A stretch of DNA of 64,000 nt from Nitrospira sp. SB0662_bin_26 (GTDB lineage Bacteria; Nitrospirota; Nitrospiria; Nitrospirales; UBA8639), in assembly GCA_009840285.1 (NCBI GenBank), contig VXOF01000109.1, positions 1 to 64,000 on the forward strand, given 5' to 3'. Made by a program: the position numbers and the translations under genes. Positions 1-64,000 of the stretch are shown here, piece by piece. The notes beneath the pieces were generated by a model. It saw only the letters and a list, made by a program, of their open reading frames with translations. It ran no database searches and was not told where the DNA came from. How positions within the stretch are numbered: position 1 is the stretch's first letter; each line of letters opens with the position of its first letter.

Positions 1-51
1 CTCCGGGACGCCTTGCCCTGCATCCCGCTATCACAATAAATCAGAGGTTCC
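1..51 (-). mobile_element. Partial MITE-like element (truncated by window start), inverted relative to the copy at 1706-1847
   Basis: Reverse complement matches the left end of the 1706-1847 element (ggaacctctgatttattgtgatagcgggatgcagggcaaggcgtccc). Confidence 0.8.
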
Positions 52-63
52 TAAATTATACTG

Positions 64-774
64 GTGCTGATCCAAGCTTTGTTGATGTCTGATTCGTCTT
101 CCCACACGCCCGGTTCTCCCCCCAGCAAGGTTGCGGCATTTTTTGACGTCGACAATACCTTGATCCCCGGTCAATCCATTGAAATTCATTTCGTCCGGTA
201 TCTATGGAAAACCGGTCTGTTATCCAATCGCGTGTTGGTCGACAGCGCACTGTATTTACTGTTCAATATTCTCGAACTTTCCTTAAGGCCCCTGCGGGAA
301 CGAAAAATTTACCTGACCAATAAGCGACCGGAAGGCATCGAGCCCCTGGCGAAATGGTTTGTGCGGTCGGAGATCTGTCCCCGGCTGTCGCTGCAAGGAA
401 CCGCGGCCTTGGCCCAGCATCAACAGGCCGGCCATCAGGTGGCCCTGGTCAGCGGCACGCCGGAGTTCCTGATCAAACCCCTGGCGCATTATCTGGACGT
501 CCCGAACATCCTGGCGGCACAATTGGAAACCAATGAGGACGGCTACACGTGCCGGGTCCTGTCACCCTATCCGTACGGTGAAGGCAAGCGGCGTTTGCTC
601 CAGACGTTCGCGGACAGTCACGGAGTGGACCTCGCGCAAAGCTACGCGTACGGCGATAGCCCGGGCGACATCCAGGCCCTGGAGTCCGTGGGGCATCCAC
701 TCGTGGTCAATCCCATTCGCGGGATGGCGAGGATCGCGCGTCGGCACCGGTGGCCCACGACCCTGTGGGCGTAA
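64..774 (+). CDS. HAD-IB family hydrolase (phosphoserine phosphatase-like)
   Basis: FFDVDNTLIPG motif I, VSGTPEFL motif II, YGDSPGDIQAL motif IV. Confidence 0.85.
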   Translation: MLIQALLMSDSSSHTPGSPPSKVAAFFDVDNTLIPGQSIEIHFVRYLWKTGLLSNRVLVDSALYLLFNILELSLRPLRERKIYLTNKRPEGIEPLAKWFVRSEICPRLSLQGTAALAQHQQAGHQVALVSGTPEFLIKPLAHYLDVPNILAAQLETNEDGYTCRVLSPYPYGEGKRRLLQTFADSHGVDLAQSYAYGDSPGDIQALESVGHPLVVNPIRGMARIARRHRWPTTLWA

Positions 775-810
775 CGTCAGAAACCAAAACATGAACAACC
801 TGCTGAAGCG

Positions 811-1500
811 ATGACGACGCGAGTTCCCGCCTCTCCGCCTGCTCTGCGAATTACAGAAATCTTTTATAGTATTCAGGGGGAATCCACCCGAGTGGGGGAG
901 CCCTGTGTGTTTGTTCGTTTGACGGGCTGTCCGCTCCGGTGCACGTGGTGCGATACGGCGTATGCGTTTGACGGAGGGACCGACATGAGTCTCGATGCCG
1001 TAATGGATGAGGTCAAACGGTACGGGTGTTCCCTGGTTGAAGTTACGGGCGGGGAGCCGCTGGCCCAGCCCGCGGCGTTCGACTTGATTGCGCGGTTATG
1101 CGAGGAAGGGTTCGACGTGCTCATCGAAACGAGTGGAGCCATCGACGTGACTCCGGTTGATTCCCGGGCAAGCGTCATTCTTGACGTCAAATGTCCCGGC
1201 AGTGAGATGGATGACCGTATGCATTGGAACAATCTGCGCCGTCTCCGTCAGAAAGATCAGGCGAAATTCGTCATCGGCGACCGGCAGGATTATGAGTGGG
1301 CCGTCGATGTGGTCAAGCGCTACCGACTCATGGAAAAGTGTCCGGTGTTGTTCAGCCCGGTGTTCGCGACGGAAGGAAACGACGATCGGTGTTCCCTCCT
1401 GCGGCCGTTGGCGGAATGGATTCTTCAGGACCGGTTGCCCGTACGCTTACAGGTTCAATTGCACAAATTCATTTGGGATCCCCACACGCGAGGGGTCTAG
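811..1500 (+). CDS. queE: 7-carboxy-7-deazaguanine synthase (radical SAM)
   Basis: IFYSIQGESTRVGEPCVFVRLTGCPLRCTWCDTAYAF: QueE-type CxxxCxxC and context. Confidence 0.93.
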   Translation: MTTRVPASPPALRITEIFYSIQGESTRVGEPCVFVRLTGCPLRCTWCDTAYAFDGGTDMSLDAVMDEVKRYGCSLVEVTGGEPLAQPAAFDLIARLCEEGFDVLIETSGAIDVTPVDSRASVILDVKCPGSEMDDRMHWNNLRRLRQKDQAKFVIGDRQDYEWAVDVVKRYRLMEKCPVLFSPVFATEGNDDRCSLLRPLAEWILQDRLPVRLQVQLHKFIWDPHTRGV

Positions 1501-1622
1501 CAGGATGTTCAAAAAAGCCGCCAGCTTTGTTCTCGCGGCACTCGGAGGCTCAACGTACTCCAATGTACGCCTCGCCTCCTCGCTTGCTGCGGCCGCGCTG
1601 GACGGCCTTTTTGAACATCCTG
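1501..1622. repeat. Long imperfect palindromic (REP/BIME-like) element
   Basis: CAGGATGTTCAAAAA...TTTTTGAACATCCTG termini with internal complementarity (aacgtactccaatgtacgcctcg); begins immediately after the queE stop codon. Confidence 0.8.
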
Positions 1623-1705
1623 CCTAGCTGCTGATGGTGTTCAATGATACCCTGAGTTGAAAGAAATAAGGGAGAAGCGCACCAAACTTCTCAGGATCGT
1701 GTTAT

Positions 1706-1847
1706 GGAACCTCTGATTTATTGTGATAGCGGGATGCAGGGCAAGGCGTCCCGTAGCGAAACCCGAAGCTTATCATAGAGATAGGTGAGGGTTGAGCGAG
1801 GACACAACGCAGCCATGCGCCCGATAGTGCATTAAATCAGAGGTTCC
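1706..1847 (+). mobile_element. MITE-like non-autonomous element, 142 bp
   Basis: 15-bp TIRs GGAACCTCTGATTTA / TAAATCAGAGGTTCC; flanked by TTAT direct repeats at 1702-1705 and 1848-1851; no ORF inside. Confidence 0.8.
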
Positions 1848-1879
1848 TTATCTTCATTCAAGAGGGAGAGGAGAGTCAT

Positions 1880-3385
1880 ATGAAGTGTCAGGTCAAGGAA
1901 GTTCCTGTTGCCCAGGAAGCCACGGACGTGCTCGTGATCGGTGGCTATGAAGGCGAGAACGCATTGCCCAAGACCCATCAAGCATTGGATGACGCGTTGG
2001 GCGGACAACTCAGGGAGTTGAGGGAAACCGGAGAGTTTTCCGGCAAAAATCAACAGGCCGTATTGATTCATGCGCGAGGAGTTCTTCCGGCCAAGCGCAT
2101 TCTGTTGCTGGGCTTGGGCAAGAAAGTCGAGGTGACCCTGGACCGTGTCCGACAGGCCATGGGCACGGCGTTCAAGAAGGTTCGGCAGATCGGGGCGGAA
2201 TCGTTTTCCGCCCCGCTGTTGGCAACCGATACGGTAAAGGCCCCTGCGTCTGATATTGCCCAGGCCATGGTGGAGGGAGCCGTGCTGGGCGGGTACCAGT
2301 TCACGCACTATCAAGCCGACAATGAGGAGCCGTCGAAAGAAATCCGGGCCATGACTTTGCTGGCGAGTCGTGCGAATCAAGTCAGTGGCATGAAAACGGG
2401 AGCCCGGCGGGGAGAAGCCAGTGCCAACGCCACGTGGTTCGCACGTGACCTGTGCAATCACCCGGCCAACGTCATGACGCCCTCTCGCGTGGCGCAGGAG
2501 GCGCAAACCATAGCCAAAGAATTCAGCGTCAACTTGACCGTGCTTGAGCGCAAGGACCAGGAAAAATTGGGAATGGGCGGCATGCTGGGCGTCGCGCGTG
2601 GAAGTCAGGAGCCGCCGAAATTTATCGTTCTGGAATATTCAGGGGGGAAGAAAAAAGACCGGCCCGTGGTACTCGTCGGGAAAACGATCACCTTCGATTC
2701 CGGCGGCATTTCGCTGAAACCTTCAGAAAATATGGAACAGATGAAGGCGGATATGACGGGTGGGGCGGAAGTGTTGGGCGCAATCCGGGCTGCGGCGCAA
2801 TTGCGTCTGCGCATCAACGTCGTGGGTATCCTGCCGGCCACGGAAAACATGCCGGGCGGGCGAGCCACGAAGCCGGGGGATATCCTGCGCATGCTCAACG
2901 GTAAAACCGTGGAGGTGCAAAATACCGACGCCGAAGGGCGGCTGGTTCTGGCGGATGGCCTGGCTTATGCCGCCCGGTTCAACCCGCAATGTATCGTCGA
3001 TATCGCCACGTTGACCGGTGCATGCATCGTGGCCCTGGGTCAGTTTGCCATCGGGATGCTCGGCAACGACGACGCGCTCAAGGCCGGCATGAAAAAAGCC
3101 GGTGAGCAAGCCGGCGAACGCGTGTGGGAGATGCCTCTCTGGGAAGAATATTTTGAACAACTCAAGAGTGACGTGGCGGACATGCGCAATATCGGCGGCC
3201 GCGGAGGGGGCATGATTACGGCAGGCATGTTCTTGAGCAAGTTCGTCGGCGATTGCCCCTGGGTGCATCTCGACATTGCCAGCACCGATTGGAGTTCGTC
3301 CGAGCGTCCCTATATCAGTAAGGGGCCGACGGCCATCGGCACGCGATTGTTGGTACAGTGGTTAATCAATCGCTCGGGGACGTAG
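1880..3385 (+). CDS. pepA: Leucyl aminopeptidase (M17)
   Basis: VGKTITFDSGGISLKPSENMEQMKADMTGGA and NTDAEGRLVLADGLAYA signature. Confidence 0.95.
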   Translation: MKCQVKEVPVAQEATDVLVIGGYEGENALPKTHQALDDALGGQLRELRETGEFSGKNQQAVLIHARGVLPAKRILLLGLGKKVEVTLDRVRQAMGTAFKKVRQIGAESFSAPLLATDTVKAPASDIAQAMVEGAVLGGYQFTHYQADNEEPSKEIRAMTLLASRANQVSGMKTGARRGEASANATWFARDLCNHPANVMTPSRVAQEAQTIAKEFSVNLTVLERKDQEKLGMGGMLGVARGSQEPPKFIVLEYSGGKKKDRPVVLVGKTITFDSGGISLKPSENMEQMKADMTGGAEVLGAIRAAAQLRLRINVVGILPATENMPGGRATKPGDILRMLNGKTVEVQNTDAEGRLVLADGLAYAARFNPQCIVDIATLTGACIVALGQFAIGMLGNDDALKAGMKKAGEQAGERVWEMPLWEEYFEQLKSDVADMRNIGGRGGGMITAGMFLSKFVGDCPWVHLDIASTDWSSSERPYISKGPTAIGTRLLVQWLINRSGT

Positions 3386-3406
3386 AGAATCCTAAGTGAG
3401 TCCTCC

Positions 3407-4486
3407 ATGACGATTCGAGACACCGTCGGGCAACTCTTGATGGTGGGGTTTGAAGGGACGGAGTTCTCCCGGCAATTTCTCGCTTGGCTGGAGGAGTATC
3501 GACCCGGGGGCGTCATTCTCTTTTCGCGGAACCTGAAAGATCCCGAACAGGTGGCGCAACTGACCAATGCTCTTCAAGAGCATGCGCCCAATCCTCCCTT
3601 GTTGATTGCCATTGACGAGGAAGGTGGCCGTGTATCCCGCTTGCCCCAGGGCTTTACGACGTTTCCGGCCGCTTCACGGGTCGCGGCGTGTCACGCTTCG
3701 GATGTGGCCTATGAAGCGGCGGCGGTCACGGCTCAAGAATTGCGGGCGGTGGGGATCAACATGAACATGGCGCCGATTTTGGACGTGAACAACAATCCGG
3801 CTAATCCGATTATTGGCGATCGGGCGTATGGCACAGAGCCCGAACCGGTCTGCGCGTACGGTCTGTCTGTGATGCAGGGACTTGAAGACAATGGCATCAT
3901 TCCATGCGGCAAACATTTTCCAGGGCATGGCGATACCATGACTGATTCCCACCACGTACTACCTGTGGTCGAGGCGGACCGCACACGACTCGACGCCGTG
4001 GAACTTGAACCCTTTCGACGGGCGATCCGCCGGGGACTGCCCGCGATCATGACCGCGCACGTGCGCTACCCGGCTCTCGACGCGGAAGCACCTGCGACGC
4101 TGTCCCAATCCATCCTCACCGATCTGTTGCGGAATGAGTTGGGCTTTGAAGGCGTCACGCTCACTGACGACATGGAAATGCGCGCCATTCTTGACCATCA
4201 GCCCATCGGAGAAGCAACGGTGCGAGCTTTACAGGCCGGTGCCGACATGGTGGTCATCTGTCATCAGCAGGAGAGGCAAAGGGAGGCCGTGTCGGCCATT
4301 GAGCAGGCCCTTGAACGAGGTGACCTGTCGTGGGAGAGGCTCACGGCGAGTGTCGCTCGTATCCGGGCCCTGAAAGAGAAACGTCTCGAACCGTTTCAGC
4401 CCGTGGATCCATCGCGGGTCGCGCAAACCGTTGGTCATCCGCGGCACAAAGCCTTGTTGGCGAAGATTCAAAATGATGTCGGCTAG
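3407..4486 (+). CDS. nagZ: Beta-N-acetylhexosaminidase (GH3)
   Basis: AIDEEGGRVSRLPQGFTTFP, KHFPGHGDTMTDSHHVLPVV, VTLTDDMEMRAI. Confidence 0.93.
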   Translation: MTIRDTVGQLLMVGFEGTEFSRQFLAWLEEYRPGGVILFSRNLKDPEQVAQLTNALQEHAPNPPLLIAIDEEGGRVSRLPQGFTTFPAASRVAACHASDVAYEAAAVTAQELRAVGINMNMAPILDVNNNPANPIIGDRAYGTEPEPVCAYGLSVMQGLEDNGIIPCGKHFPGHGDTMTDSHHVLPVVEADRTRLDAVELEPFRRAIRRGLPAIMTAHVRYPALDAEAPATLSQSILTDLLRNELGFEGVTLTDDMEMRAILDHQPIGEATVRALQAGADMVVICHQQERQREAVSAIEQALERGDLSWERLTASVARIRALKEKRLEPFQPVDPSRVAQTVGHPRHKALLAKIQNDVG

Positions 4487-4537
4487 CCGGATTCACCACG
4501 GTGAATCAATGCCGGCAGAGTTTTTTCGGAGGAGAAC

Positions 4538-4930
4538 ATGGGGTTAAAAAAAGGCGACATCATTGATGAGCACAAACGCCATCCGGAGAGTTGTGGCTTG
4601 ATGATCAAAGTCATGGCCGGGGGAGCGGGTTTTGAAAAAGTCGTGTGCTGCGGGCATGAACTGACGGAAGAAGACGTGATCCCGGCATTTTCGCGCGGCA
4701 GAGGACGGAAACGCGGGACACTCCCGCCAGCCGTTCTTCTGGATGAAAAGAAGCTGCACCCGGATTCCTGTGGGCTCCGCGTCATGATTATGGACGGAGG
4801 GGAAGGGTTTCAGGAAATCAGGTGTTGTGGCCATTCCCTCAGGCTCAATTCGATGAAGGAATTCAAATATGGTGAAGAAAAGCGAGCAGATATACCCATA
4901 CCCGAAACCGGGCCGGCTGGCCATTCCTGA
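4538..4930 (+). CDS. Hypothetical protein with two tandem desulforedoxin-like Cys motifs
   Basis: HPESCGLMIKVMAGGAGFEKVVCCGHEL and HPDSCGLRVMIMDGGEGFQEIRCCGHSL internal duplication; upstream ggagga RBS. Confidence 0.75.
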   Translation: MGLKKGDIIDEHKRHPESCGLMIKVMAGGAGFEKVVCCGHELTEEDVIPAFSRGRGRKRGTLPPAVLLDEKKLHPDSCGLRVMIMDGGEGFQEIRCCGHSLRLNSMKEFKYGEEKRADIPIPETGPAGHS

Positions 4931-4970
4931 AGGCCATTGCCGGAGCCTTCAATGGTCGGCACAATTGTTC

Positions 4971-4999
4971 TGTACATTTGTGATAGTACAATCTATACT
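4971..4999 (+). promoter_or_regulatory. Putative sigma70 promoter upstream of the 94-aa ORF
   Basis: TGTACA - 17 nt - TATACT. Confidence 0.4.
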
Positions 5000-5161
5000 A
5001 CTATTTCACGTCAATGTTTGAATTCTATAGGCCTTTCTACGCACTTTTTTGAGTGTTAGGGGGGTAACATTCCTGAATCTCAGACAACGACATCAAAAAC
5101 CGTTGAACGTTGCCTACGGGTGTTCATTCATCAACAAAACCACACAACAAAGGAGTAAGAA

Positions 5162-5446
5162 ATGGGTATCAGTGACGAGGACAAAATTGGATCGATTAAG
5201 AGTGCGGTAGATCTTGCGATCGTAGGGGATAACATAAGCGATATTGCGGAATTCACTCTTGAGAAATATGAATTCAAGAATGACACAACGCTCTCTTCCG
5301 AGGTACGTGAGGAAGGAGTCGCCAAGGTCAAGGAGGAATTATGGAAACGGGTGGAGCAATTGAAAAAGCGGCGCATGCAGATTCTGGCGGAGATGTTCAC
5401 CCTGGCAGAAAAGACTCTTGAAGGAGTCATCAATAAGGGGAAATAA
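5162..5446 (+). CDS. Small hypothetical, predicted helical protein
   Basis: 94-aa ORF with aaaggagtaag RBS; promoter-like TGTACA-N17-TATACT at 4971-4999. Confidence 0.65.
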   Translation: MGISDEDKIGSIKSAVDLAIVGDNISDIAEFTLEKYEFKNDTTLSSEVREEGVAKVKEELWKRVEQLKKRRMQILAEMFTLAEKTLEGVINKGK

Positions 5447-5865
5447 AACAATACCAGAAGACCAGCCTCTGCCCGGCTAGTGGCAACGAATGAACGACCG
5501 GTGTAGGGGCAGTCTTCTTGGGTTTAGTTCAGCGCCCTTTTGTATACTTTATATTCGTGAAGCAACGTGGTTTAGAACGGCCCCTTCCGCTCAAGAGATA
5601 CTCAAGACGGGTTGGGACCGAAGAAGCGTTCATGCCCTTGACACTGTCAGAACGCTCGTTTGGTGGACTGGTTCGCATGAATGGCTACTTGGAACCAGCG
5701 AGCTACCGATTGATCCCCAACTGTCAGCTACTTGCCTGGCCGTCTTAGCCCGCGCCACACGTGTCCCAGCGCTGTGAAGGGGTTGTTTTTCTCACATCTC
5801 TATAATATTATAAACTGCACTATTTGATCTTTGCCAAGGTCCAAGACAGGTAAGTCGTGAACTCC

Positions 5866-5887
5866 GGGATTCGGGTCGCCGAATCCC
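5866..5887 (+). promoter_or_regulatory. Perfect stem-loop immediately upstream of the PKS ribosome-binding site
   Basis: GGGATTCGG-gtcg-CCGAATCCC, ends 2 nt before the GGAG at 5890-5893. Confidence 0.5.
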
Positions 5888-5899
5888 TTGGAGACAAAC

Positions 5900-8800
5900 A
5901 TGAACAAGTCTGAAAACCCTGTTGCTATCGTAGGGTACAGTTACCGCATGCCGGGCGGAATCCGCACCGATGACGACTTCTGGCGGCTGCTGAGCGAACG
6001 CGAGATCGTGCAGGAGCCGGTAAATGAGCGCTACGGCCAAGGCTACCGGCCAATCGGCGAGTTCTCCGGCCCGGGTCGGTTTGCCAGCCCGTACGAAGGG
6101 CTGCTCACCGAGCAAAGAGAAAAGCTCTTCGATCGTAGCCTCTTTGCGATGTCGCATCGTGAAATGCTGACAGCCGATCCGCACGTGCGAATGCTCCTGA
6201 CCTGTACCTGGGAGACCTCCGAGCGGGTTGGCTGGGATTTGCAATCGTTGCGCAACAGCCGCACGGGCGTGTTCGTCGGCGCGCAGGTTCCGGCGACCTC
6301 CAACTGGCGCGCGGCGCACGGCGCCAATGAGTTTTCCATCGCCAATATCAGCCTGGCCATGATGGCCAACCGTATCTCCTACCACTTCAACCTGATGGGA
6401 CCGTCGCTCGCCTGTTGCACGGCCTGTTCCGCCGGCTTGACGGCCTTGCACACGGCGTTGAACGCCCTGCGCTACGGCGACTGCGAACAAGCCTTCGTCG
6501 GGTCGGTCACTTACCTGGGATCAGCCCGGCTCAGCGCAGGCTTCAATGCCTTGGGCGTGATCAGTCCGGACGGCCGGTGCCACTCCTTCGATGCGGACGC
6601 CAACGGCTACATGCGCTCGGAAGGAGCGTTCGTCTTTGCCATCAAGCCCCTGGCGGCAGCCGAAAGAGACGGAGACCCCATCTACGCCGTGATAGAAGCA
6701 ACGGCAGTGAATGCGGCCGGTGCGGCCGACGGCACCGAGGGCTTGGCTCAAGGGCGTTACATTACCGCGCCTACCCGTCATTCACAGGTTGAGTTGATGC
6801 GCATCGCCTGCACCCGCGCCAATCGGGCCCCCCAGGATTTTGATTACATCGAAGCCCATGCGACCGGGACCGTGGTGGGTGATCGCATCGAAGGGAATGC
6901 CATCACGGAGGCGTTCGGCGGTTCCGATCGCACAGTTCCGTTACGCGTTTCCAGCGTCAAGAGCAACGTCGGGCACATGGAGGCCGCCGCGTTCCATTGC
7001 GCCTTGCTCAAGGTCATCCTGATGATGCAGCGCCGCACGTTCGCGCCGATCTCCAAGAATTTCCTGGTGCCGAATCCGGAAATCGACTTCGACAGGTGCC
7101 CCATGCAGGTGCAGACGACCTGCGAACCCTTTCCCGAACATCCGGTCGTGGTCGGCATCAATTCGTTCGGCTTTGGCGGGGCCAACGGGCACTGCGTGGT
7201 GCGGGAGTACAGCCCGGCGCGACCACGGATCTGGTCGGTGGCACTGGCGCCGGAGTCGGGCTTCATGATTCCTCTATCGGCGCGTACGTCCGGCGCGCTG
7301 GAAAAGAGCGCGCGACAGTTGCGCGAGACTCTCGACAAGCAACCGATGGATCTCTACACGCTGGCCGGCAATCTCAGCCGCCGCCGCACCCATTTCGCCA
7401 CCCGGACGGCCTTTGCAGTCCGTACCCGGGAAGAACTGATTGAGACACTGGACGCCTTTGAAAAAGACCCGGCGCCGGTCGCCATGGTCGGTGAGGGGAG
7501 GCCACGGCTTGTGATGGTGTTCTCCGGACAGGGTACACAGTGGGCCGGTTGCGGTCGCGGGCTTTACGACGCCGATCCCGTGTTCCGCCGCGTCATCGAT
7601 GCCATTGAGGACCACTGGCGGGAGCACTCGGAAATCTCGTTGCGCGAAGCCTGTTTCTCGGCCACGCAGGAGGCGCTCGACGAGTGCGAGTTGGCCCAGC
7701 CCGTCACGTTCATGATCCAGTGCGCCCTGGCGGAATTGTTCAAGACGTGGGGCGTGTATCCGGACTGCGTGGTCGGTCACAGTTCCGGCGAGGCCGCCGC
7801 CGCTTACGCCTGCGGGGCGCTGTCGCTGGCGGAAGCCACGCGCCTGATTTTCCATCGCGCCACGTTGCAACAGCGCGTGGCCGGTTCCGGTCGCATGCTG
7901 GCGGTCGGCCTTGACCGGCTGGGCGTGGAGCAGCTGCTCGATACGCTACGTGTTCCCTTTCGGGACGGGGAAGACCGGCAAGTGGAGATCGCCTGTGAAA
8001 ACGCGCCGGCCAGTACCGTCATCTGCGGGAAAGAGGTTGCCTTGCGGCCCGTCATGGAGGAATTGGACCGACGCCACCTGCAGAATCGGCTGCTTCAGGG
8101 TAATATTGCCTTCCACTCCAGCGCCATGGACCCGCTCAAGGACGACGCAGGGGTGTTTCTGTCCTTCCTGAACGCTTGCGCCTTCGACGCCGAAGTGCCG
8201 CTCGTTTCTTCGGTAACGGGACAGACGACTCAACGGTTGGACAGCGCCTACTGGTGGAAGAACATCCGCCAGACCGTCCTGTTTGCCGCGGCGATCGAAA
8301 CCGTCAAGCGGGAGTACCGGCCCGACGTCTTTCTGGAACTCGGGCCGCACAGCGCCCTGCAGTCCACCCTCGCCCAGTGCCTGGAAGACTGCGCCCCGGT
8401 CCCCGCCTGCATTCCGACGCTGCTGAGAGGCACGGATGTCTGCCTCAGCTTCAAGCGGGCCTTGGGCGCTCTGTTCAGGACCGGCGTGGACCTGGACTTC
8501 GCCGCCCAGTACCCCCGTCCCGAGCCGGTCGCCCATCTGTTGCCCGGCCATCCGCGCGACGAACAGATCACGGCCGACGAAATGAGCGACGACGAGATGT
8601 TCCTGCAACAAGGCCAGTACGCCCACGGTCCGTTGATCGGCCACCGGGTGCCGTGCGACCACCTGCTGTTCGAGGCGCGGCTGTCGGAGCGAGATTTTCC
8701 CTGGCTGGCTGAGCACCGTGTGCATTATGCCTCGATCATGCCGGCGGCCGGCTACATCGAACTGATCCTCCAGGCGTTCGGGGGCGTTCCGCTGCACGTG

Positions 8801-11800
8801 GAAACGCTCGAGTTCCTGCAGCCGTGTCCGATTCCCAAGACGCCGGTGCGGCTGCAGACCGCGTTGTTTCCGGTCCCCAACGCACCGGACGAATTCACCT
8901 TCACCATCTCGTCCCGGTCGTACGACGTCGAGTCAAAGAGCGAACTGCACTCCCGCGGCAAGGTGCGCTTGGTGCGTGCAGATCATCCGGTGAACGTACC
9001 GCTACGGCTGGCGGATATCGATACCACGCCGTTCGAGCCCTACTACTTCGTGGGTGAAAACGACTTCTACGAGCGCATCGACGCCAGCCTCGGCGAGACC
9101 TTCCAGTACGGTCCCTACTTCCGGAACATCCAGCGCGTTCTGTGGGAAGGCGACACGGCCGACTATCTGTTCGACGTGGAAATGGATGAGAGGCTGTGGA
9201 CGACCGGTCGCGAGGAAGGGTACGTCGCAAACCCTGCGCTGCTCGACGGCGGGCTGCAGATCTTCCTCTACCATCTGCTGCGCGCGACCGACATCTTCGC
9301 CATGCCGCGGCGCGCCCAAGGAGTGACGTTCCTGCGCCCGCCGACCGGACCGCGTCTCACCTGCTACGTGAAGAAAGCCAAGGACTGGGCGGACGTGAAC
9401 GAACTGGGGCAGTTCACGGAACGGCGTGGCGAGCGGTCCGGTGGCAGCATCCGGTTCTACGATGGCGCCACGGGCGACCTGGTCTTGTGTATCGACGCCT
9501 ACGTCTCCTTCAACTCAAACCCACGCTGGAACGAGCTGCCGGACAGCAAGCACGTCGTCTCATGGCAGCCCAAGTTCGTGCCGGACGCGGTTGCTGCCCT
9601 GCACCGCCTGCCGGAGGGCGAGATCGAGCCGGCGGCATTGATCGCCGCCTTGGAGCAGCCCGGCGCCGGTGACCGCTATGCCTGCCATGTCGCCGAGATC
9701 GCGGGCGCACACCCTCCTGAGCAGACCATCCTTAATCAATGCCTCGACTACCTCGGCAGCGCCGGGGCACAGACCGAGTACTGGCTGCTCGGCGACACGC
9801 AGGAACAGGTGCGCGCGCACTACGACGCGTTTTCCAACCGCGATGCCGCCCTGCGCTTTGCCTGCTTTGACCTCGCTACGGAGCAGGCGCCGAATCTGGA
9901 CACCGGCCTGCTGCGGGCGCACGCCGCCGAGATTCTCTTGCTCTATGGAGGCGCCACGCCGTCGGAGACGGAGCAGTGGGGCCTGCTGCGGCGTCTGGCG
10001 GTCCCCGGCGGCCTGGCGCTGGTCGTACACCCCGACGGCGCGGCGATCGAGCCGGGCGCCGGCTGGAAAACGGTACGCACCGGCCGGCACACCACCCTGC
10101 TGCAAGCGCCCCAGGCTGTGAATACCTCCGAACCGCGGGAGTTGCCCGGGCCCCGCTGGGTGATCGGCGAGCCGGGCAGTTTGGCCGCCGAATGGCTGGC
10201 GTTCCTCAAGATGTCCGAGGCGCACGCCATTCCCCAGGCAGACTTGATGGAGGACGGCGTCAGTGCGCCGGCCGGCTGGCCGCAGGCGGCTGACGTGCAG
10301 GCGATCGACTTCTTCTGCGGCAGCGACCCCGACGATCCGACAGGCGAAAAGCTGGTGGCGCGCCTGGTCGCCTTCGTCAAGGCGCTGATTCCGTTCCGGG
10401 TGGCGCAGGCGCGCTGTTCCTGCCGCTTGACCGTGGTGACGCGCCGCGCCGCGTTCGAGGTTGCGGAGCCGCGCGCGAGCGCCGTGTGGGGAGCGTTGCG
10501 GGCCATCGGTCAGGAGGTCGCCGCGGACGTGGGTGCGGAGTCACAGATCGAATTTCGGCTGGTAGATCTGGATGCCGCCGGCGATCTTGAGACGTTGGCC
10601 TGGCTCGGTGCGTGCGACCTGCGGGAGCGCGAGCTGGCGATCCGCCGCAACCGGATATGGGTGCCGCGGCTGACCAGTATCCGGGAGCGGGGTCCGCTGG
10701 TGCCGGCGGGTGAGGAAGCCACCTACCGGCTGACCCTGGAAAATCCGGGACAGATCGGCGGCCTGCAGATGACGACCTACGAGCCCGCATCTCTGGGGCC
10801 GCACGATGTGGAGATCGACGTGGCAGCCGCGGGGCTCAACTTTCGCGACGTTATGGTCACACTGGGGTTGCTGCCGTCACTCTCCTACGAACGCTCGGCG
10901 CTGGGCCGCACGGTGGGGGTGGAGGCCAGCGGGGTCGTGCGCCGCACGGGTGCCGCGGTGCATACCTGCCGCCCCGGCGAAGCCGTGGCCTTTACCCAAG
11001 GCGGCTGCATCGCCAATCGCGCCGTGGTTAAAGAATATCTGGTGTTCCGCAAACCCTCGTCCCTCACCATGGAGGAGGCCGCGTCTGTCCTGTCGGTTTA
11101 CGTCACCGCCTACTATTCGCTGGTGCATCTCGCGCGCCTGCGCAAAGGCCAGCGCGTGCTGATCCACTCCGCCATGGGCGGCGTCGGCCAGGCGGCGATC
11201 GCCCTTGCGAAGCACGCGGGAGCGGAGATCTACGCCACGGCCGGCAGTGAGAGCAAGCGCCAACAGCTGCGTGCGCTGGGGGTGCGCGCGGCATTCGATT
11301 CGCGCTCCTTCGACTGGTACGACGAACTGCTGGCGGCGACCCGCGGCGAGGGGGTCGACGTGGTCTTGAACTCTTTGGCCGGACGCCATATCGCTCTCTG
11401 CCTGGATGCGTTGCGGCCGGGAGGCTGGCACTGCGAGATCGGCAAGGTGGACATCTACGCCGACAATGCGCTCAGCCTGTGCGTGTTCCGGAAGAACCTG
11501 CGCTTCGCGGCGATCGACGTCGACCGCCTGATGAGCGACGATCCGGAACTGGCACGCGAATTGTCGCAGCAGTGCATGAACCTGCTGGATCAGGGTGCCG
11601 TGCCGCCGTTACCGACAACCTCCTTCGCCTACCGCGACTATGCCGAGGCGCTACGCCTGATGACCACCGGCCAGCACACAGGGAAGCTGGTTCTGAAAGC
11701 TCCGCCAGCCGCCGGCGCCGACCGCTTCCCGGTTGTCGATCGGCGCCCGTTTCTCGACCCCGAGGCGACCTACCTGATCACCGGTGGATTGGGTGGATTC

Positions 11801-12970
11801 GGCAGGCTGTTGCTGTCCTATCTGGTGGCCGCGGGTGCGCGCCATCTCACCTTGATGGACCGTGATCCGCAACGCCGCCGCAGTGCCGACTGGGTCAGGA
11901 AAACCAGTGCGTTGTGGTACCTCACGGAAGAAGTGGAGATCGACATCGTCGCAGGCGACGTCGCGGAAGAGGAGGACGCGCGGCGTTGTATCGCCGGGTT
12001 GCAGCGCCCGCTGAAAGGCGTGTTCCATCTCGCGGGTGTACTGGACGATTGCCTGCTGACCGACCTGACGCCCGAATCGCTGGCCAAGGTCTTCGCACCC
12101 AAGGCGCGCGGCGCCCTCAATCTCCACAATGCGACCGCCGACCTCGCCCTCGACCACTTCGTGCTGTTCTCCTCCATCGCCTCGACCTTGGGCAACCCGG
12201 GACAGGTCAACTACAGCGCCGCCAACGGGTTCGTAGACGGACTGGCGGCCTTCCGCCGGCGCCAGGGATTGCCCGCGCTGTGCTACAACCTGGCCGCGGT
12301 CGCGGAGGCCGGCATGGCCGCGCGCAGCCTGCATGTGCTGCGTATGACGCGGGCCGCGGGCATGCCTCCGGTCAGCGCCGATTTCGCCGTGACCAACCTC
12401 GATTACGCCATGCGCACGCTGGCCGACAGGGATCACCTGATTACCGCCCTGTTCTTCCGCCCGCCTTGGACAGTCGACTCGCCCGACTACCTGCGGAGCG
12501 GACGGGTGCTCAGCAACCCGGACGCGTTCGCGATCGATACCGGGGGCCAACTCACGCTGGATGCCGTGGTCGAGCAGATCACCGGCAAGGTGGCCGAGTT
12601 GTGCGGGCACAGCGAGGGCAGCCCGGAGGAACCGTTGTCCAGCTTCGGGCTCACGTCGATTTCGGTCGCCGAACTGGGAGCGTTCATCCGGATGCAGTTC
12701 AACTATCAGGTCAGCGCCCTCGAACTGATGACGACGGCCTCCGCTCTGTCGTTGGCACAGGACATCATCCATGGAAAGAAGGACGTTCAGGAAGACCAAG
12801 CCGCGACGGATACGGCCGGGCCCGAGGATGCTGCCCTTGCCGGTCAGCAGCGGGCCCGCCGCACGCCATCGGCGTTTGCCAGCACGCTTGAAGACCACTT
12901 TCCGCCCGGGGCCGGCGTGGTATCCGCCAACCCTGAAAACAGGGAGCGGGGAGACCGTTGCCATGCCTAA
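5900..12970 (+). CDS. Single-module, fully reducing type I polyketide synthase (KS-AT-DH-pseudoMT-ER-KR-ACP)
   Basis: KS TACSAG / EAHATGT / KSNVGH; AT GHSSGEAAAAY; DH EHRVHYASIMPAAGY; ER VLIHSAMGGVGQAAIALAK; KR YLITGGLGGFGR and NYSAANGFVDGLA; ACP GLTSISVAEL. ATG 5900 preceded by GGAG. Confidence 0.93.
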   Translation: MNKSENPVAIVGYSYRMPGGIRTDDDFWRLLSEREIVQEPVNERYGQGYRPIGEFSGPGRFASPYEGLLTEQREKLFDRSLFAMSHREMLTADPHVRMLLTCTWETSERVGWDLQSLRNSRTGVFVGAQVPATSNWRAAHGANEFSIANISLAMMANRISYHFNLMGPSLACCTACSAGLTALHTALNALRYGDCEQAFVGSVTYLGSARLSAGFNALGVISPDGRCHSFDADANGYMRSEGAFVFAIKPLAAAERDGDPIYAVIEATAVNAAGAADGTEGLAQGRYITAPTRHSQVELMRIACTRANRAPQDFDYIEAHATGTVVGDRIEGNAITEAFGGSDRTVPLRVSSVKSNVGHMEAAAFHCALLKVILMMQRRTFAPISKNFLVPNPEIDFDRCPMQVQTTCEPFPEHPVVVGINSFGFGGANGHCVVREYSPARPRIWSVALAPESGFMIPLSARTSGALEKSARQLRETLDKQPMDLYTLAGNLSRRRTHFATRTAFAVRTREELIETLDAFEKDPAPVAMVGEGRPRLVMVFSGQGTQWAGCGRGLYDADPVFRRVIDAIEDHWREHSEISLREACFSATQEALDECELAQPVTFMIQCALAELFKTWGVYPDCVVGHSSGEAAAAYACGALSLAEATRLIFHRATLQQRVAGSGRMLAVGLDRLGVEQLLDTLRVPFRDGEDRQVEIACENAPASTVICGKEVALRPVMEELDRRHLQNRLLQGNIAFHSSAMDPLKDDAGVFLSFLNACAFDAEVPLVSSVTGQTTQRLDSAYWWKNIRQTVLFAAAIETVKREYRPDVFLELGPHSALQSTLAQCLEDCAPVPACIPTLLRGTDVCLSFKRALGALFRTGVDLDFAAQYPRPEPVAHLLPGHPRDEQITADEMSDDEMFLQQGQYAHGPLIGHRVPCDHLLFEARLSERDFPWLAEHRVHYASIMPAAGYIELILQAFGGVPLHVETLEFLQPCPIPKTPVRLQTALFPVPNAPDEFTFTISSRSYDVESKSELHSRGKVRLVRADHPVNVPLRLADIDTTPFEPYYFVGENDFYERIDASLGETFQYGPYFRNIQRVLWEGDTADYLFDVEMDERLWTTGREEGYVANPALLDGGLQIFLYHLLRATDIFAMPRRAQGVTFLRPPTGPRLTCYVKKAKDWADVNELGQFTERRGERSGGSIRFYDGATGDLVLCIDAYVSFNSNPRWNELPDSKHVVSWQPKFVPDAVAALHRLPEGEIEPAALIAALEQPGAGDRYACHVAEIAGAHPPEQTILNQCLDYLGSAGAQTEYWLLGDTQEQVRAHYDAFSNRDAALRFACFDLATEQAPNLDTGLLRAHAAEILLLYGGATPSETEQWGLLRRLAVPGGLALVVHPDGAAIEPGAGWKTVRTGRHTTLLQAPQAVNTSEPRELPGPRWVIGEPGSLAAEWLAFLKMSEAHAIPQADLMEDGVSAPAGWPQAADVQAIDFFCGSDPDDPTGEKLVARLVAFVKALIPFRVAQARCSCRLTVVTRRAAFEVAEPRASAVWGALRAIGQEVAADVGAESQIEFRLVDLDAAGDLETLAWLGACDLRERELAIRRNRIWVPRLTSIRERGPLVPAGEEATYRLTLENPGQIGGLQMTTYEPASLGPHDVEIDVAAAGLNFRDVMVTLGLLPSLSYERSALGRTVGVEASGVVRRTGAAVHTCRPGEAVAFTQGGCIANRAVVKEYLVFRKPSSLTMEEAASVLSVYVTAYYSLVHLARLRKGQRVLIHSAMGGVGQAAIALAKHAGAEIYATAGSESKRQQLRALGVRAAFDSRSFDWYDELLAATRGEGVDVVLNSLAGRHIALCLDALRPGGWHCEIGKVDIYADNALSLCVFRKNLRFAAIDVDRLMSDDPELARELSQQCMNLLDQGAVPPLPTTSFAYRDYAEALRLMTTGQHTGKLVLKAPPAAGADRFPVVDRRPFLDPEATYLITGGLGGFGRLLLSYLVAAGARHLTLMDRDPQRRRSADWVRKTSALWYLTEEVEIDIVAGDVAEEEDARRCIAGLQRPLKGVFHLAGVLDDCLLTDLTPESLAKVFAPKARGALNLHNATADLALDHFVLFSSIASTLGNPGQVNYSAANGFVDGLAAFRRRQGLPALCYNLAAVAEAGMAARSLHVLRMTRAAGMPPVSADFAVTNLDYAMRTLADRDHLITALFFRPPWTVDSPDYLRSGRVLSNPDAFAIDTGGQLTLDAVVEQITGKVAELCGHSEGSPEEPLSSFGLTSISVAELGAFIRMQFNYQVSALELMTTASALSLAQDIIHGKKDVQEDQAATDTAGPEDAALAGQQRARRTPSAFASTLEDHFPPGAGVVSANPENRERGDRCHA

Positions 12971-14735
12971 TGCGCTTCTGGTGTATCCCGCCTATCCCCC
13001 TTCCTATTGGGGGTCGCAATTTGCCCTGGAGATTTTTGGGATGAAGGCGATCTTTCCTCCCCTGGGTCTGCTCACCATCGCCGCGATGTTTCCGCCGGGA
13101 TACGATCTCCGCGTCGTGGATATGAACGTGGCTCCCTTGAACGATTCGGACCTGGAGTGGGCCGACCTGGTGTTTACTTCCACGATGGTCGTTCAGCGAG
13201 AATCCCTGAAAACCGTGATCGAGCGCTGCAACCGGGCAGGCGTTCCGGTGGTCGCCGGTGGGCCCCATCCCACCACGTTTCATGAGGAGATCTCCGGCGT
13301 GGCCCATTTCGTGCTGGATGAAGCCGAGGAAATCTTTCCCGAATTTCTGCACGACCTGGAGAACGGTACGGCCAAAGCCATCTACAGGGAACCGCGAAAA
13401 CCGGACGTGACCGGGACTCCGGTTCCCCGCTTCGACCTCATCAATGTCAAGGACTACTACTCCATGTGCGTGCAGTTCTCTCGGGGCTGTCCCTTCGACT
13501 GCGAATTCTGTGACATCATCCAGTTGTATGGGCGTGTGCCCCGAACCAAGACGCCGGAGCAGATGGTGAACGAGTTCGAAGCCTTGTATCGACTCGGCTG
13601 GCGAGGTCAATTGTTCCTGGTGGACGACAACTTCATCAGCAACAAGCGGGATGCCTTGAAGCTGCTGCCGGTGCTCGCCGAGTGGCAGAAGGCCCGTGGC
13701 TATCCGTTCACCCTGTTCACCGAGGCGACCGTGAACCTGGCCCGCATGGATGAATTGATGGACGTCATGATCGAGGCCGGGTTCAATGCGGTGTACGTGG
13801 GCATTGAAACGCCCAACCCCAAGGCCTTGCTCAAGATGAAGAAACCTCAGAATGTGAGGAAGCAGGAAGATCAGTATCTCCTCAATTCGGTTCGCACCAT
13901 CCAGCACAAGGGGATGCAAGTCATGGGGGGATTCATCCTGGGCCTGGATGATGACGACGAGAGCGCATTCGACGCCCAGATTGACTTTATCCAGGAGGCA
14001 GGCATTCCCATGGCCTCGGTCGGTTTGCTGACTGCGATCAAGGGTACGGATTTGTACAAGCGCCTGAAGAGGGAGAACCGGCTGTTGGATCAGTCCGTCG
14101 GCGCCCGCGCCGACTCGGTCGTCAACTTAATCAGCGTCAACGTCCCCCTCAACTTCATTCCGGAGATGGATCCCGTGACGTTGGCTGAGGGTTATCGCCG
14201 GGTGATCACCACCCTCTACGATCCGACGCTTGAGAATTACTTCAAACGCTGCCTGACCTTGTTGACGCACCTCAAGGCCGTCCCGCACCTGCTGAAACCG
14301 CAGAGCCGGAACGCGCTTTTTGGAGCCATGATGGCTGTACGGCGGCGGCTGTCCCCCAGGCAAGTCCCGGCCTACCAGCAGTTCATGGCTAGGGTTGCCA
14401 AGGACCATCCCCGTATGCTCCCCGAGGCGACCTCCCTGGCCGTGCAGGGGTACCACTTTGAGAAGATTACCCGCCAACAGATTTCGATCCAGGACTTCAA
14501 GGACTTTCTGGCGGCGGAGTTGGAGCAGTTCAAGGAAGCGGTGTCGCACCCGTTGCAGGACGTGGAAACAATCGGGAACCGGAGGCAAGCGTTGTTCACG
14601 CGCGTCCGGACGCGCTATGAATCGATACCCGGGGATTTTCGTCACGACGAGGATGGCATCGAACCTGCGATGGAGACCTTCCAATCCTCCGTGAATGCAC
14701 GGGTGGAGCAGTTTACACACTCGGCGGCGACGTAA
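12963..14735 (+). CDS. B12-binding domain radical SAM protein (DUF4070/HpnP-like)
   Basis: N-terminal B12-binding-like region (LLVYPAYPPSYWGSQFALEIFG...PPLGLLTIAAM), MVVQRES, QFSRGCPFDCEFCDI; ATG overlaps PKS stop. Confidence 0.88.
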   Translation: MPNALLVYPAYPPSYWGSQFALEIFGMKAIFPPLGLLTIAAMFPPGYDLRVVDMNVAPLNDSDLEWADLVFTSTMVVQRESLKTVIERCNRAGVPVVAGGPHPTTFHEEISGVAHFVLDEAEEIFPEFLHDLENGTAKAIYREPRKPDVTGTPVPRFDLINVKDYYSMCVQFSRGCPFDCEFCDIIQLYGRVPRTKTPEQMVNEFEALYRLGWRGQLFLVDDNFISNKRDALKLLPVLAEWQKARGYPFTLFTEATVNLARMDELMDVMIEAGFNAVYVGIETPNPKALLKMKKPQNVRKQEDQYLLNSVRTIQHKGMQVMGGFILGLDDDDESAFDAQIDFIQEAGIPMASVGLLTAIKGTDLYKRLKRENRLLDQSVGARADSVVNLISVNVPLNFIPEMDPVTLAEGYRRVITTLYDPTLENYFKRCLTLLTHLKAVPHLLKPQSRNALFGAMMAVRRRLSPRQVPAYQQFMARVAKDHPRMLPEATSLAVQGYHFEKITRQQISIQDFKDFLAAELEQFKEAVSHPLQDVETIGNRRQALFTRVRTRYESIPGDFRHDEDGIEPAMETFQSSVNARVEQFTHSAAT

Positions 14736-14780
14736 AGAACCACTCTAAATCTGCCCTGCTCAAGGAAAGGAAAGAGGACC

Positions 14781-17285
14781 GTGACCGAAAGAACCGGCAT
14801 CGACACGACCGTGGCCCCGCTCGTTGGAGCCTTGCCGCCGCAATGTCAACGCGACCTTGACGGGCTGCGGGCGTTCGTTCGCCGCGCCATCGGCGACGGC
14901 AAGCCGGCGGCGGCCGTGCCGGTGACCGAGGTCAAGGAGGTGCTGCTGACCGGGGCGACCGGGTTCGTGGGCCGCTTCGTCCTGCGCGACCTGCTGTGCA
15001 TGGAGGGTGACCTGGTAGTGCACTGCCTGGTGCGGGCCACGGACGGCGAGCACGGACTGCACCACCTGCGGGCGGCCCTGGAAGAGGCGGAGATCTGGGA
15101 ACAGGCATTCGCCGCGCGCATCCGTGTGGTTGCTGGCGACATCGGCGAGCCGCGCCTCGGCCTGAGTCAGGCCGCCTTCGACGACCTGGCGCGGCGCATC
15201 GACGCGGTCCATCACTTCGCGGCGGAGGTAAGCCTCTCCACGTCCTATTCCGCGATCCGCAAGACCAACGCGTTAAGCATGCACAACGTGCTGGGGCTGT
15301 GCCTGCACACCCGGCTCAAGCACCTGTTCCACGCCTCCACCATGGGGGTGTTCCCGCAGTACTTCTGCGACTTCGCCAACGAGTTCGCCGGGCGCAGCAT
15401 TGAGCATCAGGGACAGCCGGACGTGGCCGAGATGAAGCGCATGTTCCCGCTCTCCCTCGGCGGGTATTCGTGGAGCAAGCTGGTCGCCGAGCAGAGCGTG
15501 CTGTTCGCGCACCAGGCCGGCCTGCCGGTGGGGGTGTTTCGATTGCCGCTGACCAGCCGGTCCACCACGGGGTATACGCAGCCGAGCGACACCTCGGTGC
15601 GGTTGTACGCTGCGGTCGCGGACGTGAAGATGATGCCGGGCGGCTTTTCGTTTCAGCGGCAGAACCACACGGTAGACACCCTGAGCCGCATCTGTACTGC
15701 GATTGCGTCCAACCCGGAGCGGCAGTTCACCCTGTATCACTGCTGCAACGCGAACCCGGTCCCACACGATATAGAGTTGGCCGACTTCGGTCTCTATCTG
15801 CGCGAGGTTCCGTACGATACCTTCAAGCGCGCCTGCCAGGCGCGTGGCGAGAGCTCGCCGCTGCACGGCTACTGGGCGCTGTTCGAGAAATTCGCGCCCT
15901 ACTGGTTCAGTCCCAGCAAGGCGCTGACCGACCTGCCGGTCAGCGTCCGCGCGTTGCGCGAGGACTGTCCTTTTTCGATCGAGTGGCCGGGGATCCTGAC
16001 CATGTTCCGGCGCACCAACGACTGGATCAGGGCGCATCGGGACCAGTGGCCGTTCGAGCTGCCGCAGCCGCGCATCGACTACGACCACCTGATGACGCGC
16101 GCCGAGCATTACGCGGAACGCTTCGGGGCGCCGTTCGCCGAGACCTATCCCGAGTGGCTGCGTGACGGACTTGCCCGCCTCGTGGAGGCGCTGCAGGCGC
16201 CGGAGGCGTGCCTGTTGCAGGCCAAGCGCGCCGTCGTCGTCTCCGATCTGAGCGCCAGCCTGCGCAACAACGCAAAGCTCACCGGTGAGCGAGTGCGGCA
16301 CCCGGAAATCGGGCGCGAGAGGATCGTGCGGCCGGTGTTCATCGTCGGTGTCAACCGCACGGGGACCACGTTCCTGCACCGTCTGCTGGCGCGCGATCCC
16401 CGCTTCTGGACCCTGCGCACTTACGAATTGGCGGAACCGATGGTGCCGGGCGGCGACTACGCCAGGGCCTGGACCGACGCCGACATCCGGCGTGCGCAGC
16501 TACGGGACGTGTTTGTGGCCGCGGGTTTCTTCGAATCGTTCGTGGGCGCCCATCACCTCGACGTCGATGAGCCCGAGGAGGATCTCCCCCTATTGCGGCA
16601 CACCTTCCGGTCCTGGTCCAACACCAACATCTACCTTGTGCCCGGCTACGGTCGCTGGCTTTCCGCGGCCGGTTCGCACCCAGCCTACGGATACCATCGC
16701 CGCGCCATCCAGCACTTCACCTGGCAGCGGCATATGCAGCAACCCGGGCGGGAGGCCCAGTGGCTGTTGAAGGCGCCCGTCCATCTCATGGAGTTGGAGG
16801 CGCTGATCGGTGCCTACCCGGACGCCTGTTTCATCCAGACCCACCGCGAACCGCGGGAGTTCACGGGCTCGTGGGTGAGCCTGATAGAGCAACTCCGTGC
16901 CCGCTCCACCGAACCGACCCCCCGCAGCGTCCTCGGAGCCGAGCAGTTGGCTCACATGAGTTCCATGCTGGAGCGGGCCGTGCATTTCCGGGAAACCCAT
17001 CCGGAGCTGGAGCACCGCTGGATGGATGTCAACTATGTCGATCTGACCGAGGATCCGTTTGAAGTGGTTCGCCGCATCTATCAGCACTTCGGCTGGACGC
17101 TCGAACAGGCGGCTCTCGACGCCATGGAAGAGTGGCAATTCCAACAGGGGGAAAAACGACGCACCGAGAAGCGGCATCGCTACGACCTGAAGGATTATGG
17201 CCTCACGCCGGAGGCGGTCAACTCCGCTTTCAAACGGTATCGGGACTTCATCACCACCCGCGGCATTCGGACATCCCGGGCATGA
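14781..17285 (+). CDS. Fusion: N-terminal thioester reductase-like SDR + C-terminal sulfotransferase (Sulfotransfer_3-like)
   Basis: VLLTGATGFVGRFVLRDLL, VHHFAAEVSLSTSYSAIRKTN, YSWSK; then RPVFIVGVNRTGTTFLHRLLARDPRFWTLRTYEL, LLKAPVHLMELEAL, FIQTHREP. GTG start with purine-rich RBS. Confidence 0.88.
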   Translation: MTERTGIDTTVAPLVGALPPQCQRDLDGLRAFVRRAIGDGKPAAAVPVTEVKEVLLTGATGFVGRFVLRDLLCMEGDLVVHCLVRATDGEHGLHHLRAALEEAEIWEQAFAARIRVVAGDIGEPRLGLSQAAFDDLARRIDAVHHFAAEVSLSTSYSAIRKTNALSMHNVLGLCLHTRLKHLFHASTMGVFPQYFCDFANEFAGRSIEHQGQPDVAEMKRMFPLSLGGYSWSKLVAEQSVLFAHQAGLPVGVFRLPLTSRSTTGYTQPSDTSVRLYAAVADVKMMPGGFSFQRQNHTVDTLSRICTAIASNPERQFTLYHCCNANPVPHDIELADFGLYLREVPYDTFKRACQARGESSPLHGYWALFEKFAPYWFSPSKALTDLPVSVRALREDCPFSIEWPGILTMFRRTNDWIRAHRDQWPFELPQPRIDYDHLMTRAEHYAERFGAPFAETYPEWLRDGLARLVEALQAPEACLLQAKRAVVVSDLSASLRNNAKLTGERVRHPEIGRERIVRPVFIVGVNRTGTTFLHRLLARDPRFWTLRTYELAEPMVPGGDYARAWTDADIRRAQLRDVFVAAGFFESFVGAHHLDVDEPEEDLPLLRHTFRSWSNTNIYLVPGYGRWLSAAGSHPAYGYHRRAIQHFTWQRHMQQPGREAQWLLKAPVHLMELEALIGAYPDACFIQTHREPREFTGSWVSLIEQLRARSTEPTPRSVLGAEQLAHMSSMLERAVHFRETHPELEHRWMDVNYVDLTEDPFEVVRRIYQHFGWTLEQAALDAMEEWQFQQGEKRRTEKRHRYDLKDYGLTPEAVNSAFKRYRDFITTRGIRTSRA

Positions 17286-17337
17286 CTCGGGTCTACCCGA
17301 GCCCGTCTAAGTTGAGTTCGGCTTTTCAACCTCCTGT

Positions 17338-17697
17338 TTATTCCCTCCGAAGCTGTCGGCGGAGCCGTTGGACGCGCCTGCGGTTCACGCCCCAGTCCCA
17401 GATGCCGAACCGCGACGCCGAACGAACGTGGATCACGCGGCCCGTGGGACAGAGACAGCATTCCAGGTCATCGATGAAACCGAGCCGGGTCCGGCATTCC
17501 GCATGGAGGTAGGTCTCCGTCGCGGTGAGGACGACGGTGCGGGCCGTTTTGGAGACCAGGTCTTTCAGCCGGGTAAAAGCCGCGTGGGGATCTCCGGACA
17601 CGGCGAACGGTTCGACTCGATAAAGACTCCACGCGCCATTCAAACTGCTGACGCACCCGAACGGAAACCAAGGACAGGGCGAGAGTGGTTCAGACAC
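17338..17697 (-). CDS. DUF1499 family protein
   Basis: GCVSS...GFIDDLECCL...IHVRSASRFGIWDWGVNRRRVQRLR. Confidence 0.75.
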   Translation of the reverse strand: MSEPLSPCPWFPFGCVSSLNGAWSLYRVEPFAVSGDPHAAFTRLKDLVSKTARTVVLTATETYLHAECRTRLGFIDDLECCLCPTGRVIHVRSASRFGIWDWGVNRRRVQRLRRQLRRE

Positions 17698-17723
17698 GAC
17701 ATGGTTCTCTCAGGATGATATTG

Positions 17724-17757
17724 CGCCGCAGGGCACGAGGGAACGTGCCCCGCGGCG
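17724..17757. terminator. GC-rich hairpin between DUF1499 gene and cysNC-like gene
   Basis: CGCCGC(a)GGGCACG-agggaa-CGTGCCC CGCGGCG; no clear T-run. Confidence 0.4.
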
Positions 17758-17863
17758 TCCTGGAGTCGGCATAATAACCGACACGGAATTTCAAAGTCGA
17801 GTCACAAGCCCCACATCACTCTTTTCTAGACATTCGGAACCGGAATAGCCAAAATAGCCGCCC

Positions 17864-19669
17864 ATGCCGAATCAGAGAGGCTTCAGCCGTTTCGACGCGC
17901 TTGAGACGGAGTCGGGCAATGCCAGGGAGAACGTCCTGCGCTTCATCATCTGCGGCGATGCGGGCGACGGCAAGTCCGCACTGATCCGCAGCCTGGTTGA
18001 CCATCTCCAGGCGGAACGCGAACAGGGCGTTGCGACGGACGTCGCCGACCGCACGTTCTCAACAAACACACGTTCGTTTGTTGTCGCCGACACACCGGGG
18101 CACGAGCAATACACGCGCAACATGGTGACGGGCGCCTGGATCGCCGATCTCGCGATCGTTCTCATCGACGCCCGCATGGGGGTGATGCCGCAGACCCGCC
18201 GCCATACCACGATCCTCTCCCTCCTCGGCATCCGACACATGATCCTGGCGCTCAACAAGATGGATCTCGTGGCGTGGTCCCGAATCGTCTACGACGGGAT
18301 CGCTGGAGTCTATTGTGACTATGCGCAACGGCTTGACGTGACTAACGTCACGTGCATTCCGGTCTCGGCGCTGACCGGAGACAACGTGACCGCGCCGTCC
18401 GATGCAATGGGTTGGTATCACGGGCCGACGCTCCTCCAGGCACTCGAATCGGCCGACGTCGCCACCGACCGCAAGATCGCGCCCTTTCGCATGCCCGTGC
18501 AAGAGGTCAATCGCTTCGATTCCGGGTTCCGCGGTATCGCAGGCACCATCGTGTCGGGTCTCGTGTGTCCAGGCGATCCCGTCCTTGTCTGTCCCACGTA
18601 CAAGCCCTCGACCGTGAGTCGTATCGTGACCGCAGACGGCGATCTGATGCGCGCGGGACCCGGCCAAACCGTCACGCTTTCGCTCGCCGCCGACATTGAC
18701 GCGAGTGCCGGTGACGTCATTGCGTCGACCACCCATCCTCCGGGCCACAGCGACCAGTTTTCCTGTCACCTGATCTGGATGCACGAAAAGGCGCTGCTGC
18801 CCAAGCGCCCCTATCTGTTGAAGATCGGTACGCACGTGGTGGGGGCCCAAATCACGGCCCTCAAATACAAACTCAACGTCGAGAGCCTGGAACACGTGGC
18901 TGCCAGGACGCTTGAGCTCAACGACATCGCCTACTGCAACATCAGTCTCGACCGGCAAATCGCTTTCGATCCTTATCGGGAACTCAAGGAGACGGGCGGC
19001 TTCATCCTGATCGATCGCTATACTCATGCGACGGTGGGCGCCGGCATGATCGATTTTGCCTTGCGGCGGGCGTCCAACCTGACCCGTCACCAGTTGACGG
19101 TCGACAAACCGGCACGCTCGGCGCAGAAGAACCAGAAGTCCTGCGTGCTGTGGCTCACCGGGCTCTCGGGGGCGGGTAAATCGACCACGGCCAATGCCGT
19201 GGAGCAACGCCTGCACGCCCTCGGCCGGCACAGTTACGTCCTGGACGGCGACAACCTGCGCCACGGGCTGACGAGGGATCTGGGTTTCACCCAGGCCGAC
19301 CGCGTGGAGAACGTGCGGCGTATCGCCGAGGTCGCCAGGTTGTTCGTCGACGCCGGTTTGATCGTGCTCGTCTCGGTGATTTCACCTTTTCGGGATGAAC
19401 GTGAGATGGCCCGCCGAATGATGGAAGAAGGCGAGTTCATCGAGGTCTTCGTCGATGCTCCCCTGGAGGTCTGTGAGCGACGTGATCCCAAGGGGCTCTA
19501 CCGGAAGGCCCGCGCCGGCGAGATCAAGAACTTCACCGGTATCGACAGCCCCTATGAACCGCCCGAGAGACCCGACATCGTGCTGAAGACCGCCGAGCGA
19601 AGCGTGGACGAACTCGCGGATCAGGTCATCGCGTATCTGCAATCGATGGTCGATTCTCCGGAGCCATAG
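17864..19669 (+). CDS. cysNC: CysN-CysC-like bifunctional protein (sulfate adenylyltransferase large subunit-like GTPase + adenylylsulfate kinase)
   Basis: [60 protein letters not shown]-term [57 protein letters not shown]. Confidence 0.88.
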
Positions 19670-19815
19670 GCACGGTGGTGTGCGCAATACGCTTCCTCTC
19701 CCATCATGGTCTCGCCATCCCTCTCTGGAGGGGCTCTACGCCTCGAATCCAAAGAGAGAGTCCACGTTCTTGCGTCATGAAACAGGGTATGGCACTATGA
19801 CGGCCTTGGCCTATC

Positions 19816-20208
19816 ATGAGCACACTTCCTGAATTTGTCGGTACCATTCACATTTTTTTCGGACCCTATCGAGGCAACCCGATCGGGTTGTATCTGCGAA
19901 AAGAGGGCGATTCCTGTTCCATCGCGCCGACCGTGTATCCGTGGAACCGGGTGGTGGGCGTGGGCGAAACCGTGAACAAGGCGGCTGCGGATTTCGATGC
20001 CAAATGGAAAGAGGGTGAGTTGGCCGCGGAAATGTACTCCGGGCCGCATTGGGAGGGCGGGATCAAACCGGAAAAACCCAAACCCCCTCCGAAACCCGCG
20101 GTACCCAAGCCGGAAGCAACAAAACCTTCCGAAGCCGTAGCTTCTCCCAAGCCTGATGCCGGGACAGTGAAGGCCTCTCCTCTCGCATCGGATCAGTCAG
20201 CGTCTTAA
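19816..20208 (+). CDS. Hypothetical protein with Pro/Lys-rich C-terminus
   Basis: 130-aa ORF; PEKPKPPPKPAVPKPEATKPSEAV tail. Confidence 0.6.
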   Translation: MSTLPEFVGTIHIFFGPYRGNPIGLYLRKEGDSCSIAPTVYPWNRVVGVGETVNKAAADFDAKWKEGELAAEMYSGPHWEGGIKPEKPKPPPKPAVPKPEATKPSEAVASPKPDAGTVKASPLASDQSAS

Positions 20209-20240
20209 GAAAGGTTGCAACCTGACTTCTCCGCTTCTTG

Positions 20241-20984
20241 TCAGCTTGCAAACATCCTGGCAGCCCGGATCAACGCGGAAAAGAGACGCCGTTGGATGGG
20301 ATCCCGGTCATAGAGAAATTCCGGGTGCCATTGGACTCCCAAGAGAAATGCGCGGTCCGGGGCTTCGATGGCTTCAATCACGCCGTCAGGGGAGACGGCG
20401 GTCTGCAGAAGCTTCGGAGCCACCTTCTTGACGGATTGATGGTGGGAGCTGTTCACGTCCACGCGCGCTTTTCCGGCGATGCGACGTAACAGGGAATCCG
20501 GCGCGATCCGTATGGCATGCGTCGTCTTGGTCGCCGGAAGGGCGGGAAGATGGTCGATGGGGGTCTTGAGTTGCGCCGCAATGTCCTGGTACAGCGTGCC
20601 GCCCAGGGCGACGTTGATGGATTGCATGCCGCCGCAAATCCCCAACATCGGCACGTCGGCCCGGTACGCCGCTTTGGCGATCCCCAGTTCCATGGTCGCC
20701 CGCTCGCGACTCATGCGGGCAAATTTGTGCCGTTGGCGTTCCCCATAGAATTCTGGCGCCAGATCGGACCCGCTTCCCGTGATCAGCAGCCCGTGCACGT
20801 GGGCCACGACCTGACGCCATGCGTCCGTGTTCGACAATAAGGGCAACACCACGGGAATGCCCCCGGCGTCTTCAATGGCCTTCATGTAGCGGGCGCGCAG
20901 AAAATAGGTTGGCTCTTTGCCGCCCATGTCCTTGCGGTTGCCGGCATTAAAGTCGGGCGTCACGCCAATGATCGGTTTATGCAT
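20241..20984 (-). CDS. Gamma-glutamyl-gamma-aminobutyrate hydrolase family protein (class I glutamine amidotransferase-like, PuuD-like)
   Basis: PMLGICGGMQSINVALGGTLYQDI, NSSHHQSVK, GVQWHPEF. Confidence 0.88.
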   Translation of the reverse strand: MHKPIIGVTPDFNAGNRKDMGGKEPTYFLRARYMKAIEDAGGIPVVLPLLSNTDAWRQVVAHVHGLLITGSGSDLAPEFYGERQRHKFARMSRERATMELGIAKAAYRADVPMLGICGGMQSINVALGGTLYQDIAAQLKTPIDHLPALPATKTTHAIRIAPDSLLRRIAGKARVDVNSSHHQSVKKVAPKLLQTAVSPDGVIEAIEAPDRAFLLGVQWHPEFLYDRDPIQRRLFSALIRAARMFAS

Positions 20985-20996
20985 GGCGCTTTCTTT

Positions 20997-21452
20997 CTAG
21001 TCCTCTACGGGAGGAATATCCAATTCGGCCAACACGTCTTGTTTGAACGACTGTCCGTCGCGTCGTATGGCCTGCGCAAGTTCCTCAGAAAGCTCGTCGT
21101 GCGAAAGCAGGGTCGTTTCCTGGCGAAGGCCTTCGTCGAGCGCGAGCTGCAATTTGGCCTGACACAGGTATTGGAGCAAGAGGTCCTGGCCTCGTTGAAA
21201 ATATTCGTCATAGTCCTCCGGTGGAAGATGGCGCAGGGAGTTCCGCAACCAGGATTCGAATTGCAGGAGACGCTTGAAACGGGAGACGTCAGGTTGCGCC
21301 ATCTCCACCACGAGTTGGATGCCTCCTTTCCAACTCCGCTTCTTGACGTTGAATACGCAATACAGAATATCGGCATGGGTTTCATGAACCTCGGGTCCGA
21401 AGAACAACGTGGTTCGATACCGTGGAATTTCGGGAGAGGACGAGGTAGCCAT
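20997..21452 (-). CDS. Hypothetical protein
   Basis: ORF ending 20997; start chosen at MATSSSPEIPRYRTTLFFGPEVH. Confidence 0.6.
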   Translation of the reverse strand: MATSSSPEIPRYRTTLFFGPEVHETHADILYCVFNVKKRSWKGGIQLVVEMAQPDVSRFKRLLQFESWLRNSLRHLPPEDYDEYFQRGQDLLLQYLCQAKLQLALDEGLRQETTLLSHDELSEELAQAIRRDGQSFKQDVLAELDIPPVED

Positions 21453-21488
21453 CAATGGCGATTCTACCATGTGCTTCACGCAACACAA

Positions 21489-21512
21489 GCCTGTCCTGAG
21501 CCTGTCGAAGGA
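21489..21512. repeat. Short dispersed repeat copy (GCCTGTCCTGAGCCTGTCGAAGGA)
   Basis: Related copies at 22478-22502 and 22502-22521. Confidence 0.6.
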
Positions 21513-21643
21513 GGACGCTCTTGTCTTCCACGTGGAGACGCCCTGCAATTCTTTCCTGATGGGTGAGCAGGTTGACACGCTCCATCCTGGTCTTTACAGT
21601 AAACTCACGGGATACTTAGGCGTTTTTTTCTGAAGGATGCACG

Positions 21644-22462
21644 ATGTTCGGAACCTTGGGATTTTCAGAACTGATCATCATTCTGGTCATTGTTCTGATC
21701 ATTTTCGGCGCGGGGCGACTTCCACAAATCGGGGAGGGAGTCGGGAAAGCCCTGAAGGGGTTCAAAAAGGAAGTCAATGAGGTTCCTCCTCCTCCCGAGG
21801 AAGAACAGCCTGCACAGCCGGCCTTGCCCGAGCCTGCCCCGGAGGCTGCGGCTCAGCCCGGTGTTGCTCAGGGAGCGCCCGCAACGGAGCCTGCGCCTCA
21901 ACCCGTCACTCAGCAAGCCCATCAGCCCGGTCCCGAACGGACGCCGGGGACGCTGGCTGCGCAGGTGTACGGCGGTTTCAGTCCCGAAACGGTCCAACCG
22001 GCGTCTCAACCTGCTGCCGAGGCTGAGCCGGATGCCGCCTCCTATCAGGAACAGTTTGAACCGGTGACCATGGAACAGCGTGCCGCGAATTCCGTGCCTC
22101 GTCCGATGGCGCAGTATCCACCGGTTCCTGCTTCGGCCGCGACCACGCCAACCGGCAAACGACCGGCGGCCATCGTGAACAAAAAGGCCGTGGAGCGCGT
22201 GCAGGCCCAGCGTGCCGCGATGCAGGCCAAAACCGCCAAGCCCCCGGCCGCGCCGGCAAGTGACGATCTGCAATCGCTGGGAGAGGGATTGGGGAGCACC
22301 CTCAGAACGTTCCGTGAAGCCACGGCGGACGTGCGAAACGCGATTGACCCGGAGATGCGGACCATTCAAGCGGAACTGGAATCGGCGCAAAAAGAGGTTG
22401 AACAGTCCATTGAAGCGGCCAAGCAACCTCCGATCCCCAAGGATCCACCACCAAATCCGTAA
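21644..22462 (+). CDS. tatA: Twin-arginine translocase TatA/TatB-like protein with long Pro/Ala-rich extension
   Basis: [44 protein letters not shown]. Confidence 0.88.
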
Positions 22463-22469
22463 CGGGACG

Positions 22470-23327
22470 TTGACCACGCCTGTCCTGAGCGTAGTCGAAG
22501 GGCCTGTCCTGAGCCTTGTCGCACGACGCCACCCCCGCCTAATCTACGGGCCCATCCTGTTTATGCTCCTGCTCCTTGGGAGCGCCGGTTGCCAAGCGGA
22601 AGCCCCCGTCGGGAATCCGCAAACCGTCACCGTTCGTCTCGTCACCCTTTTGCAAGACCCTTCCCCGGACGTTCGACGAACGGCTGCACTCTCGCTCGGA
22701 AAAATTGCGCATTCTGCTGGAACAATGGCTCTGGTTGAGGCCTTATCCGACCCCGATTCTGACGTGCGTGAATATAGTGCCTGGGCCTTGGGACAGATCG
22801 GGGAAGACGTGAACGACGCCGCAGCCATCAGCCTGGCAGGAGCACTCGGAGATGAGCGCGATTCCGTCAAACAAGCCGCCGCGTTGGCATTGGGAAAAAT
22901 CGGCCCACGGCCACCCGTTGTTGCCATCCTTACCCAAGCGTTGGCCGTAGGAGAGAGAAACAGCCGTCGTGCCGTGGTTGAAGCCTTTAACCAGCTTGAA
23001 GCCAAAGGGGCTTTCCCGGCTTTGCGGAAGGCATTGACCGATCCGGACCCGGCCGTACGACAGGGCGCCCTGGCGGCGTTGGGTGAGTTGGGCGATCGTC
23101 GGACTCTCCCTGATTTTCGGGAACGGCTGCTGTTCGATGCTTCCTCGAGTGTGCGGGCCGAGGCGGCCTACCGGTTGGGGAAATTGGGAGATCCCGGTGA
23201 CTACGCGGAGTTGCAAACCCTGGATGAAGCCGCTCAGCACGATACGTCCCCGGGTGTCCGTTCGTGGGCCAACTGGGCAAGAGTGCATATTGGTCCCGCG
23301 AAAATGGGCGAGGAAGACGAAGAGTGA
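22470..23327 (+). CDS. HEAT-repeat lipoprotein-like protein (start uncertain)
   Basis: Repeated DPDSDVREYSAWALGQIG / DPDPAVRQGALAALGELG units; LLLLGSAGC lipobox-like; TTG start proposed. Confidence 0.7.
   Translation: MTTPVLSVVEGPVLSLVARRHPRLIYGPILFMLLLLGSAGCQAEAPVGNPQTVTVRLVTLLQDPSPDVRRTAALSLGKIAHSAGTMALVEALSDPDSDVREYSAWALGQIGEDVNDAAAISLAGALGDERDSVKQAAALALGKIGPRPPVVAILTQALAVGERNSRRAVVEAFNQLEAKGAFPALRKALTDPDPAVRQGALAALGELGDRRTLPDFRERLLFDASSSVRAEAAYRLGKLGDPGDYAELQTLDEAAQHDTSPGVRSWANWARVHIGPAKMGEEDEE
22478..22521. repeat. Two adjacent imperfect copies of the short dispersed TGTCCTGAGC-type repeat
   Basis: gcctgtcctgagcgtagtcgaagg gcctgtcctgagccttgtcg. Confidence 0.6.
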
Positions 23328-23345
23328 CGAGACTTATCTCGCCAA

Positions 23346-25343
23346 CTATTCGACCTTTGTATCCACGAGGAGCTCGGTAGCCCGACGAATGGAATCCCGG
23401 GCGCCCATCAATACCACGATGTCTCCAGTTTCGAGCACGGTCTTGCCCGAAGGATTGGATTCCGTTACCCCGTCCCGCATGAAGGCGATCACGGAGGCGC
23501 CGGTTCGCGGCTGGATGGCCAACTCATGCAGTGATTGACCAAGCGCGGGTGAATCCTCATCGATGCGGAAGGTTTCCACTTCCACGTCTTCGAGCGTACC
23601 GGACCGGAGATGGTGGACCAGTTCGGGCAGTTCTCCCCGGCGGAGCAGCGCATAGCCTTCCCGCCGGATTTGTTCGGCCTTCCCCAGGATGACGTTGTTG
23701 GGAATTTGAAACGACTGGAGCACCAGGGTTGAGATTTCAATCGACGTTTCAAATTCTTCCGGAATGATTTCGTTCGCTCCGAGTTTGTGCAATTCTTCGA
23801 GTTCTTTGAGGTATCGGGTCCGGACGATGACGTGAAGGGACGGGTTCAGACTCTTGGCAAGCTGGACGATGCGTCGCGCCCCGAACGGATCGGATGTGGC
23901 CACCACGAGGACCTTGGCGTTTTCGATTTGGACCTGGTGCAGGACCGTCGGATTGGTAGCGTCCCCGTATTGAATCGGTACCCCAGTCCCGATTTCCAAT
24001 TGCACCACCTCTCCCCGGATATCCAGAACGACGTAGGGAATCTCGAACTCCCGAAGGACGCGAGCGAGATTGCGGCCGTTCAAGCCGTATCCCACGATGA
24101 TGACGTGATCCCTGAGTTTGAATTGGGCCGTTTCCGCGCGTAACGACACGCGCCCGGGCAACCATTGGTGGAGCCGCTGCACGGCTTCCGTCCGTCGCGC
24201 GATCTTGGGGGCCCATTGGATCAGGAACGGCGTGATGATCATGGTGAGGACCGAAACGGCGAGAAACAGGTTGTAGGTGTCAGGGTGTAGAATCTCCGCC
24301 TTGAGGCCCTCTCCGGCCAGGATGAAGGCGAATTCGCCGACTTGGGCCAGGGCCACCCCGGCCAGGATCGCCGACCGAAGCGGTGCGCCGACCGCCAACA
24401 CCGCTGCGGCTCCGGTCACGAATTTACCGATGACCACGGCGCCGACTATGGCCATGATGAGCAGGGGATATTCCAGAATCACGCGCGTATCCATGAGCAT
24501 GCCGATCGAGACGAAAAACAGGCTGTTGAAGCTGTCCCGAAAGGGGAGCACCTCGGCCAGGGCCTGGTGACTGTATTCGGATTCGGAGATGACGAGTCCG
24601 GCGATAAAGGCGCCGAGGGCAATGGATAACCCGAACAGGGAGGTCATCCACGCCGTTCCCATGCAGAGGACTACGATGGTCAGGAGAAAGAGTTCCCGGC
24701 TTTTTGCCCGAACAATGTGCTCCAGGAGTTTGGGGACGAAGACCCTGGCGGCCAGCACGATCAGCAACACCAGCGTGAGCGATTGTCCGAGAGCCAACAG
24801 GATGCGCCCCATGCCTTCCGAGCCGTGGGTGCCCAAAAACGGCGTCATAAGCATTATGGGCACAATGGCCAGGTCCTGAAAGATCAGGATGCCGATCGTG
24901 GATCGACCGTGGAGGCTGTCGCTTTCTCCCCGCTCAGCCAAGGCTTTCAGGACAATCGCGGTGCTGCTCAGGGTGATCAGAAAGCCCCAGAAGATGGCGG
25001 CGTTCACGTCGATGTCCATCAGGTACCCGGCGACGATGAAAAAGAGCAGGACACTGAACATCTGGGCCGGCCCTCCCACGAAGAACAAGTTCTTGGAGGA
25101 CTTCAGCTTCGCCAACGAAAATTCCAGACCGATGGTGAACAGCAGTAGCATCACGCCGATCTCGGCCAGCACGTGCACCTGTTCCAGATCGGAAATGAGG
25201 TTGAGCCCATGAGGACCCACGAGCGCCCCGACGACCAGGAATCCCGCAATCGACGGCAGGTGGAGTTTTTGAAACAGGAAGACCACCGCGATGGACACGG
25301 AGAAAATGATGATGACGTCCCTGAGTGCGCTGAATTCATCCAT
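23346..25343 (-). CDS. CPA2-type monovalent cation:proton antiporter with TrkA-N/TrkA-C domains (KefB-like)
   Basis: Multispan Na/H exchanger domain; HVIIVGYGLNGRNLARVL RCK domain; C-terminal TrkA-C. Confidence 0.92.
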   Translation of the reverse strand: MDEFSALRDVIIIFSVSIAVVFLFQKLHLPSIAGFLVVGALVGPHGLNLISDLEQVHVLAEIGVMLLLFTIGLEFSLAKLKSSKNLFFVGGPAQMFSVLLFFIVAGYLMDIDVNAAIFWGFLITLSSTAIVLKALAERGESDSLHGRSTIGILIFQDLAIVPIMLMTPFLGTHGSEGMGRILLALGQSLTLVLLIVLAARVFVPKLLEHIVRAKSRELFLLTIVVLCMGTAWMTSLFGLSIALGAFIAGLVISESEYSHQALAEVLPFRDSFNSLFFVSIGMLMDTRVILEYPLLIMAIVGAVVIGKFVTGAAAVLAVGAPLRSAILAGVALAQVGEFAFILAGEGLKAEILHPDTYNLFLAVSVLTMIITPFLIQWAPKIARRTEAVQRLHQWLPGRVSLRAETAQFKLRDHVIIVGYGLNGRNLARVLREFEIPYVVLDIRGEVVQLEIGTGVPIQYGDATNPTVLHQVQIENAKVLVVATSDPFGARRIVQLAKSLNPSLHVIVRTRYLKELEELHKLGANEIIPEEFETSIEISTLVLQSFQIPNNVILGKAEQIRREGYALLRRGELPELVHHLRSGTLEDVEVETFRIDEDSPALGQSLHELAIQPRTGASVIAFMRDGVTESNPSGKTVLETGDIVVLMGARDSIRRATELLVDTKVE

Positions 25344-25472
25344 CGTGCAGTCTCCGGGAAACGGAGGAAAGGAACGGCATCGTGATACTTTCGCGTCCCT
25401 GACCAACGTCAGGCGGATCCGAAAACGCTACTTGGTTCGTCGAACGACGCCGGTGAAATCCGGAAAACGGAC

Positions 25473-26096
25473 TTACGAGTACAAGTCCTGAAAAAGCCAG
25501 GGAGCGTCCTGCTTTCGTCTGGCTTCGTAGTCCGCAATATCCTTTTCGCGCCGGAGGGTCAACCCAATCGCGTCCAACCCTTGCAGCAGGCATTGTTTTC
25601 GAAACGGATCAATGGAAAATTGAAACGAGGATTTCTGTGGCGTGGAGATCGTCTGCGCAGCCAGATCGATGGTCAGTTCGAACCGGTCGTCGGCGGACAC
25701 GTGGTCGAAGAGCCGTTGAATCTCTTGGGCGTCCAGCACGACCGGCAGAATGCTGTTTTGAAAGCAGTTGTTATAAAATATTTCGGCAAAGCTTGGAGCC
25801 AGAATGGCGCGAATGCCGTAATCCAACAAGGCCCAGGGCGCGTGTTCCCTGGATGACCCACACCCGAAATTGTCGCGGGTGAGCAGAATGGAGGCATCGG
25901 CGTACTGCGGTTGGTTCATAAAAAAATTCGGGTCCGGGGACCCGTCGGCGAGCTTGCGCCAATCGGCAAAGAGCCCCTCTTTCAATCCCGTCCGGTGAAT
26001 CGTTTTGAGATATTGCTTGGGAATGATCTGATCGGTATCAACGTCCACGCGGTCCAGCGGAGCGACGCGTCCGGTATGGGTGGTAAAGGGTTCCAT
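25473..26096 (-). CDS. leuD: 3-isopropylmalate dehydratase small subunit
   Basis: RVDVDTDQIIPKQYLK, NFGCGSSREHAPWALLDYGIRAI. Confidence 0.95.
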   Translation of the reverse strand: MEPFTTHTGRVAPLDRVDVDTDQIIPKQYLKTIHRTGLKEGLFADWRKLADGSPDPNFFMNQPQYADASILLTRDNFGCGSSREHAPWALLDYGIRAILAPSFAEIFYNNCFQNSILPVVLDAQEIQRLFDHVSADDRFELTIDLAAQTISTPQKSSFQFSIDPFRKQCLLQGLDAIGLTLRREKDIADYEARRKQDAPWLFQDLYS

Positions 26097-26111
26097 GGCA
26101 AGGGTTCCGGA

Positions 26112-27515
26112 TCAGGCCCAATGACGGATATCGACGAAGTGCCCGTTCACGGCTGCCGCCGCGGCCATGGCCGGGGACACCAGGTGGGTTCGTCCGCCTT
26201 TGCCCTGACGGCCTTCGAAGTTTCGGTTGCTCGTTGACGCGCATCGCTCACCGGGTTGGAGCACGTCGGCGTTCATGGCCAGGCACATACTGCAGCCGGA
26301 CTCGCGCCATTCGGCGCCGGCCGCTCGAAAGACCGCATCCAATCCTTCGTCTTCGGCTTGTTTCTTGACCAGCCCCGACCCGGGCACGACCATCGCCTGT
26401 ACGCCCGATGACACCTTTCTCCCCTTAAAATAGGAGGCGGCCAGGCGTAAATCTTCAATTCGCGAATTCGTGCACGAGCCGATGAACACCCGGTCGATGG
26501 GGATCTCCACAATCGGGGTGCCGGGTGTGAGGGCCATGTAATCGAGTGCTCGTGCCGTAGCGTCCCGCGTCTCCGCGTCGGCAAAGGTTCGCGGGTCCGG
26601 GACCACGCCGTCCACCCCGGTCACCATGCCCGGATTCGTTCCCCAAGTCACTTGCGGGGCGATGTCTTCTCCTTGGAGTGTGACAACGCGATCATACACG
26701 GCTCCGGGATCCGTGCGCAGCTTTTCCCAATCTTGGACCGCCGCGGACCAGAGTGAGGCGGAGGGAGCCATGGGGCGGTCCTTGATATAGGTGAACGTGG
26801 TCTCGTCCGGGGCTATCATCCCGGCACGGGCTCCGCCCTCGATCGACATGTTGCAGAGGGTCATGCGACCTTCCATCGACAAGGATCGAACCGCCTCGCC
26901 CGTGTATTCCACCACGTAGCCGGTTCCTCCGGCGGTGCCGATGGTGCCGATGACGGCCAGGATCATGTCTTTGGCCGAACAATGGGGAGAGACGCGGCCG
27001 TCGACTCGGATTTCCATGGTCTGCGGTCGTTTCTGGATGAGACATTGGGTGGCCAGCACGTGTTCGACTTCACTGGTCCCGATGCCGAACGCCAGCGCTC
27101 CGAATGCACCATGGGTCGAGGTATGCGAATCCCCGCAGACAATCGTCATGCCGGGCAACGTGAGCCCCTGCTCCGGACCGATGACGTGCACGATCCCCTG
27201 ACGCACGTCGTGCATGGAGAACAGTGTAATGCCGAAGTCGGCGCAATGTTGTTCGAGAGTTTCAATTTGAATGCGACTCAAGGGATCCTCAATGCCCACG
27301 CTTCGGTCGGTGGTCGGGACGTTGTGGTCCGGTACCGCCAGCGTGGCTCCCGGCCGGCGAGGGCGGCGCCCGGCCAGCTTGAGCCCTTCAAAGGCTTGCG
27401 GAGATGTCACTTCATGGACCAGGTGGCGGTCGATGTACAACAGGGTCGTGCCGTCCGTCTCCTCGGAGACCACGTGGGGATCCCATATTTTGTCGAAAAG
27501 CGTGCGGGCTGCCAT
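26112..27515 (-). CDS. leuC: 3-isopropylmalate dehydratase large subunit
   Basis: [62 protein letters not shown]. Confidence 0.96.
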
Positions 27516-27579
27516 CAGAAGAACCTCAATTCGTGAACGGTCAATATGGCGTATTGGGGGCGTGACGTGCAACCCTTCA

Positions 27580-27599
27580 CACGCTCAACGTTGAGCGTG
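27580..27599. promoter_or_regulatory. Perfect 20-bp palindrome between leuC and divergent antiporter gene
   Basis: CACGCTCAACGTTGAGCGTG. Confidence 0.5.
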
Positions 27600-27789
27600 A
27601 CCGCTGTTGTTCCGCGACCGGGCCGGTTTCGGGCACATCGTCGCGGAGTGGTTGTTTCCCGCCGCCTGCCTCATCATGGACTTGGTCGATCATCTCCGCT
27701 ACAATTCCCGCTCTCTTTCCAATCCGAGTGCCAAGAACGGCGAATGCATCCCGTGTGGAGCAAGACATCGGACACGAGATTTATCAAGC

Positions 27790-29415
27790 ATGCTTGAAGC
27801 AGCCTTACTGTCCATCGGCCTGGTTATCGTCGTCGCCAAACTCGCCGAGGGCCTACTCCGGCATTTCCGGCTGAACGCCATTGTGGCCTACACGGCCACG
27901 GGAATCCTGCTGGGCCCGGTAGCCGGCATCGTCGAGCCCACCAGCGAAATGCAGATCCTGCTGGGCATCGGCATCTTTCTCTTCTTTTTTCTCATCGGCT
28001 TGGACGAACTCGACATTTCCGGCTTCATCGCCGCCATCCGAGGCAGGTTTTTCGTCACCGCGATCATATCGGTCCTCCTCTCCCTGGTCGTTGCGCTGAC
28101 CGTGACCTCCGATATGATCTACGACTTCGGGCTGGGCCTCACGTTCTCCGGGTCGCTGGCCCTTGCCGGGATCCTTTCTTTGACCAGTCTGGGCGTGGTC
28201 GCCAAGGTCCTGATCGATGAAGGCCACCTCAAGCAACCCATCGGAATCCAAATTTTCACCACCGCGCTCATTGCCGAGTTGCTGACCCTGTTGTTGGTGG
28301 GATTCACCATAGGCGAGCACGTTCACCACTTGAGCTGGGAAAGCCTGCTGATCCTGCCGGTGAAGATTGCCGTCTTTACCGTGGTGACCTGGGTGTTGGC
28401 CAGCCGGGTGCTTCCGCCTCTGATCGTCCTGCTGAAGCGTTTCCTGCACGTGTCGCAACTCTCCTTCGGACTGATTTTGGGCGGGCTGTTTCTGACGGTC
28501 GTCGGCGCCGAGCATATGGGGCTCCACGGCTCCCTGGGGGCGCTGCTGTTCGGGGCCGCCCTCTCGAAACTCCCCTATCACGTGCGCCGGGACATCATCC
28601 CCGGCATGAGAGGCACCGCCGAGGGGCTGTTCGTTCCCCTCTTTTTCGCTTCAGCCGGGTTACATCTCAGTTTGGCCTTCACGGAGTTACCGGTGTGGAC
28701 CATTGCGGCATTGGTGTTCATTCCCTTGGTTGGAAAATTCGCCGCAGCCTACATCGGCGCCTCCGTGGCCCGTTTGAAAATGCCCTTTGCTCTGGCCACC
28801 GGGCTGATGGCCAAAGGCGTTGCGGAAATGGCGCTTCTGCTGGTGCTTCTCGAGGTCGAGATGATCGGACACGACGTCTTTTCGTTGCTCGTGCTCATCA
28901 TGCTTGCTTATATCCTGCTGACGCCGCTGGCCATCCGCGCCGTGGTCAGCCGGGTGAAGCCGTCGCCGGAACAGCTCACGCTGCCCGAATCGCTCCCTCC
29001 GTCGCTGGCCCGCTTTGCACTGGACGACATCACCGTCGGTGACATTCTCGACCGGACCCGCACCTATCCGGATCCGACGATGTCGGTACGGGCTTTTGCC
29101 GACCAGTGGATCGTTCCTCACCAGCATGACTATGCAGTGGTGGATAAGGGCGAGCTTTACGGAATTGTGTCGTTGAGCATGCTGCGATACCTGCCCAAGG
29201 AGTCCTGGTCCAAGACGCCATTGCGCAAACTTGCGCGCCCCAAAACGCTGCACGCGTGGCCCGACGAACCGGTTGAAGACGCGCTGCAGCAAATGACAGA
29301 AAACTCGCTGACGGTGATACCGGTGAGGGACCGGGAGTCCAAGAAGTTCCTGGGCGTGATCAACATCCGGCAGATCCTGGAACTCATTACTCGAGAGGCC
29401 ACCGGCGAATATTAA
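27790..29415 (+). CDS. CPA2-type cation:proton antiporter with C-terminal CBS-domain pair
   Basis: MLEAALLSIGLVIVVAKLAEGLLRHF Na/H exchanger domain; C-term CBS-like repeats. Confidence 0.88.
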   Translation: MLEAALLSIGLVIVVAKLAEGLLRHFRLNAIVAYTATGILLGPVAGIVEPTSEMQILLGIGIFLFFFLIGLDELDISGFIAAIRGRFFVTAIISVLLSLVVALTVTSDMIYDFGLGLTFSGSLALAGILSLTSLGVVAKVLIDEGHLKQPIGIQIFTTALIAELLTLLLVGFTIGEHVHHLSWESLLILPVKIAVFTVVTWVLASRVLPPLIVLLKRFLHVSQLSFGLILGGLFLTVVGAEHMGLHGSLGALLFGAALSKLPYHVRRDIIPGMRGTAEGLFVPLFFASAGLHLSLAFTELPVWTIAALVFIPLVGKFAAAYIGASVARLKMPFALATGLMAKGVAEMALLLVLLEVEMIGHDVFSLLVLIMLAYILLTPLAIRAVVSRVKPSPEQLTLPESLPPSLARFALDDITVGDILDRTRTYPDPTMSVRAFADQWIVPHQHDYAVVDKGELYGIVSLSMLRYLPKESWSKTPLRKLARPKTLHAWPDEPVEDALQQMTENSLTVIPVRDRESKKFLGVINIRQILELITREATGEY

Positions 29416-29479
29416 CAACACACCTCACCATTGAAGACCGCTGTGAAATGGCTCGTTGACACACTTGGTCAAGAGATTG

Positions 29480-29508
29480 TTGACAATTCTCTGTAAATCA
29501 GAAATAAT
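29480..29508 (+). promoter_or_regulatory. Strong sigma70-like promoter
   Basis: TTGACA - 17 nt - AATAAT. Confidence 0.65.
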
Positions 29509-29578
29509 GCAATTTGTAGAATTAAAGGAATTGGAGGGATTTCACCCACCTCCAAATAGCAGGATAAAATTGTCCGCT

Positions 29579-29731
29579 ATGGATGAAAAAATAAATAAGG
29601 AGGTAGGGCCCGAGAAGGACGTGGAGTCCGAGCCCTTGGATCTAGACGAGTTGGAAAAAATCGCTGGAGGTACGGGTCCGAGTGTGTCGCCTTACTACGC
29701 GCCAGATGGCACGATTTTACCGCAAAATTAA
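29579..29731 (+). CDS. Putative RiPP precursor-like small peptide with double-glycine leader
   Basis: MDEKINKEVGPEKDVESEPLDLDELEKIAGG|TGPSVSPYYAPDGTILPQN; acidic LDLDELEKIAGG leader motif; promoter at 29480-29508. Confidence 0.55.
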   Translation: MDEKINKEVGPEKDVESEPLDLDELEKIAGGTGPSVSPYYAPDGTILPQN

Positions 29732-29941
29732 CCGCGTGGGGGGCATACAATAAGTGAACAAGAACAAACAGGGGTTCCTAAAGCGAACAGGATCCTCAGA
29801 ACACTTCTGACGGTTCAGGCTCCGGTTGGTGGAACGATCCGAAGCGCTGAGATGCCCCGCCGGCAAAAGCTGTTGGCGGCGGCGAAGATTTTCCAATAGC
29901 CATTCGCACAACCGTATCCGACAAGTCGCGCGATGTGGTTG

Positions 29942-30022
29942 CCTGCCGGCTCACCGGCAGGAGTGATCGACTGTAATGAGTGACCCGCCTCTTCACCCGT
30001 TTCGCCGAGGGTGAAGAGGCGG
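29942..30022. terminator. Two consecutive hairpins
   Basis: CCTGCCGG-ctca-CCGGCAGG, then CCGCCTCTTCACCC-gtttcgccga-GGGTGAAGAGGCGG at 29985-30022. Confidence 0.5.
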
Positions 30023-30334
30023 TGTTCGTTTAGTTGCGTGACGCAGTCCCGTGTCTTCGGTCAGCATCCATCTTCAAGTCGGGTTCACCAGGCAGTTGTC
30101 TCGCTCTCCTGTTTGAACCCATGGCGTAAAGCCTGCGCTCGGCTCCAAGCCTGCGTCTCCAACATCCTGACTGTCTCAAAATTGTTTTTAATCGGTCATT
30201 TCAATTATACTTGCGCGCATGCGACATTGGCACCCAAGTCTCTCCTCGACGTTTGTTCCCGATACCTGATCGAGTCGAGACTAGGATCTATTGAGAATCC
30301 ATAGAAGTCAGCTAACTGACGGAAACTCCCCCGG

Positions 30335-31498
30335 ATGCTACAACCCCCATCAGCGTATACCGAAGGTTACGCCAAGGCCCGTCTTTGGGATCAAGCGAGA
30401 GCCGACAACTATATCCGGCACACCACCATCGGCGACCCCGGACTCGATCCGGTCATGGAGGAGCTTTCCTCCTTGCCGCCCGCAGACCTGCACCGGTTCA
30501 TCGAGGCGGGGATAGAGGAGAAGGAAAATGACCTCCGTGGCGCGCCGCAGGTCCTGCGCGATTTCTTCAAAAATTTGGAAGAGCCTCCCTGGCTGGACCG
30601 TCACGCGTTTCGTCCGGGCATTCTGGTCTTTAATGAAAACGTCCAACTCATGCTCGTCGCCTTCGTCACGGGGGTGCTGGTGGAAGGCTTCTCGACGCTG
30701 ATCGCCAAGTCTTTCAACATTACCAAGCGAGTAGCATCGAGCGACAGACGCCTCAAGCAGAATAACCGCCAACTGATGGAAATCTTTTACCCCGGGGGCT
30801 TGCGAAGAGACGGCGACGGCTGGAAGCTCTCCACGCGCGTGCGCTTCGTGCATGCTCGCATCCGGGGCTTGTTGGCGAAATCCGACGATTGGCAGCATGA
30901 CGCGTGGGGCACGCCGCTGAGCGCGGCGCACTTGGGGTTTGCCATATCCGTCTTTTCCAAGCGCCTGTTGGATTATTCGGCGTTGGTGGGCGCGCGTTTC
31001 AGCGATGAAGAAAAAGAAAGCGTGCTGGCCGTGTGGCGCTACACGGGCTATCTCATGGGGATCCCTGAAACCATCCTCTATAGCGACGCTACGGAGGCGG
31101 ACAAGATCTACCGCGTCGGGTATATGTGCGAACCGCCGCCGGATGCCGATTCCATCACCATGGCGAATGCCTTGATCCAGTCCATTCCGGTCGTCGCGGG
31201 GATCGCGGATCCGGTGGAAAAGCAGAATGTGATCACGTTGGCCTACCGCCTGTCACGCGCACTGCTTGGGAACACGCTCGCTGATCAGTTCCAGTATCCA
31301 AAAGGCTGGAACATAGGCACGCTGTTTTTGTTCCGGAACAAACAACGTATGCAACAATGGTTCAAGCGATGGTTCAAGAAAGGCGGAATCCGATCAGATA
31401 ATTTTTCTCAAATGCTCCAGATCTCGGTGTATGACGAGGGGGGCTTGAGTTACAAGATGCCCGACCACGTTTACGCTTCAAGATCGAGCCCCTGGTAA
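30335..31498 (+). CDS. DUF2236 / MpaB-like oxygenase family protein
   Basis: HDAWGTPLSAAHLGFAISVFSKRLLDYSALVGARFSDEEKESVLAVWRYTGYLMGIPE. Confidence 0.75.
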   Translation: MLQPPSAYTEGYAKARLWDQARADNYIRHTTIGDPGLDPVMEELSSLPPADLHRFIEAGIEEKENDLRGAPQVLRDFFKNLEEPPWLDRHAFRPGILVFNENVQLMLVAFVTGVLVEGFSTLIAKSFNITKRVASSDRRLKQNNRQLMEIFYPGGLRRDGDGWKLSTRVRFVHARIRGLLAKSDDWQHDAWGTPLSAAHLGFAISVFSKRLLDYSALVGARFSDEEKESVLAVWRYTGYLMGIPETILYSDATEADKIYRVGYMCEPPPDADSITMANALIQSIPVVAGIADPVEKQNVITLAYRLSRALLGNTLADQFQYPKGWNIGTLFLFRNKQRMQQWFKRWFKKGGIRSDNFSQMLQISVYDEGGLSYKMPDHVYASRSSPW

Positions 31499-31557
31499 GC
31501 GACGTTCGTGATCAAACGGAAGCTTGGGCCGGGTGCGTTCGTTTCCGCTCCCGCCCG

Positions 31558-33858
31558 TTGATGGTTTCGGCGATGATTGATTTGGACCGATACATCGATG
31601 CGGTTCTGCGCCGCCGGTGGCTCGTTGTTGTGGTCGCGACGCTGGCCATGCTGGGCATGACGGCGGGTGCCCGTTTCATCGGCGTCACGAACGATTACCG
31701 CAGTCTGTTCAGTGAAGACGATCCGCAACTCGCCGCGTTGGAAGCCCTGGAGGATACCTATTCCGTCTCCCATACGGCACTGATCGCCATCGCGCCTCGC
31801 GAAGGCTCGGTGTTTACCAGGGAGACGCTCGGCGCCGTTGAGGAACTCACTGAAGCCGCGTGGCGCACGCCGTATTCCAACCGGGTCGACTCCCTCACCA
31901 ATTATTCCCACAGCGAGGCGTTCGGCGACGATCTGGTCGTCGCCCCGCTCGTGGTTGGCGCTCAATCGAAGAGCGACGAAGAACTGGCGCGAATCGAAGA
32001 GGTCGCGTTGAGCGCACCCCAGGTAGCCGGGCGGCTGGTCGCCCATGACGGGCGAGTGGCCGGGATGGCGATCAATGTCGTCCTGCCGGAAAATTCTGAC
32101 CCCGCGGTGGTCGAACTCACCGATTATCTCAATACGCTCCTGGACCAGGCCCGCAAAAGCCATCCGGATATCGACTATTACCTGACCGGCGACGCTGTGA
32201 TCCACCGCGTCTTTGCCGACGCGACGAAGGACGATATGGAGAACCTCTCGCCGATCGTGTTTCTTCTCATCGTCGTCATGGCCGCCGCTCTTCTGCGCTC
32301 GGCATACGCCACCCTGGCCGTCGTCGTCACGCTCATGTTTACGATCAACACCACCTTAGGGTTCGCCGGCTGGATCGGCACGGTATTCAGCCCCGTCAAT
32401 GCCGGGGTCCCGATCATCGTCATGACGGTCGCCGTGGCGGATTCCATCCACATCGTCACGGCCGCCCTGGCGGGCATGAGCCGTGGCCTGGGCCGGAATG
32501 AGGCGATTGCGGAATCGTTACGCAGCAATACCTGGCCGGTCTTCCTTACCTCGGTTACGACCGCGATCGCGTTTCTCAGCTTGAATGCTTCGGATTCGCC
32601 CCCTTTTCACGTCCTGGGTAATCTCGTGGCGTTCGGGGTGATATGCGCCTTGGTCTATTCCATGACGCTTCTTCCGGCGCTCCTGTCCATCCTGCCGTTG
32701 CGGGCGCCTCGCGCTCGTGCCGACCGGCCGGGCTTCTTCGATCGATTCGCCACCTTTGTCATTGCGCGGCGCACGTTCCTGCTCTGGTTCGTCGCCCTGT
32801 CGGCCGTTGTTCTGGTCATGGGCATTTTGCGCATTGAGTTGACCGACAACTGGACGGAGTATTTTGACGACCGTTACGCGTTCAGACGCGATACGGACTT
32901 CGTGATCGAAAACCTGACCGGTATGGAATCGTTGGAGTACTCCCTGAACGCCGGGCGCGAAGGCGGCATTACCGACCCCGGGTATCTGCGTGAGGTCGAT
33001 GCCTTTGCCGAATGGTTCCGGGGGCAGCCCGAAGTGACCCACGTTCAGGCCTTCCCGGACATCATGAAACGCCTCAACAAGAACATGCACGGCGATGATC
33101 CGGCCTTCTATCGGCTGCCTGCCGATCCGGAACTGGCCGCGCAATACCTGTTGCTGTACGAGTTTTCACTGCCGTTCGGCAGGGACCTCAACGATCGTAT
33201 CGATATCGCCAAATCCGCCACGCGGATGACCGTTGTGATGCGCAGCTTGTCGGCTCAGCAACAGCGCGACCTCGATGCGCGCGGGTTGGCCTGGCTCCGG
33301 GCCAATGCGCCCGGCCTTGCGACCCCGGCCACGGGCGTCAGTATCGTCTTTTCTCACCTGTCCCAACGAAACATCCACAGCATGCTGCGCTCCACGATTG
33401 TCGCCATGGGCCTCATTTCGTTCATTTTGATCTGGTTTCTGAAAAGCCTGCGTCTTGGTCTGGTCAGTCTGGTGCCCAATTTTATTCCCGCGGCCATGAG
33501 TTTCGGTCTTTGGGGCTATCTGGTCGGCCAAGTCGGTCTTGCCGGGTCCGTGATGACGGCGATCGCGTTCGGCCTCATCGTGGACGACACCACGCATTTT
33601 CTGAGCAAATATCAGAAAGCCCGCCGCGAGGGACTCTTGCCGCCCGAGGCGGTGCGCTCCACTTTTCGCACGGTGGGACAAGCGTTATGGACCACGACGG
33701 TGGTCTTGGCAGCAGGCTTCTTGGTATACTCCGCCTCGGGTTTCGAGGTCAGTTGGGCGCTCGGCCTTATGGTCACGATCACGATCGTTTTCGCGATCGC
33801 CGCTGATTTTCTGCTGCTTCCCCCGTTGCTGATGGCTATCGATAGGAGGAAATCATGA
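31558..33858 (+). CDS. RND/MMPL superfamily exporter
   Basis: Two MMPL-type 6-TM blocks; VADSIHIVTA and GLIVDDTTHFLSKY motifs. Confidence 0.9.
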   Translation: MMVSAMIDLDRYIDAVLRRRWLVVVVATLAMLGMTAGARFIGVTNDYRSLFSEDDPQLAALEALEDTYSVSHTALIAIAPREGSVFTRETLGAVEELTEAAWRTPYSNRVDSLTNYSHSEAFGDDLVVAPLVVGAQSKSDEELARIEEVALSAPQVAGRLVAHDGRVAGMAINVVLPENSDPAVVELTDYLNTLLDQARKSHPDIDYYLTGDAVIHRVFADATKDDMENLSPIVFLLIVVMAAALLRSAYATLAVVVTLMFTINTTLGFAGWIGTVFSPVNAGVPIIVMTVAVADSIHIVTAALAGMSRGLGRNEAIAESLRSNTWPVFLTSVTTAIAFLSLNASDSPPFHVLGNLVAFGVICALVYSMTLLPALLSILPLRAPRARADRPGFFDRFATFVIARRTFLLWFVALSAVVLVMGILRIELTDNWTEYFDDRYAFRRDTDFVIENLTGMESLEYSLNAGREGGITDPGYLREVDAFAEWFRGQPEVTHVQAFPDIMKRLNKNMHGDDPAFYRLPADPELAAQYLLLYEFSLPFGRDLNDRIDIAKSATRMTVVMRSLSAQQQRDLDARGLAWLRANAPGLATPATGVSIVFSHLSQRNIHSMLRSTIVAMGLISFILIWFLKSLRLGLVSLVPNFIPAAMSFGLWGYLVGQVGLAGSVMTAIAFGLIVDDTTHFLSKYQKARREGLLPPEAVRSTFRTVGQALWTTTVVLAAGFLVYSASGFEVSWALGLMVTITIVFAIAADFLLLPPLLMAIDRRKS

Positions 33859-34676
33859 GAAGGATCCATGCATATCCCGTACGGCTTTTGCTGCTTGCGC
33901 CGTGCCTGATCCTATTGTCCTGGCTGGGGACGCCGCTCCTCGCGCACTCGGCCACCCCCGAGGAAATCGGGCTCAAGATCGCCACTGACACCAGCGCCAG
34001 GGGTGACGGCTTCGGTAATTTCACGGCCACGCAAGCCATGGTGCTGCGCAACAAGCAGGGGCAGGAGAGCCGGCGCCAGCTCCGCGTCAAGGTGTTGGAG
34101 GTGGCCGGCGACGGTGACAAGAGCTTGATGGTGTTCGACGAGCCGCGCGATGTGAAGGGAACCGCGCTGCTCACCCACGGCCATAAGCAGGAGGCGGACG
34201 ACCAATGGCTCTATCTCCCGGCGCTGAAACGGGTCAAGCGGATCAGTTCGTCGAACAAGTCCGGCTCCTTCATGGGCAGCGAATTCTCCTATGAGGACCT
34301 GAGTACCCCGGAAGTGGAAAAATACACCTATCGGTACTTGCGGGACGAGCCGTGCGGGGACTTGACGTGCACGGTCTGCGAACGTTTCCCGGTGGACAAG
34401 AAAGCCTCGGGCTACAGCCGCCAGGTGGTCTGGCAGGACAAAGACGAGCTGCGCACCTGGAAAGTCGAGTACTACGACCGCAAGGACGCGCACCTGAAGA
34501 CGCTCACCATAGGGAAATACCAGCAATACCTGGACCAGTACTGGCGCGCCGGTGAGATGAACATGGTCAATCATCTGACGGGCAAGAGTACCGTGTTGAC
34601 CTGGGCGGACTATCAGTTCCGTACCAAAATCAGAGAGCGAGACTTCAGCAAAACCGGATTGAAACGGGCGCGGTGA
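33855..34676 (+). CDS. Outer membrane lipoprotein-sorting-like protein (LolA-like)
   Basis: Signal peptide; KGTALLTHGHKQEADDQWLYLPALKRVKRISSSNKSGSFMGSEFSYEDL. Confidence 0.85.
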   Translation: MRRIHAYPVRLLLLAPCLILLSWLGTPLLAHSATPEEIGLKIATDTSARGDGFGNFTATQAMVLRNKQGQESRRQLRVKVLEVAGDGDKSLMVFDEPRDVKGTALLTHGHKQEADDQWLYLPALKRVKRISSSNKSGSFMGSEFSYEDLSTPEVEKYTYRYLRDEPCGDLTCTVCERFPVDKKASGYSRQVVWQDKDELRTWKVEYYDRKDAHLKTLTIGKYQQYLDQYWRAGEMNMVNHLTGKSTVLTWADYQFRTKIRERDFSKTGLKRAR

Positions 34677-36049
34677 TGCCACGCCGTGCCGCGCGTTACC
34701 CCTTGGCCCTCACGGCGATCTGGCTGGCGGCTTCGATAGTGGCCGTCGACGCCCATGCGGAAATCGAGTTTGCGGCATGGGAGTTGTCCGGGCGCGTGAG
34801 CTTGGAAGGCCGTTATTTTCCGCAAACCGGCATTGACCCCAGGCACCAGAGTTCTCATACGACCGGCTTTGTGGTGGAGCCCAAACTCTACGTTGAAGAG
34901 GCCGAGGGGAGCAGTTTTACCCTGGTGCCGTTCTTTCGCTACGACAGCGCGGATTCGGTCCGCACCCACTGGGATTTGCGTGAAGCGTATGCGCTCCTAT
35001 TCGGCGAGCTCGGGGAAGGCGAATGGGAAGTCCGGCTGGGCGCGGACCGGGTGTTCTGGGGCGTGGCCGAATCGCAACACCTGGTCGATATCGTCAACCA
35101 GATCGACTTCCTCGAACATCCCAACGGCGAGGTGAAGTACGGGCAACCCATGGTTCACGTGACCTGGACCGGCGATTGGGGCGCTTTGGAATTCTTCGGG
35201 CTGCCGTATCACCGCCAGCGCATCTACCCGGGCCAAGGCGGCCGCCTGCGCTTCGCAGGACTCGTGGATAACGAGCGGGTGGAGTACGAGAGTTCGGCCA
35301 GGGAGTGGCATCCGGACTTCGCGGCCCGCTACAGTCAGAGCTTCGGACCACTGGATATCGGCCTGAGTGCGTTCAATGGCACGAGCCGGGAAGCGAGCCT
35401 GGTTTGTATGCCGCCTGCTTGTAAGCCGACCGGGGTCAGCGATGTCTCCAATGTCTGGATTCCGTACTACGCGCAGATCCGCCAGTTTGGACTGGATGCG
35501 CAACTGACGCTTGACGCCTGGCTGTTCAAGCTGGAGGCGATGCATCGCTCGGGCGAACGCAACGCGATCGGCCGGGAACGGGAGTTCGTACAGGCGTACA
35601 GTGCTGTCGCAGCGGGGGAAAGCGGGTTCGACGATCTAATCAGCATCTTTCGGAAAGATGACTATGTGGCCGCGGTGGTGGGGGGCGAATACACGTTCTA
35701 TTCCGTCTTTGGTTCTGCGGCCGATGTCGGCCTGCTGGCCGAATGGAATTACGATGATCGCGGCCGGCGAGCGCTTCCCAGGCGGCAGCCCATGACGCTG
35801 GACAACGATTTCTTCATCGGCGCGCGTTTTGCATTCAACGACGTCCAGAGCACCGAGATCACGGCCGCGTTCTTGACGGACGCCAGCCGTGACACCCGCA
35901 CCTTGGGCGTCGAATTCGACCGGCGGCTCTTCGACCAATGGTCTCTGCACGCGGAGGCGAACATGATTCTCAGCATCGATCCATTGGATGTTCAATACGT
36001 GGGGCGGCGCGACGGCTTCTTCGAGTTCCACCTTGAGTACAATTTCTAG
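34673..36049 (+). CDS. Predicted outer-membrane beta-barrel protein
   Basis: Signal peptide; alternating beta-strand pattern; C-terminal FFEFHLEYNF ending in Phe. Confidence 0.75.
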   Translation: MMPRRAARYPLALTAIWLAASIVAVDAHAEIEFAAWELSGRVSLEGRYFPQTGIDPRHQSSHTTGFVVEPKLYVEEAEGSSFTLVPFFRYDSADSVRTHWDLREAYALLFGELGEGEWEVRLGADRVFWGVAESQHLVDIVNQIDFLEHPNGEVKYGQPMVHVTWTGDWGALEFFGLPYHRQRIYPGQGGRLRFAGLVDNERVEYESSAREWHPDFAARYSQSFGPLDIGLSAFNGTSREASLVCMPPACKPTGVSDVSNVWIPYYAQIRQFGLDAQLTLDAWLFKLEAMHRSGERNAIGREREFVQAYSAVAAGESGFDDLISIFRKDDYVAAVVGGEYTFYSVFGSAADVGLLAEWNYDDRGRRALPRRQPMTLDNDFFIGARFAFNDVQSTEITAAFLTDASRDTRTLGVEFDRRLFDQWSLHAEANMILSIDPLDVQYVGRRDGFFEFHLEYNF

Positions 36050-36060
36050 CCCGTGCAGGA

Positions 36061-36128
36061 ACGGGGTGGCCTACCCCGTCACGGCCACGTCATCGTCGTC
36101 ATAACACGGGACGGCCACCAGCCGTCCC
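36061..36128. terminator. Two hairpins between convergent genes
   Basis: ACGGGGT-ggcct-ACCCCGT (36061-36079) and GGGACGGC-cacca-GCCGTCCC (36108-36128). Confidence 0.5.
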
Positions 36129-36235
36129 AACTCTCTTGCCGGGTTCTGAAATCAGCACGGCCGGGGATTATGGTCGGTGGCTCTCTGTCGTGGGAAGAGA
36201 AATGCTGCTTGGACGAGACACGGCTTTGCCGTATC

Positions 36236-38530
36236 TTATTCTGTCTTGTCTTCCATACTGCTCAGGGCTTCCGCCGGGGGCTCCAACGGTAACGATACAC
36301 GCATCTCGGTATAGTGCCCGACTTCCGTGTCCAAGTGGATGGATCCGGCGTGACGAAGCAGGATGTCAGTGGTCAGGGAGAGCCCCAGTCCGGTGCCCTT
36401 CCCCGGTTCCTTGGTAGTCACAAACGGCTCAAAAATCTTGTCACGTACGTCATCCGGGATGCCTGGCCCATTGTCCCGGATCGAGAATTCCACGTGATCT
36501 TCCAATTGCCGGCTGGAGATGGACAGAGTCGGCAGGTAGTCACCGCCTACCTTTTTCTGCTTTTCGTTCATCGCCTGAAAGGCGTTGGTGACGAGATTGA
36601 GGAACACGCGACAGATGTCCTGGGGGACGACCGTAATTTCTTCCATGTTCGGATCCAGGTCCTCCTTCATCTCCGCATTGAAGGTGTTATCATCGGCACG
36701 CAGTGCGTGATACGACAAGTCCACGTACTGTTTCAGGAGGGCGTTCAGGTTCGTCTTTCGCCATTCCCCTTCTTTGGTGCGGGAATGTTCGAGCATGCTG
36801 CGCACGATGTTGTCGGCTCGCTTCCCGTGCTCCTTGATCTTTCCGAGGCCCGTCCTCAGTTCATCCAAGATCGACCTGACCTCCTCAAGGTCGAGGTTGT
36901 CCTGCTGTTTCATCAAATCATCGATCTCATCCGCCATTTCAATCGAGACATTGGCAAAGTTGTTGACGAAGTTGAGCGGGTTCTTGATTTCATGTGCCAC
37001 TCCGGCGGTGAGTTGACCCAAAGACGCGAGTTTCTGCTCGGCAATGACCTGCTCCTGGGCGGCTTTCAGATTTTCCAGTGCATGCTCCAGGTTTTCGTTT
37101 TTGGCATCCAGTTCCTCCGCCAATTTTTCCACGAGATTCAATCGCTGAACCTCATGGGCGTAACGCCGGAACACTTCCAGCGCCCTGGCCATGTCGGTGA
37201 CCTCGTCATTCCAGATTAAATACTTGATGTTCTGTGTCAGGTAATGAGCCGATCCCTTCTCGGGCCGTACGATACGAGTTCCTTCGACCTGTACCGGGAC
37301 TTCCAAATCGCCGCTGGCCATCTCGCGCATCGCGCTGGCCAGTCCCACCAGACGGCGAACCAGATAGCGCCTCACGAAGAGGGAGCCCAGTGCAAAAGCG
37401 CCAATGGTCACGAATACGTTGAGGAGAATCAGCAGGAGGATCCCCGTTTGGGCGGCTGCGCGAGAAGCTTCGCTGGATTGAATGGCCTCCTCGTTAATTT
37501 GCTCGACCAGATTGTTGACCTCCGACACCAGCGATTCCGAGGTGGTTCGCGCCTGTGCCAAGGTTTCCTGCTCCTGTTCCAGCCTGAGTAACGCTTCCAT
37601 CCGTAGCTTAATGACTCCTTCCGGGCCTTCTCCGATTTCGTCCAGACGGGTCAGGTTTTCTTCGAGAAGATCATTCTGCATGGACTCCGGGAGTTTCGCA
37701 TAGGCTTGGATGAAATTCCGGACGGCACTCTGGAAGCGTTCCTCCAAGGGGGTAAGAAACTGGCGGTCAGCCAGAACCAGGACCTCATCCAACAACAATA
37801 CGGCAAGATTGGAGGACTGGTTCACGGTAATCAGATTTCGATAAGCGGTCAGTTCGTCTTCGGAGGCCCGCTTACGAATGGAGTCGATCTTATCATCCAA
37901 CTGCCGTAATCCCGATACCAGGTAAAAAGCTTGATCATCAATGGCTTGGACCAACAAACGTTCCACGCGCCTGGTTGTTTCTCCGAGTTCGTCAATAAAG
38001 ACGTTGAGTGCCCGGTCAATTTCCAGACGCCGGGCGGAGGATTCCTTGATCACGTCCAGATGCTTACCCAGTTCCTCCAGATTTGACCTGATTAGCCGCG
38101 TTTGTTCGCCGAAGGCGGAACGGGCTTCCAGTTCCAGGATGGTGTTTTCGAGCGAGGCTATTTCTCGAGCCGTGGCTTCCACCACGGCCGTATGCTCCTC
38201 TTTCGAGGAGGCCGACACCAGACGAAAGGCCCCGTTGACCACGACGGCACTCTTTCGGGCCACGTCCACCGAATTGATCAGGTTGGGCATGCTGTATTCT
38301 GCCAGCCGGATTTCGTGTTGCAACGTTTCGTTGAAGGTAAAGTAAGCCAGTACGGTGGCACCGCCCATGAGAACCACAGCACCGAAGAGCAGGAAATACA
38401 GCCGTGCGCCGACTCCGACGCGGAATTTTCGTTCTCTTTCCGGTTCTTCAATGGCGGCAGGTTTCACCTGCAGTGGAGGTGCGCCGGAATCGGTCGGGTT
38501 TTTGGGTCCGGTGGATGGAGGTTCGTTCAT
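36236..38530 (-). CDS. Membrane sensor histidine kinase with HAMP
   Basis: [63 protein letters not shown]. Confidence 0.93.
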
Positions 38531-39684
38531 GGTGCCGACATCTTGTTGACCGACTGGAAGCGCCCCCTCTTATCGATGCGAGTCAGGTACACGCGGTCCG
38601 ACCCCTGATTGTCATCGACGCCGTAGCGCAAACGAAACCCGCCCAGATCGATGTCTCCCGCCTGCGTCAGCGCATGCAGAAAGCTTTCTCTGGTCGGATC
38701 CGGTCCGGCAAGCCGCAGACCTTCAATCGCGATACGGCCTGCCAGGTAGCCTTCCAGCGAGACAAAACTGGGTTTGCTGTTCGTGTCAATTTCTTTCAGC
38801 GCCTTCTGGTATTGCGCGACGATCGGCAGGGTCGTATCCCTCGGGAAAGGCACCACTTGGGTCACGTACACGCCGGTCCCGTCCGGTCCCAAGGCTTTCG
38901 CCAAGGCAGCACTCCCGATGAATGAAATGTTGATAAAATAGGGATTGAAATTCAGTCGTCTCGCCCATCGGATCATTGTCGCCGCAGGTTTATAGGCCCC
39001 GACGATGACGACGGCCTCGGCGTTGGCCTGGCGCAAATCCAGCAGGGCAATTTTGACGGCCTCGGTATTGCGGGTATAGTACACCTCTTCAATCAAGTTC
39101 AGGCCATGGCGATTGACCGCACGGCGCAGCCCGTTGAGCCCGGCCTGACCGAAGGAATCGTTCTGGTAAAAAATGCTGATCCGGTCTATGCCCAGATCTT
39201 CGTGAAGCCGGACGACCATTTCCTCAGTTTCCTGATAGTAGGACGCCCGCACGTTCACCACATTGGGACGCTTCTTCGCATCCCGAAGAAATTCCGCCCC
39301 GGTGAATGGAGCAATATAGGGTACTCCCGCCTCCGTGGCGACAGGTTGGGCTGATTTCGACGTTGGCGTACCGACGGCGCCGATCAGGGCAAAAACTTTG
39401 TTTTGTTCAATCAGGGTGCGGGTGTTGGCAATCGCGGCTTCGGGTTCGTATCTGTCGTCCAAGGATTCGAGGTGGAGCAGACGACCGTGGACGCCACCCT
39501 CGCGATTCACTTCGGAAAATGCCGCGTGGAGCCCGAGGCGCATGCCGATGCCGAGTGCTCGCGCCGGGCCGGTGAGAGCTGCGGACTGACCGAAGACTAT
39601 TGTTCGTTGATCGGACTCTGCCCGGGCTGGCCCCCACGCCGTGACCAGAACCAGCAAAAGGACCGGGATCATCCATATCTTCAT
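38527..39684 (-). CDS. ABC transporter-type periplasmic substrate-binding protein (branched-chain amino acid binding family)
   Basis: Signal peptide; IVFGQSAALTGPARALGIGMRLGLHAAFSEVNREGGVHGR. Confidence 0.9.
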   Translation of the reverse strand: MKIWMIPVLLLVLVTAWGPARAESDQRTIVFGQSAALTGPARALGIGMRLGLHAAFSEVNREGGVHGRLLHLESLDDRYEPEAAIANTRTLIEQNKVFALIGAVGTPTSKSAQPVATEAGVPYIAPFTGAEFLRDAKKRPNVVNVRASYYQETEEMVVRLHEDLGIDRISIFYQNDSFGQAGLNGLRRAVNRHGLNLIEEVYYTRNTEAVKIALLDLRQANAEAVVIVGAYKPAATMIRWARRLNFNPYFINISFIGSAALAKALGPDGTGVYVTQVVPFPRDTTLPIVAQYQKALKEIDTNSKPSFVSLEGYLAGRIAIEGLRLAGPDPTRESFLHALTQAGDIDLGGFRLRYGVDDNQGSDRVYLTRIDKRGRFQSVNKMSAP

Positions 39685-39705
39685 GGCAGAGTAGGGTCGC
39701 GTCGC

Positions 39706-40878
39706 TTAGGAGGGATCCGGCCGAAAACGTGCCACCACGCACGTGATGTCGTCTGATTGCGGGGCATCTCCGACAAATTCTTGCACGGCGTCCACGATCT
39801 CCGTGGCAACCCGTTCCGCACTGGCCCCGGCAAGTCCGGCGAGTTTCTCGTCAAGACGCGATTCCGTGAATTCCTCATCCTGGAAGTTTTCCGCTTCCGT
39901 GATCCCATCGGTGTAGAGGAACAGGGTATCGCCTGGCCTGAGCTGGATTTGATCATTGTTATACGTGTGGCCGGGTTGTATCCCCAGTACGATGTTTCTG
40001 GTTTTGGGCACGACCTCGACTTGGGAATCGGCCTGCAGTAGTCTGGGGGGATTGTGACCGGCGTTGGAATAGTGGAGTTCGCCGTTCCGCAGGTCGAGCA
40101 CCCCGAAAAACAGCGTAATGAAGATACAGGAGGGGTTGCTCTCGCAGAGCAGTTCATTGACTCTCGTCAGGCACTCTGCCGGTGTGGAATAGTCCTTTGA
40201 GGATGTTGCGCGCAGGAGCGCACGGGTCACGGTCGTGAACAGCGCGGCCGGCACCCCTTTGCCGGACACATCCGCAATCACCAGTGCGATGCGTGATTCG
40301 TCAATGTGAAAGAAATCGTACAGGTCTCCACCGACCTCTCGTGCCGGGAGGATCACCGCTTTAATGTCGTGGGTCTCGCTGTCCGGGATCTCCTTTGGCT
40401 GGAGCGACATCTGCACGTCTCGGGCCATGTCGAGTTCCTGCTTGACGGCAACCAGTCGATCCCTGGTTTCCAAGGCGCTTTGCAGCGCTTGAACGTGCTT
40501 GAGGCCTTTTTCGATAGTCGCTTCAAGGTCGTTGAAATCGATCGGCTTTGTTAAAAAGTCGAACGCCCCACGGTTCATGGCCGTACGAATGTTCTTCATG
40601 TCACCATAGGCGGATACGATGACCGCTTGGATATCCTGTTCGCCATCGGCAAGCTGACTCAGCAGGGTCAGACCGTCCATCACCGGCATGTTGATATCGG
40701 AGAGGACCAGGTAGACATCAGGGTGCTCTTCCAGCACCTCCAGCGCCTCTTTGCCGTTGTGGGCAAAAAGAAACCTCAGGTCCCCGTCGCGGATCCGGCG
40801 GCGGAACTTCTGACGCACCAGCAACTCAAGATCTTCTTCGTCATCGACGACCAGCACCTGAGTTGGTGGTTTACCCAC
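39706..40878 (-). CDS. Response regulator receiver fused to PP2C/SpoIIE-type phosphatase
   Basis: QVLVVDDEEDLELLV, VLSDINMPVMDGL; PAREVGGDLYDFFHID, VIADVSGKGVPAALF. Confidence 0.93.
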   Translation of the reverse strand: MGKPPTQVLVVDDEEDLELLVRQKFRRRIRDGDLRFLFAHNGKEALEVLEEHPDVYLVLSDINMPVMDGLTLLSQLADGEQDIQAVIVSAYGDMKNIRTAMNRGAFDFLTKPIDFNDLEATIEKGLKHVQALQSALETRDRLVAVKQELDMARDVQMSLQPKEIPDSETHDIKAVILPAREVGGDLYDFFHIDESRIALVIADVSGKGVPAALFTTVTRALLRATSSKDYSTPAECLTRVNELLCESNPSCIFITLFFGVLDLRNGELHYSNAGHNPPRLLQADSQVEVVPKTRNIVLGIQPGHTYNNDQIQLRPGDTLFLYTDGITEAENFQDEEFTESRLDEKLAGLAGASAERVATEIVDAVQEFVGDAPQSDDITCVVARFRPDPS

Positions 40879-40941
40879 GACTTGACTCTCCCGTCGTTGT
40901 TCTTAGTGGTCGCGTTGCCATTCTCCAGTACGAGCCTTCGC

Positions 40942-41322
40942 TCAGACTGCTCCAAGGGCATCGGCCCTGGTGGCGCGAATATCCAGAATTTCATTGAACC
41001 CGCTGATCTCGAAAATTTCAGCGATGTGATCCGCAAGGGCGCAAAACAGCGCCTTGCCCCCTTCTTTCTGGGTCAGACGGGCGGCGATGAGCAATGCCCG
41101 TAGACCGGCACTGCTGATGTAACTCAGATCTTGAAAATCAAAGACCAGGGTTTTATTCCCGGCATTGATCTGTTCCTGTACGGCACTCTCCAGAATGCCC
41201 ACACTGGAACCATCCACTCGCCCGGTCACGATCAGGATCGTGGCTTTGTCGCCCTGTTCGGCCTCCACGGACAGCTTGGCTTTTTCCTCCATGAGTCTTG
41301 CCTCCAAATAGGTCAATCTCAA
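40942..41322 (-). CDS. STAS-domain anti-sigma factor antagonist
   Basis: VTGRVDGSSVGILESAV, LVFDFQDLSYISSAGLRALL. Confidence 0.9.
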   Translation of the reverse strand: MRLTYLEARLMEEKAKLSVEAEQGDKATILIVTGRVDGSSVGILESAVQEQINAGNKTLVFDFQDLSYISSAGLRALLIAARLTQKEGGKALFCALADHIAEIFEISGFNEILDIRATRADALGAV

Positions 41323-41730
41323 ACGCTATAATTAAGCGAATTTACCCCACTTTCATCAACGCTGACGCGTCACGTTCCATGAAAGGGGAATCGTTTATCT
41401 GAAATGCGGAAAATGCAAAGATAAACAACTACCATAGCATTCATACACGTTTGCTTCAATAGCCATGCAAGGGATCATGCCACTGCGTGGTTATACGTAT
41501 AATTGGCTCGTCGGTCGTCAGTGATGGCTGATAGTACTCGATTAGAGTTGGTATGCCAAGGCCAACGTGGGAACTGGAGGGTTTCCGTGCGGTCGAGTCC
41601 CGTTGCGCGTGTCTTTCACCTTTTTGCATCGGCCTGTTGATTCAAAGCCACAAAAATACGATACTGATCCATCGTTCATGCTATACTCGCTCCGGCGAGT
41701 TGTGTCTGATTCGTTCAGGTCAGGAATGCA

Positions 41731-42150
41731 ATGAAACGGATTTCCCTTACGCCGGACTTGTCTTCGATTACGGAACTGGAACAGTCTCTGGAAGAGTTTG
41801 CCGGCGCCCACGAGTTGGACATGGGTTTGCAAAATCGCCTGAATCTGATGCTCGAAGAACTGATCACCAACAGTGTCAACTACTCCCTGCCCTCGGTGTC
41901 CGGACCGGAACTGGAGCTATGTCTGTCGGTGGAAGACGCGTTTGTTGTCGCTCAGGTTGAAGATAATGGGCCCGCGTTCGACCCGTTTACCGAGGCGCCG
42001 GAAGCGGATACCACATCGGCGTTGACCGACCGTCCCGTTGGCGGTCTCGGCATCTTTCTTACAAAGAAATTTTCGGATGAATACACGTACGAGCGGATTG
42101 GCGAGCGCAACCGCGTGACCTTGCGGTGCAGAAGCGGGAAAGCACCCTAA
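41731..42150 (+). CDS. RsbW-like serine kinase / HATPase anti-sigma factor
   Basis: NLMLEELITNSVNYSLP, VEDNGPAFDPF, GGLGIFLTKKFSDEYTYER. Confidence 0.88.
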   Translation: MKRISLTPDLSSITELEQSLEEFAGAHELDMGLQNRLNLMLEELITNSVNYSLPSVSGPELELCLSVEDAFVVAQVEDNGPAFDPFTEAPEADTTSALTDRPVGGLGIFLTKKFSDEYTYERIGERNRVTLRCRSGKAP

Positions 42151-42190
42151 GGTCAGTCTACGGCAAGGCCGTTGTCGCGGCCAACGAGCC

Positions 42191-43927
42191 TTAAGCCTCC
42201 ACGCGGATGGTCACGATGTCCGTGCCATGATATTGCTGGTGGCGAACCGAGGACGCAAGGTGCCGTAGCAGCCGGAGTGACACTTCCTGCTCGATCAGAT
42301 CCGCGTTGGTCCGCGTGCCCAGCAGCGCGATCCGGTCCTGCAGGTTTTCTTCTCCGGTCGAGGCCACAAACTCAAGGACCGCCGCGCCGTCTTCCTTGCA
42401 GGCCACCAGCAACAGACGTCGTTGCTCAACCGTCCCTCCTGCCCCTTGTCGTTGGAGAAGCGTCAGCAGCGTCTCCTCGCTGGCGGCGTCCAGACGGTTT
42501 GCCATCTCGGCATCCCACCCGCTTTGGGAAGCGAAGCCGAGGATAAACTCTCTGATTTTCGGCAGGGCCGAGACGCTGAATTCCGACTCCAGCCGGTGTC
42601 GTGATGTGGTCAGACCCATAAAAAGGGTCATGATGATGGCGACGAACCCGCCGGCCGTCATCCCGTTTTGAAGAAGACCCCCGGCAAATTCCGAAACCCA
42701 CTCGGGAAAGATCATGCCGTTCTGGAACCCGACCCCCACCCAGAACCCGACGCCGCAGATAAGACCCTTGCGGTAGTCGATCCCGTCCCGGACAACCAGG
42801 TTCATGCCGATGACGAACAGCATGGCCAGAAAGACGGCAAGATAGGCTGCGACCACCGGGCCTGGGATGGCCAGGATCACGGCAAGCGCCTTGGGAAGAA
42901 AAGCCAGCAGGATGAGCACCGTCCCGAGTGCGATCCCGACGCTTCGGGCGCTGACGCCCGTCAATTCGGTCATGGAGACGGTCGTCGAGTAGGTCGTGTT
43001 CGGCACCGTGCCCGAGAGGCCGGACAATAGTTTCGCGACTCCTGCGGCGGCTACCGCGCCCTGTACGGCCCGGAAGTCCACCGCACGAGGTTGGCGCCAG
43101 GATACGTGCTGGATGGCGATCGACGCGCTGATGGTTTGCATGGTATCGATCAGGGCCACGAGCACGAATGCCGGAAGCAATGTCCAGAAAACCGTCGAGA
43201 ACTCGAGATCAAAGCCCGGCCAGGTGCCCTGCGGGAGACCGATCCACGATGCCTCGGCGACGCGGTGCACGTCGTAGAAGCCGAAAACTCCGGCAACAGC
43301 CGAACCGGCCACGACGCCGATCACCGGTGCCCAAAGTCGCCACGCCCCCGTTCCCTTCAGGACGCAGCCGGCAATAACCAGCAGGGTCGCAAGCGTACTG
43401 AGCGGCGCGGCCATGGCCGGAACTCCATCCGGGATGTCCTTCAGCATTTCGAAGACGTGCGACATCACCGTGACCGGTATCAGCATGATCACGGTTCCCG
43501 TGACGGTCGGTGTCAGGATTCGTCGGAGGAACCAGAGCCGTGTCGACAGCGCCAGCGGGACGAGCGAGGAGACAACGACCAGGGTGGCCAACAGTGCCGG
43601 CCCGCCTCTGGCAAGCGCCGTGATACTGATTGCAATGGACGCTCCGGAAATGCTCATCAAGAGCACGTACCCCGACCCGATCTGGCCGAACCGAACCGCC
43701 TGCAACACCGTGGTCGCGCCACAGACCGCAACCGCGGCGAATACCGCCCATGACAGGTAGGATTCAGACCCGCCACCGGCCCGGATGATGATGGCCGGCA
43801 CCAATACCGTGGCGGCGACACTGAGAACGGCGAGTTGCATCCCCAGTCCGACGGCGAGCGCCATCGGCGGTGTTTCGTCGGGCTGGTAGCGGACACCTGT
43901 ACGACAGTCGGAGTCGTTTGGATTCAT
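42191..43927 (-). CDS. SLC23 nucleobase permease-like protein with C-terminal RsbW/HATPase-like extension
   Basis: Multispan xanthine/uracil permease-like N-terminus (LSGLSGTVPNTTYSTTVSMTELTGVSARSVG); soluble C-term LPKIREFILGFASQSGWDAEMANRLDAASEETLLTLL. Confidence 0.8.
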   Translation of the reverse strand: MNPNDSDCRTGVRYQPDETPPMALAVGLGMQLAVLSVAATVLVPAIIIRAGGGSESYLSWAVFAAVAVCGATTVLQAVRFGQIGSGYVLLMSISGASIAISITALARGGPALLATLVVVSSLVPLALSTRLWFLRRILTPTVTGTVIMLIPVTVMSHVFEMLKDIPDGVPAMAAPLSTLATLLVIAGCVLKGTGAWRLWAPVIGVVAGSAVAGVFGFYDVHRVAEASWIGLPQGTWPGFDLEFSTVFWTLLPAFVLVALIDTMQTISASIAIQHVSWRQPRAVDFRAVQGAVAAAGVAKLLSGLSGTVPNTTYSTTVSMTELTGVSARSVGIALGTVLILLAFLPKALAVILAIPGPVVAAYLAVFLAMLFVIGMNLVVRDGIDYRKGLICGVGFWVGVGFQNGMIFPEWVSEFAGGLLQNGMTAGGFVAIIMTLFMGLTTSRHRLESEFSVSALPKIREFILGFASQSGWDAEMANRLDAASEETLLTLLQRQGAGGTVEQRRLLLVACKEDGAAVLEFVASTGEENLQDRIALLGTRTNADLIEQEVSLRLLRHLASSVRHQQYHGTDIVTIRVEA

Positions 43928-44139
43928 ACCAAAACCTGGATGTTTTTGAGAGAATACCCGGAGCCGCGCAAGGAGCCGAGGCGTTCATGTGACGGGATCA
44001 CGGCCACGCATTGTTACGTCTCTGCCGAGGCCTGTCAATGAGGCGGTCGTCCTCGTCCTCACCAAACACCGGACGGCCGGTTTCTGACACGTCTCCGATT
44101 CCCTGCCCGGTTGCGCCCATCAAAGGGGTGCATAATCTT

Positions 44140-44168
44140 TTGAGGTTAGGCGTCAGGTCTGCTATACT
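44140..44168 (+). promoter_or_regulatory. Putative sigma70 promoter for mre operon
   Basis: TTGAGG - 17 nt - TATACT. Confidence 0.55.
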
Positions 44169-44188
44169 GAGTGACCTAAAGCGCGGAC

Positions 44189-44208
44189 AATTCCCACGTG
44201 TGGGAATT
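44189..44208. promoter_or_regulatory. Inverted repeat just downstream of mre promoter
   Basis: AATTCCCA-cgtg-TGGGAATT. Confidence 0.5.
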
Positions 44209-44434
44209 GATTGGAGAGTGAACAAGTCTTGTCCGTCCTTCTCTTCGAACGTCCATTTTTCCGAACAGCGGTCTTCCCTTTGTTGCCGGGCGTGAGTCGT
44301 CGTTTTGCTTCCGGGATAGTCTGCTCCCGCCGAGCGAATCCATGGAGAGTTGGTCGTCGAACGGAGTGGTGAATGCCCAAGGGACCGACAAGACGCGTCC
44401 TCTATGAGAACCCTCGTCTCCGAGTTCAGTCTGA

Positions 44435-45505
<1,071 letters not shown>

Positions 45506-45519
45506 AGGAACAACTTCTT

Positions 45520-46422
45520 ATGCGTGGCCGGTTTCGGCCTGGGGTGTTTTGGGGTTCCGGCGTGAAGCGGGTTGGCGTGGCCGTCCTGGTCATCGTCTTT
45601 GTCGTGTTTGCCCTCTTGCCCCGGCAATCTCAATTTCTCTTCCACACGCTCGGCGAACCTCTTGCCGATCTTGTCGCCATTCCCGTGAAGGGCATGGCCG
45701 CAGTGGATCGAACCCTGCGTGAATGGTGGATGCACTATATTGCCCTCCAGGGTCTTTCCCAACAAAACCGTCAGCTTCGGGAAACAGTCCGGCAACTCAA
45801 TGGAGAGGTGAATCGATTGCGGGAACAGGCATACATGGCGGAACGGTTGGCCTCGCTGTTGGAATTTCAGGAGGACGAATCGGTCCGGACGGTGGCGGCG
45901 AAGGTCATTGGCCGCAGTGTGTCGAATTGGTATCAAGGCGTGATTCTGAATAAAGGTGAAGATGACGGCATTCGGGAACAGATGGGCGTCATTACGCCGG
46001 CCGGGGTGGCGGGACGCATCGTCAGAACCTCGGGGTCTACGAGCATTGCCTTGTTGACGATCGACCCGAATCTTGTCATCGCGGGCATGATTCAACGGAC
46101 GCGCGATGAAGGCATGGTCCAGGGAACGTCGCAAGGGCTGGTCCGCATGAAATATCTTCCCCCGCTTTCCGCGGTCAAACCAGGGGATGTCGTGGTCACG
46201 TCAGGTTTGACGGGAGGATTTCCACGCGGGGTGTTGATAGGAGAAGTCACCCGCGTCGAAGAAAGTGAAGACAGTTTGTTCCGCACCGCCCAAATCGTGC
46301 CGGCCGTCAAGTTTCGACACTTGGACGAAGTGCTGATCGTCGTGTCTCCTCGGTCACCGGAAGCCATGCTGTCACTCGATCACGCATTGATGGCCCCGGG
46401 ACCACAGAATCCGACTCCATGA
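45520..46422 (+). CDS. mreC: Rod shape-determining protein MreC
   Basis: N-terminal TM, coiled coil, GVAGRIVRTSGSTSIALLTIDPN; operon position. Confidence 0.93.
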   Translation: MRGRFRPGVFWGSGVKRVGVAVLVIVFVVFALLPRQSQFLFHTLGEPLADLVAIPVKGMAAVDRTLREWWMHYIALQGLSQQNRQLRETVRQLNGEVNRLREQAYMAERLASLLEFQEDESVRTVAAKVIGRSVSNWYQGVILNKGEDDGIREQMGVITPAGVAGRIVRTSGSTSIALLTIDPNLVIAGMIQRTRDEGMVQGTSQGLVRMKYLPPLSAVKPGDVVVTSGLTGGFPRGVLIGEVTRVEESEDSLFRTAQIVPAVKFRHLDEVLIVVSPRSPEAMLSLDHALMAPGPQNPTP

Positions 46423-46907
46423 AGATTGGTGCGTATACGCTGTTGACTCTGCTCCTTTTTTCCTTTCAGACCACCGTGTTGTCTTCTGTCAATCCTTTCG
46501 GGATTCAACCGGACTTCTGTCTCGTCATCGCGTGTTTTATTGGTTTTCGGACCGGACCGGTTCACGGCCTGATCGTGGGGTTTGGCCTGGGCTTTCTCCA
46601 GGATTTATTTTCCGCCGGTCCGTTTGGACTCCAGACGTTCACAAAAGCCGGCGTGGGATACCTGGCTGGCGTCATTGCCAGGAATTTGTCCAATAGGGAG
46701 CCCTGTTCCGCCTTTGTGCCGGTTATGGCATGTTCAGGTCTTTCCGCCATGGTGTTTTTGCTGTGGTCACGGATGGGCATGGGTTTGGGAGAGATGCTGT
46801 ACGGATTTTCCTATATCTTATTGCCACAAGCGGTCTTGGACGGACTTGTGGCCATCATGGCCAGCTGGGTCTTCGGCCGGTGGCTGTTTGAAGCGCCGAG
46901 TCCGTGA
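46419..46907 (+). CDS. mreD: Rod shape-determining protein MreD
   Basis: Multispan 162-aa protein with GLIVGFGLGFLQDLFSAGPFGLQTF; operon position. Confidence 0.9.
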   Translation: MKIGAYTLLTLLLFSFQTTVLSSVNPFGIQPDFCLVIACFIGFRTGPVHGLIVGFGLGFLQDLFSAGPFGLQTFTKAGVGYLAGVIARNLSNREPCSAFVPVMACSGLSAMVFLLWSRMGMGLGEMLYGFSYILLPQAVLDGLVAIMASWVFGRWLFEAPSP

Positions 46908-46943
46908 GGGACGTCCCGTGATGAATCGGTGTGAGGTCTGTCA

Positions 46944-48833
46944 ATGAAGCCGGACATACCGGATCCCGGTCTCCAATCAACCGGATTAGCGGACATCCAG
47001 GGACGATTGCTGCTCATCAGAGTCGTCGTGTTGATCATTGTGGGGTTGTTGGCCGTGCGCTTATGGCAGCTTCAAGTTCGTGATGGGGCCTACTATCGCA
47101 ATCTTTCTCATGACAATCGGACCCGCTCGGTGGTGTTACATCCGGTTCGCGGATTCATTTATGACCGGAACGGAATCTTGCTGGCGAACCGTGTCCCGAG
47201 TTTCAATTTGTACGTGCAACTCGGTGACGTGCCGGACCGCGAAGCCCTGATCGGGAAGCTCGTCACATTGTTGTCGTTGGACCGGAGTGAGTTGACCAAG
47301 ACTATGGACACGCACGTCAGGGGCACACCGGTTCGTTTGAAAAAAGGCGTCAGTCTCAAAGAAGCGGCCATTGTCGAATCACATCGGTTGGATCTGCCCG
47401 GTGTGGTGATTCGTCCGGAATTTCAGCGGAACAATCCAGAGGGAGGCTATGCCGCCCACGTGCTTGGGTACGTGGGGGTCGCTTCAGAGGAACAACTCAC
47501 ACGTGAAGCGTTTCAAGGGCTGCCCGCAGGTAGCGTCATAGGCCAGTATGGCGTGGAACGGATCTACGAGAGGACGTTGCGAGGGCACGCAGGGCGAAAA
47601 CTCATCGAAGTCGACGCGTTGGGGCATGAGAAGCGCATGATTTCCGTGGATAAGCCGCAAGTGGGAAATGACGTGTATCTCACGATTGACTTTCGTTTGC
47701 AGAAATTGGCTGAAGACTTGTTAGGGGAAGAAGCCGGTGCGATTGTGGCCTTGGACCCGCAAACGGGGGATATCCTGGCCTTGGCGAGCCGGCCGAGTTT
47801 TGATCCCAATGCCTTATCCCGTGGATTACGTGCCGATGTCTGGAATGACATTCTTCAGGACGAGCGTCACCCTCTCACGAACCGAGCGATTCAGGGTCAG
47901 TATCCACCAGGCTCCACGTTTAAGATCATTATGGCGACGGCTGCCCTTGAGACCAATGCCGTTGGCCCCACCGATACGCTGGATTGTGGAGGACGGTTTC
48001 GATTGGGCGACCGAACCTTTCGGGATTGGAAGAAGTATGGTCATGGCAATGTCGATCTGCATCATGCGATAGCCGACTCGTGTGACGTGTATTTTTATCG
48101 CTTAGGCCATCGCATGGGTATCGAGACCATTGCGGCCTATGCGAAACAATTCGGATTGGGAGCGAGAACGGGCATCGACCTTCCCGCCGAAGGAACGGGA
48201 CTCGTGCCGTCCCGGGAATGGAAACGTCAAGCACGAGGGGAACCATGGTATCCGGGTGAAACCGTTTCCGTGTCCATCGGACAAGGGTACGTCACGGTTA
48301 CCCCACTGCAAATGGCGAAAGTCATCGGCATGATCGGGAACAACGGGATTGCGTTTCAACCGCATGTCCTTCGTGGCGTGCGGGGACGAAGGGGCGAATG
48401 GATTGATGAGTGGAGTCCGACACAAGCGGTCCCCCTGACGTTACCGGTCCATCAACTGGAAGTCATTCAAGCGGCGCTGGCGGCGGTGGTCACCGAAGGA
48501 ACGGCGCGACAAGCTCGATCGTCGGTGGTCCCGTTGGCCGGAAAAACCGGGACGGCACAAGTGGTCTCATTACGTTCGGAATCCCAAGAAGAGACCCCGA
48601 AGCGATTTCGAGACCACGCCTGGTTCGTCGCCTATGCACCATTCGAACAGCCCGGTATCGCCGTGGCCGTGTTGGTCGAACACATGGGCCATGGCGGGTC
48701 TGCGGCAGCCCCGTTGGCGAAAGAACTGATCGAGGCCTATGTGTCATATGGGGTTGATGACAAAGAGCGCACACAGGTGTCCCTGACGAGGCCATCCGAC
48801 AAGGTGATGCAACAGGAGCCGCGGCGTGATTGA
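46944..48833 (+). CDS. mrdA: Penicillin-binding protein 2
   Basis: QGQYPPGSTFKI (SxxK), SCD, AGKTGTAQV (KTG). Confidence 0.96.
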   Translation: MKPDIPDPGLQSTGLADIQGRLLLIRVVVLIIVGLLAVRLWQLQVRDGAYYRNLSHDNRTRSVVLHPVRGFIYDRNGILLANRVPSFNLYVQLGDVPDREALIGKLVTLLSLDRSELTKTMDTHVRGTPVRLKKGVSLKEAAIVESHRLDLPGVVIRPEFQRNNPEGGYAAHVLGYVGVASEEQLTREAFQGLPAGSVIGQYGVERIYERTLRGHAGRKLIEVDALGHEKRMISVDKPQVGNDVYLTIDFRLQKLAEDLLGEEAGAIVALDPQTGDILALASRPSFDPNALSRGLRADVWNDILQDERHPLTNRAIQGQYPPGSTFKIIMATAALETNAVGPTDTLDCGGRFRLGDRTFRDWKKYGHGNVDLHHAIADSCDVYFYRLGHRMGIETIAAYAKQFGLGARTGIDLPAEGTGLVPSREWKRQARGEPWYPGETVSVSIGQGYVTVTPLQMAKVIGMIGNNGIAFQPHVLRGVRGRRGEWIDEWSPTQAVPLTLPVHQLEVIQAALAAVVTEGTARQARSSVVPLAGKTGTAQVVSLRSESQEETPKRFRDHAWFVAYAPFEQPGIAVAVLVEHMGHGGSAAAPLAKELIEAYVSYGVDDKERTQVSLTRPSDKVMQQEPRRD

Positions 48834-49950
48834 TGAACCATGGCGTCACAGGCGAGAGTTCGACCGGTTTGATTGGTCCTTCTGCGCGATTATTCTGGCG
48901 TTGTCAGCCATCGGAGTCCTGACCATATACAGCGTAACGGCGGAACAAGCCGGGACTCAGTTTCCTCTGTATCTGAAACAGGCGATATGGATCGGTGTGG
49001 GCGCGCTGGCTTTTCTGGCGGTGTCGCGAATCGATTACCACAAAGTCGCTCGATGGTCGTTTCTGCTGTACGGCTTTGCATTGCTGCTCCTCGTGGTCGT
49101 TCTCTTCGGGGGGAAGGCCAGTCACGGGGCTCAACGATGGATTGCCCTCGGGCCGCTGGCGTTTCAGCCGGCAGAATTTGTCAAGATTCCGCTTCTGCTG
49201 GTGTTGGCCGTCTATTATGCCACCCAAAATCGTCGAGGTTGGTGGTATCGGGTGATCGTCCCGGCGTTGATCACCGTGCCGGGATTTTTCCTGATTCTCA
49301 AACAACCGGACTTGGGAAGCAGTCTGAGCTTTTTGTCGATTTACGTCACCTTGCTGCTGGTCGTCGGCGTCAAGTCTAAAGCGTTCGGGGTGGTCTTGTT
49401 GTCCGCGCTGATGCTGTTCCCCTTTGCCTGGAGTGAATTATGGGGTTCGCTTCATGACTACCAAAAGGAACGGATCTTGAGTTTTGTGAATCCGGACTAT
49501 GATCCGGCGGGAAGAGGCTACCAAGGGATGCAATCTCGCATTGCCGTGGGTTCGGGGCAATTGATCGGAAAAGGGTTCCATAGCGGGACACAAACGCAAT
49601 TCAAATTTCTTCCGGAAGGTCACACCGATTTTATCTTCGCGGTCCTGGCCGAGGAATGGGGGTTTTTGGGTGGGGTCCTCTTCATCAGTCTGTTTCTCGC
49701 GTTGCTGCTCATGGGGCTGGAGATCGCGGCGAAAGCCAAGGATTCATTGGGTGCCCTGTTGGCTATCGGGTTTGTGGGCATGTTGACGTTCAATATGGTG
49801 GTCAACGTGGGGATGACCATTGGTCTGGCACCCATTGTCGGCATTCCGTTGCCGTTACTCAGTTACGGGGGGAGTGCGACGATTATGACCATGGCCGGGC
49901 TGGGCCTGCTGTTCGGTGTGAAGCGGGAAAGACTCAAATTATCGCCGTGA
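48826..49950 (+). CDS. rodA: Peptidoglycan glycosyltransferase RodA
   Basis: SEDS protein; GSGQLIGKGFHSGTQTQFKFLPEGHTDFIFAVLAEEWGFLG. Confidence 0.96.
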   Translation: MIDEPWRHRREFDRFDWSFCAIILALSAIGVLTIYSVTAEQAGTQFPLYLKQAIWIGVGALAFLAVSRIDYHKVARWSFLLYGFALLLLVVVLFGGKASHGAQRWIALGPLAFQPAEFVKIPLLLVLAVYYATQNRRGWWYRVIVPALITVPGFFLILKQPDLGSSLSFLSIYVTLLLVVGVKSKAFGVVLLSALMLFPFAWSELWGSLHDYQKERILSFVNPDYDPAGRGYQGMQSRIAVGSGQLIGKGFHSGTQTQFKFLPEGHTDFIFAVLAEEWGFLGGVLFISLFLALLLMGLEIAAKAKDSLGALLAIGFVGMLTFNMVVNVGMTIGLAPIVGIPLPLLSYGGSATIMTMAGLGLLFGVKRERLKLSP

Positions 49951-50106
49951 ACCGTTCGCGTGAGGTTTTCCCGTCGTGGAGCAGATGGATCATTTGACGA
50001 AAGGGAGAATCCGTGTCACGCTTTTGGATTGCCAGCCATGGCCGGGGCATGGTTAGCCTTTCCCCCGGGTCGCACATCCCGGGTGATGAAATAAAGGAGT
50101 AGAGGT

Positions 50107-51636
50107 ATGGGAGTTGAAATTGCCATCAACATCACGCCGCAAGAAACGCGTGCGGCGGTGTTGGAGAATAAAGTGGTCACGGAACTCTACGTGGACCGCG
50201 CCAAGAAAAAAGATTTTGTCGGCAACGTCTACAAAGGCAAAGTGGTCAAAGTCCTGCCTGGCATGCAGGCCGCGTTTATTGATATCGGGCTGGACCGCGC
50301 CGCCTTTATGCACGTGTCGGATTTGTCAGTCGGTACCGAACCGGGTGATATCCTGGTCGACAGTGATGAAGATGAGAAGGGTCCGGAATTTCCGCGTCCC
50401 CGACGGCAAACGGTGCGGCCCATTCAGGAGTTGTTGGAAGAAGACCAGGAACTCGTCGTGCAGATTTCCAAAGGCCCGATCGGGACCAAAGGCCCCCGAG
50501 TGACGTCCTATTGCTCACTGCCGGGCCGTTTCCTGGTGCTCATGCCGAACGTCGATCATATCGGGATCTCACGACGCATTGCCGAGGAGGAGGAGCGCAG
50601 TCGTCTCAAAGACATCATGAAACGCATCCGGGAACCCGGGTATGGCTACATTGTCCGGACGGTGAGCGAAGGGGTCAGCGAGGAGGATCTCAAAGCCGAC
50701 GTCGGGTTCTTGACCGCCATGTGGCAAGATATCGTCAAGAAGCAGGATCGTCAGCCGGCACCCGCCGCGTTGCATATGGATTTGGACCTGACGCTCCGGG
50801 TGGTCCGCGATTTATTTACCAAGAACGTCAAGAGGCTCCTCATCGATTCGAAAGAAGAATGTGAAGCGGTCAGGGAGTTTGTCCGGCGGTACCTTCCCGA
50901 TCAGACGTCTCGCATTTACCACTACGACAAGGATGAGAGTCTGTTCGATCATTTGGGGATTGAACAGGAAATCTCTCGCGCCCTGAGCCGGAAAGTCTGG
51001 CTGAAGTCCGGCGGCCACATTGTGATCGATCATACGGAAGCCATGACGGTCATCGACGTGAACACGGGTCGGTACGTTGGAAAGCGCGATCAGGAAGAAA
51101 CGATTTTGCGAAACAACCTGGAAGCGGCCCGCGAGATCGCCTACCAGATCAAACTTCGCGGAATCGGGGGAATCATCATTATCGACTTCATCGACATGGA
51201 GCGAGGGCGGAATCGTGACAAAGTCTATCACGCCCTCGTGGACGCGATGGGCAATGATAAAGCGCGCACGCGCATTTCCCGTATCAGTGACCTGGGGTTG
51301 ATCGAGATTTCACGAGAACGCGTGCGGGAAGACCTGCTCCGGACGCTCTCCGACGTCTGCACCGATTGTGACGGTCGCGGATATACCCGATCTGCGCTCA
51401 CGGTGGTGTACGATATTTTCCGCGACGTCCGCCGAATCGGACGGGCAGCCGGGCAGCAAACCGTAGTCATCGGGGCCCATCCCCATATCGTGGAGATGCT
51501 GCAAGACACCGAGCCCGAAACGCTTGAGCAGCTTCAACGGGAATTTCAGTATCGGATCATGGTGAATGCCGACCCTCTGCTCCCTCTCGAGCAGTATGAT
51601 ATCGTGGTGTTGGGCGAAGGTGCGGGAGTCGCCTAG
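50107..51636 (+). CDS. rng: Ribonuclease G/E family
   Basis: S1-like VGNVYKGKVVKVLPGMQAAFIDIGLDRAAFMHVSDL; VIDVNTGRYVGKRDQEETILRNNLEAAREIAYQ. Confidence 0.95.
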   Translation: MGVEIAINITPQETRAAVLENKVVTELYVDRAKKKDFVGNVYKGKVVKVLPGMQAAFIDIGLDRAAFMHVSDLSVGTEPGDILVDSDEDEKGPEFPRPRRQTVRPIQELLEEDQELVVQISKGPIGTKGPRVTSYCSLPGRFLVLMPNVDHIGISRRIAEEEERSRLKDIMKRIREPGYGYIVRTVSEGVSEEDLKADVGFLTAMWQDIVKKQDRQPAPAALHMDLDLTLRVVRDLFTKNVKRLLIDSKEECEAVREFVRRYLPDQTSRIYHYDKDESLFDHLGIEQEISRALSRKVWLKSGGHIVIDHTEAMTVIDVNTGRYVGKRDQEETILRNNLEAAREIAYQIKLRGIGGIIIIDFIDMERGRNRDKVYHALVDAMGNDKARTRISRISDLGLIEISRERVREDLLRTLSDVCTDCDGRGYTRSALTVVYDIFRDVRRIGRAAGQQTVVIGAHPHIVEMLQDTEPETLEQLQREFQYRIMVNADPLLPLEQYDIVVLGEGAGVA

Positions 51637-51685
51637 CCGACCGATGCCCATCCCATCCACGTCTTGTTTGTGGTTCTGTTGAACC

Positions 51686-52807
51686 ATGGAATGGCTGGAA
51701 GCGTGGCTGATCCTGCGGTCAGTGAAGGGCGTCAGTGACGGGACCATCTGTACGCTCGTCCGGCATTTTGGCGGGCCGAAGGAGGTGCTGTCCGCTTCGG
51801 CGTCCGACTTGCGGCACGTGGCCGGATTGCGTCCTTCCGTGGTGACCGCATTGCAAAAAGAACCTGAGCCAAGTGTCGTGGCGCAAGTTCGGAAGGAAAT
51901 GCGGCTGCTCGAAAAGGGCGAAAGTGGGGTTGTCACGATTCTGGATGACGCCTATCCTCGCCGGTTGGCGATGATCCCCGACCCCCCGCCCTTGTTATAC
52001 GTGCGCGGCACGTTGCCGGCGTCCGACGATCATGCCGTCGCGATCGTGGGATCGAGAAAAGCCTCCCCGGCGGGGGCGCTCATGACGCAAGAACTCAGCC
52101 AACAATTGGCCGGCATGGGGTTGACGATCGTGAGCGGGCTGGCACGGGGAATCGACGCGGCAGCCCATCGAGGCGCGCTGGCGGCCAACGCCAGGACGAT
52201 TGCCGTCATCGGGTGTGGAGTGGATCGAACGTATCCGCCCGAACATCGACAATTACGACGGGACATTGAAGGCCATGGCGCCGTGGTATCGGAATTGCCG
52301 CTTGGGGCCCCGCCGCTGCCGCACCATTTCCCTCGTCGCAACCGGATTATCAGCGGATTGTCGTTAGGCGTGATCGTCTCGGAAGCCGATCAAAAAAGTG
52401 GCGCGTTGATCACGGCACGATTTGCGCTCGAGCAGAACCGTGAGGTCTTTGCCATTCCGGGTGCCGTCAAATCCGGAAAACATCGAGGGGCTCATGGACT
52501 CATCAAACAAGGGGCCAAACTCGTTGAAGAGGCGCGGGACGTCGTTGAAGAATTGCTCCCTCAGCTTGACGGACCCATAGGCGATCGAGTAAAGAATGCC
52601 GGTTTTCAGGAGACAACCTCTCCGAGCTTCACCCCCAAAGAACGACGCGTGCTGTCTCTGTTGCATGAAGACCCCGTGTCGATTGACGAGGTGTTAATGG
52701 AAGCGCCGTTTGATCGGGCCGAAGTGATGAGCCTGCTGCTCAGCCTGGAATTGCGAGGCTGTATACGACAGGTGCCCGGTTCCTGTTATATCAGGACGTC
52801 CTGCTGA
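51686..52807 (+). CDS. dprA: DNA processing protein DprA
   Basis: VAIVGSRKAS, SGLARGIDAAAHRGAL, HHFPRRNRIISGLS. Confidence 0.95.
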   Translation: MEWLEAWLILRSVKGVSDGTICTLVRHFGGPKEVLSASASDLRHVAGLRPSVVTALQKEPEPSVVAQVRKEMRLLEKGESGVVTILDDAYPRRLAMIPDPPPLLYVRGTLPASDDHAVAIVGSRKASPAGALMTQELSQQLAGMGLTIVSGLARGIDAAAHRGALAANARTIAVIGCGVDRTYPPEHRQLRRDIEGHGAVVSELPLGAPPLPHHFPRRNRIISGLSLGVIVSEADQKSGALITARFALEQNREVFAIPGAVKSGKHRGAHGLIKQGAKLVEEARDVVEELLPQLDGPIGDRVKNAGFQETTSPSFTPKERRVLSLLHEDPVSIDEVLMEAPFDRAEVMSLLLSLELRGCIRQVPGSCYIRTSC

Positions 52808-55461
52808 TGCCTGCCCGTACGTCCACCGCACCCGCGAAAAAGAAGGCGCGCTCCCGCGTGCCCGAAGGAGTGGGCAAGACGTTGGTCATTACCGAGAAAC
52901 CCTCGGTGGCCCGCGACATCACCAAGGCACTCGGTGGGTTTCAGAACGACAAAAACTTTTTCGAGGGGCCGGCCCACGTCGTGACGTCGGCAGTCGGTCA
53001 CATGCTCGAACTGGTTGCCCCTGAAGGCGTTGAAGTCGAGCGAGGGAAGTGGGCGCTCGCCAACCTCCCGGTGATTCCCGATCACTTTGAACTCAAACCG
53101 ATACAGAAGAATGAATCGCAACTCAAACTCATCAAGAAACTGTACGCGCGCAAAGATATTGACAGGGTCATCAACGCCTGCGATGCCGGCCGCGAGGGCG
53201 AACTGATCTTTCATTACCTGATCCGCCATTTCAAGGGATCAAAGCCGGTCCAACGCCTGTGGTTGCAATCCATGACCCCGCAGGCGATCCGCGAGGGCTT
53301 TGAGCGTCTGCGTGACGGTGAGACAGTGTTACCTCTCCAGCGTGCCGCGGTGTGTCGCTCGGAGTCCGACTGGCTCATCGGAATCAATGCCACCCGGGCG
53401 ATGACCGCACTGAATTCGAGCGGTGGCGGGTTTTCACTGACGACGGTGGGACGAGTACAGACACCGACGCTTGCGATCCTTGTCGACCGCGAGAAAGAGA
53501 TCCAGCATTTCGAGCCTCGCGAGTATTGGGAGGTCAAGGCCACCTTCGCGATTGCCTCAGGAAAGTACGAAGGGCACTGGGTTGATCCGCAGTTGCAAGC
53601 CCGGGCCAAGCAGGGCGCTGCATCCGATGGGGGCAAGGATCAACATGGCACCACCAAGCCTGAGCGCATCTGGGATAAGACCCGGGCCGAGGCCATCGTG
53701 GCGCAATGTGCGAATCGGGAGGGCACCGTGTCCGAAACCACGAAGCCATCGAGCCAGCAGCCGCCGATGCTGTTTGATCTGACGTCACTCCAGCGTGAAG
53801 CGAACCGACGGTTCGGGTTTTCGGCAAAGGCGACGCTCGGCATCGCGCAGGCCCTCTATGAACGGCACAAGGTCCTGACCTACCCGCGTACCGATTCACG
53901 GACGTTGCCCGAGGATTACCCGGACACCGCCAGGAACATTATGCAATCGCTGGGCTCTGCCAAGGCCGACCGGGGCGCTGTGTCGCCGGAGAGCGAAGAC
54001 GACCGGCCGATCAGCCACTGGGCCCGGCAGGTCCTTCACAAAAACTTCATCAATGGGAACAACAAGCGCATCTTCAACAACGCGCAAGTATCCGACCACT
54101 TTGCCATTATTCCGACCGGGGAGGTGCCGGGTAAACTGAAAGAACAGGAACGGCGCATCTATGAGCTGGTCACGCGCTCGTTCATCGCGGCCTTCTACCC
54201 TCCGGCCCGCTTTGAAAACACCGTGCGCCGCACCGTCGTTGAAGAGCAGACCTTCGAAACCCGCGGGCGGGTGTTGATCGACAGCGGCTGGTTGCAGGTC
54301 ATGGGGCGCAAGGAAAGCAACGAGACGTTACCTCCGCTGTCGGGAGCCGCCGGCGCCGAAACGGCCAGGACGGTCGAGATCGAACTGGAAGGGAAGCACA
54401 CCAAGGCTCCGCCGCGATATAACGAGGCGACCCTGCTGTCCGCGATGGAAGGCGCGGGCAAACTGATGGAGGATGATGAGCTGCGGGAAGCCCTGCAGGG
54501 TCGCGGTCTCGGCACGCCTGCGACGCGTGCGGCGATCATCGAGGAATTGATCCGCAACCGGTACATCCTGCGGGACGTCCGTGAACTGATCCCGACGGCC
54601 AAGGCCACGACGCTCCTCAGGTTGTTGCGCGCCCTCAAGATTGACGAATTGACCACGGCCGAATTGACCGGCGAGTGGGAAAAGAAACTGAAGCAGATTG
54701 AAAGCGACCAGTTCTCCTCAGAAGAGTTTATGCGGCACATTCGCAGGATGACGGCCGATATCGTCGAGGCCGCCCGGCAGTGTGACGTTGACCAGATTGA
54801 CGACGAATACGCCGTGCTCGACGTACCCTGTCCCAAGTGCGGCAAGGGTACGGTGCGGGAGAACTATCGCAAGTTCGTGTGCGAAAGCTGTGATTTCTCG
54901 ATTTGGAAATCCATCGCCGGGCGGGAGCTGTCACCCAACGAGGTGACCGTCCTGTTGCGTGACCGGCGACTCGGCCCCCTGAACGGGTTCCGCAGCCGTC
55001 TCGGCCGGGAATTTTCCGCCGAGTTGACCATCAAGGACGACTTCACCGCGGCGTTTGATTTCGGTGACACCGCCGAGGATGACGACGTTGATCCGCAGAC
55101 CTCCGACCAGGTCGGCCCCTGCCCCAAATGCCAAGCGCCGGTGCTTGATACGCCGAGACGGTACGTCTGTCGCAATGGACTCGGTGACCAACCGGCTTGT
55201 GATTTCAAAATCAGCCGGCAGATTCTGAACCGTCCGATCGCTGCCGGCGAAGTGCGACAATTGTTGGGCAACGGGAAAACCGATCTCCTGCAGGGTTTCG
55301 TGTCGAAGAAGAACAGACGCAAGTTCGCCGCCCATCTCACGCTCGACCTCGGTTCTGGTAAATTGGGTTTCGAGTTCGCCCCGCGCAAGAACGACGTGAA
55401 CGGCGACGGCAAGAACAAACAATTCGGCAGAAAGAAAGCCGCGCGAAGCTTCGGCGCGTGA
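52807..55461 (+). CDS. topB: DNA topoisomerase III with C-terminal zinc-finger-like region
   Basis: LVITEKPSVARDITKALGG, NACDAGREGELIFHY, LTYPRTDSRTLPED; C-term CPKCGKGTVRENYRKFVCESC. Confidence 0.93.
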   Translation: MPARTSTAPAKKKARSRVPEGVGKTLVITEKPSVARDITKALGGFQNDKNFFEGPAHVVTSAVGHMLELVAPEGVEVERGKWALANLPVIPDHFELKPIQKNESQLKLIKKLYARKDIDRVINACDAGREGELIFHYLIRHFKGSKPVQRLWLQSMTPQAIREGFERLRDGETVLPLQRAAVCRSESDWLIGINATRAMTALNSSGGGFSLTTVGRVQTPTLAILVDREKEIQHFEPREYWEVKATFAIASGKYEGHWVDPQLQARAKQGAASDGGKDQHGTTKPERIWDKTRAEAIVAQCANREGTVSETTKPSSQQPPMLFDLTSLQREANRRFGFSAKATLGIAQALYERHKVLTYPRTDSRTLPEDYPDTARNIMQSLGSAKADRGAVSPESEDDRPISHWARQVLHKNFINGNNKRIFNNAQVSDHFAIIPTGEVPGKLKEQERRIYELVTRSFIAAFYPPARFENTVRRTVVEEQTFETRGRVLIDSGWLQVMGRKESNETLPPLSGAAGAETARTVEIELEGKHTKAPPRYNEATLLSAMEGAGKLMEDDELREALQGRGLGTPATRAAIIEELIRNRYILRDVRELIPTAKATTLLRLLRALKIDELTTAELTGEWEKKLKQIESDQFSSEEFMRHIRRMTADIVEAARQCDVDQIDDEYAVLDVPCPKCGKGTVRENYRKFVCESCDFSIWKSIAGRELSPNEVTVLLRDRRLGPLNGFRSRLGREFSAELTIKDDFTAAFDFGDTAEDDDVDPQTSDQVGPCPKCQAPVLDTPRRYVCRNGLGDQPACDFKISRQILNRPIAAGEVRQLLGNGKTDLLQGFVSKKNRRKFAAHLTLDLGSGKLGFEFAPRKNDVNGDGKNKQFGRKKAARSFGA

Positions 55462-55546
55462 CGAGGAGTAGCGTTGTGGGGTATGTGGAAACGGTGACGA
55501 CGTTGTCACCTGGTGCGTCAACCGTCGGCGAGGCCGGCGCCCCCCG

Positions 55547-56806
55547 CTACGAGCCCACGGCGGGTTTCATGCGTGGTGACGGTTCAAGAAATTTGAACGG
55601 TTCACCGTGTTTGAGAATCACGTCCTCGGTAATCACCACTTCCTTGATCTCGGTTTGCGAGGGGATCTCGTACATGATATCGAGCATGACCTCTTCCATG
55701 ATCGCGCGAAGCCCCCGCGCCCCGGTTTTTTGCGCATGGGCTTTTCCGGCGACGGCATGGAGGGCCCCATCCGTAAATTTCAGTTTCACGTTGTCAAAGG
55801 ACAACAGCTTTTGATACTGCTTGGTTAAGGCATTCTTGGGTTCGGTCAAAATCCGGACCAACGCTTGTTCATCCAACTCTTCCAGCGTCGTCACCACCGG
55901 CAATCGCCCGATGAATTCGGGAATCAATCCGTATTGCAGCAAGTCTTCCGGTTGGATATGGGCCAGCAGGGACGCGGAGCGTTCCTGCGGCGAGGCGGAC
56001 CGGTCCGATTTGAAGCCCATGCGGTTTCGGTTCAACCGTCGTTCGATAATGGGTTCAAGACCGACAAACGCCCCGCCACAAATGACCAGGATATTCTTGG
56101 TGTCCACCTGGATGAACTCCTGATGCGGATGTTTCCGGCCGCCTTGCGGCGGCACGTTGGCCACGGTGCCTTCGATGAGTTTCAGCAGGGCCTGTTGCAC
56201 GCCTTCCCCCGACACGTCGCGGGTAATGGAGGGGCTGTCGGCCTTCCGCGTGATCTTGTCGATCTCATCGATATAAATGATGCCGCGCTCGGCGCGGTCG
56301 ACTTCATAATCCGCGGCTTGCAGCAGTTTCAGGATAATGTTCTCGACGTCTTCCCCGACGTACCCCGCTTCAGTCAAGGTGGTGGCATCGGCCAGGGTAA
56401 ACGGCACGTCCAGGTAATCGGCCAGGGTTTGAGCCAATAACGTTTTCCCGGTTCCCGTCGGCCCGATCATCAGAATGTTGCCCTTTTGGAGCTCGACGTC
56501 TCCGGTTTCATTCGCGGCGATGCGTTTATAGTGATTGTGAACGGCGACCGAGAGAATCTTTTTTGCGCGGGCCTGGTCGATGATATATTGATCCAGGTGG
56601 CGGTTGATCTCGGCGGGTTTGCGAAGTTTAGAGGAAAGGGCTTCTTTGGCCTCTTGCCATTCCTCGGCCATGATTTCGTTGCAGAGGCCCACGCATTCGT
56701 CGCAGATGTAGACGGTGGGTCCCGCAATCAGTTTACGTACCTGGTCGCGGCTTTTCCCGCAGAACGAACACCGGAGATTCTCGTCCGATTTGAGTTGTTT
56801 GGCCAT
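55547..56806 (-). CDS. clpX: ATP-dependent Clp protease ATP-binding subunit ClpX
   Basis: [18 protein letters not shown] zinc finger; [17 protein letters not shown]. Confidence 0.97.
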
Positions 56807-56827
56807 GGGGTACTCGACGCTCAGCGG

Positions 56828-57463
56828 TCAGGCGCCGTTCGAGCCGGCTGTCTCCTTTTCCGACGCCCTGACAATGACTTCATCGATGAGACCGTAATCC
56901 CTGGCTTCCGTGCCAGACATGAAATAATCCCGCTCGGTGTCCTGGCTGATTTTATCCAACGACTGGCCCGTGTGTTCCGCCATGATCTGGTTGAGCCGTT
57001 CGCGAATTTTCAGGATCTCGCGCGCGTGAATGTCGATCTCCGTCGCTTGTCCCTGAAATCCGCCCATGGGTTGGTGAATCATCACCCGGGCGTTGGGCAG
57101 GGCGTACCGTTTGCCTTTGGTGCCCGCCGCCAGGAGCAGCGCGCCCATGCTGGCGGCCTGACCCAAACAAATGGTCGTAATCGGAGGTTTGACGTATTGC
57201 ATGGTGTCGTAAATACCCATGCCCGCGGTCACGCTCCCGCCCGGGGAATTAATATAGAGGTTGATGTCTTTTTCCGGATCTTCGGCTTCCAGGAACAGCA
57301 ATTGCGCAATGATGAGGTTGGAGAAGACATCGTCGATAGGCGCGCCGAGAAAGATAATGCGGTCCTTCAACAGGCGGGAGTAAATATCGTACGCCCGTTC
57401 ACCGCGGTTCGTACTCTCAATGACCATTGGAATTAACATACGGTTGTACCCTTTCTGTGCCAA
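56828..57463 (-). CDS. clpP: ATP-dependent Clp protease proteolytic subunit
   Basis: [63 protein letters not shown]. Confidence 0.97.
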
Positions 57464-57481
57464 ACGGGTTTGCGGAGCGCC

Positions 57482-58807
57482 TTACCCCTGAATCACCGCA
57501 AATTGGTAAACCAGTTGAAGCGATTTCTCGGCCCGGATGCGGTCCTCGAACTCCTGCAGTGAACTTTCCCCTCCCGATTCCACCATTTTGCGGATGTCAT
57601 CCAGTGGAACTTGAAGACCCTTGGCGAGTTTGGTGAATTCCTCCTCGATCTCCTGTTCGCTGACGGAAATCCCTTCCTTGTCCGCAATGGCTTCCAAGAC
57701 CAACCCGAGCTTGACCCGTTTCTGCGCTCCCGGTGCCACCTCCTGTTGGATGCGTTTCGCTTCCTCTTCCATTTGGATTTGATCATCCATTGAGAACTTG
57801 CCGCTCTTTTTCCGTTGCTGTTCCATGACGCGTTGTCGAACCAGCGTGCGGATTTCACGTTCAACCAGGGTCTCGGGCAGATCGAAGTGATGCATTTCCA
57901 ACAGACGTTCCATGATCTGATCTTTGTAGCCTTCTTCGATATCCCGTTTGAGGACCGACTCCAATTCGGAGCGAATCACGTCTTTGAGCGCATCGAGGTT
58001 CTCATACTCCCCGCAATCTTTGGCAAATTCATCATCCAACGGAGGGAGAATTTTCTGTTTCACGCCAAGGATGGAGAGATGAAACGTCACGACTTTGCCG
58101 GCCAGCCGGGCATCCGGATGCGTGGCGGCATATTCCTGCTGAAGTTCCGCGTGGTCTCCTTCCTGTTTCCCTACCAGCGCGTCGTCGATGACGAGACCCA
58201 GCACGGGTTCCTGAGACCCCACCTTGTGGAGGTGCCCTTCCTTTTTCGAACCTTCCACCGGCTCGCCGTCGACCACACCTTCGATCGTCACGACGGCATA
58301 CAGGCCCTCAGCCAGGAGGGTGCCGGAAGGGGCGGCCTCCAGCCGCGACTGGTTGTCTCGCAATCGTTCCAGGGAGTTATCCACGTCCTGGTCGGTAATG
58401 GCCCGGGAATCGGGCTTCAAGGAGATCGGATTGGGCGGACGATAATCGCGTAATTCAATCGGCGGCTTGATTTCCACCGTAGCGGTAAAGGTCAGCGACG
58501 TGTTGCGGTGGGCTTTCATTCGCTCCATAGGAGAAATTTCAACCAGCACGGGTGCCACGCCGGCTTCCTGAATCGCCTTCTGGTAGTAAATCGGCACCAG
58601 GCGCTGAATGACGTCCTGTTCGACGGCCTTCGCGTAGCGTTTTTCCAACATGGCGACCGGCGCCTTGCCGGGCCGGAAGCCAGGGACGCGCACCTGGCGT
58701 TTCAGATCGGTATACACCCGATCGAACTCCTGGTTGACGGCGTCTTCCGGCACTTCGATTTTAAGCGCACGTTTAACCGGTCCCAATTCCGTGACTTCCA
58801 ATTTCAT
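57482..58807 (-). CDS. tig: Trigger factor
   Basis: MKLEVTELGPVKRALKIEVPEDAVNQEFDRVYTDLKRQVRVPGFRPGKAP. Confidence 0.95.
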   Translation of the reverse strand: MKLEVTELGPVKRALKIEVPEDAVNQEFDRVYTDLKRQVRVPGFRPGKAPVAMLEKRYAKAVEQDVIQRLVPIYYQKAIQEAGVAPVLVEISPMERMKAHRNTSLTFTATVEIKPPIELRDYRPPNPISLKPDSRAITDQDVDNSLERLRDNQSRLEAAPSGTLLAEGLYAVVTIEGVVDGEPVEGSKKEGHLHKVGSQEPVLGLVIDDALVGKQEGDHAELQQEYAATHPDARLAGKVVTFHLSILGVKQKILPPLDDEFAKDCGEYENLDALKDVIRSELESVLKRDIEEGYKDQIMERLLEMHHFDLPETLVEREIRTLVRQRVMEQQRKKSGKFSMDDQIQMEEEAKRIQQEVAPGAQKRVKLGLVLEAIADKEGISVSEQEIEEEFTKLAKGLQVPLDDIRKMVESGGESSLQEFEDRIRAEKSLQLVYQFAVIQG

Positions 58808-58842
58808 GTCGAGTCCGTTCGTTGATGAAAGACAGCGGGGAA

Positions 58843-58925
58843 TGGTGCGAGAGGGGGGATTTGAACCCCCACGGTCTCCCACGAGATCCTAAGTCTCGCG
58901 CGTCTGCCAGTTCCGCCACTCTCGC
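58843..58925 (-). tRNA. tRNA-Leu (anticodon UAG), CCA encoded
   Basis: gcgagagtggcggaactggcagacgcgcgagacttaggatctcgtgggagaccgtgggggttcaaatcccccctctcgcacca; class II with variable arm. Confidence 0.93.
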
Positions 58926-59104
58926 GTCTCTGAATCGTTTCCTTTTCCCTGGATAACGGCATGGCTGTACCCTCAAGTCAAGGGCTTGAGCCCTTTTGCT
59001 ATTTACCCATACGGTGCGTGGGGTGTCAACGCCCGTGCCGTCAGCCTGAACGCCAAGCGGTGGGTTCTTGCCAGAAACCAACGGAGTAGGCTAAGGTGCT
59101 CGGG

Positions 59105-59344
59105 ATGGACCTCAAAAAACTGTACCTGAACATTTACGAGCAATTCATCCAAACGCGCGAGTCCCACAAGGGGTTCCATTTTCAAGAGGAGCCGCTGAAA
59201 AGCGTGGCGCCCAAAGCGGTGTCGTTTAAGGATCGCGTCAAGTGGTGGACCCTTGACCGGCCCAGCCGGCTGAAGAAGATCGAGCAGGAACGGGACCGCC
59301 AACAGCAGGAAATTCTCGCCCTCAAGCAAAAATCATCAGGCTAA
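59105..59344 (+). CDS. Small hypothetical protein
   Basis: MDLKKLYLNIYEQFIQTRESHKGFHFQEEP; coiled-coil C-term. Confidence 0.6.
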   Translation: MDLKKLYLNIYEQFIQTRESHKGFHFQEEPLKSVAPKAVSFKDRVKWWTLDRPSRLKKIEQERDRQQQEILALKQKSSG

Positions 59345-59355
59345 TCGTCTTTCAC

Positions 59356-60186
59356 TTGCCACGACGACTCATGTCGGAGTTCGTCCCAGCGACTCTTCAA
59401 CTTTATCGTCAAGCACTCTTCGCGACCTGGCGGTCGCTGACCGGAAACTGGCTGCTCGTGCCGGCGGTCATGATCCTGGCCGTGCTCATGTACGCGGCCA
59501 CCGGATTGGCCATGGGGCTCGGTATGTTGGGAGGCTTGTTGCTGGGCGTGGCCAACGCATTTGTGGTCGGGGCGTTTCTGGGGTTACTCGAGCAGGCCGT
59601 GTTGGGCGCGCGACCCATGGTGTGGAGCGACCTGTGGGACGTGGCCGGCAGCTATTTCTGGGACGTGATCACGGTCGGCTTTATCGTATGGGTGCCCCTG
59701 CAGATTCTCGAGCTCGGCATGCAAGCTAACCCGTATGGGCCGGCGATCGTCTCAGCCGTCTTCCTGCTCCTGTTCATTTTGCTCAATCCCGTCCCCGAAC
59801 TGATTTACCAGAGCCGTGCCGGTGCCTCCCTTGAAATCCTCAAAGACAGCTACGAATTCGTCCTGGAAAATTGGATTGAATGGTTTTTGCCCCTGGTCGT
59901 GATGCTGGCGCCGTTCGGGTTGTCCTTTTTCTTTTCGATTTCGAGCCGGGGCGGCCGGCTGATTGGCTTGGATTTTTTTCAACTCCTGGGATTGCCCTTC
60001 GCCGTATTGAGCCAGTGGTTCCAGGCTCTCGGACTGTCCTCCTCGACGGCCATGATCCTGGTTCTGTGCCTGACGCCCGTCGGGACGGTCCTGATGATGC
60101 TCTTTCGCGGCCATCTCTTTAAGGCGCTGACGGGGTCGTCCCGGCGACAACGATTATTTCAACGACGCCAGTCCTTGGGGACGTGA
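59356..60186 (+). CDS. Predicted integral membrane protein
   Basis: Multiple hydrophobic spans across 276 aa. Confidence 0.7.
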   Translation: MPRRLMSEFVPATLQLYRQALFATWRSLTGNWLLVPAVMILAVLMYAATGLAMGLGMLGGLLLGVANAFVVGAFLGLLEQAVLGARPMVWSDLWDVAGSYFWDVITVGFIVWVPLQILELGMQANPYGPAIVSAVFLLLFILLNPVPELIYQSRAGASLEILKDSYEFVLENWIEWFLPLVVMLAPFGLSFFFSISSRGGRLIGLDFFQLLGLPFAVLSQWFQALGLSSSTAMILVLCLTPVGTVLMMLFRGHLFKALTGSSRRQRLFQRRQSLGT

Positions 60187-60266
60187 GGGGCTTGAACCTC
60201 ATACCTGCCAACGAGTTTTCTTGTTGGTCCGAAAAACCCATGTTAAGATGGCATGCTTCGTCGTGC

Positions 60267-60356
<90 letters not shown>

Positions 60357-60476
60357 TTTACACAGTCTCACGTAGTCTGCCTTGGTCCACGACATCCCCA
60401 CCTGTTCCATTCTAAAACCTTGATATCATTGATATTTTCATGTATACTTCCCGTAAATCCCCACAGGGACAAGGGG

Positions 60477-61718
60477 ATGGCGTTCCCACGAAACCAGGTC
60501 TGTTCTTGGGAACAAACTTGGGAACAGATGCCGGAAGCAAACCTGATGAACGGTCTCACGGACACGAAGATCAAAACCCTCACCACGCCGGGACGGTATG
60601 GTGACCGCATCCCCACCCTGTATCTGCTCGTCAAGTCCGCCACGAGAAAAACGTGGGTGCAACGCTTGACGATCCACAAAACTCAACACGATTTAGGCTT
60701 GGGGCTCTGGCCGGTGGTCACCGTCGAAGACGCGCGCCGGAAAGCGATGGACAATCGCCGCAAGCGGTATCACGGCGAGAAGCTCATTCACGGGAAACGC
60801 CAAGCGATCGGGGTCACGTTCCAGGAAGCGGCGGACACCGTGATCAGATTACACGAGCCCACGTGGAAGCATAGCGGCAAATCCGCGAAGCTCTGGCGGG
60901 CGACCTTGCGGAATTATGTCTTCCCGGTCATCGGCCAGCGGCCGGTCGCCGAGATCACGCCGTCGGACGTGCTGGCGATTCTCGATCCCATTTGGACGAC
61001 CAAACCGGAAACCGCGAAGCGGGTCAAGCACCGCATGAGCCGCACATTCAAATGGGCCAAGGCGCAGGGCCTCCGGGCCGATGACCCGACGGACGGCATC
61101 AGAGAGGCCCTCCCCAACACGGCGACGCTCAAGCATTCCCTGAAAATGATTCCGCATGACCAGGTCGCCCAGGCCCTTGACACGATCCAACGGTCCGGGG
61201 CCTCTCGGTCGACGATCCGCTGCTTTGAGTTTCAAGTGCTTACCGCGACCCGATCCGGCGAGGTGCGGCTGGCGGAATGGTCGGAAATCGATGTCACCAA
61301 AAAGATGTGGTCAATTCCGGCGACCCGCACGAAAACGGGCAAAGAGCATCGGGTGCCCTTGTCCGCCCGGGCCCTGGCGCTCCTGCACGAGGCCAAGCAG
61401 GCCGGTGGCGGCAGTCCCCTCCTCTTTCCCTCTGCACGTGGCAAGCCGCTCTCAGATGCCACCATTTCCAAAGTCGTCCGAGAAAACAAGATTGACGGCG
61501 TTCCCCATGCCATTGCCAGGGCGTGTTTCCGGTCGTGGTGTGCGGACGTAAATGTGTCACGAGAAGTGGCCGAAGCCTGTCTCGCCCATGTCGTCAAAGG
61601 AGTTGAGGGGGCTTATCAACGCTCCGATCTGTTCGAACGTCGGCGATCGGTGATGCAAAAGTGGTCCGACTACGTCACAGGCACCCCAAGTGCCGACGTG
61701 ATTCCGTTGCATGGATGA
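60477..61718 (+). CDS. P4-type tyrosine recombinase / integrase at tRNA-Ser (start may be 60546)
   Basis: LTDTKIKTL N-term DUF4102-like; ATRSGEVRLAEW; CLAHVVKGVEGAYQRSDLFERRR. Confidence 0.9.
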   Translation: MAFPRNQVCSWEQTWEQMPEANLMNGLTDTKIKTLTTPGRYGDRIPTLYLLVKSATRKTWVQRLTIHKTQHDLGLGLWPVVTVEDARRKAMDNRRKRYHGEKLIHGKRQAIGVTFQEAADTVIRLHEPTWKHSGKSAKLWRATLRNYVFPVIGQRPVAEITPSDVLAILDPIWTTKPETAKRVKHRMSRTFKWAKAQGLRADDPTDGIREALPNTATLKHSLKMIPHDQVAQALDTIQRSGASRSTIRCFEFQVLTATRSGEVRLAEWSEIDVTKKMWSIPATRTKTGKEHRVPLSARALALLHEAKQAGGGSPLLFPSARGKPLSDATISKVVRENKIDGVPHAIARACFRSWCADVNVSREVAEACLAHVVKGVEGAYQRSDLFERRRSVMQKWSDYVTGTPSADVIPLHG

Positions 61719-61937
61719 TGGACACGGACCTGCAGCGCATCCTTTACAGTTTAGACATTGCTTGCTTTCCGCCCCAGCAGGTTGATCGTCCCCTATTATC
61801 GGCAGGACGCGCGTCGGCTTAGGCAACTGATTGGCTGAACGGCTTTAGCCGGGGATCTTGTTGCTATCCCAGTACAGATTTACACCTTATTTTGGCATAG
61901 CTTGTGAATTATTCGGGATAGATGGATGGGCGCAGGG

Positions 61938-63992
61938 TTATCCGGGTAAGTCCAGCAAGATTTGTGAGAGTTCACGCTGATTGCTGATTCCGAGAGTTGG
62001 CAGGATGGCGGTCAGGATTTCTGCCACTTTGGTTTCAGTTGATACACCATCTTGTTCCAAGGCAACTCTGATGTCAGCCTCGTGTAGTGAGGGTTGGATT
62101 AGTCGAAAGCGCTGGTGCTCCAAAATATATGAACACCTCTGCACTAGCCAAGGCAGTAAGTTTTCAGCAACCAATTTATAGTGACCAGTTTGTTGAGCTA
62201 CTTGAAGAGCTTTGAGTGCCAAGTCAAAAACCTCCCTAGGGGAGCCGCTTGGAGCTTCTGGCGTTCCTTTAGTGTTCGTCAGAATAAGGCTTGCAAAGCC
62301 TGTGTAGTAGTCTTCGGCTGAACCGTTGCTTCGAAGGCAATCAATCAGTACTGGGCGTACCAGGAACCTGTCTACACCTGTCAGCTCTCTAAGTGCCACC
62401 GGGATAGATGCGATACGGTCCTTAAATATGCAGGTGGCGCAATAGAGCAGCACAAACTGTTCAGTCATACCCTGAAGGTTTTCTTGCTGCTCCTTGGTAG
62501 CAATAGGGAAGGTGCCATAGGTCGGATTTTTGAGGTTAAATACAGTTGACCACTCCCGTTTCTCTTTTGCAAACGCAGATAATGAGATTATGTCTTGCAA
62601 TGCCTCGACGAAGAGTTTTATGTCAAGCTGTGACAGAGCCTTGTGCATTTTTGCTGGACTCAACAGTATCTGCCCTTCTAGCACTGGGCCGCGTGACAAG
62701 AACTGCTTTAAATTATCAGTGATTCCGGCGTCTAGAACAGCGTTGTTTTCGATTTTCGCCAACATATACCACGATATCTCTATTGGTGGTATATAGCGTT
62801 CTTTAATCTTAGGGTGAGGCTCTGGATTGCTTACGCAGCCTGGGTAGATTGTTATCTCTTCTCCGCCTTCAAGCAGGCGCTTTTCACCCGTGATGTCCCG
62901 ATCGAGCCAAAGCAAAACATGTCGAGCTACTGCGTGGCAATGAGCGGTACGCAGTGTTTCATCAGGTTTTATCTTGCTTAATTCATCAAGTACCGTAACG
63001 AAATCTTGCAAACAGGTTTGCCGATCACCGTCATGCCAGCTTGCTAAAGCAGCATCAGCCAGTAGTCCAATGTGCATAGCCGCCATATCGGGAATATTGG
63101 ACTTATGGGCGGCGACGCTACCAAAGAGATAAAACCGCCGAGCAGTTTCGAAATCGCCCTGCTTTTCCGCGCTTATCGCCGCATCTCTTCCCAAGAATGC
63201 TTTTTCGATTTCGTTTAACGGAGCATCACTTTCGATCAATGTCTTGGACAGGGCAAGGCTCCCCTCGTGGTCATCGGAACGATACAAGACTTTTGCTTTT
63301 TCACGCACAAGCTCGGAGTTGGTTTGCCCGAACATTGAAAGGCCTTCTTCTAGAACGGCGAGTGCACCGTTTTTGTCGTTACCGTATTCATCCAGAATTA
63401 TTGCCCGAAACTTCCGACAGCAGACGGCAAGGTCAGTTTGGTTCCAACCGAGGGCTAGTTTTTCTAGGCGTGCAAACACGGCACTATGGGCTGAAGGATC
63501 AATAGTGTCTTCCTTGTGCTCGTTCAACCACGCCCCTGTGACCAGTAAGTCCACGTCAAAGTCATCATGACCAAGGGGGGCGAGCAGTCTTGAGCGTAGC
63601 TCGGACGAAGAGCTTTCGAGAAAGTCGAAAACGACAGAAAGCTCCTCAATTTTAGAGAGTTTCCCGGCTTGATTTACAAACATGAACCCGATTGCAGAGA
63701 TGCCCTCTTTCTCGATTTCCTTTATTCCGTCTAAAGCTTCTGAGGGCAGCACACAATTCTCATTCTCCAGCAGTTGATCGAGTTCTTGAATAACGCTGAT
63801 GAAGTTCGTGCCCATCCCCTTTTTAGAAGTCTGAATCAGCAACTTTGAGTAGATGAGCAGGTTCATTGATTCGCGGACCACGTCGTGCTCAACGTTTTTG
63901 GCTTCTTCAGAAAAACGACGCAGGGCATCCTGAATGTTTACTGGTGAGTCGCTTTCTTGGTTCACCAGAAGGACTTGAGCCCCTCGGAACAT
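61938..63992 (-). CDS. Hypothetical helical-repeat (TPR-like) protein; frame stays open to window edge, may be truncated
   Basis: 684-aa ORF; helix-turn-helix-like repeat pattern; no in-frame stop between ATG 63992 and the edge. Confidence 0.6.
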   Translation of the reverse strand: MFRGAQVLLVNQESDSPVNIQDALRRFSEEAKNVEHDVVRESMNLLIYSKLLIQTSKKGMGTNFISVIQELDQLLENENCVLPSEALDGIKEIEKEGISAIGFMFVNQAGKLSKIEELSVVFDFLESSSSELRSRLLAPLGHDDFDVDLLVTGAWLNEHKEDTIDPSAHSAVFARLEKLALGWNQTDLAVCCRKFRAIILDEYGNDKNGALAVLEEGLSMFGQTNSELVREKAKVLYRSDDHEGSLALSKTLIESDAPLNEIEKAFLGRDAAISAEKQGDFETARRFYLFGSVAAHKSNIPDMAAMHIGLLADAALASWHDGDRQTCLQDFVTVLDELSKIKPDETLRTAHCHAVARHVLLWLDRDITGEKRLLEGGEEITIYPGCVSNPEPHPKIKERYIPPIEISWYMLAKIENNAVLDAGITDNLKQFLSRGPVLEGQILLSPAKMHKALSQLDIKLFVEALQDIISLSAFAKEKREWSTVFNLKNPTYGTFPIATKEQQENLQGMTEQFVLLYCATCIFKDRIASIPVALRELTGVDRFLVRPVLIDCLRSNGSAEDYYTGFASLILTNTKGTPEAPSGSPREVFDLALKALQVAQQTGHYKLVAENLLPWLVQRCSYILEHQRFRLIQPSLHEADIRVALEQDGVSTETKVAEILTAILPTLGISNQRELSQILLDLPG

Positions 63993-64000
63993 ATGGCTAA

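Follow-up and report, generated by a model that had tools for sequence, protein, structure and literature searches.

The locus examined here raises a question about how an acyl chain leaves its carrier protein: does one bacterial polypeptide truly join a thioester reductase (R) to a sulfotransferase (ST), and what might such a partnership produce? The original prediction, made from the letters of a 64,000-nucleotide stretch of Nitrospira sp. SB0662_bin_26 DNA (contig VXOF01000109.1, hereafter called the window), placed both activities in a single 834-aa protein. In the sections below we establish that the fusion exists, identify its gene cluster, and weigh several readings of its function. The features on which these arguments depend are collected in Table 1.

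Table 1. Features of the swf region in the window
Feature	Position	Strand	Description and basis
swfA	5888..12970	+	Single-module iterative-type PKS, KS-AT-DH-ER-KR-ACP, 2360 aa; Pfam, sequence signatures
swfC	12963..14735	+	B12-binding radical SAM with DUF4070, ~590 aa from ATG 12963; Pfam, homolog starts
swfB	14781..17285	+	Reductase-sulfotransferase fusion, 834 aa, GTG start
Reductase (NAD_binding_4) core, aa 56-292	14946..15656	+	Pfam; fold match to MxaA R domain 4w4t/4u7w
Sulfotransferase (Sulfotransfer_3) core, aa 518-775	16332..17105	+	Pfam; fold match to STF1 2zq5, STF9 2z6v
CysN/APS kinase fusion	17864..19669	+	APS kinase domain intact, GTPase half shortened

A genuine and conserved fusion

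The union of the two halves is genuine and conserved. In the translated window, the swfB frame runs without an internal stop codon, AAAGAGG precedes its start, and its G+C content by codon position (0.66/0.46/0.85) is coding-like. A scan of 85,462 GTDB species genomes yielded 42 loci, and in 39 of them the alignment covers 691 or more of the 834 residues of window SwfB. All but one of these 39 align over ~790 residues or more, the exception (L059) being clipped by a contig end, and short fragments account for at most three of the 42 loci. The hosts span about eight phyla and include Nitrospirota, Acidobacteriota, Gemmatimonadota, Latescibacterota, Pseudomonadota, Rhodothermota, Binatia, and two contigs labeled Actinomycetota. 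Window SwfB is 46%–61% identical to the other SwfB proteins compared.

One continuous frame extends across the match in 35 of the 40 rows inspected; of the remaining five, three fall short by only a few residues, and the frames of L054 and L061 are broken inside. In eight close pairs, dN/dS is 0.11–0.25 for the whole protein, 0.07–0.30 for the R and ST parts, and 0.08–0.56 for the linker. Thus, all three parts are under purifying selection, the linker least consistently. A frameshift or an assembly error that joined two genes, which the original prediction had named among its possible refutations, is ruled out by the presence of the fusion in dozens of independent assemblies. The homologs in many phyla therefore exclude a joining error, and the search for proteins of the same architecture that had been recommended gave conserved fused examples with near-full alignment.

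Two recognizable catalytic halves

The assignments of the halves to a thioester reductase and a sulfotransferase are borne out by Pfam, in which both families score far above their cutoffs. NAD_binding_4 matches with E 1e-47 (162.8 bits against a cutoff of 20.1), and the TIGR01746 Thioester-redct model gives 200.6 bits, slightly below its cutoff of 213. The motifs that had first drawn attention to the protein are real and coincide with expected functional sites: GATGFVGRFVL is the Rossmann glycine motif and YSWSK the YxxxK pair. The reductase triad comprises T187 (T/S), Y229, and K233. Among 36 divergent SwfB rows, G58, G61, G64, S186, and K233 are invariant, the T187 column holds T or S in every row, and Y229 is kept in 35. 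With its Rossmann glycine motif, S/T-Y-K residues, and R-domain fold, this half has the features of a thioester R domain of the extended SDR type.

The closest PDB match of the R half in both sequence and fold is the MxaA terminal reductase (4u7w, 4w4t), with which it shares the YxxSK signature and the Rossmann loop at an identity of ~25%. Unlike SwfB, the MxaA domain terminates a PKS-NRPS that has no sulfotransferase. The myxalamid enzyme is cited as having been studied for making primary alcohols (Barajas 2015, cited in PMC5826065). The aldehyde is the end point for many R domains, and the assayed reductase of a Cryptosporidium FAS did not have its two- versus four-electron product resolved (PMC2995488).

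Sulfotransfer_3 matches the C-terminal half with E 2e-37 (130 bits against a cutoff of 27), and this is the sole match to that family in the whole genome. The P-loop-like start VNRTGTTFLHRLL corresponds to the 5'-phosphosulfate loop, whereas FIQTHREP begins the 3'-phosphate region. Expressed as residues, the motifs are an N525-R526-x-G528-T529-T530 loop, K664-x-P-x-H668, and H688-R689, and every named residue among them is invariant in the same 36 rows. S697 is found in 34 of the 35 residues present at its column. Together, the 5'-phosphosulfate loop, the R...S of the 3'-phosphate site, and the fold mark a PAPS-dependent sulfotransferase.

By profile search the SwfB sulfotransferase is closest to mycobacterial STF1 (2zq5, 5e-58), followed by STF9 (2z6v, 4e-44). 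These two structures are its closest matches in fold as well as in sequence, and they have in common with it the RTGTT loop along with KxPxHL and THR segments. Unlike SwfB, both are single-domain proteins free of any PKS release domain. A CurM-like identity for the ST half was also considered and is not backed by the search: judged by match names, no CurM or olefin synthase (Ols) structure is present among the 60 of 68 matches listed (E up to 5).

An AlphaFold model built from 36 natural sequences is confident except at both ends (pLDDT 90.4, pTM 0.87). Its top fold matches include 4w4t (TM 0.78) and 2zq5 (TM 0.85, both normalized by target), in agreement with the MxaA and STF1 relationships. 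A viral structure library gave generic SDR and sulfotransferase matches only.

The window gene belongs to a swf cluster

Its domains, neighbors, and motifs identify the window gene as the swfB of a complete swf cluster in a sponge-associated member of the Nitrospirales, genus Bin75. The swf cluster of sponge symbionts was reported by Della Sala et al. in 2013, with SwfB described as "R + ST domains" (PMC3908369). Published examples from Plakortis simplex fosmids (pPS11G3 and pPSA11D7) and from Aplysina aerophoba (POR_0550) share both domains and their order with the window protein, are 832–839 aa long, and have the same partners, SwfA and SwfC; in the POR cluster the gene order swfA-swfC-swfB is also that of the window (PMC3908369). 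This order is kept in most of our loci that have enough flank. The match rests on described domains, sizes, partners, gene order, and SwfA signatures. The window cluster differs from the published ones in being placed in Nitrospirales through a MAG and in having an APS kinase gene downstream.

Several motif comparisons fit this identification. The window protein, with its N-terminal thioester R domain and C-terminal sulfotransferase, conforms to the expected length of about 835 aa and adjoins a single-module PKS with the domain order listed in Table 1. Published SwfA signatures are HATGT replacing HGTGT, IAFH and GHSSGE in the AT domain, a QCALVEL-like segment, and replacement of the second Q of DPQQR (PMC3908369). 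Window SwfA carries EAHATGT, NIAFHS, GHSSGE, QCALAEL, and DPHVR; thus, the QCALVEL segment has one substitution, and neither Q of DPQQR remains. The CX3CX2C motif of SwfC is present as CPFDCEFC. A longer swfC frame that begins at 12771 overlaps swfA, and many homologs begin at about residue 50–65 of this longer frame.

The original prediction had emphasized that pairing a sulfotransferase with a reductase is a different release logic from the sulfotransferase-thioesterase (ST-TE) pairing of CurM and Ols. That difference stands, but the novelty of the fusion does not, because the SwfB family was published in 2013, and an alkyl sulfate or primary sulfate product has already been proposed for it (PMC3908369). 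Heterologous work on swf showed ACP activation only (PMC3908369). The early assignment of the cluster to Poribacteria was later reported as no longer valid (PMC4245539); MAG work assigned swf-like clusters to Nitrospirota, Latescibacterota, and Acidobacteriota (PMC9426513) and also to 'Thalassonella' (PMC10227082). In the open-access literature we found no product reported for any swf cluster, and nothing on R+ST function beyond the swf descriptions of 2013–2023. The published description also mentions two coccidian type I FASs in which contiguous R and ST domains likewise end a reducing megasynthase (PMC3908369); these enzymes are eukaryotic and multimodular.

Some clusters depart from the usual composition. 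Tandem SwfC-type radical SAM matches lie between swfA and swfB at L057:6469-9954 and L033:6460-10017. In seven swfA-swfB clusters (L038, L041, L044, L046, L051, L055, and L064), no swfC was detected at its usual place, and the radical SAM step, and with it any methylation, is therefore optional.

Single-chain PKS-R-ST proteins

In two distant loci, SwfA and SwfB form one polypeptide with the order KS-AT-DH-ER-KR-ACP-R-ST. These single chains are 3197 aa (L060:2894-12484) and 3180 aa (L065:2936-12475) in length. In both, R directly follows the ACP of the SwfA portion, which is the position of a terminal release domain, and ST then follows R. This order supports the view that R acts on the carrier domain of SwfA itself. 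L065 is labeled Streptosporangiaceae and has 74% G+C, whereas L060 is labeled Williamsia and has 49%. Williamsia is a high-GC genus, and the taxon label of L060 is therefore doubtful. Neither the single-chain form nor the mosaic, decaying state of the cluster described below turned up in the open-access literature that we consulted. Such proteins also make the substrate question testable with one expression construct.

Probable supply of PAPS

An APS kinase domain located ~1.9 kb downstream from swfB is the strongest in the genome at 242 bits, the next scoring 56 bits. In the CysN half of this gene, the segment that separates the P-loop from the switch region is missing, and shortened versions also occur in the swf-bearing loci L016, L017, and L019 of the genus and in genome G003. 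Among these, the carriers of swf have an intact APS kinase half, and a separate APS kinase adjoins the Arenicellales cluster L064. From this arrangement, the CysN/APS kinase protein is a probable source of PAPS for SwfB.

Genomes G003, G010, and G011 had suggested that the kinase gene and swf are lost together, which was considered as proof of a dedicated supply. This argument fails: homologs with longer open frames are present in G006, G008, and G010, which keep full-length copies. Because G006 and G008 retain the gene without swfB, the kinase is not dedicated to swf.

A proposed release pathway and its alternatives

The operon context of a PKS, a B12 radical SAM protein, and an APS kinase, which the original prediction had overlooked, makes function readable. 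SwfA would act iteratively to assemble a long acyl chain, for the most part saturated, on its own C-terminal ACP, and SwfC might introduce methyl branches by B12/radical SAM chemistry. The R half of SwfB would take the acyl-ACP thioester and release the chain by NADPH-driven reduction, most likely with four electrons to give a primary alcohol. The ST half would then transfer sulfate from PAPS, probably made by the adjoining APS kinase, to the alcohol hydroxyl to yield an anionic alkyl-sulfate lipid. We infer the order of these steps, the alcohol rather than the aldehyde, the sulfated position, and the product; the alcohol is the most likely release product because the R half resembles MxaA. 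This whole reading of SwfABC has, in our estimation, somewhat better than even prospects. Channelling of the reduced product directly to sulfation, which the original prediction read from the fusion, draws no support from the present analysis.

One competing possibility is that the sulfotransferase acts before the reductase. As in CurM, ST would modify an ACP-bound beta-hydroxyl, after which R would release a beta-sulfooxy aldehyde or alcohol, or the sulfate would leave to give an unsaturated product. PKS-embedded sulfotransferases with such logic exist (curacin, cited in PMC3908369), and since SwfA has KR and DH domains, skipping of the final DH step could leave a beta-hydroxyl in place. However, the DH and ER matches of SwfA lead one to expect full reduction, the ST half is closest to STF1/STF9 and not visibly to CurM/Ols structures among the matches listed, and the operon has no thioesterase partner. 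Indeed, Pfam detected no thioesterase domain in SwfA, SwfC, SwfB, or the next downstream gene. CurM and the cyanobacterial olefin synthases resemble swf in having a PKS-linked sulfotransferase near chain release, but there a thioesterase with decarboxylative elimination comes after ST (curacin, per PMC3908369), whereas in SwfB the ST follows a reductase. We consider a sulfation-first order improbable.

Alternatively, R might perform a two-electron reduction to an aldehyde destined for a partner enzyme while ST sulfates a co-substrate of its own, for instance a glycolipid or quinone; the halves would then be coupled but act on different atoms. The many R domains that halt at the aldehyde (PMC2995488) would be in keeping with this scheme, as would the mycobacterial protein Rv1373, which is reported to be a glycolipid sulfotransferase (PMC13141999). 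The multi-phylum fusion and the single PKS-R-ST chains are most simply explained by consecutive steps on one chain, however, and the conserved part of the operon consists of swfA, swfC, and swfB only, with no gene for making an acceptor. Separate substrates are thus unlikely, if a little less so than sulfation first.

Reductive release followed by sulfation may extend well beyond this locus. R-ST could be a self-contained release module that converts polyketide-type acyl-ACPs to alkyl sulfates, an anionic lipid class among unrelated sponge symbionts that would include at least two single-chain PKS-R-ST lineages. We hold this generalization tentatively, its chances falling slightly short of even. 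Clusters of the swf type are found widely across sponge microbiomes. Should an alkyl sulfate be confirmed, bacteria of many phyla in the same hosts would produce one class of sulfated lipid, by a reductive counterpart of ST-TE release.

Loss, probable recombination, and possible transfer of the cluster

The GTDB genus of the host is found mostly in marine sponges (PMC11812461), and we compared 14 of its genomes. The genus includes Nitrospira sp. bin75, for which genome G005 and locus L028 represent a single contig of 55,393 bp. The window, G001, G004, G005, G011 (with one internal stop), and G013 each have swfB, either full or cut by a contig end. Only 3' remnants of swfB persist in G010 and G003, and in G011 swfA is broken and swfC was not detected. 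The remnants and broken copies lie at L021 (~10156-11144), L022 (~3855-4151), and L018 (from G010, G003, and G011), those of G003 and G011 sharing one chromosomal position, with the genes for NagZ and CysNC on either side. The presence of remnants in several members of the genus indicates that swf has been lost more than once.

These losses raise the possibility that window swfB is itself a decaying relic. Its branch is long (0.53), and it carries nine changes at positions that are otherwise at least 97% conserved. Nevertheless, the window swfA, swfC, and swfB frames are intact, every catalytic residue is kept, and changes of this kind are more numerous in the Williamsia-labeled, Streptosporangiaceae, and Arenicellales rows. 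Moreover, the DNA pattern fits recombination of divergent swf alleles rather than decay. When window positions 6001-17000 are compared with L019 (G001), DNA identity is 90%–99% in swfA, ~76% in the region just upstream, ~71%–83% in swfC, 58%–67% in the middle of swfB, and 91% at its end. Recombination between divergent swf alleles, apparently across species, explains this mosaic best, and a relic is very improbable.

Branching in the SwfB tree disagrees with phyla: sequences from Nitrospirota are scattered over several places, one of them beside Latescibacteria and Gemmatimonadota, which suggests transfer among co-resident symbionts. The placement of window SwfB in this tree is uncertain because of its long branch.

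Two further observations concern large PKS genes of the genus. In Nitrospira sp. bin75, the SwfA frame is interrupted near residue 1117 (L028, MPMZ01000012, ~4300-4340), and the POR_0547/POR_0548 SwfA pair from Aplysina aerophoba is split near aa 1105–1108 (PMC3908369). Given these nearby breaks, the POR contig may originate from the Nitrospira sp. bin75 lineage. Additionally, the genome that contains the window (G000) encodes a second large PKS frame of 3428 aa on contig C46 (2414-12148), which is ~32%–37% identical to parts of SwfA and has relatives in most of the genus.
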